A stretch of DNA of 64,000 nt from the NCBI GenBank assembly GCA_031310005.1, contig CM062381.1:1426001-1490000 (forward strand), given 5' to 3'. A model generated the notes under the pieces. The model had not been told where the DNA came from and did not search any database. It saw nothing but the letters and a program-made list of their open reading frames with translations. Positions within the stretch are counted from its first letter, which is position 1, and each line of letters starts with the position of its first letter. This DNA is from Dactylellina haptotyla. Its lineage: Eukaryota; Ascomycota; Orbiliomycetes; Orbiliales; Orbiliaceae. Position numbers and translations under genes: made by a program. Shown piece by piece: positions 1 through 64,000 of this stretch.

Positions 1-834
1 TTCCGGAGTCGTCGTCGTCGGGTGTCGTCGGTGTCGGAGAGGTCGTCGGTGGGTTCTGCTGCTTGACAAGGGAGGCGGAGGGAGAAGAATGGAGCATTCT
101 TCCTTAATAAAAGCGGACTTTTGTTTTGATGTTTTGATGTGTGGCTTGACGCTTTCGGCGCCCGCTGCGTTGGATGTGTTGCGCTGTCTCAGCTGGTGTT
201 GTGCTGTCCTGCATGCAGGGGTGGATCATTTTGGTTTCCCCAACAACGGCAGCTGCCACACAAACAGAACAGCTCACCGCCAAATTTGGCTGACATTTGT
301 ACTTTCTTGTCTGAGCAGCTCCTCAGGTGGAATTACCCGGCGCAGGTGTAATAGCGGCTCTGTCAGATGTATACATTTAAATCAGTTAATTAATTGTGCT
401 GTAAAAGTAAATTATTTCAGTAGCCACGGCTGTTTTATGTACCAGCCTGGACCTTGAACTGTGTTTCATATCGCAAATGCAAAGGCATCTAAAAGTGGTA
501 GAGCGACTGCAAAACTGCGTATCGATACATACATCCATGAGACAGTATTCCGACCTGCTCTACAGAGCAGGTTCTCATGTATGTATTTCATAGTCTCCAC
601 GTCTCAGTCATTCTGATACATGTCAACCAGAGTTGTGGCTTGCGCGTTGTATTTTGTGTGTTGTCGTGGCCGTGCGCAGAGCGGGAAGCTTGGCCAAAGT
701 GCACTCAACGCGACTCACGTTCTATCTGGATTTCCATTCAGCATAGACGTCGAACTCTCGCTAATATTCAACCTCTCTACCACTCTCCGGACGTTGCTGC
801 TAAGCCCATATAATTCCAGCGATATAAAAAAAAC
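1..834. other. Left edge, no gene supported
   Basis: The first 60 bases are a CGT/CGG-rich simple stretch. On the minus strand it could read as a Thr/Pro/Asp-rich linker, so it may be the edge of a gene lying outside the window. The short open frames at 89-457 and 577-841 have no recognisable domain and overlap each other in different frames. The stretch just before 835 is probably promoter and leader of the next gene. Confidence 0.4.
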
Positions 835-1305
835 ATGGTGAGCCTTCTAAATATCACTTCTATTTAAGTGTGTGATCTGACCACCTCACAGCCACCAGCA
901 GCCCCACCGTTCTCCCTCCTCCTCAAATGCTCAACCGCAACCTTCTTCCTCCTCCTCCCGTCCACGTCCTCATTCTCAGACCTTCAATCCCAGCTCTTCG
1001 AACTCCTAAGCCCTAATACAGCCCACCTTCCGGAATCCCTTACCTCGCCGTCTCCATCTGGTCCGGCGTCTCTCAAGCTCGGCTTACCGAAGGACCCCTC
1101 AGACCCTAAGAAGGGTTTCGTTGCGCTCGATGACGCCACCTACAAGAAGGGGAAGGGAACTATTGGCTCAGCAGGGATCAAAGATAATGGAATGATCGCC
1201 TTCGCAGTAGACGAGGGTAGCTGGGACGGAGAATTTGACGTCCAACTCCCAGTAGACGATTACTATGATAGCCAGACCCAGACCCAGGATCCGACCTCAA
1301 AGTGA
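835..1305 (+). CDS. Small ubiquitin-fold-like protein (about 138 aa), ATG-only first exon
   Basis: The open frame running to the TGA at 1303-1305 has an in-frame TAA at 865-867 and no ATG near its start, so it must be reached by splicing. An ATG at 835-837 in good context (AAAAAACATGG) is followed at once by GTGAGC, and a CAG at 889-891 closes a 54-nt intron in the right phase. That gives M, then PPAAPPFSLLLKCST. The protein opens with a strand-turn-strand-helix pattern (LLLKCSTATFFLLLP, then FSDLQSQLFELL). It later has a TIGSAGIKDNGMIAFAV block, resembling the GI-x-DN-xx-AF segment of ubiquitin-like beta-grasp folds. The tail is acidic. The ubiquitin-like reading is my inference; function is unknown. 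It lies tail to tail with the importin gene, about 190 nt away. Confidence 0.65.
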
Positions 1306-1498
1306 TCATGTTGTTACTAGAATAGAATTCCCCCACGCGAGAATCTACAAAGATTATAGAGTGCAGGCTGCCTATAATCGCAAACCGTTTTGCCTCATGT
1401 ATATACGACGAGAATTGTAATATCTATCGGCGCTTTCACCAGGCTTCTATATATTTCGGAATCTATTCGTCCCCCCACTCAAGCTAATTCTACCCCAT

Positions 1499-4400
1499 CT
1501 AAAAGATATTGAGCTTCATGAAATCTGCCAAAACGTCCTTATCAACGTTGTCCACACATCTCTCCCTGAATACGTCCGGACCGTGTTTGTTCTGCGCTTG
1601 TAGCAGGTAGTGTCTCACCCATTCCACAACATTAATGGTATGAACGGGATCTGTGGCCACAAGCTGCTTACGTCTGACTGACTCAGCTGACTGTGGATCA
1701 GTGCCATCTGCTGTGGCATCGTAAACGAGGTTGCTATAACACAGTTAACTCTCTCATCCAATCTTTGAAGTATATACCCACCGGAACACTCACTCTCTAT
1801 TGTCGTCCACCAACTCCCCGATAACATCCGTCCAAACGTTCATCAGATCCTGCATCCTAACTAGAACCCACTCCTCATCTAACTCCAGCATCTTCGTCAA
1901 AGCCAAGCAGTTCAGCTTCCGCGCTCTCGGGTTACCAATATTCCCAAACTAAACCCCATGAATTAGCCTGCGAATAATGTAAAATAAAGCTACCAAAGGA
2001 GACGGGGGGTTACTTACGTGCGAAAACCACTCCTCCATCAACCACTCCCTTACTGGTTTCTTCGCGCCCATCCCTCCATCAATCCACGTCAACAGCCCCA
2101 CAAACACATTCAAACTACCCAAAATAACCCTAGATAGCACCTGGAAGTAATTCGTCAATACCAACGGCTCGATCTCTTGGTACTTTTTGTTCGGGCCGGT
2201 CGTCTGATGCGCTTCCCAGGTGGTATATACTCCCTCGAAGATCTTCTGGGCAACCCCGCTGTTTACCATCGCCTGCCCCACAGCACTCATCCCTTCTTCT
2301 CCTTGTGCCGCAGCCGCAGTCCGAATTATAATTTCAATAGTACCAGTGATCACTTCCGCAGCATCAGCTTTCAATCCTTTCCCTAGCATATTACCAAAGA
2401 CGTTGAAAAGAGTGAGCGCGTGAAGGTTTAGCATCTCCTGCGGAGCTAGCAGAATATACCCTTCGATCACCTCGAGGACCTTATGGGTAATCGCCGTGTC
2501 AAACTCCAAGCACGGAATGAGCAGAGGCACTAGGTCGAGGAGAGGCTGCGCTGCGTTCGCTGGAGTCGCACTAACGATCGCGTCCCAGAGCTCAAGTGCA
2601 TCCTCGAGAAGATAGACCTGCAAGCCGTTTTCAGGGCTGACGGAATATCGGATCAGGTTTGCTACCATGTCTTGGTACTTCAGGGAGTCGTCCTTCAGCG
2701 CAGATACGATCTTGGTCAATATTGACAGGATTGACTGCTTAAACAAATGCTCTTCCCCAGTTTGTTCCCATAATGGCGGAAGAATGCTCACGACTCGATG
2801 AGCGTACGGGGCGATCTATGGATTAATTAGCTCTAATTTGAAATAAAAGGTAGATGATTTGCCTAAAACTTACATTATGAGACATCCTCTCCGCGATGAG
2901 GCCAATAACATCAACCAGTGACATCTTTGTCGCCGTTTCATCCACTTCATCGATCAGTAGCATAAGCTTATCAAATACATCATCTACAAACGGGAGGAAG
3001 CCATCAATTTGAAACTGCCAGTCATCTATTGAGCACTTTAGCGACTTGGCAGCAGTTATTCTCACACAGAGATCGTTTAATGGGTCGGATTTGTTGAGGA
3101 GGTGTTGTATTATCTTGTATATCGTGGGGCGTTGTATGACATCGATATCAACGACCACCCACTGCCCGATCAATATTGGAATTCTATGGCGTAAAATTCG
3201 GTAGTCCGGTTGGTTGATCTATTATAAATTAACAAGTGCCTTTTCGATTTCAGAAAGGCTCCTCAACTTACCTGGACCTCGTTGACAAGCACATTCTGGA
3301 GGAAGGCATTAAAGTCCAGATGTGGCTCGAGGATCGAGGGGACCAAGCCAACAGCGTTGTATACTGAATCTTTCAGAAGGACGTCCTGGTTTTCAAGCTC
3401 TATATATTTCAAATTAGCAGGAAAAGGCACTGTAAAGAATTTTTAAATACTTACTAGCCACATTGTTGAACACGCCAACGATTGGCTGGGCAAGCTCATG
3501 CTTGAAATTCACGGCAAAATCGATGAACAATTTCTCCGCACAGGGCTAGGACGAACGGTCAATTAACCATCAGTTCCATAATGTTACCAAAGTCATGCTT
3601 ACCCTTATCATATATTCCCAAGACTCAGTCTGATCGTCCCACGTGATAGCCCAAGTCTCTGGATCTTCCTCCCAAGTCTCAAGATCATCCTGCCTCAAGA
3701 CAAAATATTTCGTGACCAACAATTCCATAAACATCGTCGCCAATTCTAAGGTGAGCACCCGGGTCCTCATTAAAGTTGTCGCTCTTGTATTTTCTTCCTT
3801 CTCTTCTTTGTGACGATCTATAACCACATGGGTGCGAGGTTAGCGACTCCCTATATATTTTCAGCCGCCCGAAGAACAATAGCTCTCTTACACTTAAATG
3901 TTTGGACCGGCTTGAAGACCATTTGAATGCAGTTTCGATACAGCAGCATTCCCTGTAATGCGATCTTTTCCAAAAACGACGCCTTGTCGTCTGCATCGTT
4001 GGTGCCAGCACCGCTCTTATTCTTAAATTGCTTCCCGAGTCCCTGTCTGCTTCCACTCGCTAGAGAATCACCATAATTATTTGTTATCTGCCAATAATTT
4101 TGAAGAACCGTCAGAACATCCGGCATGAGTGCGAACGCCGCAGGTTGGCCTTTCGATAAGTCCAAATAAAGCTTTCCGAGTCCAACTATATGCTTGAATA
4201 CAAGGATTCTGTTCCGCTCAGCGGCTTCAGCGGAAGCTAAATACACAGTTAGCATCTCGATATTCCTCTGTGGAAGAGTTAGTATGTACTCATTTTAATA
4301 AAAGAGTTCCACTGTTCTCCGATAATCGTCCAGAATTGCTTGATCTCCTCGGACCTGTTTGCAAACTCAAACCCGCTAACCAGCAGCCGTCGCAGCACCT

Positions 4401-5241
4401 TCAAACAGGAGAGACTGATATTTAGGCGCTCGTTTATCCACTCATCGCCATGTGATTTGTTCTGGATTCCATGAGACCAATGTTCTACATATTGAACGTA
4501 TATCCCAGCGGCGACATGGAAGAGCTCGGGCGATGCGGTCTGGAGGTTGCTGCGTATCCTAGGTAGTCTCCCGGTACAGAGCTCCTTAACGACGTGTAAC
4601 AGCAGGCTCAAGGAACGCTGCAGTCTCAGCACCGATGGTTGCTTATCTGGCATCGCTTGGCTTGCTTCCGGAGGAGGTGCCGAAGCTCGTATAATTTCTA
4701 ACAGCTTAGAGAAGACATCCGGCCTAAGAACGGAATTAGGACCAAGCTGTTCCAAAGGAATTAATTAAGTCCTTACCAATCAAGTGGATACTCGTTCCTA
4801 GCGACTTTCCCGACTATGACAGCGTTCTGCAGAGCCAATTGATTGTCCGGCTCGTTGACGGAGTCCAATAGCCTAGACCGTATTCTCGTCCTCTCATCTT
4901 TTGGGACCGAGCTATAAACACATCAAATAGCATTCAGTATTCTATTTTCAACTAATGATGTTCGGGTTATCAAATTTAAAAAGCCCAGCATACTTCGTAG
5001 CAGTCTTTCTCCAATACCTCTCCACGCCATATTTCAGCGTGATAACACTCATCCATCGAACATTCCTCTCAAGTGACTGGTCGAGAAACGCATCCTGCAG
5101 CAGACTCCAGTAACCTGCGACCGATTCCCACGCTTGCAACTGTTTGCTCGCCAGCTGAACTATACTCTGGTCGTTGGAAACCGCGGCGTGGAGTACCTGC
5201 AGCAGGTTCTCGGGTGTCAATGGGACGGGTTGCGTCGCCAT
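1499..5241 (-). CDS. KAP120: Importin-beta family karyopherin Kap120 / importin-11
   Basis: Nuclear transport receptor that binds Ran-GTP and cargo; yeast Kap120 and animal importin-11 are the same family. The ATG is at 5239-5241. Exon 1 (4994-5241) encodes the importin N-terminal domain with the family words VRWMSVITLKYGVERYWR. After the first intron it continues NSVPKDERTRIRSRLLDSVNEPDNQLALQNAVIVGKVARNEYPLDW, very close to importin-11. Further HEAT-repeat exons follow, for example about 4279-4755, 3851-4255, 3570-3827, 2880-3173 and 1949-2822. One near 3540 reads PCAEKLFIDFAVNFKHELAQP. The C-terminus ends in DKDVLADFMKLNIF and TAG at 1499-1501. The introns I checked are short and GT-AG. Length is roughly 1,000 aa, normal for the family. 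Exact joins of the middle exons were not all traced. Confidence 0.92.
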
Positions 5242-6100
5242 GGCTGTGGCTGTTCCTGGGTACCCCCAAGCGTTTTTTCAAGCTGTGGCTCAAAAGGGTG
5301 GATGAAAGGGTCTATGAATAGCTATCTCAACTCCGTTAGAGCTTTGACCATATTCCTCAATGCCGCTGAGGGATACAGATTAAGACGTGTGCCACCCGAG
5401 CTTGCGGTCCGATATACTTGGTGGTTGTAGATCTGGAATTTGAGCGATCGTTCAAGACTTTTGATAAGAGTCGAAAAGGCAGTAGTTGTATTTTGGGGCT
5501 TTAGGTTTTTTGAGCGGTGTTGTTGTGGGGTTGGTTTGTGGTGTACAGTTTGCCCAGCAACAAAGAGTCGCCGAAGCTGAAGCTAAAGCTAGCTTCCAAT
5601 TACACCTTTTAAAGGTTTCTGGAAGTTCTTACCTGATTCAAAGAAACGGCGGGGTAATATTTCGATATCAAAATTTTTTCATAAGCTGTGCCTCTCCAAG
5701 AGTTTATAGAGGCTTTTTTATCTAGATATTTTTACAAGTTTGGTATCTCTTTCATCAGATAACTCTCTGTATAAATGGTATAAACTAGAACACAAATAGC
5801 ATATACATTAAGGCGAATTGCTATGTGGATGCAAGTACTTACGCATGCCTATAGTAGAATCCGGCGGGTTAGATGAGGTCACATAAGGTTATAAGTATTC
5901 ACTTCTGATGATCAAGATGGCCCAGCAATCATATATATTTACACATTCATTTTAGGTGAGGTAGTGTATATTGCATGTTCAAGATTCAGAATACAACCCT
6001 TCTAAAATTGCATTAGCTTTGAGGCTTGAGCTAACACGATTTGCGTTTACAATTTTGGTCGCTCATCCAAAGGTAAACCCTTCACAAACAGTCCCGAAGT
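5242..6100. other. Intergenic, importin promoter
   Basis: This holds the 5' flank of the minus-strand importin gene. An open stretch at 5486-5725 begins at TTG, not ATG, has a hydrophobic start and an Ala/Glu run, and is not supported as a gene. The rest is AT-rich and I see nothing else in it. Confidence 0.4.
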
Positions 6101-6533
6101 CTAAGCGGTGTCGGTGAAAGGATAGATAGACAAATCCTTTACGCGTTCCAGCTTCAACCATTCCTCAGGGCTATCGGTATCGCCGGACTCGTCAAGCTTT
6201 GGCTCGGTAGCCTCGCTATCTTTGGATTGGTAAGTGAGAGTACCGTCCTTGGAAGTGTTTGGGATATAAATGAATAGTACTAGTTGGTCAGAGGTGAGCT
6301 CGAAAACGAACGATTTGCCAGGCCCAACGCAGCCAATATCTGCCAGTCTTCAGTCTCCCAGCAGAGCAATTTCTAGTTGACGGACCTTGGGCAGGGTGAT
6401 GAACATCTTGTGTCCAGAATCATTCTTGCCACTATTGGTAAGAATGATCTTGACTATTGGAAATGATTTGGTGTTAATCTTAAAGGCGAAGTGGTTTACG
6501 TAACAACGAAGCATACAGAATCCTAACGAGCAA
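6101..6533 (-). pseudogene. Candidate broken or mis-spliced small gene
   Basis: On the minus strand a frame reads HFAFKINTKSFPIVKIILTN, then KMFITLPKVRQLEIALLGD. It meets a TGA and goes on in the same frame for about 84 codons (RLADIGCVGPGKSFVFELTS and onward, ending KDLSIYPFTDTA with TAG at 6101-6103). Both halves look like real beta-rich protein with good amino-acid use. A 43-nt GTCAAC...CAG intron would restore phase and remove the stop, but its donor is poor. No clear ATG start was found; an upstream exon ending near 6533 is possible. I do not recognise the family. It may be a decayed gene, a gene with an unusual intron, or chance. Confidence 0.35.
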
Positions 6534-7189
6534 CATAGCAGGTTAACATGCATATGCATATGTCGTCAAAACCCAAGTTGGCAAACATACAGAATTTAAG
6601 CAGGTCAAAATAACATCTGAGTCAGCAGAGAATAAATAATTAGTCTTAGACTCGACATCTTTGCAATTAGAGTAATACTTTAATTTATCATACCTTCAAG
6701 ATTCTGCCTGTTATTCTTTATGCTCTACACCAGCGTTTTTGCATTGTAAGGTTCAGCTCTGTTAATTTTGGAGGCCAGCAACGTATAAAGCCCACAACAT
6801 ATGATGCAATGTGACAGAAGTTTTTGCATTCACATTGGCCAATTCAATTTAGTAGGAACCTGTGTGATATTTCGATTGACTTGCACAAGAGCCATATGAT
6901 TAACGGGTTGTGTTGGTCCAACCCATCCCTCGCTCAGCCACAGCATGTTAGTGGCGCCGTGCTAGCGACCAACCAAATAAACAAACCCGCTTCATACTCG
7001 CGATTATGTTGAAAACAACATGGCAACTCAAAGGCAACTTCGCGAGAAATCTATATAGCAGACATCATTCCTTACAATCTCTCGATGAGGGCGGCACTAA
7101 TCTATTGCAAACCTGGTTTCCTTTTTTAATGGCGGATTGGCTGGGACGAGAGACACCTGATACCGCGCGTCACGCGAGGGTAGGAGACG
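6534..7189. other. Intergenic
   Basis: AT-rich stretch between the candidate broken gene and the PIP-box gene. It contains only short open frames with no recognisable content. It probably carries the promoter of the gene starting at 7190. Confidence 0.35.
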
Positions 7190-8603
7190 ATGCAACGACT
7201 TTCACGAGAGAGCTTACGGATTAAGACACCGCAGCTACCAGAAGCGCAGTCTCCAATCATATATGACACGTCAAAGCAGGCTAAGAAAGCATACAGCAAA
7301 CGGAAAGGGCCTCCTATATCTGCAGCTGAGCGGCGGCGGATTGAGCGCTTGAGAGTTCTTGACGAGAGAGCTGAGAAGATTCGACAAAAGGAGGAAAGGA
7401 AGAAACAGAATGCGCAGAAACGAAAGCTGAAGGAAGATAAAGAGGGACCGAAGAAATTTGCGAAAATTACATCCAGTCAGCCCGAATTAAGCAAGTTCTT
7501 TGTTGCGAAGAAGGAACATGCAGTCGCATATAAGGTTGGCGGTGAGGGTCTCCTTGAAGCCAAAAGTCTTAATGACCAGGAAGACGAAGATGAAGACGAA
7601 GAAGACGCCGTGGAGGAGGAGGAGGAGGACAACATAGTAATGGATGTAAGTTTTACTCGTGTATACCATCAGTGGCAACCAATCGCCGCTAACGACTTGA
7701 TATCCGTAGTCAAAGCCTCTTATCACAGCTGAAAGCGCCATGGAATCAGAAACAGACGACCATAAGGAAAACCTATCAATCTTGAACGATGAACCTACCA
7801 CAGAAACTCGTAATGAACACAATAGAAGAAACCAAGAGATCGCCCAAGAGAGTGGGTTAGAGCTTTTGGAGGTTGAAAGTGGATTTAATGACGACTCTGC
7901 GCGCAAAAGCCAGAGTGTCCAGAGTATCACCTTAGAACCTGGTATTGATAAACAGAGTCAATATGCCTATCCTATCGCAAGGCCAAAACAAGAGCAAATC
8001 CAACCACCTGGGCCACATAGTTCTGAGGCTCATGCAAGTTCACTGAAGAATCTAACAAATTCAGATACAAATGAGATTCCTCAATCTTCACCACCGGCCA
8101 TAGCTTTCCAGGTACAGGGAAACCAATTGGCCTCAAATAGTGATAAAGATACAATCCAACTATCTGACTGGGATGATACCATTTTAACACCACAAACACT
8201 TGCAAAACTAGATCAAGTAGAAAAGGATGCGGAGGCGGCAATAACAAAGCGCGAAGAAGACGACAGAGTGCTTAGTACATTACGAGAAGAAACTGATTAT
8301 AATGACTTTGACGACGATTATGATCTCGTCGATGAACTTGATTTTGAGTATGCTGATGGGGCAACAAGCCCAATGCAGCAGGACAATGATTCGTACGAGA
8401 GAGAGGAAGTAAGATTTACATCGAGTCAGGCAGCCTATGGCATCGGGCTGTCCGACCCTGCTTTTGACGAACTGCAGGAAGGATTAAGTGCATGTTGTGG
8501 AGACGAAACAGCCCTTGCTGAGGAAGCTGAACAAAAATTCAACTCCTCCTTTTTGTGCCAGGCTTTTGAAGACGACCTGAGAGAGTTAGAAGAAGATTTT
8601 TAG
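7190..8603 (+). CDS. PCNA-binding (PIP-box) coiled-coil nuclear protein, unknown function
   Basis: Two exons. Exon 1 is 7190-7645. The intron is 7646-7709 (GTAAGT...TAG) with phase 0. Exon 2 runs to TAG at 8601-8603, giving 449 aa. Residues 45-90 are strongly basic and helical (AAERRRIERLRVLDERAEKI and onward). Residues 97-104 are QPELSKFF, an exact QxxLxxFF PCNA-interacting box (Q97, L100, F103, F104; DNA 7478-7501). A run of Asp/Glu follows at about residues 133-149. The C-terminal half is acidic and Ser/Gln-rich, with a conserved-looking SDWDDTILTPQTLAKL segment near the middle and FEDDLRELEEDF at the end. The PIP box points to work at replication forks or in repair on the PCNA ring. I do not recognise the family, so the exact role is open. 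Confidence 0.8.
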
Positions 8604-11600
8604 ATAAACAGCATCAGTCCGTTTTGTTCATATCTGGAGTTTTTGGCATCATTGCAGGCGTTTATTCGGGTTTGTTTTGCCCTTGTTTGTTTAAAAATCA
8701 CCACTGTTAGGGTTCGATCCTTTTTTTGCATGTTGTATCATTCATTGAGCTCTACTACTTTTCCTAATATATTTTGAAACATCAGTCTCGAGCAAAGTCG
8801 GAGCTATGATCTCGAGAGTCACCGGCAACACCGTTGAGTTCTGGATTCCCAGCCTCTGCGTTTTTAGTTTGAATCTGTCGTCGTCGTCGCGAGGAGAATA
8901 CGAGGTCAGTCACATGGACCTGAGCAGAACCCCGCAAATGCGACAACAATCCGGTGGAGCCCTGCCAGGGCTGCAGCGCTGGGCTGGGGAACCCCCCTCG
9001 TTACATCCTGACAACGCCAGGTTCGCCTCTCTTTTCCCCTACCGCTGAAATCTGAAAAAATTCGAAAAGCCTCCCTCCGTTGTGACAGCTGCAGGATGGG
9101 CCTGAGCCCGAGAGGGATTCACAAAACCGAAGCTATACAATCCAGAGTGCTATTAACGTACCTGTAGATACCCCAGACAGGTCTCGTCACAAAACATCAA
9201 AGCTTTGCATGTAGATCCGGAAAAACAGGTGCAACATGACAGCTGAAACGGATTTCGCATAAATCCTGCAGCTCCGGCGCACGGTTCTTTCACGACGAAG
9301 CGAAAGGCCACGAGGGGCCCGAATCAGATACTACGGTTGAAGAACATTTTGAAACGTTCTAGATGGTCTGGTGTTGATAGATGGCTTTGGGCACCAGTGC
9401 AAAATTTTTTTATGAATATGCAAGGTAAATCATATCGATGGGTGCTAGCTCGGGCTCCGATAGGGAAACGATGGTTGATATCGCCGAGTTTTGGGCCATG
9501 CATCCAGGGTCTGTGCTTTTTGGCTGTTTCGCTCCTCCTCGCCTTTAGGATGATCGATGTCGCCCATAATATCGGCATCCGCGGCGTCTTTGGGTCGGTT
9601 AGATAGGAGCGAGCTGGGTCAACTGGCAACGATGCAACCAGCCATATTAATATTCGCTTGCATAAAATACCCCCCAAATTGATACCCTTTTTTGCTTGCG
9701 ATGGGAACAGATACCCATGCAGTCCGGTTGATACAAGGCATATTTCCCCAAAACCTCTCTTTTGAGGTGATTGCGCGCGGGGTTGATAAACACCCTTGCC
9801 CGTGAAGAACATGTGTGCGAGAATATACCCGGAATGCGGTGTCAAGGAACAGGCCAGCTCGATGGGTAAATTAAGAAAGAAAGGAAAGCAAACAGGTGTC
9901 ACGAGAAAGTGAAAGAGAAGGGACATATTTAAAATTTCTTGAAATCAATACGAATTTTAAATCGTGTTCGGTTATATATATTGCCTTTGAGCTGAAAGAG
10001 AGAGCCCCCAAATATCCAATATAACGCAAGGCAGCCGTGAAATTTGAAATTGAGCTGAAATGCGTGGAAGGCTGGAAGAGTGTTGAATTTCACTCTACAA
10101 AAACGAACAAATATCAAGTATGGCGAAATTAACAGCCTGCAGCGAGAACCAAGGAAATTTGGCCGTCTTCAATTCCAGGTGCAAAAGTCGATGGCGAGTT
10201 CATATATATTCCGCTGCGGGACAAGGGCCTTGGAGCTGTCGGCAAGCACATGTGCATGCGTGGCTTGCGCCTCTCAAGCCCAATGCCTGACATCAAGCCG
10301 GATCTCCGTCAGTTGTGCCAGCACTTTTGCTAGTATTTCACGTTGCCTTGTCGGTCGCGGCCCGTACTGTTCATGGAAAATTATAATTTCAATCATATTG
10401 CAAATGGAGCAGCCGCGCATGATCTCAGGACTGAGAATGTAGGTTAATATCATGAATTCAAAACCTAGCTCCGTACTTCTTGCCGCCGAAATCTACCGAG
10501 TGTCCCGTTTGTCCCGATAGTCCTCAGAAACCGTTAGACTAAGCGTATAGCTTTGCATGCCAAGTCAAAAGCAGAGTGACCACGGGAGGTTGATCCTGGC
10601 AGGTGCGCAACTGCAGCATTATCCCGTTAGCTTTCGGTCGGAGGGGATTCTGAATCCCTTCACACAGAAGGGAAATTTTCTTGCTGTCAGCGAAGCGGGA
10701 TGCATGCTATCCATCCGAAATTATTGGCCAGCTCAGGCCGTTGTAAGACAGATATGCACGCCGGTCAGCGAGAATTCAAGTCAGGAATGGGCGAGGGATC
10801 CTATTGGGTCTGACGGCTGCAGCCTAGCTGCTACATGGAGGATTTTGGTTCGATCCAGTGCTGGGTAAGCTCCCAGTACAGGTTCTGGAGGTTTCCGGGA
10901 CCATAGGAAAAGGTCCCCAGCTTGCAAGCCCGCAGAGCGTGAAAATCAACATGGGGACACTTGGGAGCATGGAGGATTTGCTGCATTTAAGTTGTGAAGA
11001 TAGCAAAGGTTCGCCCGCGGAAAGTAGCGAGACTTGGTTGCACTCGCATCTAGTTGGTCTGCACGTTTAGAACGAGGACTAGGATATTCCCCGAGCTACG
11101 TTAAATCACTTCTAGGTCCTTTATTGCCACCAAGATCGAGGGTGGCAATCTATGGTGCCATGCTAATAATCCAGCGAACTGTTCGAGTCCAGAATGGTTT
11201 GTGTTTCTAAATAGTACAGAACTTATCAATATCAGCGCCTAGTCAGGGCTATGGGCTATTCAACCGGAACCGATATATTATTATCGGATTCTTCAGATAT
11301 CCACCGATCGTTTTTGAAATTGAGATCTTGCTATAACAGGGAGCTATTGGTTTACGCGCCAAGAAGAAGAAGTCGCAAGTTCAATACCACTGTTGCGCCG
11401 AGTTTCTCGAGGTCCTCCCCGATTTAATATAGTAGCATATATTCCAAGAAAGCGCCCACATTAGAATGACGATCGCGACAGTCATTCTGATAGACCGTTA
11501 CTTTCCATCAGCATGAAATCGCCAATGAACTTAAAGCAACCCTTGTTGCAGCATGCACCTCCGTTTTTCAACGGGTAGGATACTGGCTCAAACATTAGCT

Positions 11601-14600
11601 CCCACAACGACCCCAGATCATAGTATAATACTTGTATATTATGACACAAGATAAGCACCAAGGCGATTTTGGTTCTAGGGGAAAGAGGGGCGATGTACAA
11701 TATGATATCAGCGATTCCATAAGACCAATTCCGGGCATAGGTAGTAGCATTATTGTCTAGCAGAAGGTGGGGGGTGTAAACCTGCTTTCAATCTGCAACA
11801 CAACTTCAAACGTTGGAGTTTATTGCCACGATTCGCGCCCTTACAAAGACCTGCATAAGCGATGCTGGTAGGGTCGAGGCAACAAAGAGGGGGCTCGCCT
11901 GTTTTTGTTTCTATATTCGGTTTTGGATCTGCCAGCGATTTTACGAGCCATGGAAAGCATTGTTTTACTGTTTCGAGGAAAAACTTGGCCGATTATCCTT
12001 GGTTTAGATGCATACTCTAGTACTGCTCGAGCGCTGTTAGCTATCTACCCGCTAAGCCATCGAATTGCATAGTGCGAGGCCAAACTGAATCAAAGTGTTG
12101 AGCCCGCGGTTTGTCAGAAGCTGCCCGGGCCACTGCGCCAGAGCCTAAGTCACCTCCAAACCATATCTCACCCAATCGCGCTTTGTCTCATGCCCTCTAA
12201 ATTAACATTCTATAATCCCAATTCTGTCACACTTTGCAGACCGCTTGCCGATCAAGCCAGGAAACGTCAAGTCCGTTGAGGTGCGGTGAGGTCATGATAA
12301 CCGACGCACTGTTGACGGTCTAACTGGATGGAATTTGCCGTGCCTAAACCCGAGAGGCTTCCAAGGTTCCCCAAGCGAAGAACCAGGCGGGATGGAGCGA
12401 TTCGTCGCGATATCTTTGCATTGCGCACGGTCAGTCCGGCGATACCAGGCAAACTTCTGACCACGCGGATGACCACTTGCTCACTGTCGGCAAAAGTCCT
12501 CGGTAAATTTTTATTGAAAGATATGTGGGAAAAGTACTACTTTAGGGGAAATTCGTATTACGAAAGAAATGGTTGGGTTTGGGAGATTCCACTAGACGAA
12601 GTTCAATGTCTCAAGTTGAATATTGAAGACATGACAAAGAAGCGAAAAGCCACACGATTCAAATCAGATAAAAGATAACACGGTAGATTCCACGTTTTAT
12701 TTCGATTGTACCTTTAGTTCGAGATTTCGTTTGAACAAAACATGAAAAATTATGTTATATTAATATCGTCGCGAATTCGGCTCCATCAATAGTTTGGGAG
12801 CGGGGCTACCATGACATGCATCAGTGGAATGCACATGTACCCTAGAAATGCCATGATTAACCCTGGGCATTATGCTTGACCAAAGTATAGCAAAAGGATG
12901 ACCTTCTTCAAACCAGTGGTTTGATACATCTGGTTTGTGTGGTACTTTATTATCGGCTCTTAATATATACGTTTATAGGCAATATGAACCCCAGATCTTC
13001 GGTATAATTCGGTCTATTATACATCGACGGGTTGTTTTAACCTTCGTTCTCCTCTGGTTCCTGCATAATCTATTGCAGAATCGGTATTTAGTTGAAGTTA
13101 TCTATCAATCAGGAGTCAATAACGAGTCAGATGATGCCACAGACGGAACGGAGCCCGAACCAGGGTTCGAGAGACTATTTGAAACTCTCAGAAGCATGGT
13201 TATCACATTCAACAAACCCCTCAGGCGGGATGGATTTCTCTCAACTCTGAAGTTTTTGCTCTCTGCTTAGCACATACTGAGTTTCAAGGCACTTACCGTA
13301 CTGTTCCCTGGTGCGCGTCCACGTTTGGGTAAGAAGCAAACGGCGGGGTCTGTGCCCTCCCCATCAACGAAAGTTGTTACCAAACTTTTGGTCAAGCGGT
13401 TAATGATGAAACAAACCGTTATAGGTGAGCGCGCTATGAAAAATAAGAAGAACAAAGGGCTTTGCAAATCAAGCCTCGTAACTCAATAACCCGATATGGA
13501 GACATGCAGTTTAACAGACACCGAGTCTTGGCACACAGGGAGTCGTGGAAATAAGAAATAACGTGTATTTTTTTTTCGGGGTCATCCTGTCAACTCTAAT
13601 GAATCTTACCAGTAACGGTAGAAAAATGTTACAAGACGGTTGAAAATTTAGAGTCAAAAAGAAACGGTACGGAGCAAAGCCCAGAGATGGTTAGTCTGCA
13701 GGGCTTCGTTTACTGAAATCCATACTGTTTTTGTGGCGGGGGTTTTGCTGTGGAATTTTGATGGCTTGTGATTTTCATGATATCTTGATGATAGAGAAGA
13801 TGAATGTCTGATAGTCACCACTACATTCAGGGCAAATGCTGGGAGGGATTGCTTGCTAAGGTCTGATTAATCTGTAAACTCGTGCCTGGGTTTCCAACTG
13901 ATCGTCTATTAGCCGTGAATCTAGTAGCTGCAGCCTTTGGTAATGCAATTTCGCCTTCTACCGCTCGCCCAGCTTCGTGGTTCTTACGCAAACGAAACAA
14001 TTATTTTTCGTTGGTCAAGCAAATTATAAACGAGCAACGTGTGTTCAAATCTCCGGGAGAAACTCATACACCACCCCATGTTTTTTTTCCAGTTATCTTC
14101 GGGCTATTTTCGAGTTCACCCACTCAAATGGTGAACCGTGCTTGGTGTGGGAGTTCCAGGAACAAGGGTGTGGAAGGGCTAACAAAAGCAAAATGGTCCC
14201 GTCACCATTCGCACCCACCAGTTTACCGCTTTGGCAGCCAAACTCCATTTGGTAATCCACCCGCTCAAACGGACGCCCGTGCTTTTACCGGAAATACTCA
14301 TCTCATACGAAATATTGGCCAAACAGAGGGAGCCGGAGAGGATTCCCTCGGGTGACGAACCTGGGGGAGTTGCCAGAATGGCTCCATGTCGTTCCCTCCA
14401 AAGCTGAACGCCGTACGCCGGGGCCTGCACCAAAACATGGCCTTCGAGAAGGTAAAAGCGCCATGCTCTTCGAACATTACATAATTTCGGATATTTAATT
14501 GGAGTTCTCAAATCAATCGGCGTGGTGTGTCTTCTCCCCCCTTCTCACCAGGATCGCATGCTCGTGAATACTCTTGATCCCAACGAGCTCATTACAAGTA

Positions 14601-16191
14601 ATTTTGGACATACGAGGATATGCACTAGTTGTAGCTAATTTGGGATTAAAAAAGGCCTAGTCAACGAGCCATGATATTCGAGCTGGCCTGATACTTTCTC
14701 CAGCTTTCTGTGGAGCAACTAACTCTACGGACAACTAACTGTCAACTTGTGAATCGTTTCAGCCGGCCCAGGCTTTGCCAAATTGACAAATGATGAACCT
14801 GAATTCTCGAGGACGGCTTGCCCACTGTATCCACACCTATTCCCAAAAGGATCGGCTTGCCGCGGGAGAATTCTCTATCGAGGAGCAGTCCAAACCGGAT
14901 TAATCTGCGACTAGGGATGAGGCAAGAAACAGTCTTCAGGTGCGGTCTGCTTCAACTCCAATCCCAACACAAGACGACGTTCGAGAAGCGGCTTGGTTCG
15001 CTCCTTGCCATCTAACCACATCTCAAGCCAGTACGAGCTTAGTCACGTCCAAACGAACTAGTGGTTTCGAAAACCAACTTGTCCGGCGAGCTGAACTAGG
15101 TGGCTCGCGAGCCCGTATGCCGCGGGATTGCTCTCTCTCTAGACCTTTTGCTTTGATACTGGTCTATGTGATCAAGAGCTTGGAGATTGAGGATCGAGCA
15201 GAGCGATATATTCTGATGCCCAAGCTGAAGCCGCCCTGACCCAATCATAAATTCGTTTGACAATGGGCTGGAGACAGGATATTCCTGGTTCGATGTTAAC
15301 ACCGACCAGTAGCTTGACCTGATGCTGCGGGCGGTCCCAGCCTTGACAGGTCCTTTTTCACTTCAACCGCTTGTGGTCCCCTGCACCTGGAGTCTCCCTG
15401 AGGCAGTGGGTTCCCTCTGCGACCCACCCTCAATTGGATAACGAATCTCCGCCCACAGGCTTCCTTTGCTTTTTGACTCCGAAGGTTGTTAGCGTTGAAG
15501 AACCCCCCCTGTCACATCTACTCCCATTAACCATATCTCGAAAGCTTTGGCCCATCGATCCCGAAAGCTGCTCAGAATGCACAAGACTGGCTGTTCTGAC
15601 CCAAAAAACAAAAATATCTTCCTTTTTCTCGCTGCCGCACCGATGCAAATGTGGGCTATCTGGTGAATAATATTTTAGAGCACCGCTCTCGTAGTCTTTC
15701 CTTTCAAAGGAACCGCGATCCCGGCAACGCTTCGCCTTCACATCAGACCCCGCGCAGACATCGTCGCGCAATTTAAACACGCTGGGAATGCCGCTTTCGG
15801 TGGATTGAACATTGGATGAAACAACAAGGAATCAAGCCTCGCGCAAATCCCAACTTCCAAAAAACTGATATATTGAGCCCAATTCCAGTGGAGCTAAACT
15901 GCCCAGGTTACTCGCTTGGTCGTTAAGCGTCTTAATTCGGATCCAAATAATACTGGTCCCTCCAACCTAAACGAATCACTGAGGGCCCCCCAGCTTCCTC
16001 CCAGCACCGGAGCAGAAGGTCAACCCCCCTGGTGCAGTGCGCCCGGTATTCAGTTAGGACATTTCCTTCGTGGAAGGGCATCCCTGGTAAGCTCCATTGC
16101 ATTATTTCTGCACCGGATCCTGCAGTTGCCGGCAAATCAACCCCATCCTGGTGCAGATAACTTTCTTTCTGTTCGTCGAAGAGCGGATACA
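8604..16191. other. 7.6-kb gene-poor region upstream of the Myb regulator
   Basis: No open frame here has a recognisable domain. The longer ones start at non-ATG codons or are shadows. A 116-aa ATG frame (12328-12678) with a basic Lys/Arg tail is the least unlikely candidate, but nothing supports it. Short near-repeats of about 25 bp lie at 14119-14143 and 14260-14284. Base composition is mixed, with no clear sign of a mobile element. The likeliest content is regulatory DNA for the Myb gene and possibly non-coding RNAs. Confidence 0.45.
12328..12678 (+). CDS. Weak candidate ORF, 116 aa
   Basis: An ATG-started frame in the gene-poor region. It is basic throughout, with an aromatic patch (MWEKYYFRGNSYYERNGWVW) and a Lys/Arg-rich end. 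No domain is recognised, there is no intron and no leader signal. It is listed only because it is the longest plausible ATG frame in the region; it could easily be chance. Confidence 0.15.
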   Translation: MEFAVPKPERLPRFPKRRTRRDGAIRRDIFALRTVSPAIPGKLLTTRMTTCSLSAKVLGKFLLKDMWEKYYFRGNSYYERNGWVWEIPLDEVQCLKLNIEDMTKKRKATRFKSDKR

Positions 16192-17325
16192 TGTACCAAA
16201 AAGCTTTTGGTGTGGCAAGCTTCAGGTGGAGAAACCAACGGGCCGAGCAACTATAGAACGGTATCCTATACCTCTAGGCTCCTTTTCCTGACAGCAGCGA
16301 GGAAACAAAAGGAAAAAACGGTATCAGTTGCCCTCCCTTTTTGTGGCCCCTTTGGCATAAAACGGAATTGGTACTAGACTTGCACCCCCTCCCTTGCTCT
16401 GCCTTGCCCTCCCTGTCCCTCTTGCCTGCCGTTCGAATTAAGCTGGCTGTCAAAGCAATATATTATCATTCGGGGAGAAACAGGAAAAGCAGCTAGCACA
16501 CAAAAACCGCACAAAGCCTCCCGCGGCCGTTTTTTATCAGTCGCACTTTAAGCATCGCTTCGATCTTCTGCTTGCTTATTTTCCGTTTTATACACAATAA
16601 AAGGAAAACCTATAATAGTACATCTCTTGTCCCCGAAACTTTCTTTCTGTACTTCCTGATCCGACCTCCAAAGCTCCTCTTATTTATTATTCCTGCTTGC
16701 TTCCCTTGGATATTTGTTATCCTTACCATTAATATTCCCAAGACCGCGTCTCATCCGATATATCAGTTGAATACTTTGTTTTGTTTCTTGCCGACGCTCT
16801 GCCGACGCTCTTCCGCGAAACTTGACCTGACCACTAGGAACTCATCCGTTTCTAACTTTTGGTTTTCTAAACACAGAGCTAACTAGCCCAAGCAACATTA
16901 TCGCACTATTTTTCTTTTCTTCCTTTGAAGTAAATCAGAGCACGATAAGATTCATAGGTTGTCCTACTCGTTTGATTGGGGCGAATAAACCATAACCATA
17001 AGACACCACTTGGAAAGTTCTTTCTTGGTACCTGGTTTGGAAAGGAAGATTGCTTTCTTTTCCGGACTTGCAGACACGCATCGACTTTCCTATCAAACAT
17101 AAAAACCCATTAAGTCTTCCAAAGTTTCGGCTTTGGCAGACTTTACCACCAGTTTAAAACCTGGCTGTCCAAATATCTCGAGGAGAGCCGCTGCCTCTCT
17201 ATAGCTTTCGCCAACCTGAATTTTGGCGATCACCTATCAACGAGCACTTCAGTCCTTCCTTCCCCAAGGCTAACATAACTAGCCCTCCTAGCCAACTCCC
17301 TCTGACAGAGTTCAGCACAACTTCG
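16192..17325 (+). promoter_or_regulatory. 1.1-kb ATG-free leader of the Myb gene
   Basis: Between the ATG at 16191 and the start codon at 17326 there is not one ATG on the plus strand, over 1,134 nt. Chance would give about 15-18. On the opposite strand I count 15 (as CAT). The stretch has stops in all frames, so it is not coding. The pattern is what selection leaves in a long transcribed 5' leader, where upstream start codons are purged. The leader is rich in pyrimidine tracts and may contain introns. Confidence 0.7.
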
Positions 17326-18280
17326 ATGCAGTATCAGCCTCTCCATCACCAGGGGGGACCCCACTCCAACAATGGCAACATGGGTGGTCATTTACCTCAT
17401 GCTGACCATTACACGCTCACACCGACTCATACACCACACTCTTCGGCTACAAAGCCCAGGAGTCGAACATTTCATGATATGGTAGACGATGATGTTCAGG
17501 ATGTAGACCACCAGAATCCACATTTACACTCACAACATCATCACCACCAGTTGCCAAATCATAATGGGTATCATCATCAAGGCGATCAACCTCCCCCTCT
17601 TAAGATTCAGCGAGCAGATTTTGACGATCTGCTTGGGCGGCAACCTATGCCTATGGGTGGGCCAGGTTCTCTACTTGGTGGACCACCATCATTACAAACA
17701 CCTGGTCAACAACAAGGTCAAATGTATGCTCCTGGAGGTCTCGGAAACCAGGGCCATCTGTCACCGATAGAGCCTCTAAGACCGAACCAAGGTGGCCCTC
17801 CGATGTTAGGCCCAGTACCCGGCTCTCCGCATATGTCTCATGGCGGGGTGCAATCTATGGCGACCGCTGTTGGTGCTCCAGGAATGCCGATGCCAATGCC
17901 CCGCCCCAGAGGACCAAAGTTGAAGTTCACACCGGAAGACGATGCTCTTTTGTTAGAGTTGAAGGAGAACAGAGCTTTAACATGGAAACAAATTGCCGAA
18001 TTTTTCCCCGGAAGATCTTCGGGTACATTACAAGTTAGATATTGTACAAAGCTGAAGGCAAAGACGACGCAGTGGACAGAAGATACGGTAAGCCTTTTAT
18101 GTTTTGTCCGGCTTGAAAGTTTTTTAAGTTCTAGTTGACTAATAATATCATCAGATCCAGCGACTTCGAAATGCGATGCAGGAGTATGAGAATGATAGAT
18201 GGCGTCTGATCTCTGCTAAGGTTGGAAACGGTTTCTCCCCAGCTGCTTGCAGGGAGAAATCAAAAGAGATAAGCATTTGA
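17326..18280 (+). CDS. Two-repeat Myb/SANT DNA-binding regulator, short form (295 aa)
   Basis: Likely a nuclear transcription regulator. Exon 1 is 17326-18087, the intron 18088-18154 (GTAAGC...CAG, phase 0), and exon 2 18155-18280. Residues 1-195 are low-complexity, rich in His, Gln, Pro, Gly and Met. Residues about 198-245 form the first SANT/Myb repeat (KFTPEDDALLLELKENRALT, WKQIAEFFPGRSSGTLQVRY). Residues about 250-290 form the second (QWTEDTIQRLRNAMQEYEND, RWRLISAKVGNGFSPAACRE). The frame stops at TGA 18278-18280, seven codons after the conserved CREK. The next codon is CTA and then G, the best-known leaky stop context, and the frame continues to 18616 (see the extension). Isolation between two large gene-poor flanks and a long leader fit a developmental regulator. 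Function is inferred from the fold only. Confidence 0.88.
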
Positions 18281-18616
18281 CTAGCCGACCCTGACGGGAA
18301 GTCCGAGGAGGGGAGTTACTCCCCTTCTCACGAAGGATTTCCTGTCGGGGATAATGAAGCATCGATTTCATTCGATCAAAGAGACAACCAAAACGACAAT
18401 CGTGAGCCTCAGCCAATGCCTCACTCGATTCCTCAGACGATTCCGCAACCTCTGCCTCCGCAGCACCAGCAAAATCAGCAGCCTTTGATACCCCCGCTGC
18501 ATAGAGCAGGGCCAGTGCCCCACCACCTCCCATTGCCATTCGATTCAAATCCTGATCGGTATTCGAATCTCCAGTCGCCGTATCAGACACTTCCACCAAA
18601 GCACCCCCTTCCTTAA
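18281..18616 (+). CDS. Predicted stop-readthrough extension of the Myb protein (111 codons, 407-aa long form)
   Basis: In the same frame as the Myb exon, 111 codons stay open after the TGA, up to TAA at 18614-18616. The content is protein-like and matches the N-terminal style: an Asp/Glu/Ser start (ADPDGKSEEGSYSPSHEGF), then Pro/Gln/His-rich sequence (MPHSIPQTIPQPLPPQHQQN, HLPLPFDSNPDRYSNLQSPY), typical of fungal activation domains. No intron that keeps the conserved CREK can remove the stop, because there is no GT between it and the stop. Two weak phase-compatible alternatives, donors GTCTGA and GTTTCT to the TAG at 18281-18283, would delete the second repeat's recognition helix. Readthrough is therefore the better reading, and is supported by the RNA hairpin just after the stop. 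Confidence 0.68.
   Translation, partial: LADPDGKSEEGSYSPSHEGFPVGDNEASISFDQRDNQNDNREPQPMPHSIPQTIPQPLPPQHQQNQQPLIPPLHRAGPVPHHLPLPFDSNPDRYSNLQSPYQTLPPKHPLP
18289..18350 (+). promoter_or_regulatory. RNA stem-loop 3' of the leaky stop (readthrough stimulator)
   Basis: Paired by hand. Left arm 18289-18304 (CCCTGACGGGAAGTCC) pairs with 18335-18350 (GGATTTCCTGTCGGGG) over all 16 positions: 13 Watson-Crick and 3 G-U pairs. Directly inside, 18305-18315 (GAGGAGGGGAG) pairs with 18319-18329 (CTCCCCTTCTC) over 11 positions with one G-U pair. The loop is UUA at 18316-18318. The only interruption is a 5-nt bulge (ACGAA, 18330-18334). The helix starts 8 nt after the UGA. Extended stems at this spacing after UGA-C are known to stimulate readthrough in alphaviruses, some plant viruses and Drosophila headcase. 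A perfect 27-pair fold inside coding sequence is very unlikely by chance. Confidence 0.85.
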
Positions 18617-21600
18617 AATTCTACTCGATATCTGCACCAATCTCCCTATCGGTCACTATTGTTATTCGGCGCGCCTCTCTGATCGAAATACGAGCCAGAT
18701 GACAATCTCGCTAAGATACTGGATTTCCGTGTCAATAACCCTAACCTGATAACTCTGTGCCTATCTTTTTTTCATCTCTGCTTCTTTTTTAGCAACCAAA
18801 AGAGTATGCATAATCGCGAGTATCGCACATTCCTTTGGGCTCACTCTAATGACCTGGATATTGTACTTCTTTTTTTCTGTTTGTTTTTGTTTGGGACTTA
18901 CAGGGCAAGGGGCGTTATACTGAATATTATGTCTTTTTTTTTTCCCCTACCAAGATTTTGCATATATTTCTGGCTATTCTTCATTATGTGTGCATGCATA
19001 TGTTTGTGTGATATTCAGTTCTCACTTCTTTTATCCATTTTGGACATGGGGTTGGAAGTTCGTCTCCGATGTTTTTAGGGGTGTTTAGATTTTTAGTGCA
19101 CCACACCCCCCTTCGAGACTTCATGAAAAGAAATATTACACCCACAGCTTGTTTTATTTTATTTTATCATTTTACCCCTATGTGTTGGGAGGATATATCT
19201 CATGCCGCTAATAATGGCGCATGACGGCGAACGACTCTTTTTTTTTTTTTTTTTGTATTACGGAAGGGAAGCTAAGCAGAGCATTCGTTTCTGAAACCAT
19301 TATACCCTTTGGATTTTATCAAGCACCTAAATGTAGAACCATATCATTCCGATTAAGAACAGACAGAACCTTCTTGCATTTTACCGAAATAATTCAAGCG
19401 ATAATACATTTTAAGGCTGTTACATATGCACTTCTGTTTTCTCCAATAGCACTGTGATATCATAATTCGGAATCCATGCGGTTTATTTTTGTCAACTTGT
19501 AACTCGGGCCTGCCCCAGTCCCCGAAGTTGCGAAGATACGACATATAGCATACCGTCGCTATATTCTGGACTTGGGACTCATGGGCTGAAAAGGCTGGAT
19601 TTGCTGCCTGTATTTGTCTTACTCATACTCTCTCTCAGCCAGCCAAGGTCTGCTCCCTGCTATTGTTCAACCCCAGAGACTGTAGACGAGAAATCCTGGT
19701 TAAATTCTGTTAATTACCTCGGCCCTAAATGTTCCGATACAATTTTTTGGTTGCATAAGCGACAGTAGAAAGGGAAATATGAATGATCGATCACGATCAC
19801 GTTGATCAAGTGGTACGACTAATACATGTTAGCACAATATGATATTGGCATTAACACCTTCACCTATACTGCTTAATTGTCTCCAGCCCCGTCGATTTCC
19901 TTTCTTCTCACCTGAAGAATGTCGACATGTCTCAACTGCTCCATCTTTCTCCGCACGTAACTGTTGGCTCTAAGCAAAATAACAGTAATTGGAGGAAGAC
20001 CAAAAAGGCGCTCTTTTGACAGCGGGGGGTTATGGAAAATTCTTCCACCCAGCAATGACAGGCCAGCAATCCAACCGCTCCAATATGGCAGGAACTGTCC
20101 CAGCTGTAACAAGGCTCTATGGTTCAGCCCCTAGAATTCGAGACATCCTCCAGCAGAGGTTGGGCGGGATGATAGTGACAAAGGGATGCAGTTTTTTTAT
20201 CCAATTGGTTGCTTTGCATGGCCTGATAACAGGAGTAAGGTATTTTTCTTTTTGACGAACTGCGAACTTGATCCGTGATCCTTGCAGACTCCAATCGACA
20301 GAGCATGTCAGATCAAAAACTTTTTGTGTGCATCTCGTGACTGACCGAACGCCGACAGAAAAGAAAAAAAAAAAGCTCCCCACTTGCGTTCTGCAAATGC
20401 GAAAGAAGTTTGCGTTCTGGCTCCTGTTATGGTTGCAACATTAAACCTGGAGTAAGCTTCGCTGTGAATTTCTCGGTAAATAAGGGAATAAAATAAAACT
20501 CCGTTTATACAGAATTGGCGAGCTCTGCAAGTATCAAATGAGGTGCATTTTTTAATTCCCGAGGACTCTGCATCCTCTGTTTTCGAATTCACCACGGTTA
20601 TTGATCATCGAACACATTCGGTCCTTACATTATTATCTAAATTCCGATTCAGCAAGCATTACTCGAGTTGCGAGGTACAGAAAAGAATTCCCCATCCCGA
20701 GGCAGATCCTGCTCTGAACGGAGAATCGTCTTCTTGCGTATACCCAGTGCGGTGCCGTGATCTCCACCTTTTGTCGACACATTCAAGGATCCTGCCAGTT
20801 CGTAACTCCTCTTCACTGGTGACAGATGCATGTTTCCCGGTCCCCCGCCAACCCATGCAACTCGTTCCGACTCTGAGAGCAGTTGAGGAAACATTTAGAG
20901 AAAGAAGAAAGCGCACACCCACCTCCAATCCGCCCGTTTGAGTTTAGGTGGCTCATCAGAATCCCATTTTCTGCCGCTCCATGTGGATTGCATGCCATAT
21001 AACGGTTCTTGGCTGCAGACTACAGGGTTGTACGTTTTCGCCTTCAAGAAATTCGAACCCAACCCACTCAACGTCGGAACAAGTGTCTACCCACTTCCAA
21101 AGTCGCGGATCATTTGGATAATCTTTACCATATGGGCCGTTTGGGAGCCTGACATCAATATACTAGCAACTCCTTGCTTTCTGCACGAGAAAAGCGGTTA
21201 GGACCATGACGGAGAAGTAACCTCTTTGGCACACCAGCCCCGCACAAACTATCAAAGGGAGTCCTTGGAAATTTCTCGCCTCGAAAAGTTGTGAGGCACA
21301 CCAGCCCTGAGCTGATGCAGTCAAAACAAGCATGAGCGGTTAGACGACATTACGTTTGACCGTTGTAATGCGCCGTGGAGCGGACAGTTATTCGAGAGCC
21401 CCATGAGCATGCAGCCGAAAATCCCAATGTCCTCAGCTTCATCAAATGCGGCCAAACTCAAAGGCTGAGAAGCGGCCGCGGTCTAAATTACCTAAATTGG
21501 AAACAGACTGGAGGAAAACCCCACCATCAGAGGCAGCCTTCAACCTTGAAACCCTTTTGTTTTATTTTTTATTTTTTTGGGGGATTTTATTTGGCCTTTT

Positions 21601-24600
21601 TCTTCAGTTGGTTGCGGTCCACCTAATCCTTGGTTACAGTGAGACGGTACAGCATTGGCATTTGGGCGTGAAATAATAACGATGATGATTAATGATGATT
21701 GTTTACGCATCGCAAATATCAGCTCGAGCCAAGCTGGGGTACGCGTGCATCCGACAAAAATCTAACAGGCTTTCCTTGTCCACTCGCAGATCTGAGAGCC
21801 GCAAGATTACTAGCAAGAAACAAAAACACTTCACAATGCACAACCGAAATGTATTTCTTGGTAAAATGCCATGCTTCTTTTAAGGAGGTAAATAGACTTT
21901 TCCGCGCGAGGATTGCCCCCCGGAAAGCCAATCTCAGTATATTGGTTGGCGATTCTTCGCAATCTTACATCGTGCTGGGGGATATAATATCGTTATGGGT
22001 GCTATAGCGGCCCCGACGCTTAGACGGAAAGGCGTGTTGGACGTGTTGTGTTAATTTGGCTGGTGGCGTTGGACAAGCCCCGGGGCTGCCTGGGGGCGTA
22101 ATTAAACTGGTTTCGAGGGGACCAGTGGCGCCCCTGGGCTGAGGCATCCCTGGGCTGGTCCTTCTAGCTCCGGCCCGTTTCTATATTTGCGAGTATTAAG
22201 TGTTTAAACACTCTGCTATGACACTTGAGCATCGACAAAGTTAGGCTGGTTGCTACTTTGCCATCTATTGAATTTAATACCTGTACCAAGGCTAGCTGTG
22301 GAGATGGGTGAAGCTTAATTGTGCGAATGGCTCACAAGGCTGGAACGGCAAAAGAGGAACACTCGTGGTTTGGGCCGCTTCCGACGCTTTGGCATTTCAA
22401 CAAACCCAACGGCATTTTGATCCTCCCCAAATTGCCGCAAAGGTCGAACGCTAGCAAGAACGTCTTCCGTTTGTTTCCACTAACAGCTGTTACCTGAACA
22501 TCAAGTTCAGTTTTATAAGTTGCGACCTAATCATCTGGACATTTCGCTGCTCCCAGTGCAAGTGCTCATCCCTGACGAAGTAGCTGCAAGAGCCTCACGG
22601 GAACATGTTCCGTCTGTTGACGGGCGAATTGGATGCCACTAGACAATGCCAACGGCGAGCTAGAAGGGTTGCTTTGGGTTAGTGCTTCCACAACGGTTGA
22701 GTTGATAAGCGGCATACCCACCAAGGTCGTCTCACAAACGAGTGGTGACGAAGCAAATCCTCATGCCGTATATCAGAAAAAAGAAGGTCCAACAGAGGAC
22801 CAGTCCGAATATGGTCGAGTTCGATGCATGAATTTAGCTGTCACCGAAGTGCTATCGCCCTTGGCGTACAGAGTATATAACTTTGCTGTTAACTTCCACT
22901 GCTTCGGGAGATCGACAGATAATAGCCACGAATCCGGATTCCGTCGACGAATAGAAGAACACCCATGCGGTATCCATTATCTGACTCTGCCGCCATCATT
23001 AGCACAAGTTGACGAGCAGATGGTCTAGTTTGGAGTTTCTTTTCCGATTTTCGCTCGACTTCTCTCGCCCGAAATTTTGCAGGGGGGGAGAATGCACGCG
23101 TACTGCGAATTAACCCCTTCTCGACGAAGATTTTCCCCGAACTCGTAGACTCATGCATTTGATTCCCCTCGAGCAGGTATAACCGTATTCTAAGTTCTTG
23201 CTAAACTCTCAAAATGTGGGAAAAAAGCCCCATGAAGCCAACCGTGAAATCCGCATTGGCAGACACAACAAAGCTCCGTTTCATGACGGATAGGTAGCTT
23301 GGTTTCGCCATACCTGCCCAATCAAGCCACACAGAAACACACACACCCACCCGAAGGCTGGAGTCTTCCGTTTCCCCATTCTGATGGGATGCAAATGGGT
23401 TGATAATGTCAAAATGTAGCTATCGCTAAAGCACTCGCTCGCTTGTATGCAAGGGATTTTAGGGCAACAATAGAGAATAGGTTAAAAACAAAAAACCGTT
23501 ATGCAACCAATGGGTACTTTTTGTCACAATATTTTAGCTTCAGCCACTTCTCGAGCCGTCATTCTTACCCTTGAATTTGCCTCCTTTCAAACGAAAAATC
23601 ATAAACTCTAAGCCCAGAACACACGGGAAGGCAACCCCGCTCGAGTGGTCAGTCTTGTCCTGCACCTTGGTACCGACATGCTCCGAGGATCGCAACCGCG
23701 GTTGCACTTGTCCAGCTCAAAAAATGAACACCCGGCCACCCCAAAAATCGAATTTGGTAAGGACAAGATTATCGTGCAGGCTGATAAATGAGATTGACTT
23801 TGCCTCCCCTGCAAGTTTTCTGGCAGGCGGTTTCACGGTGGGTCTGCATCGCTCAGAACTTCATGCGATTTGCGCTCCGAGTTCGAACGCTATCAAAATG
23901 TAAGCGGCAAGATATTCCTATCGTATCGCGATACCGTACCTCCAGGCCGATCCTAAACGGCAACACCGAGCCCTTGTTCGTTGCCATTGAAAATCACCTA
24001 AAATACGTGCAATATACCGTGTACGCCTGCGCGTTTAGGCTATCTCCCAAGACTACCTCGTTTATCAACTTGCAAATGAAGGGTATTCTATTACTATATG
24101 AGGCTGCATGCGCCCAGTGTTTTGATGTTATCGATATACTCCCTTATTTTGTCGAAGACTTGACTCGTACGGCCAGTTGAGGCGGGTTTGATTAACAATT
24201 TAGAGAATTTGAATGTGGGGAACGTACATTGACAGCCACCATGTCTTTGGAAGCCATAAGCCATAAGACAGCGGATGTAATTGCTTGTCTTACATTGAGG
24301 TTACTTCGTAGAGACTGTCACAGAAAAGGGTCCAGCCACTGGGCTAGGAATGTCCAATCCTCAGTGAATAATATCTCGACGTGTTATTAAAACGGTATTG
24401 CATGCACGTGAACGCACGTATTTACATGCCGCCCGTCGGTTGCCAGCATTTCTGCAAGGTATGTCTACCGTGCTTCCGTTCATGTGCAAAATCCTAAAAT
24501 AAACTTCAGGGTCAGGGAGAGCTAGATGGTATTTTCTGGCAGATCGCGCACAAGGACCCATCTACTACAATTGCGATCTTTGTGACACCTATACTTCTGA

Positions 24601-27225
24601 ATTCAGGATTCATATTATCATGGGGGTCCCTAGTCTCCGGCAACCATCGATGGAGACCCCCATAAATTCTCGAATAATCTGATTACTGAAACTGGGCTGC
24701 TGTAGACACAGGGTATCAGACCCGTGTAATGGCGGATTCGCGAGTGCCGAACAATTTATTTAAGCACGACCCCCCGGTCTCTAACTATTGTGGAACCATG
24801 TTCCCTACGCAAATTTCCATATTGGAGATTTCTAATTCGTCTACTGGATTACATCCTCGTTTCAAAGGGTACAATTGTGGTATTTTCGTATGCACATTTG
24901 TGTTGTCAGGCTTCCGTTCAGAAGCGTTCAATGCCAACGGCCAACGAACGGTCTGTACAACCTACCGCCACCTGTTTCTTCGGCTCCATCTCTCCTCGAT
25001 TGCGTGTGGATTAGGCGAACAAAAGGACTAAAAATATGCAGCTTATGTCATATACAGCGGTGTGTTTTCATAGGCCATCGGCATGTGAGAAAACACTTTC
25101 TCTTTTTTTTGTTTTGTTTTCTTTATTTTTTTCGTTAACACCGTGCCTAAATGGAGATGAGGGGATTATTGGGTACTGTACTTGCGGTACTTGCAGTTTG
25201 CAAGCGAAACACCGACCGGCGACTGCGACTCATTGCATAATCCACGGTAGGTGCCCAAAACAGTCATGCATATGCACCGACCGACAAGGTTACGACCCTG
25301 TTGTTGGGAAATAGTACCCAAGAACGGTAACCGACACCCAGTGCACACTGCGTCCGCGGGACTACCTGAAAAAAATAAAAAAAAATAATTCTGAATTTCA
25401 CGGACCATGGGGACGTAGATGTATCCCAAGGGCGTCGTTGAGCCAGAGCACCGGCGGAACCGTGGTACAGGGATGATCAATAATCAATATTAACGTTTCT
25501 CAATCATATTGATTTTTGTGATTTCTTAAGTTGACTCTCCTAGATGCTGTTTAAGCGGTTCAGATGTGGCATCATGTGAGAACTGAGCGGATGTAGTTAC
25601 CCGAAAACAAGTAAAAACCGCTTGAATATCACAGAAAATTATATTGCCTGAATCCACTCATTGTCTGAGCGAGACTATATATGTATGAGGCTTAATTTCT
25701 AAGTTTCCTGGCTTAATTTGGAGTTATAAAGGCTTCATTAAGGATGAAATTATACATTATACCATATAGTCGGGGTGCGGCGGCTAGCATTCGATATACG
25801 CACATGCGTAGCCGCTGTATATCAGATAGTACACACACATACACACACATGAATATGTATATTATTGGCTTATCGATATTAGCCCCATAGGATGGTATTT
25901 AATGGTGAGATATAGGTCATCTTCAGTACATATGTACATACTCAATAACTATCGATATCATATCATGATCACGCAAAATATATGAGCATAGGTGGCATAC
26001 GATGCGCGACAATGTATTATGATATATGAACAAATTATTAATATGCCGCGCTCCCGTCTGCATACAATAGGGGTTATCTGGCACAGCGGGTTCATACAGC
26101 GCTTATGTTATTACAGAAATATGTATCTGGCAGGATGCAATGAAACGAGTCATGTCAGGTAGAATTGTTTTATATTATGTTAAGTTCACCATATACATAT
26201 GCATCTCCCGAAAAACGTGTCATTATGCAAAAGGTCAACGGCAGTCGGACCGAAGTCCGGATGCGATCTTTCCGTATGTCTTTAGATCTGGACCTGCGAT
26301 ATGTAAGCCTATTATCTATATTCTCGCGTAAATAATTTACACCCAGAAGTTCGCTGCGAAGCAAGGTTTGAATGTAGACAAAGCAGACAGTACTATCAAT
26401 ACTGTCGAATTTCTGGTTTCGGGACAACATGCTGCTATTAATTCGAAAGTATAGATACTAGATGTTTAATACATTTCCCTCGTAATCAAAAATATCCAAT
26501 ATGCATCATAAGAGTATAAATGATGTTCTTGAACTGAGTTATAGGATCTTTTTATTTATTTTATTTTTTTACATTTTTTTAAACCCCGAATACTTCGAAT
26601 ATCATAAGCCGGCTTTCCCGGATCGAATATTCGTGTCAACCGAATAGACTACCGGTATAGTAATTTGTTTTTGGTATCCGGATATTCAGGACAAGGGTCT
26701 CAACATATCCAATCCGGGGCATAGACTAGTACCCTGGTTATTCCCTATCGTGATTCAGGAAGACATTGGTTGCGTATCCAGCCGCTGGTAAGTATACGTG
26801 CTCGAAGATGTTATTGAATAGTCCACGATTTTAATATTGAATTACAGTTAGAACGAGTACCTGGCCGCCGTGGCAATGCTCTACGGGATATCGACAAGAT
26901 ACGAATTGCTGATATTTGAGCTGCGAAGCTGGACTTAAAGGTAAACTCTTCTTTAACGAAGTGAGATTTATACTCGACACTACGTATACGAATCTATGGG
27001 ATTTAATTGTGACAAATTCATTGATTTTCATTAATTTCCTAACGAAGGTTCTAACAAAAGATAACCTCTATTCTCATAATACGCCCTTAGAGTATACAAG
27101 ACACCCGAATGTAATGTGTTTTTCATAAAAAAAAAAAAGACAAGTCCAAAAAAATGCTATGCTATGCTAGCTCCTTCCCAACGACCCCCGGTTCAAATCT
27201 CAAAAAAGAATGCTAAAACGTGCAA
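18617..27225. other. 8.6-kb gene-poor region downstream of the Myb gene
   Basis: The first 500-600 nt, T-rich, are probably the Myb 3' UTR. A run of 17 T lies at 19238-19254. No frame in the region has a recognisable domain. ATG-started frames at 22633-23028 (131 aa) and 23788-24180 (130 aa) look random. A hairpin-forming inverted repeat sits at 24620-24663. From about 25.5 to 27.1 kb the DNA becomes distinctly AT-rich with short CA and TA repeats (around 25830-25850). I see no terminal repeats or transposase words. Confidence 0.45.
24620..24663. repeat. Short inverted repeat (hairpin)
   Basis: ATGGGGGTC at 24620-24628 pairs with GACCCCCAT read on the opposite strand from 24655-24663, giving nine perfect pairs. 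With one mismatch it extends a few pairs inward, around a loop of about 20 nt. No gene lies beside it. Confidence 0.5.
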
Positions 27226-27933
27226 TTAAGCCTTAGCAGGAGGGTTCAACTCTTCAAAGGTCTCCTTGACAGCTGGGACCTCCTCCATTCTCGCCAACCA
27301 CTCCTTCATAGCAGGGAACTCGTCAAGGTCGAGACCAATGGCAGGGCTGGATCTCGACCATGGGATCCAGGCGACATCAGCAATGGTCAATCTGTCAGAG
27401 ACGATCCAGCCGGATCCCTTGGCCTTCTGGCGTTCGAGCTGGGTGTTCAAGACGCCGTAGATACGCTTGACTTCCTCTTTGAACCTGGTGATGACGTGGT
27501 CTGGGGCGCGCTCGCCGTACTTGGCATAGTGCAGTCTGTCGAAGGAGAACCAGAAGGCCTGACCTTGCATTGGGGCCTGGCCGGAGATCTGGAATGCGAT
27601 CCATTCGTTGATCAGAGTGCGCTCTTCGAGGTTCTTGCCGGAGAACTTGTGGTCTGTGTCGTAGACTTCGGAGAGGTATTGCAGGATGGCAGCGGACTCC
27701 CAGACGTTGATGTCGTTCTGGTTGGGGTCTGTGATGGCGGGGATGCGGCCGTTGGGGTTGATGGCGGTGAAGTTGGGGTGTTTGATGCCGTCCTCAACAG
27801 CTGGGTCGCCGGTTATGGTCTTCTCAATGTGCTCGTAGGGAAGGCCGAGGAGCTTGAGGAGCAGGATGACCTTTGGCGGGTTTGGGGTGGGGCCGAAATG
27901 GCCGTACATCTTGATAGGCTTGATGGAGGACAT
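27226..27933 (-). CDS. Glutathione S-transferase, Ure2p-like / fungal GST (235 aa)
   Basis: Soluble cytosolic enzyme predicted to conjugate or reduce substrates with glutathione. It has no intron; ATG is at 27931-27933. Residues 1-90 are the thioredoxin-fold domain, with a Ure2p-type start (KMYGHFGPTPNPPKVILLLK). The cis-proline loop is GRIPAITDP, and WESAAILQYL carries the Glu-Ser pair that holds the gamma-glutamyl end of glutathione. Residues about 100-230 are the all-helical domain with LTIADVAWIPW, the usual N-capping Asp motif. Length is normal. A full-length open frame on the other strand (27220-27954) is a codon-use shadow. A TATA-like box lies about 185 nt upstream. Confidence 0.93.
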   Translation of the reverse strand: MSSIKPIKMYGHFGPTPNPPKVILLLKLLGLPYEHIEKTITGDPAVEDGIKHPNFTAINPNGRIPAITDPNQNDINVWESAAILQYLSEVYDTDHKFSGKNLEERTLINEWIAFQISGQAPMQGQAFWFSFDRLHYAKYGERAPDHVITRFKEEVKRIYGVLNTQLERQKAKGSGWIVSDRLTIADVAWIPWSRSSPAIGLDLDEFPAMKEWLARMEEVPAVKETFEELNPPAKA

Positions 27934-30211
27934 TTTGGAAGATTGGTATTTTAAAAATGCAATTGAGAAGTATAGAAGCTTTTGGGGAGGGGTCTTGATA
28001 GAGGGCTGTTTCTATCTACTGGAGAGTTGGAATTGAGGTTGGGATTGGAATGCTGGTTGATTGATGTGAATTGGAAACGAAAAGAAAGATTATCATGGCC
28101 GGAATTCGAGCTAGATTTATAGCCTTCGGAAACTCTGCAAACGAACAGCGATAAACGTTGTCGTGTAAAGCGGAAAAGCGTGATACCGTTGTGCGCAGCT
28201 GATTAAGCGGTCTTAACAATCAAAGGTTATTCGGCCGATTCAAGCGCGATTGGAGTATACTACTCCGCTGCTAATGCGGTCGACACAAGCTTTACGAAGT
28301 TAGTTCGGGTCCGATGACCAATCATACGAGCGAGCTCGACAGTGCTAGTTTCGGATCTGTCTACCCAGCGTAAGGGATTGTTGCGAATTACCCATTATCG
28401 CAGAGCGGCTTACCGCATGCGAAACAGACATCTCGTCAGTTCCGCGACCTTGCATTGGCCGTGGGATTTGGGTAAAATCGCTCGGACTCGACGCACATAT
28501 GCTCCCTCCCACAAGCCCTGCCTGACCCCGCTGGAGTGTGAAGCCATGAAAGGGCTCGGATGACCAACCGGCCCCGTATACCGAAGCCCTTCCCACCTCC
28601 ATTGGGACTCGGCCGGGTCCCAACTGGCCACGGTTACAGCCCAGCAAGCAATTATCAAAAGCGGCTCCCCAATTGGGGTGCCTGTTGTAGCAGATTTAGT
28701 CGTGTGTTGCCGCTGTTGTCGGCCGAAGACGAGCAAACATTATTAAGCACCGGCGATGTCACATGACGGCATCTCGACTCGCCCGTCGCTGGGCCCTCAC
28801 ACGTGCGGAAAGGGGGCTTGGAGGCCAATTCCACGCTCGAGCTTGTCGGAATGTGGAGCTTTCACGACGCTCTTCTCGGCCTCGGAAGCTAGACTAATGG
28901 CCCGGTCCTCCTGAGGTTTCGCAAGTCGGATCCTTGGAGACTCCGGCATCTTGTATCGCACCAGCCGTCTCGACTAATCCATATGCAAAGGCAAGGTGAA
29001 CAGAATTGAACGCTGGGAAATCCACAATTATGTGTGTGTGATAGATTTGCAATCTGTGACGTGAGAAGGCTAACCCAGTTACGTATGATCGGATTTTGGA
29101 TAGTTCAATTGATTATCCGATGACTTGTTATTGCTTGGTTGGCATTTGGTTTTGTGTCTGGTTAATCGGCCGAAAAGATCCGACGATATACATTCTGGAC
29201 GATTATGAATTGTATGAGTAAGATGTACCGTGATAACGAATAACTGAGTAAGTACCGAGCAAAATTATAAAGAAAAACGCCAGAAAGAGTGAGAATAGTG
29301 GGAAATAAATACCTAGCTCGAGGGCTTTTTGGAAGAAATATAGTAGGAAATAAATATCATAGATTTGTGAGATAAGATAGCGACCGTGGGTGCCCGGGTG
29401 TCGAACGACAGATATATAAATAATAATTATTTAGATCCAGATTTTCTGTGCCCAATATTGACCCAAGGGCCTGAAAATTGCACCATCACTCAAGTTTATA
29501 TCGAGGCGAACGCTTCAAGTGCGCAGAGGTTACACCACCGCCGGTCATGCCGCCGGCCGCATGTCTGTCCGACGTAGTGTAAATCGGCCCGAGTTAAAGG
29601 TGCCGCGACAGACCATGCATCAAAACTATACCATTTTTCGTCAAATGAAAAATATCGACTCACACTCAAAGTTTGCCGTCTACAGCCCTGCTAGAAGCAT
29701 ACCGCTTTCGCTCCTTTTGAATGGCTAAGCATAACCTTTTTTAACAGGCCCTGCAGGAGGTTGCAGGCCTGTCTCACAAGTGCACAAGGGCTCCCAAAGA
29801 CCTGCAACAAGGCCAAAATGTGTTGGAGTTGGTCGGTGCCCGCTTAGCTTGTCCCCAATCAACTGCATGTCCGTACGGACGCGCTGGGACTCGCAAGCTG
29901 CATTGCAAGCTGCATGTTAGCTATCTCTCCCATCTTCACCAAAGAGCCAAAAAATATCTGCTTCTGAACCCGAGTGATAACTACGATATCTGTTACTACT
30001 ATCTCCCCTGCTTGCAATCCGGCCAGACCGCTATTTCCTTCTTATCCTCTGTCTCTCACGCGACAGATCATAACTATCCTCTAGAGCTCTGGCTATCCGT
30101 TCACCCCTGTCCGCCCCCGCATACCTATCAATCGCCTATAGAGCTATCTCACCTCCTGATACCCCCCCTGACCGCCCCGCTCACGTTAGCGATAAACCAA
30201 ACACATAAAAA
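27934..30211. other. Intergenic between GST and the SH3BGR-like gene
   Basis: Divergent promoters: GST to the left, the SH3BGR-like gene to the right. All frames are short and unrecognised. The 300 nt before 30212 are CT-rich and free of ATG, as expected of a leader. Confidence 0.4.
28116..28122 (-). promoter_or_regulatory. TATA-like box of the GST gene
   Basis: The minus strand reads TATAAAT about 185 nt before the GST start codon. A T-rich leader lies between. It is a plausible TATA element, but not proven. Confidence 0.35.
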
Positions 30212-31706
30212 ATGTTTCCTACCGGTGCAACAATCGGGGAGTGGGATTCGCAGGACCGAGACACCATATACCTGTTCACCTCGTTCTCCGCCGGATCGTC
30301 CACGATCGATACGGGTCTGCGGGTGCTGAACCGCATACTGACAGTGCACAAGGTGATCGTTGTCGTGATTGATATGCCGAATGACGATAAGGCGAAAAAA
30401 TTCTGGAATCGGAGAAAGACAGCCCAGCAAAAGCTGCCGGCGCTGGTGAAGGATGCTCAGGTCCTCGGGGTGAGATATTCCTTCTCCTTCTCTCTGGCTC
30501 TTTATATTTTTTTTTTTTACAGGAAGTGCGGTTTTGAAGGAGACTAATTGTTTATTTATTTATCATTTATAGGATTTCACTGAGGTTGAAGAATGGAATG
30601 AATACGGAGAGGTGAAGCTTATGCTCGGACTGGAGGGTACGACGTCCATCCTGTCTCAGACAGCTACTACTACTACCGTCGAGAAGAAACTGGATGACAA
30701 GCCTGCACCGCCGCCGGCCGCCTCTGCACTGGCTGCGGAAGCTGCTGCTGCGGCTAAGAAGAAGCTAGAAGAGAAGAAGGTAGAGAAGAAAGAAGAGCCG
30801 AAGCCGACGCCACCGCCAGGCGTCTCGGCTATTGCTGCGGAGGCTGCTGCAGCGGCGAACAAGAAGAAGGAGGAAAAGAAGGAGGTGAAGCCGGAGGAAC
30901 CAAAGGTGGAGACCAAAGAGGCAAAAGTGGAAACAAAAGAAGAAAAGGTTGAGAAGGACGTGAAAGAAGAAACAAAAGAAGAGAAGGCAGAGGTTAAAGA
31001 CGCTAAGGAGGAGAAAGCAGAAGCCGGAGCAGCTGCGGATAAGAAGGAAGAAAAGAAGGAACAAAAATTGGAGATCAAGGGCAAGAAGCCTGAAGAGGAT
31101 GAAGACGAAGAGGAAGACGATGATGACGATGACGATGACGATGACGAAGATGAAGAAGATGACGATGAAGATGACGAAGATGAAGAGGACGAGGAGGACG
31201 AAGAAGATGAGGAGGATGATGAGGATGATGAGGATGATGAGGATGAAGAAGATGAAGATGAAGAGGAGGAGAAGGAGGAGAAGGGAAAGACGGCTGAGAA
31301 GAAAGAAGAGAAGGCCATAGAAACTCCTGCAGAATCCAAGAAAGAGACGACAGAGGAAACTAAAGAAGCTACCAAAGAAGATACTAAGGAAGTGGTCAAG
31401 GAAGACATCAAGGAAGAAGTCAAGAAAGAGGTTAAGAAAGAGGTCAAGGAAGAAGACAACGAAGAAGACAACGAAGAAGATGACGAGGACGAAGAGGATG
31501 AAGAGGATGAAGAGGACGAGGAGGACGAGGAGGACGAGGAAGAGGACGAGGAAGAGGAGGAAGAAGAGGAAGCCAAAGAGGACACCAAGAAAGAGACAAA
31601 GGAGGTCAAGGTTGATACCAAAGAAAACGATAAGGCTGCAAAAGCCGACACTAAGGCGGAAACAAAACCGGACCCGAAGGAAGGCACAAAGGAGGAAACA
31701 AGCTAG
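30212..31706 (+). CDS. SH3BGR-like thioredoxin-fold protein with long Glu/Asp/Lys-rich tail (463 aa)
   Basis: Exon 1 is 30212-30469, the intron 30470-30572 (GTGAGA...TAG, phase 0), exon 2 30573-31706. Residues 1-120 resemble the SH3BGR/glutaredoxin-related fold: TIYLFTSFSAGSSTIDTGLR, a W-N-R segment, LPALV, then GDFTEVEEWNEYGEVKLMLG. The family's GD-xx-E-xx-E-NE pattern near the end is clear. No CxxC redox motif is visible, so it is more likely a binding than a redox protein. After an Ala/Pro-rich double repeat (PPPAASALAAEAAAAAKKK and PPPGVSAIAAEAAAAANKKK), the last 260 residues are almost only E, D, K and T, with two long acidic runs. Animal SH3BGR also has a glutamate-rich tail, though much shorter. 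The role is unknown. Confidence 0.8.
31096..31580 (+). repeat. GAN-type acidic codon repeats inside the SH3BGR-like gene
   Basis: Two blocks, about 31096-31280 and 31450-31580, are built of GAT, GAC, GAA and GAG codons in short imperfect tandem units such as GATGAGGAT. They encode Asp/Glu runs. The blocks should vary in length between strains. On the other strand they give long false poly-Ser frames. Confidence 0.85.
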
Positions 31707-32609
31707 TGTGGAACAAAACTTGGACCCACCTCTATTAGGGAGGGAACGCCCATGCAATTACTCAGGTGCATGACTTCATGGAAACTTGAATACTGTATTG
31801 AGTGTGTGTATTGGGGAGACCTACGAGCACCCCATCGACCTGATACTGTTGATGTGGTTTTTTCTTGCTATTTCTTTGACTATGTTATGATACACCCTTC
31901 TGTTGATGTCTATAGATGCTCTGCCATCTCGTGCATTTATTAATTATTAGATTATTATAATCAAGCACCATCCCTTCGGATATCCCTCGCACACAGATAT
32001 ATCGACATATGCGCCCGTAGCGATGTGTTGCCGGGTGCTGGTGGTTATATTGAATGTATTTCGAATATTTCAGGCGTGCTAACAATGAGACTATCGATGG
32101 ATTATGTCCAACCTCAACTGGCGTGCGTCTCATGGGACTACCGGCCCAATACTCTCGAATACTTGGAGTACTTGGTCATTGTGCGATCGAATGCATTTGG
32201 GGCTGTTCCCCACAGCGCAGGTCGCTATCGATAAGGCACACCCCGGCCGCTCAGTTCAGGCTCAAACCAATCAGACAAACCAGACGAGCTCGCAATGAAA
32301 GAAAAAAAAAAAGAAGCGAAGAAAAGAGTTTGGCTCCGAAACAGCGTCGAGGAGGACCCGCATAAATTCAACTACGAAAATTTTTTCCTCGCACGACTTT
32401 TTCCTTCTCTTCTTCTTTTTTCTTCTCTGTCTTCGATATCCTCGTCGATTTCCACAACTATCCTCGCCTTCAAGTCCTCAAATTCGTTACGAGTCGATTC
32501 GCAGGATACGTTGTTTAAACTTCCATCTTTAACTCTTCTTCATTTTTAATACCCTTTTCTTCTTCTTTTCTCTTCTTTCTGTCGATTTTTTCATTTTTCA
32601 ACCATCGCA
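31707..32609. other. Intergenic, IMP dehydrogenase leader
   Basis: It holds the 3' end of the acidic-tail gene and the promoter of the IMP dehydrogenase gene. From about 32298 to the start codon the strand is CT-rich and has no ATG, typical of a strongly expressed fungal gene's leader. Confidence 0.45.
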
Positions 32610-34650
32610 ATGGAAGTCAACGGCAGCTCTAAAGCCCAGGACTACAGCACGGCCCTCGATGTGCTCAAGGAGTACGACAGCCGTGATGGCCTTTGTGTCA
32701 CCGATCTCCTTGACTCCAAGAGACGTGGTGGTCTAACGTAAGCCTCCGAATCCAACCCAAAGATATGTAGATATCTGAAACGCTAACTGAATGGCGCAAT
32801 AGATACAATGACTTCCTCGTCCTCCCGGGCTACATCGGCTTCCCCGCCAGCGAGGTCTCTCTGGACTCCAAGATCACCCGCAATATCGCCCTCAAGGTCC
32901 CATTGGTCTCCTCGCCCATGGACACCGTCACAGAAACGGACATGGCCATCCACATGGCCCTGCTCGGTGGTGTGGGTATCATCCACCACAATTGTTCCCC
33001 CGAAGAGCAGGCCGAGATGGTCAGGAAGGTGAAGAGATACGAGAACGGATTCATCTTGGATCCCGTCGTCTTGAGCCCTTCCCACACCGTTAAGGACGTC
33101 AGAGACGTCAAAGAGCAGCAAGGCTTTGCTGGCGTTCCCATCACTGGTAGGTCATTCTTTACATATATCTGTTTTTGTCTCCTTCTACGTTGCAAAATTA
33201 GTTACCCCCCCCTCAACCTTGAGATTGGATTCAAAAGAGATGGAAATCGTAAAGAAGAAGACCTGAAGAACACGCTCAAATGATGACCCATATTGCTTTA
33301 ATAACTTTCGTTCAACCGCAACTGGACCTACGTCCCTGTGGAAAAAAGCTTGGAGACCTCCTGATATGCGTTTACCCAAAATTACTTTATTTGCTGCTCG
33401 ATATAAAACATCAGACTGGTTATATAAACATATAGCTGACTCTCAAGCAACCAAACAGAAAATGGTACTCTCTCCTCCAAACTCGTCGGCATGGTCACCA
33501 TGCGAGACATTCAGTTCGTCCGCGACCCGACCACCCCGCTCAAGGATGTCATGACCCCGCGTTCCGAGCTCGTCACCGCGAACCAGGGCGTGACCCTGAC
33601 GGAAGCCAACGTCATCCTCCAGAAATGCAAGAAGGGCAAGCTCCCCATCGTCGACAGCAATGACAACCTCACCGCGCTCGTCTCCCGTAGCGATCTGATG
33701 AAAAACCACAACTTCCCGCTCGCCACCAAAGTCACAGCGTCCAAGCAGCTCCTCTGCGGTGCTGCTGTCGGCACCCGTCCAGACGACAGGCTTCGATTGA
33801 AGAAACTCGTCGATGCAGGTCTGGACATCGTCGTGTTGGACTCCTCCCAGGGAAACTCCATGTACCAGATCGAAATGATCAAGTGGATCAAAGATACCTT
33901 CCCAAAAATCGACGTCATCGGCGGAAACGTCGTGACGCGCGAGCAGGCCGCCGCGTTGATCGCTGCGGGTGCCGACGGGTTACGTATCGGTATGGGCTCC
34001 GGTAGCGCCTGTATCACCCAGGAGGTCATGGCGGTCGGAAGACCCCAAGCTCAAGCGGTGTTCAGCGTGTGCGAGTTCGCAGCGAGATTCGGCGTACCCT
34101 GTATTGCCGACGGTGGTGTTCAGAACGTCGGACACATCGTCAAGGGATTGGCGTTGGGTGCGAGCGCCGTGATGATGGGTGGTCTGTTGGCTGGTACTAC
34201 CGAGAGCCCTGGAAAGTACTTTTTGAGCGAGAAGGGACAGTTGGTCAAGGCGTACAGAGGTATGGGCAGTATCGATGCCATGGAGAGCCAGAAGTCCGGC
34301 GAGAACGCCGCCACCGGAAGATACTTCAGCGAGTCCGATAAGATCTTGGTCGCGCAGGGTGTTAGCGGTAGTGTGGCTGATAGAGGGTAAGCACACAATT
34401 CCCCCCTACGGACTTTTATTATTGATCGAAAATTTACTAATTTCTATTGTACAGATCCGTCACGAAATTCGTACCATACCTCCAGGCTGGTATGCAGCAC
34501 TCGCTGCAGGACATCGGTGTCAAGAGCGTAGCCGCGTTGAAGAAAGGTGTCATGGACGGCACCGTCAGGTTCGAAGTCAGAACCGCAAGCGGACAGATGG
34601 AAGGAAACGTCCACGGCCTTCACAGCTTCGAGAAGAGACTGTACTCTTAG
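32610..34650 (+). CDS. IMD: Inosine-5'-monophosphate dehydrogenase (531 aa)
   Basis: Cytosolic enzyme that oxidises IMP to XMP with NAD+, the committed step of guanine nucleotide synthesis and the target of mycophenolic acid. Exons are 32610-32737, 32803-33146, 33459-34386 and 34455-34650; all phases agree. Residues 1-110 begin the TIM barrel ([22 protein letters not shown]). A pair of CBS domains sits at roughly 115-235 ([16 protein letters not shown]). The catalytic loop is [13 protein letters not shown], with the nucleophile Cys at 34010-34012. The phosphate-binding segment [10 protein letters not shown] and the flap YRGMGS follow. The length is that of eukaryotic enzymes. Intron 2 is 312 nt, much longer than the others in this window. 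The start context (TCGCAATGG) is good. Confidence 0.97.
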
Positions 34651-35119
34651 AAGTATAATTAAAATAAAAATGCGATCCTCGTTTGGGGTGACCTTAAAAG
34701 AGGGCATGCAGTGTTCTCTATGTATATATGACTAGAATAGTGGTTTCGTTTTTCACGGGGGTTTCTTGTAGGTTACGTGCATGGCAGCTGGGAATATGGA
34801 AAAGTTATGTTTCTCAATTTTTTGACCTCCCTTTGGGGGACCCTTTCGTAGATCTGTGATCTATCATGTGGATTGGCAACCCACAGTCCGTAGCTTACTC
34901 CGCATCTCGCCATGAGGTAGATAACGGACGATCTCATGGCAAATATCATTCTTCCCGATATATCAACAGGTATTTTTTACACTTTATCTACAAAATAGCT
35001 AGCACCTTCACAATGCCCCCCTCCATTACTCTCGATTGAGTTCCTAGCATATCCTACCCTAAACACATCCCTAATCATATATTCAAACACTATCCCCTAC
35101 AATAAATAAATACGTCGAC
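34651..35119. other. Intergenic
   Basis: The 3' UTR of IMP dehydrogenase and the flank of the next small gene. AT-rich; I see nothing else. Confidence 0.4.
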
Positions 35120-35581
35120 ATGCCCTGTAGCAGTACTAGCAGTACCTCCACACTTAGCACCATATCCTCCAATCCCAAATTCCAACTCGAGATTGATCCC
35201 CTTTCCTCCCTCCTTTCCTCCATCAAACTCACCCGATCCCAACAAAGACAACTAACTGCAAAGAAAGCAGTTTCCGAAAACATGGAGTTAGCAAAACAAG
35301 GTTCAATAGCAATGAAATTAAGAAAGCAACGGTTAAAAAAGGAACAGGAGCAGGAGAAACAGGAATGGCTGGCCGCTTATAGAAAGGCGAATGAAATAAA
35401 AAGAATCGAGTCCGAACTGGAGAAAGAGAAGCCGGAGAGGCAATCAGAGAAGAAGAAGAAGCAGAGAACGATTCCGTATTGGGAGCAATCATCGTATACG
35501 AACACCAGATCACGGCTGGAGCCGGGGTGGATTTTAAAGATTCTAGATTCTAGCGCTAGTAGGAGGGTAGCGATCCACTAG
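35120..35581 (+). CDS. Hypothetical small coiled-coil protein (153 aa)
   Basis: Single exon with ATG at 35120 and TAG at 35579-35581. A Ser/Thr-rich start is followed by a highly charged helix, about residues 40-115 (KKAVSENMELAKQGSIAMKL, LEKEKPERQSEKKKKQRT), predicted to form a coiled coil. A short non-charged end includes IPYWEQSSYTNTRSR. No family is recognised. The amino-acid pattern is protein-like, so a gene is likely, but function is open. It is tail to tail with the zinc-binding candidate on the other strand. Confidence 0.5.
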   Translation: MPCSSTSSTSTLSTISSNPKFQLEIDPLSSLLSSIKLTRSQQRQLTAKKAVSENMELAKQGSIAMKLRKQRLKKEQEQEKQEWLAAYRKANEIKRIESELEKEKPERQSEKKKKQRTIPYWEQSSYTNTRSRLEPGWILKILDSSASRRVAIH

Positions 35582-35838
35582 CATACATCTACACTAGCTA
35601 GAACTTGTAATAGCACTGTACGATACGAAGCACACAAGATTATATTAACCATTCGATTCTCAACCCCCATGTAATGGCCCAATAAACTCCTCTAAATCCC
35701 CAAAACAAGCCTAGAACACCATAAAATCCACATCTTCAGAACCTAACCTGAACATTTAAAGGTACCCCAAAACGCCAACAAGACGTATACTATACAGGCA
35801 TGGATAAAACCCCAATGCAAACAAAACCACTCACTCAC

Positions 35839-36342
35839 TCATTCACACCCCTTCCTTCCTTCCTGTGCGAACCCCCAGAACGAAACCCGCGTACACATCA
35901 TACACTTCACCATCCTCCCGTTCTCCCAAAACTCCGAGCAAAACTTCGCTATCGTCCCCGGACAATACGGACACGCAACCCTAACACGCGCACCGATCCA
36001 ATTCATCTTTTCCAAATTCACGCCTGTTGTATTCCCGCTGCTTACATCGTGTATGACCAACGATGCGGGCGGGGTGATAGCAATCGCCGCAGGTGAGACC
36101 GAACCCAGAGCCGGGGAGAAAACTGTGGGAAGGGCAACTTCAGGAGCTGCAGGGGCAGCAGCAGGTAGAGTGACCGTGGTGGGCGGTGGTAGGTCTATGG
36201 TGTAAGATGTGGTAGATGTGGGTGCCGGTATTGTGAGATCCGGAAGGGGCGAGGGATCAATTTGGATGAGTCTATCATCCTCCCTTTGGCTGTCGCTAGA
36301 GATCTGAAAGAAGATTTGATCCGGTGCCGTGTAGCGTTGCAT
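35839..36342 (-). CDS. Hypothetical protein with C-terminal Cys cluster (167 aa)
   Basis: The frame is open further upstream from a TTG, but the first ATG is at 36340-36342, giving MQRYTAPDQIFFQISS. The middle is Pro/Ala/Thr-rich and disordered. The C-terminal third is compact: VACPYCPGTIAKFC, about 11 residues, then KCMMCTRVSFWGF. The two pairs of cysteines (C-P-Y-C and C-M-M-C), about 20 residues apart, suggest a zinc ribbon, with some likeness to LITAF-type zinc domains. That likeness is a guess from spacing. No intron is needed. Confidence 0.55.
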   Translation of the reverse strand: MQRYTAPDQIFFQISSDSQREDDRLIQIDPSPLPDLTIPAPTSTTSYTIDLPPPTTVTLPAAAPAAPEVALPTVFSPALGSVSPAAIAITPPASLVIHDVSSGNTTGVNLEKMNWIGARVRVACPYCPGTIAKFCSEFWENGRMVKCMMCTRVSFWGFAQEGRKGCE

Positions 36343-37382
36343 GATTTCTGTCTGTATCAAGGCGAATGATTTAAATCCATAGATGTATATGCGTAGGAGA
36401 AGTAAGGAAATAAGAAGGTGTTTACACCGGTGGGTCAGGTCTGGGATATTAAAACCTAGGTGGGGGAAGTTATGGTCTGTGGTACTGATATATCAGTCTG
36501 GGAACTCGAGTGAGGTAGTCGATGATGAAATGTGCGAATTTTATGAATAATCAATTTGGTAGTAGTATCTATATCGTTAATCTGCTGACGGGTATATGTG
36601 TACATATATATACATCATAACCTTTGCAAGCAACGGCCTGCCAATTGCCCTATTACTATTATGTGTACAAATTTTATACAATTATGCCAGTGATGTGCGT
36701 GCACCCACAGCTTCAAATCCAGCGATCATACAGAAATAGGTATCTTTTGTTGCACATTTTGCGTTGACAAGCATCACACCAAGCCTCACATCTCGACTCG
36801 CTACACCACATGCTTCAATACATCAACGCCCCATCCGGCTTCGTTTTTCAAAATAACAAAGGGATATCAAAAGAAGATAAGGTAAACATACTCAAAAAGT
36901 TTATATGCACTATGCCAACCTCCATACAAAAGAGAAGGGAAAAAGGAAATTCATATACAATAAAGACGCCCGCTAGAAAGCCGAAATCCAGAAAAACGAA
37001 CCAGGACAAAAATAAAAACCGCAAAATGCTATCTTTTCGGGGTGTGAACATCAGACAAGAAACGAGCAGAAGAGGTAAAGGTTGGTAGGTAAACATTATC
37101 CAATCCACTCATTGTATCCAAAATGTTCAGGGGGGTCAAAAGAAAAACGGCCGTCGCAACATGCGTGTGTGCTTGTCCCTCCAATCTATCCATCATGCTA
37201 AAGCCATCCAAACATCACGAAGGGGAGTAAAATGCCATAAAAATGCGACTCATGAAAGAGAAGAAGGATATCAAGAGAACAAAAGCCTAATATCCGGTAG
37301 GCTTATAGCGTAGGTCAACCAGAGTCCTACAAGAAGCGAAGAAACAAAAAGCCACGGTGTATAAAACCACATGACGTCAAGT
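36343..37382. other. Intergenic
   Basis: Promoter of the Cys-cluster gene on one side and the 3' end of IQGAP on the other. Short frames only; nothing recognised. Confidence 0.4.
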
Positions 37383-40300
37383 TCAACCATCCTTGTAGAA
37401 CTTCTTGAAAAGCAAGTGCAAAAACAAGTTGACATTCAACTTGCACATGCCCTCAAACAAGGTCATGAATTGGTGATTGTTGTATTGAGCCTAGTTTTCG
37501 CATCGCGTTAGTTTCAAATCTCCCATCATTTCAATAAGGCGGACTACCGAGAAAAAACATACCTGCAACAGATCATCCAATGGGATCTTGGCGCTTCCGC
37601 CAGGGAGCATCATAGCACCCTGAATGACCTCGACAAGGAAGATTCCAACCTCGTCGGAGCTGATTGTGAAGCTGATCTTCTCGTAGTGCGAGTGACCCTC
37701 CATAGCAACCAAAACGCCCTTCTCCATTAGGTTGTGCGCACTATATTTATAACTTCCGAACTTTGGTACTCTGCCGTTTCGCTGGAGTTCCTTCAAGTGG
37801 AAATACTGCTTCGTGAAAGGGAGGATTGTCTTCTTCTTCCTATATTGTCGAACGAAACCTTTAGTAACTTATCCTTTCATCGGAACAGTGATAAAACGTA
37901 CCCTTTCTTTGTCTGCAAAGTCAACATGGCCTGCTCAATATAGTCGTTGTAGCTTTGGAGCTTATCGTCCAAGAACCGAGCCTTCTCGCCCAAATGGCCC
38001 AATGTCTGCTTGACACCGTCCAATTCGCGCTGCCTCTGTACTCTCCTCCTATGCTTCGTCCTGATGTCGATAGCGATAGCATTCAGAAGATCCTGGAACT
38101 GGTTCTTCCGGCTGATCTGGCCGGTCTTCTCCAACTTCAAAACGTTCTCCAATGCTGTCTTCTTCAACTCGCTGTATGTCATCAGACTGATATCGCTCAA
38201 AGTATGATGCGTGGGCATGTGGTCAGAATAGGCGGCGTGCTTCTTGGTGTCCGCGGCATCCTCGGCGATAACCTGCTGCCACTTGTATTCATCTTCCTCG
38301 GTGACGGGCTTGACCAAGATATCCATGAGATCTGTTCCTGTCTGTACTCTTATAATGTACAGGACACATCTCTTAGTTTCAGTGAAGAGGGCTTTGATGT
38401 TGCTCTCAGGATCTATTTCTAAACGTTAGTATGTAATCGCGGTGGGCACAAAACAGGCGTGGAATCATACCGTCAACTTTGCTTAATCTTGGATCCAATG
38501 TCAAGCAGATTTCACTGCTTGAAACGCTGGCCAACTCCATCTCAGTGTTCTTAACATTGCCAAGCTCACGGACCAGATCTTTCAGAGGATCTTCAGCTTC
38601 TGGTGCCATGAATCCAATCTCCTGGGAAACCATAGTGTGGAGGGCAAAGATGTCTGCCATCTTGATGAACAAGGTTGGTTTCTGGCGAGATGTAAGGTCA
38701 TCGAATTCGTCCATATCAAACTGCTTTTCCGCGCTGGGGACTTGGATGACTATATAAAATTGTTAGGAATAAGGGAAAATGCTATTTGTGGGAATATATA
38801 CTTACGACTCCTAAAGATACCCAAAAGACGAACGATAGCCTCACTCATGTAGTTGTTCATTGGCTGAAGGTATACATCTTCACCATGAGAGAACAGCTTG
38901 CCAGCACTGATTTGACTGAGTACCTTGCTGAGGATAGTCAAGTTCTTCTTCTGCGCTGGGGCGAGGCTCCTGTCCACAATTCCAAAGGTTTCCGGGCTGA
39001 GAATGACAGGGTTGAAGTACTTGAGGAAGAAAAAGTGAACGACGACTTGCATGATGCCATCTGGGTGCTCTTGCGGGAATCTAGCGAGTAGAGCATCGTG
39101 CGAGACTTGCGCAAGGTGTCTGACACCATAAGGCAATCTCAAAGCGTTCTCCTCGACAGCATCAAGAACAGAATCGCACAAATCTCGGAGTTCTTCTAAA
39201 TGCTGAACGAATTCCCTTCTTGTGTCTGGATCTCTGATTGCTTCTTCCGGTGTGATATCTCGTCGTCGGTGACTCTTCCTGCCAGTGCTAAGTTCCTCGT
39301 TGTTGATCGAGCTCATGTAGATCTGGAGTGGGTTGCTCTCGAGATCCAATGCATCATTGTCCACAATTCGACCCTTAATGATGGGGCCCAAGAAGTCCCG
39401 CATGTACTTCCTATCTCTTGGAGCACGAATGTAGTTGACTAAGAGTCTGTTCCAGAAGAAATTACCTCGAAGGTAGTCCTGTGGTTCTTTGCAGACGTCC
39501 AATTCATCCCGAATGCTCCTAGCGATAAGTTTGAGGAGATAGTATTCTTCTCGTCTCTTTTGGGCGTAACCGAATAGTCCTATTATCAAGTTTTCGAGTC
39601 TCTTTAACTCCTTCTCGGCAGTTCCGGCTTGGCGCACACGCTGGAACATGCGCGAGAGATAGATTGGCTGGGTCTGGAGGGCAAAGAACAAGATCTGGTA
39701 AAGCTCGAGTTTGCGGCGAGAGTTCTTGTTGAGAGCCTTGAGGTCGAAGGGGTCGGTGGAGGCGAGATCGGAATTGCCAAGCATGATGCCATGGTGGCCA
39801 CCCATCTTCTGGTACTTGATAACTTCGTCGAGTGTGATCTTGTTGCGGATCAAGAGACCGATCTTCACATCAAGTTGTTCGATGTACTGCTCCTGCTGCT
39901 CGTTTTGACGGATGTGCTGAACGACAGTCTTGCGCTTAGATTCGAACTCCATCTCTTCGTCAAAGTCAAAGTCACTGTCGTTGAGAAGATGGACAAAGTT
40001 CTTGACGGTACCAACGGGTGGATTCTTGCCAGACATGAGACTTCGGTACGCTTCTCCCTGCTGTTTGGCTCGAACGAAGCTTTGGAGTTTAATAACCTTG
40101 TCCATGTTTTGCCTGTAATGTGTGAGCTTTCCGTGGAACACTTTCCTCTGAAGAGCACCTCTGATGAGGGATTGAACCTCAAGAATCTCGGGCTCTTCGT
40201 CGATAACGGCTTCGACGGTATGTCGAACGGTCTTACGGGCCAGGGCAGCACGAATGCAAGCCTGGAGACCTGTTACTTCGTTGGTGTGATGAGTGACCAT

Positions 40301-42695
40301 CTCGGCGACAAAGACGTTCTTGGTTCCTCTCATCAATGCACCTCTACCACGGGCTTGAAGTTCAACAATCTTGCCAAACTGGGCGTTGAGGGCGGCCAAT
40401 TTGGCCTGATGGGCCTTTCGAGTAAGGAGACCTCTAACAATGCCCTGGAGGTCAACGAGGGGTTCTTCCTCGTCGAACAGATTATCATGGTGGCCCATAA
40501 TATCGTGGCGAATGAGAGCTCCTCGGGTAGCCGCCTGTAGTGCGATAATTGTTGGTAGGGCAGCTTGGAGCTTCTTAGCGACTTCCTGCTGCTTATTTCG
40601 ATAGAGCAGACCCCTCGCGCGGGCCTGGATGGTTTCCCAGGAGCCGGATGTCGACTGAAGCTTGTTCATGACGCTGGACCTGCGACTGCGGTACATCATG
40701 CCGCGAGCCATACCCTGGAGTTGAGCGATTTGTCGGCTCTCTTTGCGAAGCCTAGCCAATCTGTTGGCAATCACCCGACGCATGAGCGATCCGCGGATTT
40801 GAGCCTGCAAGTCCGTAACATCATGCTCATTCTCATAGACATCATCCATGTAATTAGCAAGATGATGCCTCAAGGTAGCACCGCGAATGGCAGCTTGCAG
40901 CTTGGTAATAGCCGGAGCAGACTTTTGCAATTCTTTCTTCTGCTGAGCGATCTGCTCGCGAACTTGCTGTCCACGTTGCACGGCTTGTAGTTTCGCAAGG
41001 AGTTGGGCATTGCGCTTGAGGAACCGCTTCTGATTTTCCATCATCTTTCTCATGAGAAGACCACGGATGAGAGCTTGCATGTCGGTGGACCAAGCGTTCA
41101 TCTCGAAGCGGTAGGCGAAGCTGCTTCGACCGAACATACCTCTAATCCTAGCCTGGAGATCGAGAATCTCAGGCTCGCATGCCCACAGATCATCCATCAT
41201 CCAACCTAGAGAGACACGGATGAGAGCACCGCGGATTATAGATTGCAGTTCGGTGATAGACTCTTCGGCTTCCTCCAGTTCTCTATGTATCCTTTCTTCT
41301 TCGGTCTCCTGTGGCTCTTCTGGCTCTTCATCGAAATGCTTCCCTACGCCTCTAAAACTCGGCAGAGATACACCAGCTTGATCCAAACCTCTCTGGGTGC
41401 TGTGCAATTCTTCCTCGGTAAACTCGAGTTGACCAACAAGGTTACCGATAGAAAAGTCTGTCATTCCCAGCCTCAACAGTAGGTAGCTGAGGGCGTGGAC
41501 ACAGTAGATGACCTTGGGGATGTTCTTCTTGTCGTACAAATCGGTGAGCTCAAAATAGAAAACCTCGGGCAGGTCAACTTTTCGGATGAATTTGAAAAAT
41601 CGCACAATATTATCTGTATGTCGGTATTGCAACTTTGGGTCGGTGAAGATGCGGGGCACGAGTTCTGGTGCGAAAATCTGGGTGACGCGTGCCAGGGTGA
41701 TACCATTGCGGAGGTAGTTCTCCAATTCGACAATAGGCGGGATTTCAGAGTCGATACACCGTTCGATCCATCTAAAGAAAACATTATCAGTACATGGTAT
41801 CACTTGAGGGGAAAAGGAAGGGCAAAAAGGCATACTCTTTGGCTTCGCCGATATGGCAAAGATATTCGTACGCTTTGAGATACTTTCTCTGAGCATCCAT
41901 CCAATTAGCCGAGCCGAACTGATTCTTGCCATCGCTCAGGCTCATCTTCTTGAACGCTTTTCTTCCGTGCAGACCAGTGACATCTTTTGCCTTTGTCGCG
42001 GCAATGATGTGCTTCTCGCCGGTCTCAGAAAGCGTACGGAGGTGGCTGGTGGCCGAACTCTTCATGGCCCTGAGGTCAGCCGGCGTCGTAAGCCCGGAGC
42101 CATCGGTCAGAATCATGCTCGTTGGACGCTGAGCCATGGTCCTCTTGGTTGGGCTACTGCTCAATGTGATTTCGGATATCGCGTTGGCCAACCCACCGTC
42201 GGTGGTGGGCGTGGGCTCGGGAGTATAATATCCGTTGTCCTTACGCGGGGTATTGTTGGCCGAGAAATCAAGTCTGCGGACGGGGGACTCTGGCAAGGCG
42301 GCCAGCGGACGGGAATAGTACCCGCCAGCTGCCTTTGTTGGGGTGCCGGCAGGACTATTGCCAGGACTCTCGAGGGGCGAGTAAGGGTCCGTGTGGCGGG
42401 AGGTATAGGCTGAGGACGAATTTGTATTGTATTTGTTGAGGTAGGAGGAAGTCAGGTCGTCCGAGTTGAAGCGTGACAGGGAAGGGACCGATGAGTTTGT
42501 TGAGGCTCGCGACTGCATGGACCCGGTCGATTGGGACGAGTAGTTGGAACCATAGGCGGAGGAGACGCCGGAGGCAATGGAGGAAGTGGAAGGTTGGCGG
42601 GTGTGATTGTGGTTGGCGAATTGGCCGAGATTGTTAGGACGACGGTCCTTGCCCGGAGAGGGGTACATGTTGTAAGACGAAGACGACGATGACAT
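37383..42695 (-). CDS. IQG1: IQGAP scaffold protein (Iqg1/Rng2 family, 1,668 aa)
   Basis: Cortical scaffold that binds actin, calmodulin or myosin light chains and small GTPases; in fungi it builds the cytokinetic ring and septum. Six exons were traced (41836-42695, 38806-41771, 38471-38749, 37902-38418, 37563-37839, 37383-37490). All introns are GT-AG and the total is in frame. Start is the ATG at 42693-42695. Residues 1-250 are Ser-rich and disordered. A calponin-homology domain follows (about 280-410; ITLARVTQIFAPELVPRIF). Then comes a long tract of IQ-type repeats (about 490-850; LQAAIRGATLRHHLAN, LQSLIRGALQRK). A RasGAP-related domain (about 960-1270; RGNFFWNRLLVNYIRAPRDR, HFFFLKYFNPVILSPETFG) and a RasGAP C-terminal domain ending KLNVNLFLHLLFKKFYKDG complete it. 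IQGAPs bind but do not activate GTPases. Confidence 0.95.
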
Positions 42696-44235
42696 CGCCA
42701 ACGCGGGAGAGAAACTATCGCTGGTTTATGTGCAACTTATGTGCGAGGCATCGAGGCCGTAACCGACGGCGACGGCGACGATGAGGATGGCGATGAAACT
42801 GGGTGGTGGAGATCCGATCTATCAGGTGATAGACACTGCTGACTACGGAAGGAGAAGAGAAGGGGGGAGAGAGAATGAGGTTGGAAGGGAATGGAATTCC
42901 TGGTGGAGAGCTTTAAACTGTTTTTCCCAAGCTCGATGCGGCCCGAACGCAGTAAGTCAATGCGAGAAGCTGTCCTTTGCTCGTCGGAACACGAAGAAGA
43001 CGAGGAAGAGGCCAACGACGAACGGCGGCTGTGAGTCTTCGAGGTATGGAGGAGTAGCTAGCAGCCCAGCAGCCCTACGGACAGAATTGGTGAAGGGAGT
43101 AAGTAAGTGAGTAAGATTACGTGCTTCGGGAGAATGGCAGAAGAGAAGGGAGGGGTCTTCTCAGATGGGACGGTGCTGCATGTTCAATTGGCTGCGAGGA
43201 GGAAGAACGAAATGTTGTTGTCGTCTCGTTGACATGTGGTGTATCCAGTGCACTTCCGCCGGCCTGCGCCTCGCCAGCCACTTTTGTTGTTGTGTTGTTG
43301 TCGTCGGCGTACACAAACTGCCCCTGCGTTGCCACGGTGATTCGGGCGGGATCTGCTGCCCGTCCCAACACCTCCCAACACATATCAACGCATTCCAACC
43401 GCACGAAAGCGCCGGGCAAACGGCACTTCCCCCACGTGCAGCCCGATGCAGCACCGCAATTTTAATTGTAATAAACCATCTTGACCGTGTGATGAATGCA
43501 ATCCGACGATATCAAAGACAGACCGGTTGAAGACGTGCAGAAATCGATGGCTGCGTTTCGTTTCCCCGGGTCTGCAAGTTTCCGCCGGGGCCCGCATGGC
43601 ATCGGCTCAGGTTCCTCGAACCGACTCCAACTATCAAGCCGCATGCGTTTCCGTATGCTGGTAGCCAAGGCCAAACCATGGAACCTCCTCCCCACCGGCT
43701 AACCCGATGCCCCTCGCCGCCCCGAACGTCCTCGGAAACTTCCTTCATCGACGTGCTCTTTCCAATCTATCCAATCGACCTATCAGTCGCCCCACGTGAC
43801 TTCCCAAAGCGGACGGCCGTGTTTGGCTTGTGTTGTCGCCCGGTCTTGGCAGAGCTCGCAGCGGGCGATCCGCAACCCGCAGCAACCTCCTGACACACGT
43901 CCTGCAACACGCCCACACACTCTGCGACCTTTGCATCCGTCTTGTCGTCTACCACCACGCCTGCCCCGCCTTTGCCTGCCCCAAACGTGTCGAACACGGC
44001 AGTTTTACACGTAACCAGTCGTTTCCCGGTTTCGAAACTCAATCGTAGCCTTCTCCTCTTCCGCATACACACCGGTATACACACACATACATATAAGGAG
44101 CCCACCAACCGCCCAATTTAATCCCAACCCGTCTTCGGTCATTCAAACAGAGTTATCACACCCAAAGTTGCGAGCCGACTTGACCTACAATCATTTTCCT
44201 GCAAATTTTTATATACATCAAAATATATTTCAAAC
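42696..44235. other. Divergent promoter region between IQGAP and the 82-aa gene
   Basis: A relatively GC-rich 1.5-kb interval. The overlapping frames on both strands are short and contradict each other; none has a known domain. The last 100 nt before 44236 are AT-rich and probably leader. Confidence 0.4.
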
Positions 44236-44484
44236 ATGAAGGCTCCTCTCGCCCTCCTCGGCGTCTCTATCGCCAGTTTCTACACCTCCCAGAAAATCTA
44301 CAAACAACAGCAAGAGCAACGCTCGAAAACAAACCTTGCATCTACCACCCTCTCGGAGAAGCAGCCTCAAGATCCTCAGCCTTCCCCGCAGAATCAAGAC
44401 CAACAGCAGCACCCGTGGTGGAATCCGCCCGTCAGACATGAGGCCAAATACGCCGAGTTGATGAACGTGCCTTGGATCCGGTAG
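44236..44484 (+). CDS. Small putative single-pass membrane protein (82 aa)
   Basis: ATG at 44236 in good context (CAAACATGA); TAG at 44482-44484. Residues 3-20 are a hydrophobic helix (APLALLGVSIASFYTSQKIY) followed by Lys, then a Gln/Ser/Pro-rich linker. A short conserved-looking end follows, with WWNPP and AKYAELMNVPWIR. The layout resembles small mitochondrial inner-membrane or ER anchor proteins. No family is recognised and no neighbour suggests a role. Confidence 0.5.
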   Translation: MKAPLALLGVSIASFYTSQKIYKQQQEQRSKTNLASTTLSEKQPQDPQPSPQNQDQQQHPWWNPPVRHEAKYAELMNVPWIR

Positions 44485-46370
44485 AGCTCCCATCCTTTAT
44501 TCACCGGGAAAGGGGTATAGAATGATATGATATCCCCATCTCTCAAATCAACGAATCTCCTTTCGTCTGCAACACAGATTGTGCTCTTTTCATTTGTCCA
44601 GCGGGGTTTCAACAGGCGTCATCTATCCTTTTCTCAACCAGACCGTTCCAGATTTCCTTTAGCGACTGCATTTTACTACTGCAATACCTCTAATACTCCA
44701 ACCTTCTGCATCCTCTCCAACGCGTTTAGTCTTTTTTGGTCACTTTTATTATTTCTGGCGTCTAGCGTTTTTCATCATTTACCCAGTCCGCCTCCGGTCT
44801 TCATTCATCAAGAAGAGGGGCTTCAGATCGAACACTTGATTATTTTTCTTCTCGGTTGTCAGGGGTTATACACGGAATTCAAAATAGAAAGGGAAAAAAG
44901 GGAAGGGAACAAGGCAGTGACTGTTTTCAACATATTTTCTACAGCATCACCATTGGACAACCTAAGTCCGCATTTTCAGATAAATTTGTTATTTAATTAT
45001 TCTATCCAGCCCCAGGTAGGGCGTGAACACGTATTCGTTTGAATACCATGAATTTCATTCGCTTCGCTCGAAAAATGGCAACCATTCTATATGACCGCAC
45101 TCACATTCGCATTCGCATTTTAGTTCACCAAAAGGTTGACATTTAAATACTTAGAGCCTCTGACAACACGCTTTACATATGCATACAGACCGCCTACATC
45201 GACGTGAATGTTCTCTTATCTACAGCCAAGTCTGAGGACAAAGGCAGCCTTCGCAGCCAAAAAAGGGGCTTTGGGTATCTTACGACAAAACACATGATAG
45301 TAAAATAACCAATCATAATCTACCACGCCGTGAAACAGAGATGTCTATCTATACCTACCCGCATTGACCTTGATAACAGGGATAATCGCAAACTAAATCC
45401 TACGCGTTCGCTTCAGGATATCAGAACCTTAAATACCAGTAAAATCCTACACTCTCGAAACACCGAAGGTTACCGAATATTTCCTCATACAATCTAAGGG
45501 TCAACTTGTAGCACTCTGTGTCGAGATTACACAACATGAAAGCGGGGAAACTTGGTAGCTATCTCTGCGCAGATGGAGGATGTTTTCAGAAAACCACAAC
45601 TCTAAATATTTGTGTTGGAGCTGTTGTCGAAAAACCGTAGCCCCGGTCGAACAAAAGGCTGCTAAAAATGGGAGTGTTACTCGATCTGGACAGGGTTATA
45701 AAAGGCCCATGGGTGTTGGCGTGGGGGGTTCGAGGTGGCCTGAGGTGCGTGGGATAAAATGCCTCGTGGTCTGTGAACGTACCTTACAAATTGTAATTCG
45801 ATATTATTCTTCTCTTTTAGCAAAAGCGCGCTTAGCACTCGGCAGTGGGGATATTATTCCAGTGGAGGACTCGTAAATTCCAAGCCAATATCATGCTAAG
45901 TTCCGCTATCTGTATATTAGGAAGCATTGTGGAAAGACTACAGTCTGAAGATCTCGGATTCTGATATGATGATAAATTGCGATAATTGACAAAGTTGGTA
46001 AAGCCTCTGTGAAGTTACAAATAATCGAATATTCTCTTCGAAGTATCGATAGAAAGAATGGATGAAGCCATAACCAAAGAATAAAGATTATACATTAGCA
46101 AAATGCTATTAGTAAACAAAATCGTGAATAGTCATGAGAGACAAGAATATTTTAAAGGAAGTAATGTAAACAAAAAATGCCGTATATATCATAATCAAAG
46201 GAATGGAAAAACAATACAATGCTTTTCAAAAATAAAAGAAAAACGGGATAATAATAAAAGAAGAAAACCTGGGGAACCCGAACCCTAACCCCTGGGTATC
46301 AATACTCTACTGTACCCGTGTTCGGTAAGAACAGCCAACAATATATACTGTTATTTTCGGCACTGCAACC
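44485..46370. other. Intergenic
   Basis: The 171-aa frame at 44527-45042 is T-rich, hydrophobic and unrecognised, and most likely 3' UTR. The rest is AT-rich with no supported gene, down to the 3' end of the ENA ATPase. Confidence 0.4.
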
Positions 46371-49300
46371 TTAAACTTTAGTCCCCGAGTACCTCGTATC
46401 CGTGGACAAGAATCTATCCAACTGGTTGCTCTTATACATCGCCCTATCGGCTTCAAACCAATGCAGCTTCCTCTTACAAAACTTCCACGCCTCAACACAA
46501 AAGATAAACACAAAAACGCTAACAATAGGCAATGACCACTCCCAAGTAATACCCTTATGCTTAAAAAAGTTTGTCGTAAGCTTCGGAATGTACAGCACAG
46601 GGAAGACGCTGACGAATCCGATCGCGACAGCCCAGAAAAGGAACTTGTTGTGGTAGATATCCTTGAACACAGGGAAGGGATGCTCGTCTTCTGGGTCGAG
46701 ACGGAATAGGGAGCGGCGGATGGATTTGAATTCCCACGCGCTGAGGAGGATCAACCAGACTGTGGTCACGAAGACGGCGCCACGGGCTCTGAACACGAGG
46801 TCGCAGGAGTCGTTGTAGTACGTGTTGCAGTTGTGGCCGAGATCACCGTTTCCGACGCCGTAGACGATTATGGTGAATGTACCGATCATGCATGCGCCCA
46901 TGACGACGCCGTAAACGAGCATATCGACAATGATTTCCCAGGTGAAGACACCTTTCTTGTTGTTGTGGGGTGGGCGACGCATGATTTCGGAGTTGGCGGG
47001 TTCGAGGCCGAGACCGAAGGCGGGGAACGAGGATGTAACTATACCAAATATTTAATTAGTATGTATTTTCTGAGTGGGAAAGTATTAAGGGGGCTAGTAT
47101 GCCACTTACGCATGTTAATCCAGATGATAGACAAAGGAGCGAGCGGGAAAGTGGAGAAGTCATCTTCATCACGGAAGGCGAGACCGATAATGAGAAGGAT
47201 GACCTCAGCGATATTGGAGACGAGCAAATGAAGCACGAATTTCTGAATATTGTCAAACATGCGGCGGCCTTCTTCGATAGCGTTCACAATCGATGCAAAG
47301 TTATCATCGGTCAAGACGATATCAGACGCGGATTTGGCGACATCGGAACCACCCAGACCCATGGCGATACCCACATCGGCTTGTTTCAAACTTGGGGAGT
47401 CGTTCACGCCGTCACCAGTCATAGCGCAGTAGAGGCCTCGTCTGTGAAGAGCCTGGATCATGCGAACTTTGGTGTCTGGGGCACATCTGGCAATAACGAC
47501 AGGCATAGTGGGTAGCTTATCGATTTCCTCATCGGTAAGTTTGTCGAATTCAGAAGCGGTCATCACAAGAGAGTCGATTTCTTCTTTAGAGAGACGGCCG
47601 GTATATGCTGGGATGATACCGACTTCTCGAGCGATAGCGGCAGCGGTCAAACGGTGATCACCTGGTGGCTTGTTAGTATTTCGTTTCTGAAAAATAACGG
47701 GGTTATGGTATCTTACCAGTAAGCATGTGGACTTTGATACCAGCTTGCTTGCAAAGTCTAATGGCATCCTTAGATTCCAAACGTGGCGGGTCATACAAGC
47801 CGGCGAGACCGATAAAAGTGAGCCCTTGCTCGACATCCTTTCGATCGACCTCTTTCCAGTTTTCGCAGGGAGTAATCGATCTCTTAGCCAAAGCCAAAAC
47901 TCGGAGACCTTGGTCGGCAAGTTCTTCGACTTGCTTCATAATTGTTTCTTTGAATTCCTCTGTCATCTTGTGTTCGTCACCGTCGATACCGTAAGTATCG
48001 CAGAGGTCGATAATTCTCTCAACCGCTCCCTTGGTGAAAGCATGAAGGACACCAGATTCCGAACCGGGATCACGGAAAACCACAGACATGCGCTTGATGT
48101 CGCTGTCGAAGGGAAATTCGGCTTCTTGGTTCCATCCTTGCGTGAGCAGTTGCTTCTTACCAGATTCAAAACGATGGGCGAAAACTTGGAGAGCAATCTA
48201 AATTTCAATGTTAGTATTGGTCGTATATATTTAGAGTTCTATGATATAACTTACTTCAGTAGGATCACCAGTAGCTTGCCATTGTTTCTTCTCCTGGTCG
48301 TACCGAACGGTAGCAACATTGCACAGAGCGCAGATGCGAGCGAGAACTTCGACAGCGGGCTGAGAAGATATCAGATCCAAATTGTATTTCTTGCTTGACG
48401 CTTCATCTGACTTCTCTCCCAATCTTGGAGGCTCGCTTTCGTGGCGGATATCACCAGATGTTGGGTCACTAGCTTCAGCGGTATTTTCAACGCTGTAAAC
48501 ACCAAGACTTGGGATCCAGAATTTTCGGGTGATCATTTTCCCTTGAGTAATAGTACCGGTCTTGTCCGAAGAGATGTTGGTGACACCGCCCAGACTTTCG
48601 AGGGAGTCGAGTTTTCGAACAATGACTTTACGCTGAACCATGCGTCTCATACCGACGCTGAAAGTGATGGTAAGAACTGCAAGCAAACTTTCGGGGATGA
48701 TAGCGATAGCTAGACATATTGTTAGACTAATAACTTTTAAAGAAAAAAGGAATGAGTTCACTCACCAAGGGAAATAGCGTAAATAACGACTTCGTGAGGA
48801 ATATTAAACTTGTTAGCTCCAAAGACAATAATAGCCAGTATAACAGCGCATCCGAAGAGGAAGTACGCGAGTTTTGCCAGCTTCCTCTGAAGAGGAGTGC
48901 CTACTGTGAGACCAAGAAATTTCCCAACGGCATCCCAGCTTCGAAGGAGGAAGCCTTTAGCAGGTTGGAGTGGTCCGTGCTTCTTCCGGCTCATGGAGCG
49001 GTTAGGCTTGCGCTGCTTCTTTCCTTGGAGAGATTTGGCAATGGCACCGATAGCGGTTTCCATGCCTGTTCCAATAACGATACCTCGTCCGCGGCCCTTT
49101 GTAACGGTGGTAGAGGAGAATGCAAGGTTAATGCGGTCACCGAGGCCGACTTCGACGTCGAGGGTAATCGTGGCGCTCTTTGCTACCTGTAACAGCTTGT
49201 CAGTATATGAAAGATTGAATAGTAGGTATTGTTTTGATACTTACAGGGAGGGACTCGCCAGTTAGGAGGGCTTCATCGGCCTCAAAATTCAAGGTCTCAG

Positions 49301-49921
49301 GAATCATTCGCAGATCTGCCGGCACGACATCACCGGTTTTCAACTCGATAATGTCACCGGGGACAACCTCCATCGATGGGATGTAGACGAGGTTGCCCTC
49401 TCGAATGACAGATGCGGTAGGAGAGGAAAGACTCTTGAGGGATTCCATGGTTTTTTCGGCGTTATACTCCTGGTAGAACCCAACACTGACGTTCAGTACT
49501 ATGACACCTGTAATAACACCACTACTGAGAGTTAGCACAGCTTGATGTTAGAGTTTCGTAGGAACGGGGTACTGACGCTTCAATCCAATCTTTGGTAGCG
49601 TAAGACAAGACCATAGCAAACACCAAAACCAAAATCATAGCATTGGTTAATCTAGAATAAGATAGATCGCGTTAGCCGTTGCGGGTATTAATACGAGTAT
49701 CTAGATAATGATGAAGCTTACTGTTTGAATAAGACTTTCCAGATATGGACGCCCTCTCCACCCTCAAGTATATTTTGTCCATACTGAGCAAGTCGCTTCT
49801 TAGCCTCAACGGCGGACAGGCCTTTATCGACGTCGGTCTGTAAATCTGCAGCGACATCTTCGAACTTCTGCGCGTGAGGTGGTGATGTAAATGTAATTTT
49901 TGTTTCCGTATTGGTAGACAT
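46371..49921 (-). CDS. ENA: ENA-type P-type (IID) sodium/potassium-export ATPase (1,042 aa)
   Basis: Plasma-membrane pump that uses ATP to export Na+ or K+, giving salt and high-pH tolerance. Eight exons (49722-49921, 49577-49651, 49245-49521, 48766-49186, 48255-48709, 47717-48197, 47110-47661, 46371-47038), in frame throughout. Start is the ATG at 49919-49921; an upstream TTG-begun frame is ignored. Motifs in order: cation-ATPase N domain; TGES of the actuator; IPESLLAVLTIT in membrane helix 4, the ENA ion site; SSDKTGTITQGK with the phosphorylated Asp; DPPRLESKDAIRLCKQAGI; MLTGDH; TGDGVNDSPSLKQADVGIAM. About ten membrane segments are expected, the last four in the final exon. The second intron's donor is GTCAGT, slightly unusual. 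Confidence 0.96.
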
Positions 49922-52900
49922 TGTAAAAAAATTCAAGGGCCGGTCAACCAAGGAATCATTCCTTGGTAAAGTTTAAAGGTGGTGAAGTACTTAAAAACGA
50001 TACGTAATTTTGATTTCAAGCAGCCTCTGATATGTTCAGCCCGCTTTTGTTTTAAGATGATAGAATGTAAAGTTTAATTCTCCGGATTGAGTGCGGAGAG
50101 CAGATTGTTTGCTGAAAGAATTCTAGATTGATCCAAAACCGGAGTCGTTGAAGAGGGCAGAAGCATTCCTATTTATAAACACGAAAATATGGAAAAAACA
50201 ATTCAGGATCCCGAAGCCCGTTGAGAATCGGGCTATCGGTGGGCGTACCAAGACTTTGCCTTCGTCGGCCCTGGTTCACAGTGGTCCGACCATGTTTTGG
50301 ACTTGTGCTTGGAGGGCGGCTGGCGTCAACACCATGACGGTGTTGTAGACGTTTGCCAAGTATCTACAGTCTTGGCAACTGGTTGCATTTGTGAAACCGC
50401 CCGCCCAAAGTCTGCCGCCGAGGCTCGGTCTACCGCAGGTTGTCGTTTGCCGCGCCACCCAAGCCCTTGGGCTCCCACTTGGCTATTACCATGAGCTCGG
50501 AGTCCGGGCAAATTTCGTAAAAGTTGGCCATCGATGACCCCATGTGGAGTATTTGCTTGTTTCTCGTGTTTGCCGGAGACCATTCTCGGTATCTCAGGCG
50601 ATTCGCCTTTTTTTTTCACGCGTGCTGTAGCTATGTAGATATTATATCGAACAGTCGTCGCCCACGTTTACGAACACAGGAACTAAGATAATTGGCGACA
50701 TGCCGTCTCTCAAATTGCATCAAATTTTTTGCTCATATGGTCTTTCCACAAGAAATCAAAAGAACAGCCGGAATCGTGTCGTGATGCAATATCAACCACA
50801 CGTTTGCCATCGATTCAGAGATGTCGGGCCTTAACCCGAGCTCAGGAATTGATGTCATTTATCTCACCACTAACACATGTCGCCAATGTTTAATGCTTAC
50901 CTTCCAAGACCCTCGCTGAGACCTTCGGCGACAAAACCATTATCGGGTTTTGCCCATCACTACGCTCCACTCGGAAAGACGTCGACGCTACGAGATAACA
51001 CCTTGTGGGGAGGATTCTCGTTGGGTGTCCAACAGCCAATAGCAGGAAACGATCAGTGACATTGCCGAGTGCCGAGAACCAGGTGCAGGGCTTGGGTTCG
51101 ATTGCAAAATCGGGGAATACATCCCCAGCCTTCGGTATGAGCCGGTAAAGGAAAAGCCCGACGAGAAGTGGCATTAAAAATCGGTAGGAACGTAGCTAGC
51201 GTGGTTCGGAACGATTTCTCAGTGACTCGGACTTTCCTAGCACCGGCTTCTAAGCCTCGATCGGTTGCGTGCGCAATTGAGGCCCCGAGACATTATTAAG
51301 ATATTCCTGCCTAAAAGATAAAACTGAATCAGTTGAAACATTTAACGTCTTCTTCGAAAGTTTCTATTCACGAGAACCTGGTGCCACTATGACCTGCCAA
51401 TTGGTGAAATTCGCCAACTGAGGCACGTGGTGTCTTGGAAAAAATCAGTCATGCTGTGCAAATTCACCTCTTGCACAAACTGTCTTCTCATAGACAAATT
51501 AACCGGCACATATGCAAGGTGATAAAAGTTTACGTGTTCTGAGAATTCAGCAAATTGAATGAATAAGATTTTTACGGCCAAGGTCTTGAGTTTAAACCTT
51601 GGAAAGTGGTCCCTCGCTTCCATTTGATATGCAGAAACCGGGGCTTTTGCAAGCTTTGACGGTGGGTTTAACTTTCGATTTTCGTACCGTAATCTTCTGA
51701 AAAGGCGGGATTTACGGAGTTTTCTCGTATTGTGTACTTGGATCATAACTATTCTTAATGGTTATCAAAAAGGAAGCTGATAAGAAGGCTTAGCATTAGC
51801 GATCAGGCCTTACTATGAGTCTATACCAGCTCACGTGCCCATAATCTTTAGGAACTAAGTATACCAAGCGCAAGGCGGATTGATACGGTGCAACCACAAC
51901 CTAAATTCAAGATACTTGAAACAATGCCAAGTTATCCAGATATCTTAGCTCAAAGATCGCCTTTCAGTTGCCTCTGCCAATGAAATGTTTAGTCAATGTA
52001 CCAATGCAACGCGTTATCGATCGATCGTCGATGCTTTTGTGATTATTGAGATCTGCTCTATGGATAACACTTAATAGCAACAACTTATTGATATTTGGAC
52101 TGATCAGCGTTAAAAAGATAAATGGTTTCAAGTGGTCTCGTTCCCAGACCAACACAAAAGCAGGTTTCAAGTGCAAATCTCACTTCCGTATAAATGAAAA
52201 TTCTTTAGTCATCCAGCTACGCCATATGTGCAACTAGCTACACTTCGAAACACTTTTGATTTTGTTAGGATCTAAGTTTCGACTTATCACTTGTAAGATA
52301 TAGTTATATAGGTTCAAATGGCATTCTACAATTTGAAAGGTACTATAAATGGTTAAGAAACCTAGGATCTAGGTGTTGGTGTACTACGTATATTGTTGCG
52401 GCGAAGGTTGATATTCCTACGGGGCCATTGAAAAACATAACTATGCTTGCGGCTCAAGAGAGTAAAACAGGGGCAGTTACAAACAGAAAGGAGAAAGCCA
52501 TAATGCAAGGTGAGAAAATAGAACCTCACAGATAGAGAATTTGAGATTTCTAACAACTAAACGGGATATTCAGATATTCATTCAATCAACTGGAGGCAAG
52601 TAAGTTACGTCTATTATCCTGTCAACTCTCTAGCTATCTAGGGATTTGAGTTGAATGAATGGTTATCAATGAAGATAACTTCGAAAAATGTCCCAACTGT
52701 GAAATCTCTCCTCGCAGTTTTGTTCGGACCTTAAAGTAGAGTGTTCAGAGTGTCATTTAAAGTTAGGGCGAGCCTTTAATGACTGATATATATTTAAGTG
52801 AGAGGGCATCCCAGGAAAGTGACGTGGTATATAATCTGCTACCAGCATATTCTCTTCTGTAGCGAAGTCCTCACACCTCAACGATTCTTTTTAAACCATA

Positions 52901-53026
52901 TTTCTTCATAACTGACCCAGCCGATCGAATTTATCTTCTATTCTTCGTAGTTAAACTTTTCAGATACTAAGACGCTGGGCTGATCTTGTGTAGTTCTGAG
53001 GGCCACTCAAGATCAATTAATAAAAG
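49922..53026. other. 3.1-kb intergenic region
   Basis: ENA promoter at the left, S8 protease promoter at the right. All frames are short; none is supported. Nothing repetitive was noticed. Confidence 0.4.
52787..52796 (+). promoter_or_regulatory. TATA-like box of the S8 protease gene
   Basis: TATATATTTA lies about 230 nt before the start codon of the subtilase, at a plausible distance for a fungal promoter with a leader. The call rests on sequence alone. Confidence 0.3.
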
Positions 53027-54710
53027 ATGTTTGAAATCTTCTTTTTCACTTATTATTTTCTTGTAGTCTTTTCTCCCGCATCTTCTGCATGGTCGTCAAG
53101 TTTTCCCCCCTGGCGAAACACAACTGTAACTCGGGATCCGAACGATACCGGTGATAAAACAATGGTCGATTTTGTTGTTCTCTTGAAGCCAGAAGAAGAG
53201 CGTCCTTGGGATATTCTATTCGGAGAGTTCGGCCTGAATAGTCATCCAGATATTACGCTTCAAAATCCAACTAAAGACCAATACGGAACTCGCTATGGTG
53301 ACGACGTTCTTACATTCGGGCAAAACCTCCGCATGGCCAGGATCAAAAACCTTAAGCGTTCCGATAGAGATAAAATAAAGACATTGGCTAGCGTTGATTC
53401 CATCCAACCACTTATCAAACCGACGATTCCAAAATTTGACATCAAGTTTCCTCGCGCCTCATCAAGCAAAACACAAAGGCGGAATCTCGATAAGAGAGAA
53501 AACCCCCCAACCGCGGAATTCTATACACACAATGGGAAGCCTTGGAATCTTGAGCGTCTATCTACTCTCTGGAATCTAGATAAACCTCCTAGACCAGCAG
53601 ATCAATTGGCCTTTACCTACTTACATTTTGACAAATACCCTGGAACTGGAGTTGATGTTTACATTTTGGATAGCGGTTTGAGGATGAAGAACTCCGTCCA
53701 ATTCGGTAATAGAACAGGCAGACTTTTTGATGAAGGAATAGACGCAGATGATTATACTGGACATGGGTATGCAGATTAGTATCTCCTCCCTAGTGACTTT
53801 TGTAGTTTTCTTGCACGAATAGCCTAGTTTTATGTTAACCGAAACTAGATATTTCCTACATTATTTTGATAAATAACACTGCGATCTAATACAAGATTAC
53901 TATAGGACTATTTGTGCCAGTATAATTGGCTCCAAGAGTGTCGGGGTTGCGTTTGGAGCCAATATATTCGGGATAAAAGTTGGAGCTAATGAGAAAAATG
54001 CTGGTACTCTTACCCAGTCAACGACAAACTCACGAGCAGACCACGTTTCTGTAGAATTTGCGATTGACGGTGTGATTTCACGACACAAGCAAAGATTAGA
54101 GGACCCGAGCTTCAAAGGCTCCGTTATTAGCATTTCGTGGTTTGTTACAAACCCGGTTGATAAAGATGGTATTCACGTTCTCGCTCGCCCAGAGAAAGGA
54201 ATTCTCTTCAAGCTGTTGCAAAGGGCACTAAAAGAGGGAATCCATATAACTGCTCCAGCGGGTGATTATGGTACCGATGCTTGTCTCTTCAATCCTGCTT
54301 CCTTTAGGGTCGAACTTCCACTCATAAGTGTTGGGGCTATGAATATTAATAATAGCGTCTCGTCGTTTTCTAATTTTGGTGATTGTATTGACCTCTATGC
54401 TCCCGGAGAGATGGTTTGGGGCTTTGCCTCGGACGGAAAGACAGGCACAGTTAATGGATCCTCATTCTCAGCTGTGCTCGCCGCTGGCATTGTAGCCTAC
54501 GAGCTTGGGCTAAGTTCGGAATATAAAACGAACCCAGGTTTTATGAAGGAGTATATAGCAGCACGGGCTATCAGGGGAGTCCTTTCCCCGGATATGAATC
54601 TACCAATCCTATATAATGGCGTTGATTGGTTCAACGGAACGCGAGATGAAAATCCTGACGTTAGGAAAGCGAGGGATTTAGCGAAGACGATTGACACCGA
54701 TTACAATTAG
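53027..54710 (+). CDS. Secreted subtilisin-like (S8, proteinase K-type) protein, diverged active site (514 aa)
   Basis: Exon 1 is 53027-53766, the intron 53767-53905 (GTATGC...TAG), exon 2 53906-54710. Residues 1-22 are a signal peptide (MFEIFFFTYYFLVVFSPASS). An I9-like propeptide region extends to about residue 145. The catalytic domain follows: Asp in VYILDSGL, His in DDYTGHGT (codon split by the intron), Ser in NGSSFSAVLAAG. The oxyanion position, normally Asn in AAGN, is Asp here (TAPAGDYGTDAC). The usual GTSM-A-T/S-P after the Ser has lost its Pro (GSSFSAV). The triad is kept but the site is altered, so activity may be weak, changed or lost. Asp at this place is known in prohormone convertase PC2. 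The frame is intact, so it looks maintained. Confidence 0.85.
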
Positions 54711-55588
54711 TTTGAATTTTCACCGAAATTTATCTTCACATTGAGATCTCCTTGTGAGGCAGCCACTTTACTATTATTATCCTGTTGCATGCGTTATTTT
54801 TTCTTTCTCCATTAATTTGTTGAGTTTTCTACTGATCTGGTTAAGAGAGATATATTGTTTCGCAAGCCAGATGCCATTCGGCACCTGGTTTACGAAACAA
54901 AGAGATATACTAGATGATTTTTGTTTCTCGAAGACAAAATCTATCCGCTTGAAACAGTTTATTTCAAAGATGTGCTCCGCCGGTACAAAAGGGTTTCGCT
55001 AGCTTTCTATCATGTAATTTTACTGATTCCGAATCCAAATATCTGACAAAAAAAAAAAAAAAAAAAGCCAAAGGGCGAAGATAGATAAAGACGAAGGAGA
55101 AACGTTTGATGTTAACGAAATAAAGCTATATTATTATTGGGGCAGCATGTGATATTTGAGGATCATCATCTCAAGGGCCGTGGTTTTTGAAAATGAGCTA
55201 TCGGCACCCGCTCGACATTTGCAGCTTAATTTTCTCTCATCTTCGTGAATTCCAAACGATTAAAGTGACTATATAGTAACTATCGGCTGACTAGCATGAG
55301 CATCTAGGGTTCTATCTTGTTTGTTTCCTCAATCCCATACATACATCTAGATATAATTCCGCTGAAAGCAAACTCCTGTAAGTGCTTATCCGATAGATGA
55401 TCCAAGTCATTCCAAATACTCTCCAGTCAAGCTATTAACATTATTTACAGATCTGGGAGTCAAATAATCAAAGAATCTTTTTATTTCTCAATTTCCAGGT
55501 TCAAACAAAGGTCAGTTTAGTCGAGCACACCCATTTTATCCGTTGCATTCTCTAATTAGATGATTAATAGAATACCGCATTCGCAACG
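54711..55588. other. Intergenic with poly(A) tract
   Basis: The 3' UTR of the subtilase and the promoter of the microprotein gene. A run of 19 A lies at 55048-55066. No gene is supported. Confidence 0.4.
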
Positions 55589-55826
55589 ATGAAGCACGAA
55601 GCCTATCAAGCTCAGGGCAGTGTCCAAAAGGATGCCAAGACAGAGGAGGTTGTCGCTCCAGTCGATGTAAGTGTCTTAAACATCATATTTATTGGTTTCA
55701 CCTCAACTAATATTGCGATAGGAAGAGATCTGTCGTTTTTGTAACGATGGCATCGTTGTAGATGGCAAATGTCCCAAGTGCCTCCGCCCTTTCTGGGATG
55801 GTGACGAACCCACCCAGAAAAAATAA
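55589..55826 (+). CDS. 60-aa zinc-ribbon microprotein
   Basis: A tiny spliced gene. Exon 1, 55589-55666 (ATG at 55589), encodes MKHEAYQAQGSVQKDAKTEE and VVAPVD. The intron 55667-55721 begins GTAAGT, contains an ACTAAT branch site and ends GATAG. Exon 2, 55722-55826, encodes EEICRFCNDGIVVDGKCPKC and LRPFWDGDEPTQKK, ending in TAA. Phases agree (0/0) and all splice signals are strong. The four cysteines form a compact C-x2-C...C-x2-C zinc knuckle with 11 residues between the pairs, like the rubredoxin/zinc-ribbon fold found in RNA-polymerase and ribosomal proteins. No family is recognised. The protein has no signal peptide, so it is probably intracellular. Confidence 0.65.
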
Positions 55827-56602
55827 TTGCCCGATATTCAGGCTCCCCATTGCTACAATTGTTTAAATGCAAGGATTGGCGTTACGGAATCTTTGATTTC
55901 ATTTCATTTAAGGGCGTTCAGGACTAAGATTCTAGAGGAGAAAAATCTTTCTATTTCCTTATCTCCACTGCTTTGCTCTACTCAGGAAAAGCTGTATCTT
56001 TGAATGTGTTATCGCCTTGATCCTAGCCAATCAATAATACACGAAATTCCCTCCTTTTGCATACTAGTAGCAAGCAGTATTCCCAACCCCTACGGCACCA
56101 GAGCTCATAGACCATGTTGTAGAATTTTAAATTTCTATCTATATGCATGATTTAAAGAATTCGATCTCGTAGTTATTGGTAGAATGTGTATCGATATCGC
56201 TATACTGATACACATACCACAAAAACAACACATCTAAATACTAGTGCAGTCTTGTCACCTGAATTTTGTTACCAGACTTTCGAGTCCAGCTATGAACATT
56301 GGACCTCGTCATACAGAATACGTATTTACTTATAACTGGATTGGCTAGATTTTTATAGAATAAAGGAGAAAGGTCGTTTAAAAGACGACCATTTTCTGGC
56401 TTTTTCGCTTCGTTATATATTTACAAGTACATATACTACCCCAGAATTATTAACGGGTACGATAAAATCTTATAGGACTAGCTGAACACCGAATAAAATG
56501 CATGCTTTGGGTTCCAAATTCGTGCATCAACATTATTAGAGCATTCCCACTAGTTCCGTATCCTTTTCGGTTCTTGAATAACCCGCGGACCTTTTGCTTT
56601 GT
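55827..56602. other. Intergenic
   Basis: Between the convergent 3' ends of the microprotein and AA9 genes. AT-rich; nothing seen. Confidence 0.4.
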
Positions 56603-57985
56603 TTAAGCAGAAACACACTGCGAGTAGTAGTCGTTGAGAACAGAGCATTTGGCGCCAGACTATTTTTTATCAGTTAGTACCAAGTTAAAAATAAATAATA
56701 GTTAGGGAGTAAGAGAGAGAGCTCTTACAGCGCAGGTAGTGCAACCAGTCCATCCAACACCACCACACTGGGCCCAAAGTGCGGAGGTGCAGCCACCAGG
56801 ACCAGCAGAAGTGGTAGTGGTTCTCGAAGATGTGGTGGTGGTTCTCGAGGACGTGGTGGTGGTTCTCGAGGATGTGGTGGTGGTTCGGGTGGTTGGTCCA
56901 GTAGTAGTACGGGTAGAGGTGGTGGAAGTGCGAAGAGTGGTAGTGACGGCGGTGGTTGTTCGGGTAGTACCAGCAGTAGTGGTTGGGTTGGATCCGCCAA
57001 TGACAGTCGAAGTAGCAGCGCAGTTACCGGACCAAGTAAGAACATTTGGAGACTTGGTGGCACCTCCGGCGATAACAGTTGGGCCAGGGGCGATATAGGT
57101 GGACAGGGACTGGTAGATGTTGATATGGATGCCGGGGTCCTCAGCTGAGTACGCACCTGGGAAGCTGACGGTTGGGGGAACAGAGCCGGTGCCTCCAGTG
57201 ACAGTAAGTTGGTCTACGCGATTGCTAGTCAGTAAGATTTCTTATTTTATATCAAGGTAAATTATGAGACTTACAGCAGCTCATGTAGAACTGAGCACCG
57301 TTGGGAACGGGGGCCATGGCAGCGTGGAGAGCGATGGCTTCAGCACGGAGCAAGTAATCACCAGATGGGATGTTAGTTGGAATGTTGAAGCTCAACTTTC
57401 CACAGCAGAAGTTGAGATCCTTGGTTCCCCACCAATCGGCAGAGCCGTCACCAGTTGGGTACTTGGACCAGGTGTCCTGGTAAATCTTGAACCAACCACC
57501 AGATCCATCGGAAGTGGAAGCATCGTCGACCTTGGACATATAAGCAAGGACTGGACCCCAATGAGCACCGCCGATACCTTCAGTTGTGCAAGAACGGTCA
57601 CCGATTTGCTAAACAGCATTTGTTAGTTTTTTTGAACAGAGCGGAGATGGAAATCCTGTTGCATCTCACCTGGTGCATTTCGATTGTGACGGTGTCGCCA
57701 GCCTTAACGGAACACTTGGAAGAGATACCGCTTGTGCCACCGACATTGCATCGGATGTTGGTGAGAGAAGGGTCGGTAACTGGATTGTTGGATGGTGGCA
57801 TTCTCACGCAGGTTGATCCGTAGAGAGAAGAAGGCATGTTAGCATATTTCTTCCGTATCAACAATCTATAATATTTTTCAAGGGAGACATATCTGATCGA
57901 CACCATTAACCCAGAGGTCTTGCCAGATAGCATGACCAGCAACCTGACTGGCACCCAAAAGGGCTGAAAGGGCAAGAAACTTCAT
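56603..57985 (-). CDS. AA9 lytic polysaccharide monooxygenase with C-terminal CBM1 (372 aa)
   Basis: Secreted copper enzyme that cuts cellulose oxidatively. Exons 57893-57985, 57670-57819, 57275-57608, 56729-57213 and 56603-56659 total exactly 373 codons. A 17-residue signal peptide ends ASQVAG. The mature protein starts at His18 (HAIWQDLWVNGVDQ), first ligand of the copper brace. The second His is in AHWGPVLAYM, and the axial Tyr with its Gln in AQFYMSCY. A Thr/Ser-rich linker with three exact-period RTTTTSS units leads to a CBM1 cellulose binder (CTSALWAQCGGVGWTGCTTC, then SGAKCSVLNDYYSQC). Introns 2-4 are GT-AG. Intron 1 (57820-57892, 73 nt) starts ATATGT and ends CTAC, with a GCTAAC branch site, and appears to be an AT-AC intron. 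It joins DQ to GSTCVRMP, the sequence expected in this family. Confidence 0.93.
56819..56881 (-). repeat. 21-bp tandem repeat in the AA9 linker
   Basis: Three units begin at 56819, 56840 and 56861; the fourth copy at 56882 decays. Each encodes seven residues of the Thr/Ser/Arg linker between the catalytic domain and the CBM1. Units differ only at single bases, so they are recent and may vary in number. Confidence 0.85.
57820..57892 (-). other. Apparent AT-AC intron (U2-type) in the AA9 gene
   Basis: On the coding strand the sequence is CAG, then ATATGTCTCC at the 5' end. A GCTAACATG lies 18 nt from the 3' end, then a pyrimidine tract, and the end is TCTCTAC before GGATCA. Replacing A with G and C with G gives an ordinary fungal GTATGT...TAG intron. 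Neither the branch site nor the donor matches U12 introns (ATATCC, TCCTTAAC). A U2-dependent AT-AC intron is therefore the best reading. Confidence 0.7.
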
Positions 57986-60900
57986 ATCGGAAAAATAATT
58001 ATCACTAGGATTATTGGATCGCGAACTCTCTGATTGCGAACGGTCTTAAAAAGTAACGACAACAGCAACAGCTGGTCTGGCCGGGTTGATCAAAACACCG
58101 AGAGGAAAAAATATATGGGATGAAAAATTATATATACACAAAGATCTTGCCTGTCGTGTGCTTTTTATACAGACATTAATGTTTTATCCTAGGACGATAT
58201 TTTGTAGGGAAGGGAATGACGATATATATACATCCGTCCGTCTTTTTATTAAATGATCATGCACTTGTAAGGAGCAATCCTGAACGAGTTGCGCCCAGCT
58301 TTCCTACCCCGTCTTCCAGGTTATACTATACGCCCACGGCTCGAGAACATCCGGAGATTATGCGTATACGTAACTGTTCCTATGGCCAAGCGGTTCCCTA
58401 GCTCCGGCAAGAGTTGTGCCGGCGTCAACTTGTAACAAGTGCCACGTGCAGTACAAACGATCCAGGTGATCTCCATCCAGGGTATTTGAAGTTTAGAAGA
58501 AACCGCAAGAATTTTTTCACTTTTATTCGTTTGTTTGAATCGGACGCAAGAGTATTGAAGCTGGGAGTGTGGGTCCGGGGTGGTGTTCCGGCAGCCGTCT
58601 GAGGTTTGCGTTTCTCGCCTGTTGGAAGTAATGTGTTGTCCATAGAAACCGTGCGGCTCGCTGCCCAGCTCTTGTTTCATGTTGCCCAACAGCTTCGGGA
58701 TGTCGGGAAGGATGGTCCTGTCAGACCACATTTAGTTCATATAACCCCCTGTTCAATGTAGCCTCATGTCTTTTGTCAGAGATTTGTGAGCTTTGCAACC
58801 GTTAGAACCCAGCTACCAATTTTGCACTCGTCTTGGCAGAATTGAATTTCATATTTCACAGATGATCAAAAAGCTTGTTTCGTTATGAACCAAGGTCAGA
58901 CGGCCACAGGCTATTTGAACCTTTATATATGCAAGGCCCCATCCGATGTTTTGGCATTGCTTGTAATGTTAGGCTATTTACTCGTCCCTTCGGCCGAATT
59001 CGTATTGGCGCGGTCGTTTATATCATTGAGGTTTTGCCGAAATTTGCGCGAGTATTGTGACGGCACATTTTCCGTAGATGCATGAAAAAAAACAATTTCG
59101 GAATTCAGGATGTACGGGAAGTCTACTAGTAGGCTTAGATAATTGTATTTATAGATTAGTGTCAATTCCTGTTTTTCTTAAATATTAAAGCGGTACATCC
59201 GACAATAAACTTGGCTAGCTGCCTACATATGCGCCCACACACCTGCACACATCGTATCGATATCCCGTTAATTCTCCTTATCTCCAGGATCTGATGCACA
59301 ACATAGAGCAGCTGACACGGTTATCTGCGATCTTAACAGTCTCGGTATTTAATAATTTTCATTGCCCGAGATCGAAATCACGTGCCTCCCTTTTTCGTCC
59401 GTCGAAACTTTTCCATGACTTTCTCTAGACTAAGACCAGACTCTATATTTGCTAATGCTCCTTTCTTATCTGTTCTGTTATCGTTCTATTTACTTCTGGA
59501 ATATTGACTGGCGGAGAACAATATCATCTAAAATGGATCCATATCCTGATTTGATTCATCTTTCCCCCAATATTCTCGGTCAGAAAAAACATAGCGTATC
59601 GTGATTTCAGGTCCTGAAAGCTAGCATATGGCATTTTGGCTATCTTGTTTATGGATATATTCTCCACTCGCAACTGCATCGGCGTCCCAATGTTCGTTAC
59701 AAAGCCACAGAACTACTATAGTACAATTCTATTTCTTCAGGCTTAACCCCGCCGGATCACACCGTGGGGTGATTCATTTTTCTTGTTGTAGGTAGAATGA
59801 ATCATTTACATTACATTACATCACACAGGTCGGAACCCTTCTGCGGAACGAAACCCCTCAGTATATTAAAATTGTCATTTTTTAATAATATCCGTTTGTA
59901 TTCTTCATAGCAAGCTACAAGGAATACATCATGCAGCATAATAGGGGAGGAAGGTCTTCTAAACTAGGTAGGCGTAGATTTAGGCACATCTTCCGATGAA
60001 ATTCAAGAGACGACTCTACAAATCAAATATTACCATCCCGTCCCTAGAGCTTACCCCGTATATGGTTTGACGTGATTTCACTAGGGGCACTCGGTTTGGA
60101 ATTGAGCCTATATAAAAGCCAACAGTTTTCGCCAGGATTCTGGGTAACCAATCTGTCGGATGTAACCCTGGGCAAGTTCCAACGGATGCTCGAGTCAAGA
60201 GCATCTGCATTCGTCATAATATCAACCCGAGGACCCAGCTAGATGATAACTGGGCGACCTCTAAATACCCTACCATCGGGCGGGGCTAAATTGATATCGC
60301 AGCCCTTGGGAATGAAATTCTACGAGATACAAGCTCTAAAGTATTCGGGAACTTTAAGAAAAGATTCGGCATATATTACCCAAGAATCAAAAATCTTGGC
60401 TATATGCATACGATGCTCAAGATGGAATACCTTGAGAAAGAACCAAAAGGAACCTACTTGTTTACCGTCCACGTTACCTTCGCCGTGACGGTACCTACAT
60501 TTCGTTCTCAGGTACAAACAGCGAAAATTGTTCCTACTGGGCCAACTACCGACAGTTAAACGAGAGCTCCTTTCGATTAAAAGGTAGAGGATTGGAAGGA
60601 TTCTAATCAATAAAAATGTCACAGGATCTTGGGTCTTCAAGCCCGGGTAGAAGATCCGGCAGTCGTAAACGGCGGGCTGTTACATCCACCCTAAGAGTTC
60701 CAAGCTGTGAAGGTTATTCGGCCCGACACACAAAGAATGGACTTACAGAAACGAATTCTCCAAAACTCCACTCACGGAATTTGACAGATGGATTAGCTCT
60801 CAAAATAGACTGCATGAAATATAACTGACCTCTAGAATCAAAAACCGACAAGCGGAATTGCAAAGTCGGGGGAAAGAGGCTAGTACGTTTTTTCGAATAT

Positions 60901-61390
60901 CTGGTTATAGAGTTATATAATTCACAAGAAGAATAGATAACAGACTTACTGCTTTTTTACGTGCGGCTTCTAAATCTCACCTTTTGCTCCCCTTTCTGTT
61001 TGGAGAGTGAATATGGTGGTGGGTTCCGCGTCTTACAAGAAAAGAAAAAGCAACGCTGATAAAAGGGAACAAAGAAAAAAAAAATTTACAAGTAAAGGAC
61101 GGGAACAGGGTAATCTCGAAGAGCGAGACAAGGAACAGGGAAAGAGGGGGCCGAAAGGAAAAAGAAGAGGCAGAAATAACAAAAACATACTGTTCGAGAA
61201 CACCGTGCGCCGTGAATATATATGCCCTCCTCTTCTTTGTTCGAAAGCCATCATCGACCGATCGTGACTGGGGAAAAAACACTACGTTATAGCATTTCGC
61301 CATCTGTGGTCCTCCCTCAAATAAATTAGAGTCTTGTGTGCAGTCTCCCATATAACTATAACAGTTGCTTTTAGTATTTTGAGTGAGAGC
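57986..61390. other. 3.4-kb intergenic region
   Basis: The left 150 nt are the AA9 promoter. A small imperfect hairpin (TGATTCATT at 59770-59778, AATGAATCA at 59796-59804) precedes a short CATTA repeat. A 70-aa ATG frame at 60616-60828, rich in Arg and Ser at the start, has a fair start context but no recognised content. No gene is supported. Confidence 0.4.
58128..58136 (-). promoter_or_regulatory. TATA-like box of the AA9 gene
   Basis: The minus strand reads TATATATAA about 143 nt upstream of the AA9 start codon, a normal distance in fungal cellulase-type genes. Confidence 0.4.
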
Positions 61391-63134
61391 TTAGCTGCTT
61401 GTCATCTCTGCATCCGCCTTTTCCTCTGCTGCCGCCGTCGGAATAGGAACACCAAATCGAATATATTTCGGTAGCGCGGCACGTTTTTCTTCCTGTGAAA
61501 GAACGATATATTAGAATTCGGCCTTCAAAAAGCAAACTCTTCTGCGAAGACTTACCGGACTGTACTCGTTATCAGAATATACCATCTTCGTATCTTTATC
61601 CTTTGCGCGACGGCCGGTGTCTTCCTTCTCGGCGGGTTTGGAAGACTCCTTGTCATCTTTCTTCTTCTCGTCGGATCTCGCTTCTGGGGATTCAATCTTT
61701 GCCTCAACAGACTTCGGGGCTACCACGGCTTGTGGAATGGGATTACCGGTCCAATCTTTGCCGCCGCTGAGGATGACCTGGTCTCCGTTAATTATAACTT
61801 CACCATTACTACCTCCTGGCTGTGGGTGAGCCGCGGGAGGGAAGGGCTTTGGAGGCATCTGTTGGTAAGCATTTGGCATTGGAGGCGGAAAGAATTGATT
61901 AGAACCTGGAGACATGCTGCGATTCTGCGGAACACCTGGATACGACGGCTGAGGGTTGGGAGGAGGCTGATGGTAGGTGTTAGCAGGAGCGGGTGGAGTA
62001 GAGAAGTTGGGTCTAGGAGGGAGACCCGGGATATTCGGTCTTGCGGGAAGACCAGGAATATTTTGAGGGGGAGCAATAGTCGTAGGCTGAGACGGAGCCT
62101 GGACCTGAGGCGGTGGGTGGAAGGGCGCCTGTGCTTGCGCCGGTGGGGCGTGATAAGGTGATTGCGCAGGAGGAGGATACGACTGAGGTGGCTGCTGGGG
62201 CGGATATCCACCGTATGGGGGTTGATTTTGCGGTTGCGGAGGCTGATATCCACCGTAACCAGGTGATGGCGGTGGTGGGAAACCTTGGTACGGTTGTCCT
62301 GGCGGCTGGTTATAACCCGGTTGCGCAGGAGGGAAGAAGGGTGGCTGATTCGGTTGAGCGTAGGGAGCCGGTGGGGTGGGATATTGCGGTGTCGGCGGCA
62401 TACCATACTGCTGGGGTGGCTGCTGGAATGGCTGCGGGCTCGCTGATGGTGGAGCATTGTATGCATTCGGAGGATACGCCGGGCTCATAACCGACGGAAG
62501 TTGTGCTGGGCTCGCGTTTCCGCCAGTATCCTGAGCGCTGGTCGGGCTTTGGCTGCCCGTCCCGACGGGAGGAGCACCGCCAGATTGAGCCGCCTTATGT
62601 GCTGCCAATCTCTTCATGATCTCTTCCGGATCAACAGAGTCTACTTTAATCTTCTTCTTGGCGGCCCCTTCCTGTCCGAGGGGGGGAAGGCCCTGGGCGG
62701 CTCGTCGCTCGGTCTCCTTCTGGTGGATCTGAGCCATAACCCGCGTGTGATGCGCCTGTAAGATATCCTCAGGAATACCTTCCATACCAAAAATCTCGAT
62801 ATCGGTGGACTCACGCCCTGTAATCGCATTTTTTACTTCTTTCAAGGTCTCCTTGTGAACCTGCGTCATATGTACCGCCAGACCTAAAGTTTTCCGCAAC
62901 GGAGATATTAGTCACGTTTTCGAAAGACCGTTGCTAGCTTGTTTGAAGCGGCAAGAACTTACCTCCTGCGGTGTTCAACGGCTTTCTACACCGTTCGCAT
63001 TTGAAGTGCTTGGCTTTCTGGTGGGAGTGCAAGATTTTAACGTCATCGAAGTCTCGCTCGCAGTAGTAGCACCACGGACGCGCAAGTTGCTCCTGCGCGT
63101 CGTCTTTGTGGGAGCGCTTCTTTCGGGAAACCAT
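61391..63134 (-). CDS. BuGZ/ZNF207-like C2H2 zinc-finger protein (533 aa)
   Basis: Three exons (62963-63134, 61556-62883, 61391-61492), all GT-AG and in frame. The N-terminus is nearly the animal BuGZ/ZNF207 finger pair: [49 protein letters not shown]. The family words follow: [21 protein letters not shown] very long Pro/Gln/Tyr-rich middle (about residues 150-400) is low-complexity and likely to phase-separate, as known for BuGZ. The C-terminus has a Lys/Glu stretch and [18 protein letters not shown]. Animal BuGZ binds microtubules and the checkpoint protein Bub3 and also acts in splicing. I did not locate a clear Bub3-binding GLEBS motif, so the mitotic role is not assured in this fungus. 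Confidence 0.92.
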
Positions 63135-64000
63135 GGTGAACCGAGGGTATGCCAGTTACAAAGTGCCTGTATCTGCCCGATATCGATGAATCTGAGTGCG
63201 GCGACTGCGTGGTGGGCGCTGGTGGTCGTGGTCGTGGTCGTGGTGATGGTATCTGCGATGGGAGGAGAGTCGAGGGCTGATGATGAGGAAGAAGGAACAA
63301 TGGGAAGGGGCGGGCAACAAATCTCAACTGGGCTACTCGCCACAGAAAAACGCACAAAAGGCAGGCAAGCGAGGCTTAGCAGGCTAATAAATGAAACCCA
63401 GGCAAGCGAAAATCTTCAACCTGGTTTTCTTCATTCACATCAAACATATCGCTCGCTCTTTGGCCTCCTCGATGGCCGTCGACTGTACATAGAATCGTCC
63501 AATGGATAAATCAAATCCCCGTTTAATCGCTCCGTTAGGTTTCCAAATCGCTTTCCGTGACAATCTTCGTTTCGCATTGGCCCAACCATCCGTCTCTGCT
63601 CATCTCCTCGACGGGCTCCACAGACTTCGCAACCTTTCTCGCCCTTCGCGTCTTGCGTACGAGAACCGGTTTGGATGGCACTTTGGGCACTGGAGAATTC
63701 CCTTCCGGGGGGGTTCTTCATTGATATATATTTATATATCAGAATCCACTATGCTATATCAAAAATCACCTGTCTGGACCTTCATAGTACACTTCTGTTC
63801 TCGAACTCCCCGTCCTGATCTCTTCCGAGATTGGAATTCACGGGATTAGTGTCTCCTTGCGTTCTACATTTTCTTAAAGTACAAAAACCTACATACCATG
63901 ACCCGAACCTAGTGAATAAGCTCAACCGAACAGTGATACCCGCAATCGTTTCGAAATACCATTCTTGCTCCCCCGCCTGTATTTTTCGCCACGATGCAAA
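63135..64000. other. Right edge, BuGZ promoter
   Basis: Promoter of the minus-strand BuGZ gene, then mixed sequence with overlapping short frames that are shadows. An ATG at 63994-63996 in good context (CCACGATGC) after a CT-rich stretch may open a gene that runs off the window. Confidence 0.35.

Follow-up and report, generated by a model that had tools for sequence, protein, structure and literature searches.

As far as the accessible portions of the reports go, one class of stop-codon readthrough signal consists of UGA followed by CGG or CUA, often with a stem-loop about 6-12 nt downstream (PMC11166343). UGA CUA G is termed the high-readthrough motif (PMC12233894), and in mammals UGA-CUAG drives efficient readthrough in OPRL1, OPRK1, MAPK10 and AQP4; UGA-CUA alone supports about 1.5% readthrough, and ACP2, whose predicted stem-loop lies 6 nt past its stop, falls outside the four efficient genes of the seven tested (PMC4132726). 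UGA-CUA(G) is described as a weak termination context in which higher levels need downstream, often structured, sequences, and in fungal metabolic enzymes UGA-CUA readthrough leads to dual localisation (PMC4207609). Among readthrough candidates in flies and mosquitoes, 9-10% have an RNA structure predicted on their 3' side, as against less than 1% of other transcripts, and several of the fly stem-loop candidates gave no strong readthrough in yeast (PMC5100048). In filamentous ascomycetes, no extension of PaYIP3 was found in Arthrobotrys oligospora (PMC3777964).

The locus analysed here lies in a 64-kb window, the whole stretch of 64,000 nucleotides under study, from the genome of Dactylellina haptotyla (39.8 Mb, 11 contigs), a fungus near the nematode-trapping Orbilia group. 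It holds a gene for a Myb protein whose frame, as the original prediction stated, ends in TGA (18278-18280) and runs into CTAG. Both parts of a Type II readthrough signal were found at this site: UGA followed by one of the triplets CGG and CUA (TGA CTA G, 18278-18284), and a stem-loop within about 6-12 nt, here a predicted stem of 27 pairs after a spacer of 8 nt. The in-frame open frame of cellular readthrough genes is likewise present, with 111 codons. That a leaky UGA-CUA(G) with a structure belongs to a known class, as had been claimed, is borne out by the available text of four sources (PMC4132726, PMC4207609, PMC12233894, PMC11166343). With the class as set out in the portion of PMC11166343 at hand, the Myb site has UGA, CUA and the stem-loop distance (here 8 nt) in common; it differs in being a fungal nuclear gene, in encoding a Myb protein and in that its signal is predicted. 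Programmed readthrough of this stop, which would yield as a minor product a Myb isoform whose P/Q-rich tail is like an activation domain, is in our judgement rather probable.

The Myb gene and the end of its frame

The spliced Myb frame (17326-18087 joined to 18155-18280) encodes a two-repeat Myb protein of 295 residues, in which exon 1 contributes a His/Pro/Gly-rich N-terminus and then the first Myb repeat. Removal of the intron at 18088-18154 creates the peptide WTEDTIQRLR, which is also found in the models of Orbilia brochopaga and Dactylella cylindrospora. The spliced protein passes the Pfam cut-offs for two families (PF13921, 60.8 bits; PF00249, 41.6 bits), and its Myb part matches eight distinct solved-structure sequences at E<=0.001, the best being 1h88_C. 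The features of the locus are collected in the table.

Features of the Myb locus, in positions of the window
Feature	Position	Strand	Basis
Myb gene exon 1, coding part from ATG	17326-18087	+	start and sequence match Orbiliomycete models
Intron GTAAGC...CAG, 67 nt	18088-18154	+	sequence; predicted from DNA
Exon 2 to stop, second Myb repeat, ending ...REKSKEISI	18155-18277	+	sequence, Pfam, homologues
UGA stop, then CUAG (18281-18284), leaky context	18278-18280	+	sequence; literature on context
Candidate readthrough extension, 111 codons (18281-18613), TAA 18614-18616	18281-18616	+	sequence
Spacer from stop to stem, 8 nt	18281-18288	+	sequence
27-pair RNA hairpin	18289-18350	+	pairing check, folding, window ranking
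Hairpin lower stem, 16 pairs, three G-U	18289-18304/18335-18350	+	pair-by-pair check
Hairpin upper stem, 11 pairs	18305-18315/18319-18329	+	pair-by-pair check
Hairpin loop UUA	18316-18318	+	sequence
Hairpin bulge, 5 nt, the one bulge	18330-18334	+	sequence

A protein search returned 712 proteins at E<=1e-5, the closest of which, among the best 120 of the 712, were from Orbiliomycetes: O. brochopaga (P0001; 91% identity over 72% of the query), D. cylindrospora (P0002; 89% over 72%) and Orbilia oligospora (P0003, 322 aa; 83% over 65%). Two of these three cluster representatives, compared as proteins, have gene models that stop where the UGA stands, with the ends ...REKSKEISI in O. brochopaga and ...REKSKELNI in D. 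cylindrospora; in the O. oligospora model the annotation puts an intron over the stop place, and not a stop. A recent nonsense mutation or an assembly error within a longer protein would account for the longer frame that follows the stop, but the end shared by the O. brochopaga and D. cylindrospora models runs against it and CUAG and the hairpin would both become coincidences; we consider it very improbable.

In many of the homologues read, the protein ends no more than about 15 residues from the UGA place. An abrupt end directly behind the Myb repeat (CREKAxEL or a similar sequence) is seen in P0013, P0019, P0026, P0035 and P0119, from Paracoccidioides, Coccidioides, Blastomyces, Paecilomyces and Aspergillus. 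By eye, a P/Q-like tail is absent in 34 homologues besides the three Orbiliomycetes (34 of the 117 others among the best 120 of 712), several of which carry other tails, and the extension would therefore be an Orbiliomycete addition. Viral contigs scanned with the O. brochopaga protein gave no relative.

The hairpin downstream of the stop

The geometry first proposed for the hairpin (16 and 11 pairs, a UUA loop, one 5-nt bulge and an 8-nt spacer) held pair by pair; the accompanying count of G-U pairs was right for the three of the lower stem and left one in the upper stem (18308-18326) unmentioned, so that G-U pairs make up 4 of the 27. Folding of the stem region, which the original prediction had proposed as a check, gave a minimum free energy of -46.5 kcal/mol for 18281-18360 (z -6.93), and none of 200 dinucleotide shuffles of this segment (mean -25.5, sd 3.0) folded as well. 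Over both strands of the 64-kb window, the hairpin ranked first in stability among 31,966 overlapping 70-nt segments (-48.0), the next-best place being about 10 kcal/mol weaker at -38.1. The antisense of the hairpin reached -31.7; it is weaker because of the G-U pairs in the sense stem, and this predicted difference agrees with a structure on the mRNA strand. When the comparison was widened to 264 kb of the same genome, composed of the window and 200 kb more, the hairpin again came first (-47.4, with the next place at -41.8) among 52,758 70-nt segments taken in steps of 10.

The same 264 kb served for the site statistics. A fold of at most -30 kcal/mol within the following 80 nt was found for one of 20 TGACTAG sites and one of 85 TGACTA sites, in both cases the Myb site, and for 13 of 1,571 TGAC sites, among which one besides the Myb site passes -40. 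The shuffles, the ranking and the site counts therefore place the structure far beyond chance. The earlier statement that chance was very unlikely stands for the hairpin and does not extend to the open frame alone; runs of at least 111 codons from stop to stop make up 1.9% of 21,524, real genes included.

Elsewhere, another TGAC site, on the minus strand at about 5340-5411 of the 200-kb sample (G000:C1, from about 1085411 downwards), has a hairpin after it that reaches -45.2 kcal/mol over 80 nt. Within the window, the second most stable place is the segment 22073-22142 (-38.1 kcal/mol per 70 nt), a hairpin with stems of 12 and 9 pairs and with no TGACTA site near it.

Two other identities were tried for the hairpin of the Myb gene. 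Its sequence is single-copy in its own genome, both in a DNA search and with patterns allowing <=2 and <=3 mismatches; it is therefore no obvious mobile repeat, and a repeat was ruled out on the ground of this one place. A search of 15000-20500 against Rfam placed no known RNA family on the hairpin and gave two sub-threshold matches elsewhere.

The open frame beyond the stop

The 111-codon frame claimed after the TGA was found as described (18281-18613, closed by TAA at 18614-18616). Its second half is P/Q-rich, with 19 P and 9 Q in the last 66 residues, and ends in PLP. The tail is probably disordered, and its P/Q-richness suggests an activation domain. A codon model was trained on 52 open frames of >=250 codons, unverified as genes, and scored the extension at 0.099, where pieces of the training frames have a median of 0.0997. 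Equally high scores came from 18 of the 383 open runs (90-160 codons) lying outside long ORFs and from 10 of the 149 runs in a wrong frame across long ORFs. Over the hairpin part the readthrough frame has the best of the six codon scores (0.21); after the hairpin it falls to 0.066 and is exceeded by one other frame in sense (0.106) and one in antisense (0.122). A protein search with the extension gave no annotated relative (none of 23 candidates at E<=1 and neither of 2 at E<=10), which is expected if annotators end the gene at the stop, and equally so if the extension is untranslated.

The tail of the O. oligospora model aligns to frame 2 of the window over 18406-18504, which is 33 codons including the stop, with the same end; 15 of 32 residues are identical, and under two scorings 0 and 1 of 500 shuffles scored as well. 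Frame 2 differs from the readthrough frame: base 2 of its codons is base 1 of the readthrough codons, and its base 1 is their base 3. Counted in the readthrough frame, the comparison has 5 differences at position 1 and 14 at position 3 (one-sided p 0.032). Position 1 was equally conserved in 10/500 and 2/500 shuffles, and position 3 in 103/500 and 169/500, so that conservation is out of the ordinary at position 1 and not at position 3. Ungapped alignments appear to lean weakly the same way as the gapped one, with position 3 versus position 1 differences of 2/1 over the last 12 codons, 5/1 over 16, 7/3 over 20, 9/5 over 24 and 15/8 over 33. From one species pair and 33 codons, this pattern is modest evidence for a sequence that both species may translate in the readthrough frame.

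The main rival to readthrough is an untranslated hairpin: the UGA would be the ordinary end of the gene, the open frame would be incidental, and the hairpin would be a 3'-UTR element with a role in mRNA stability or localisation, or as a Dicer substrate or milRNA-like precursor. The Myb domain is already complete at the UGA (18278-18280) and many homologues end about 15 residues away or less; the 18 of 383 non-ORF runs that match the codon score, the extension without an annotated protein match, and the suitability of a long near-perfect hairpin for RNA processing point the same way. Such an element would leave unexplained why UGA-CUAG stands at the class-typical distance from a stem and why position 1 is conserved against O. 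oligospora, and the hairpin has no Rfam family to support it. We regard this explanation as possible but doubtful.

Translation of the extension could also come about by splicing, if an exon-internal intron removed the stop and joined the Myb frame to the extension or to another tail, as in the O. oligospora model. That model breaks after AMQE, which is the place of a GTATGA donor at 18184, and several GT-AG pairs would preserve the readthrough frame, for example 18184-18315 and 18231-18284. Before the stop, exon 2 has GT dinucleotides at 18184, 18204, 18221 and 18231. With the last of these at 18231, a GT-AG intron that removes the TGA must cost the Myb repeat 16 residues or more; among the GT-AG joins tested that take out the TGA and keep the extension frame, the smallest loss is GFSPAACREKSKEISI from the second repeat. 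The lost part includes ACREK, which is well conserved (AC, R/K, one residue, K) in the homologues read. For a join into frame 2 like that of O. oligospora, the donor at 18184 finds no acceptor up to 18520, and the O. oligospora intron is therefore not conserved. Removal of the stop by splicing is thus improbable in our view.

As for the O. oligospora annotation itself, its break takes away the greater part of the second Myb repeat, and the frame of its tail differs from that of the candidate extension. To judge by the sequence, the intron looks like a prediction artefact, and the model as a whole is probably the artefact of a prediction that passed over the stop.

A UGA with a stem-loop a few nucleotides downstream also describes selenocysteine redefinition elements, and the site resembles them in this respect. 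A search of the genome, whose assembly may be incomplete, gave no match to tRNA-Sec (RF01852) at E<=0.001 among the 53 of 3,444 first-look candidates that were scored, and selenocysteine at this UGA is unlikely. Recoding by mRNA editing meets another difficulty: fungal A-to-I editing prefers U before the A, and in UGA this base is G. That the UGA is recoded in either of these two ways seems to us extremely improbable.

Readthrough and the known recoding systems

Programmed readthrough is the best supported of the readings considered. The motif, its spacing, the structure, the open frame, the end shared by two Orbiliomycete models and the lack of a GT-AG intron that spares the Myb repeat all speak for it, as the original prediction would have it, and fall short of proof; the coding support consists of a modest signature against O. 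oligospora, with other frames scoring higher after the hairpin. In the mechanism that we propose, most ribosomes would stop at the UGA and release the 295-residue two-repeat Myb. Some would fail to terminate, because UGA-CUAG would be weakly recognised by the release factor, while the 27-pair stem 8 nt downstream, on the mRNA entry side, would hinder termination, and a near-cognate tRNA would decode the UGA. The product would then have 407 residues, having gained a 112-residue tail that resembles a transactivation domain. What we infer here concerns the cellular function of the readthrough, its efficiency and the role of the tail.

More speculatively, the stem might be tunable, by a factor or a condition, and set the ratio of a short DNA-binding to a long activating Myb in a conserved Orbiliomycete switch; that this switch would be a two-part recoding signal of viral type in a fungal transcription factor is an equally tentative proposal. 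If readthrough is real, a nuclear gene of a fungus employs a combination of UGA-CUA and stem-loop known mainly from viruses, a transcription factor exists in two forms, and functional readthrough in fungi reaches beyond peroxisomal enzymes. A limited search of the open-licence literature found no fungal transcription factor with both signals, in agreement with what had been supposed, although this does not prove that there is none in print.

The class of mechanism is already known, and the locus can be set against its members. In the fungal readthrough enzymes the extension reportedly carries a peroxisomal signal, unlike the 111-codon P/Q-rich tail ending in PLP of the Myb gene. In D. haptotyla itself, of the two genes taken as potential positive controls for UGA-CUA readthrough, PGK ends in TAA (last exon, by eye) and GAPDH in TGA-TTA (both strands read), and the peroxisomal readthrough of other fungi is therefore not seen in these two. 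Drosophila headcase, which had been cited as a UGA-C example, has UAA as its stop; it therefore remains an example of structure-aided readthrough and not of UGA-C. As described in the accessible parts of the sources, headcase and the fly and mosquito genes share with the Myb gene a structure 3' of a leaky stop in a cellular gene, in insects in their case and in a fungus in ours (PMC5100048), and the fungal enzymes share with it the UGA-CUA(G) context in fungi (PMC4207609). The seven bases UGA-CUAG are identical in OPRL1, OPRK1, MAPK10, AQP4 and the Myb site; for these confirmed mammalian genes the available text shows conservation across vertebrates and reports no conserved RNA structure, whereas the Myb site has a 27-pair stem and its signal is known from the DNA of one genome (PMC4132726). 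Finally, PaYIP3 has in common with the Myb gene a structure-associated recoding that yields a C-terminally extended isoform in Pezizomycotina, by -1 frameshifting in PaYIP3 of filamentous ascomycetes and, as we propose, by readthrough in the Myb gene (PMC3777964, as far as its accessible text goes).
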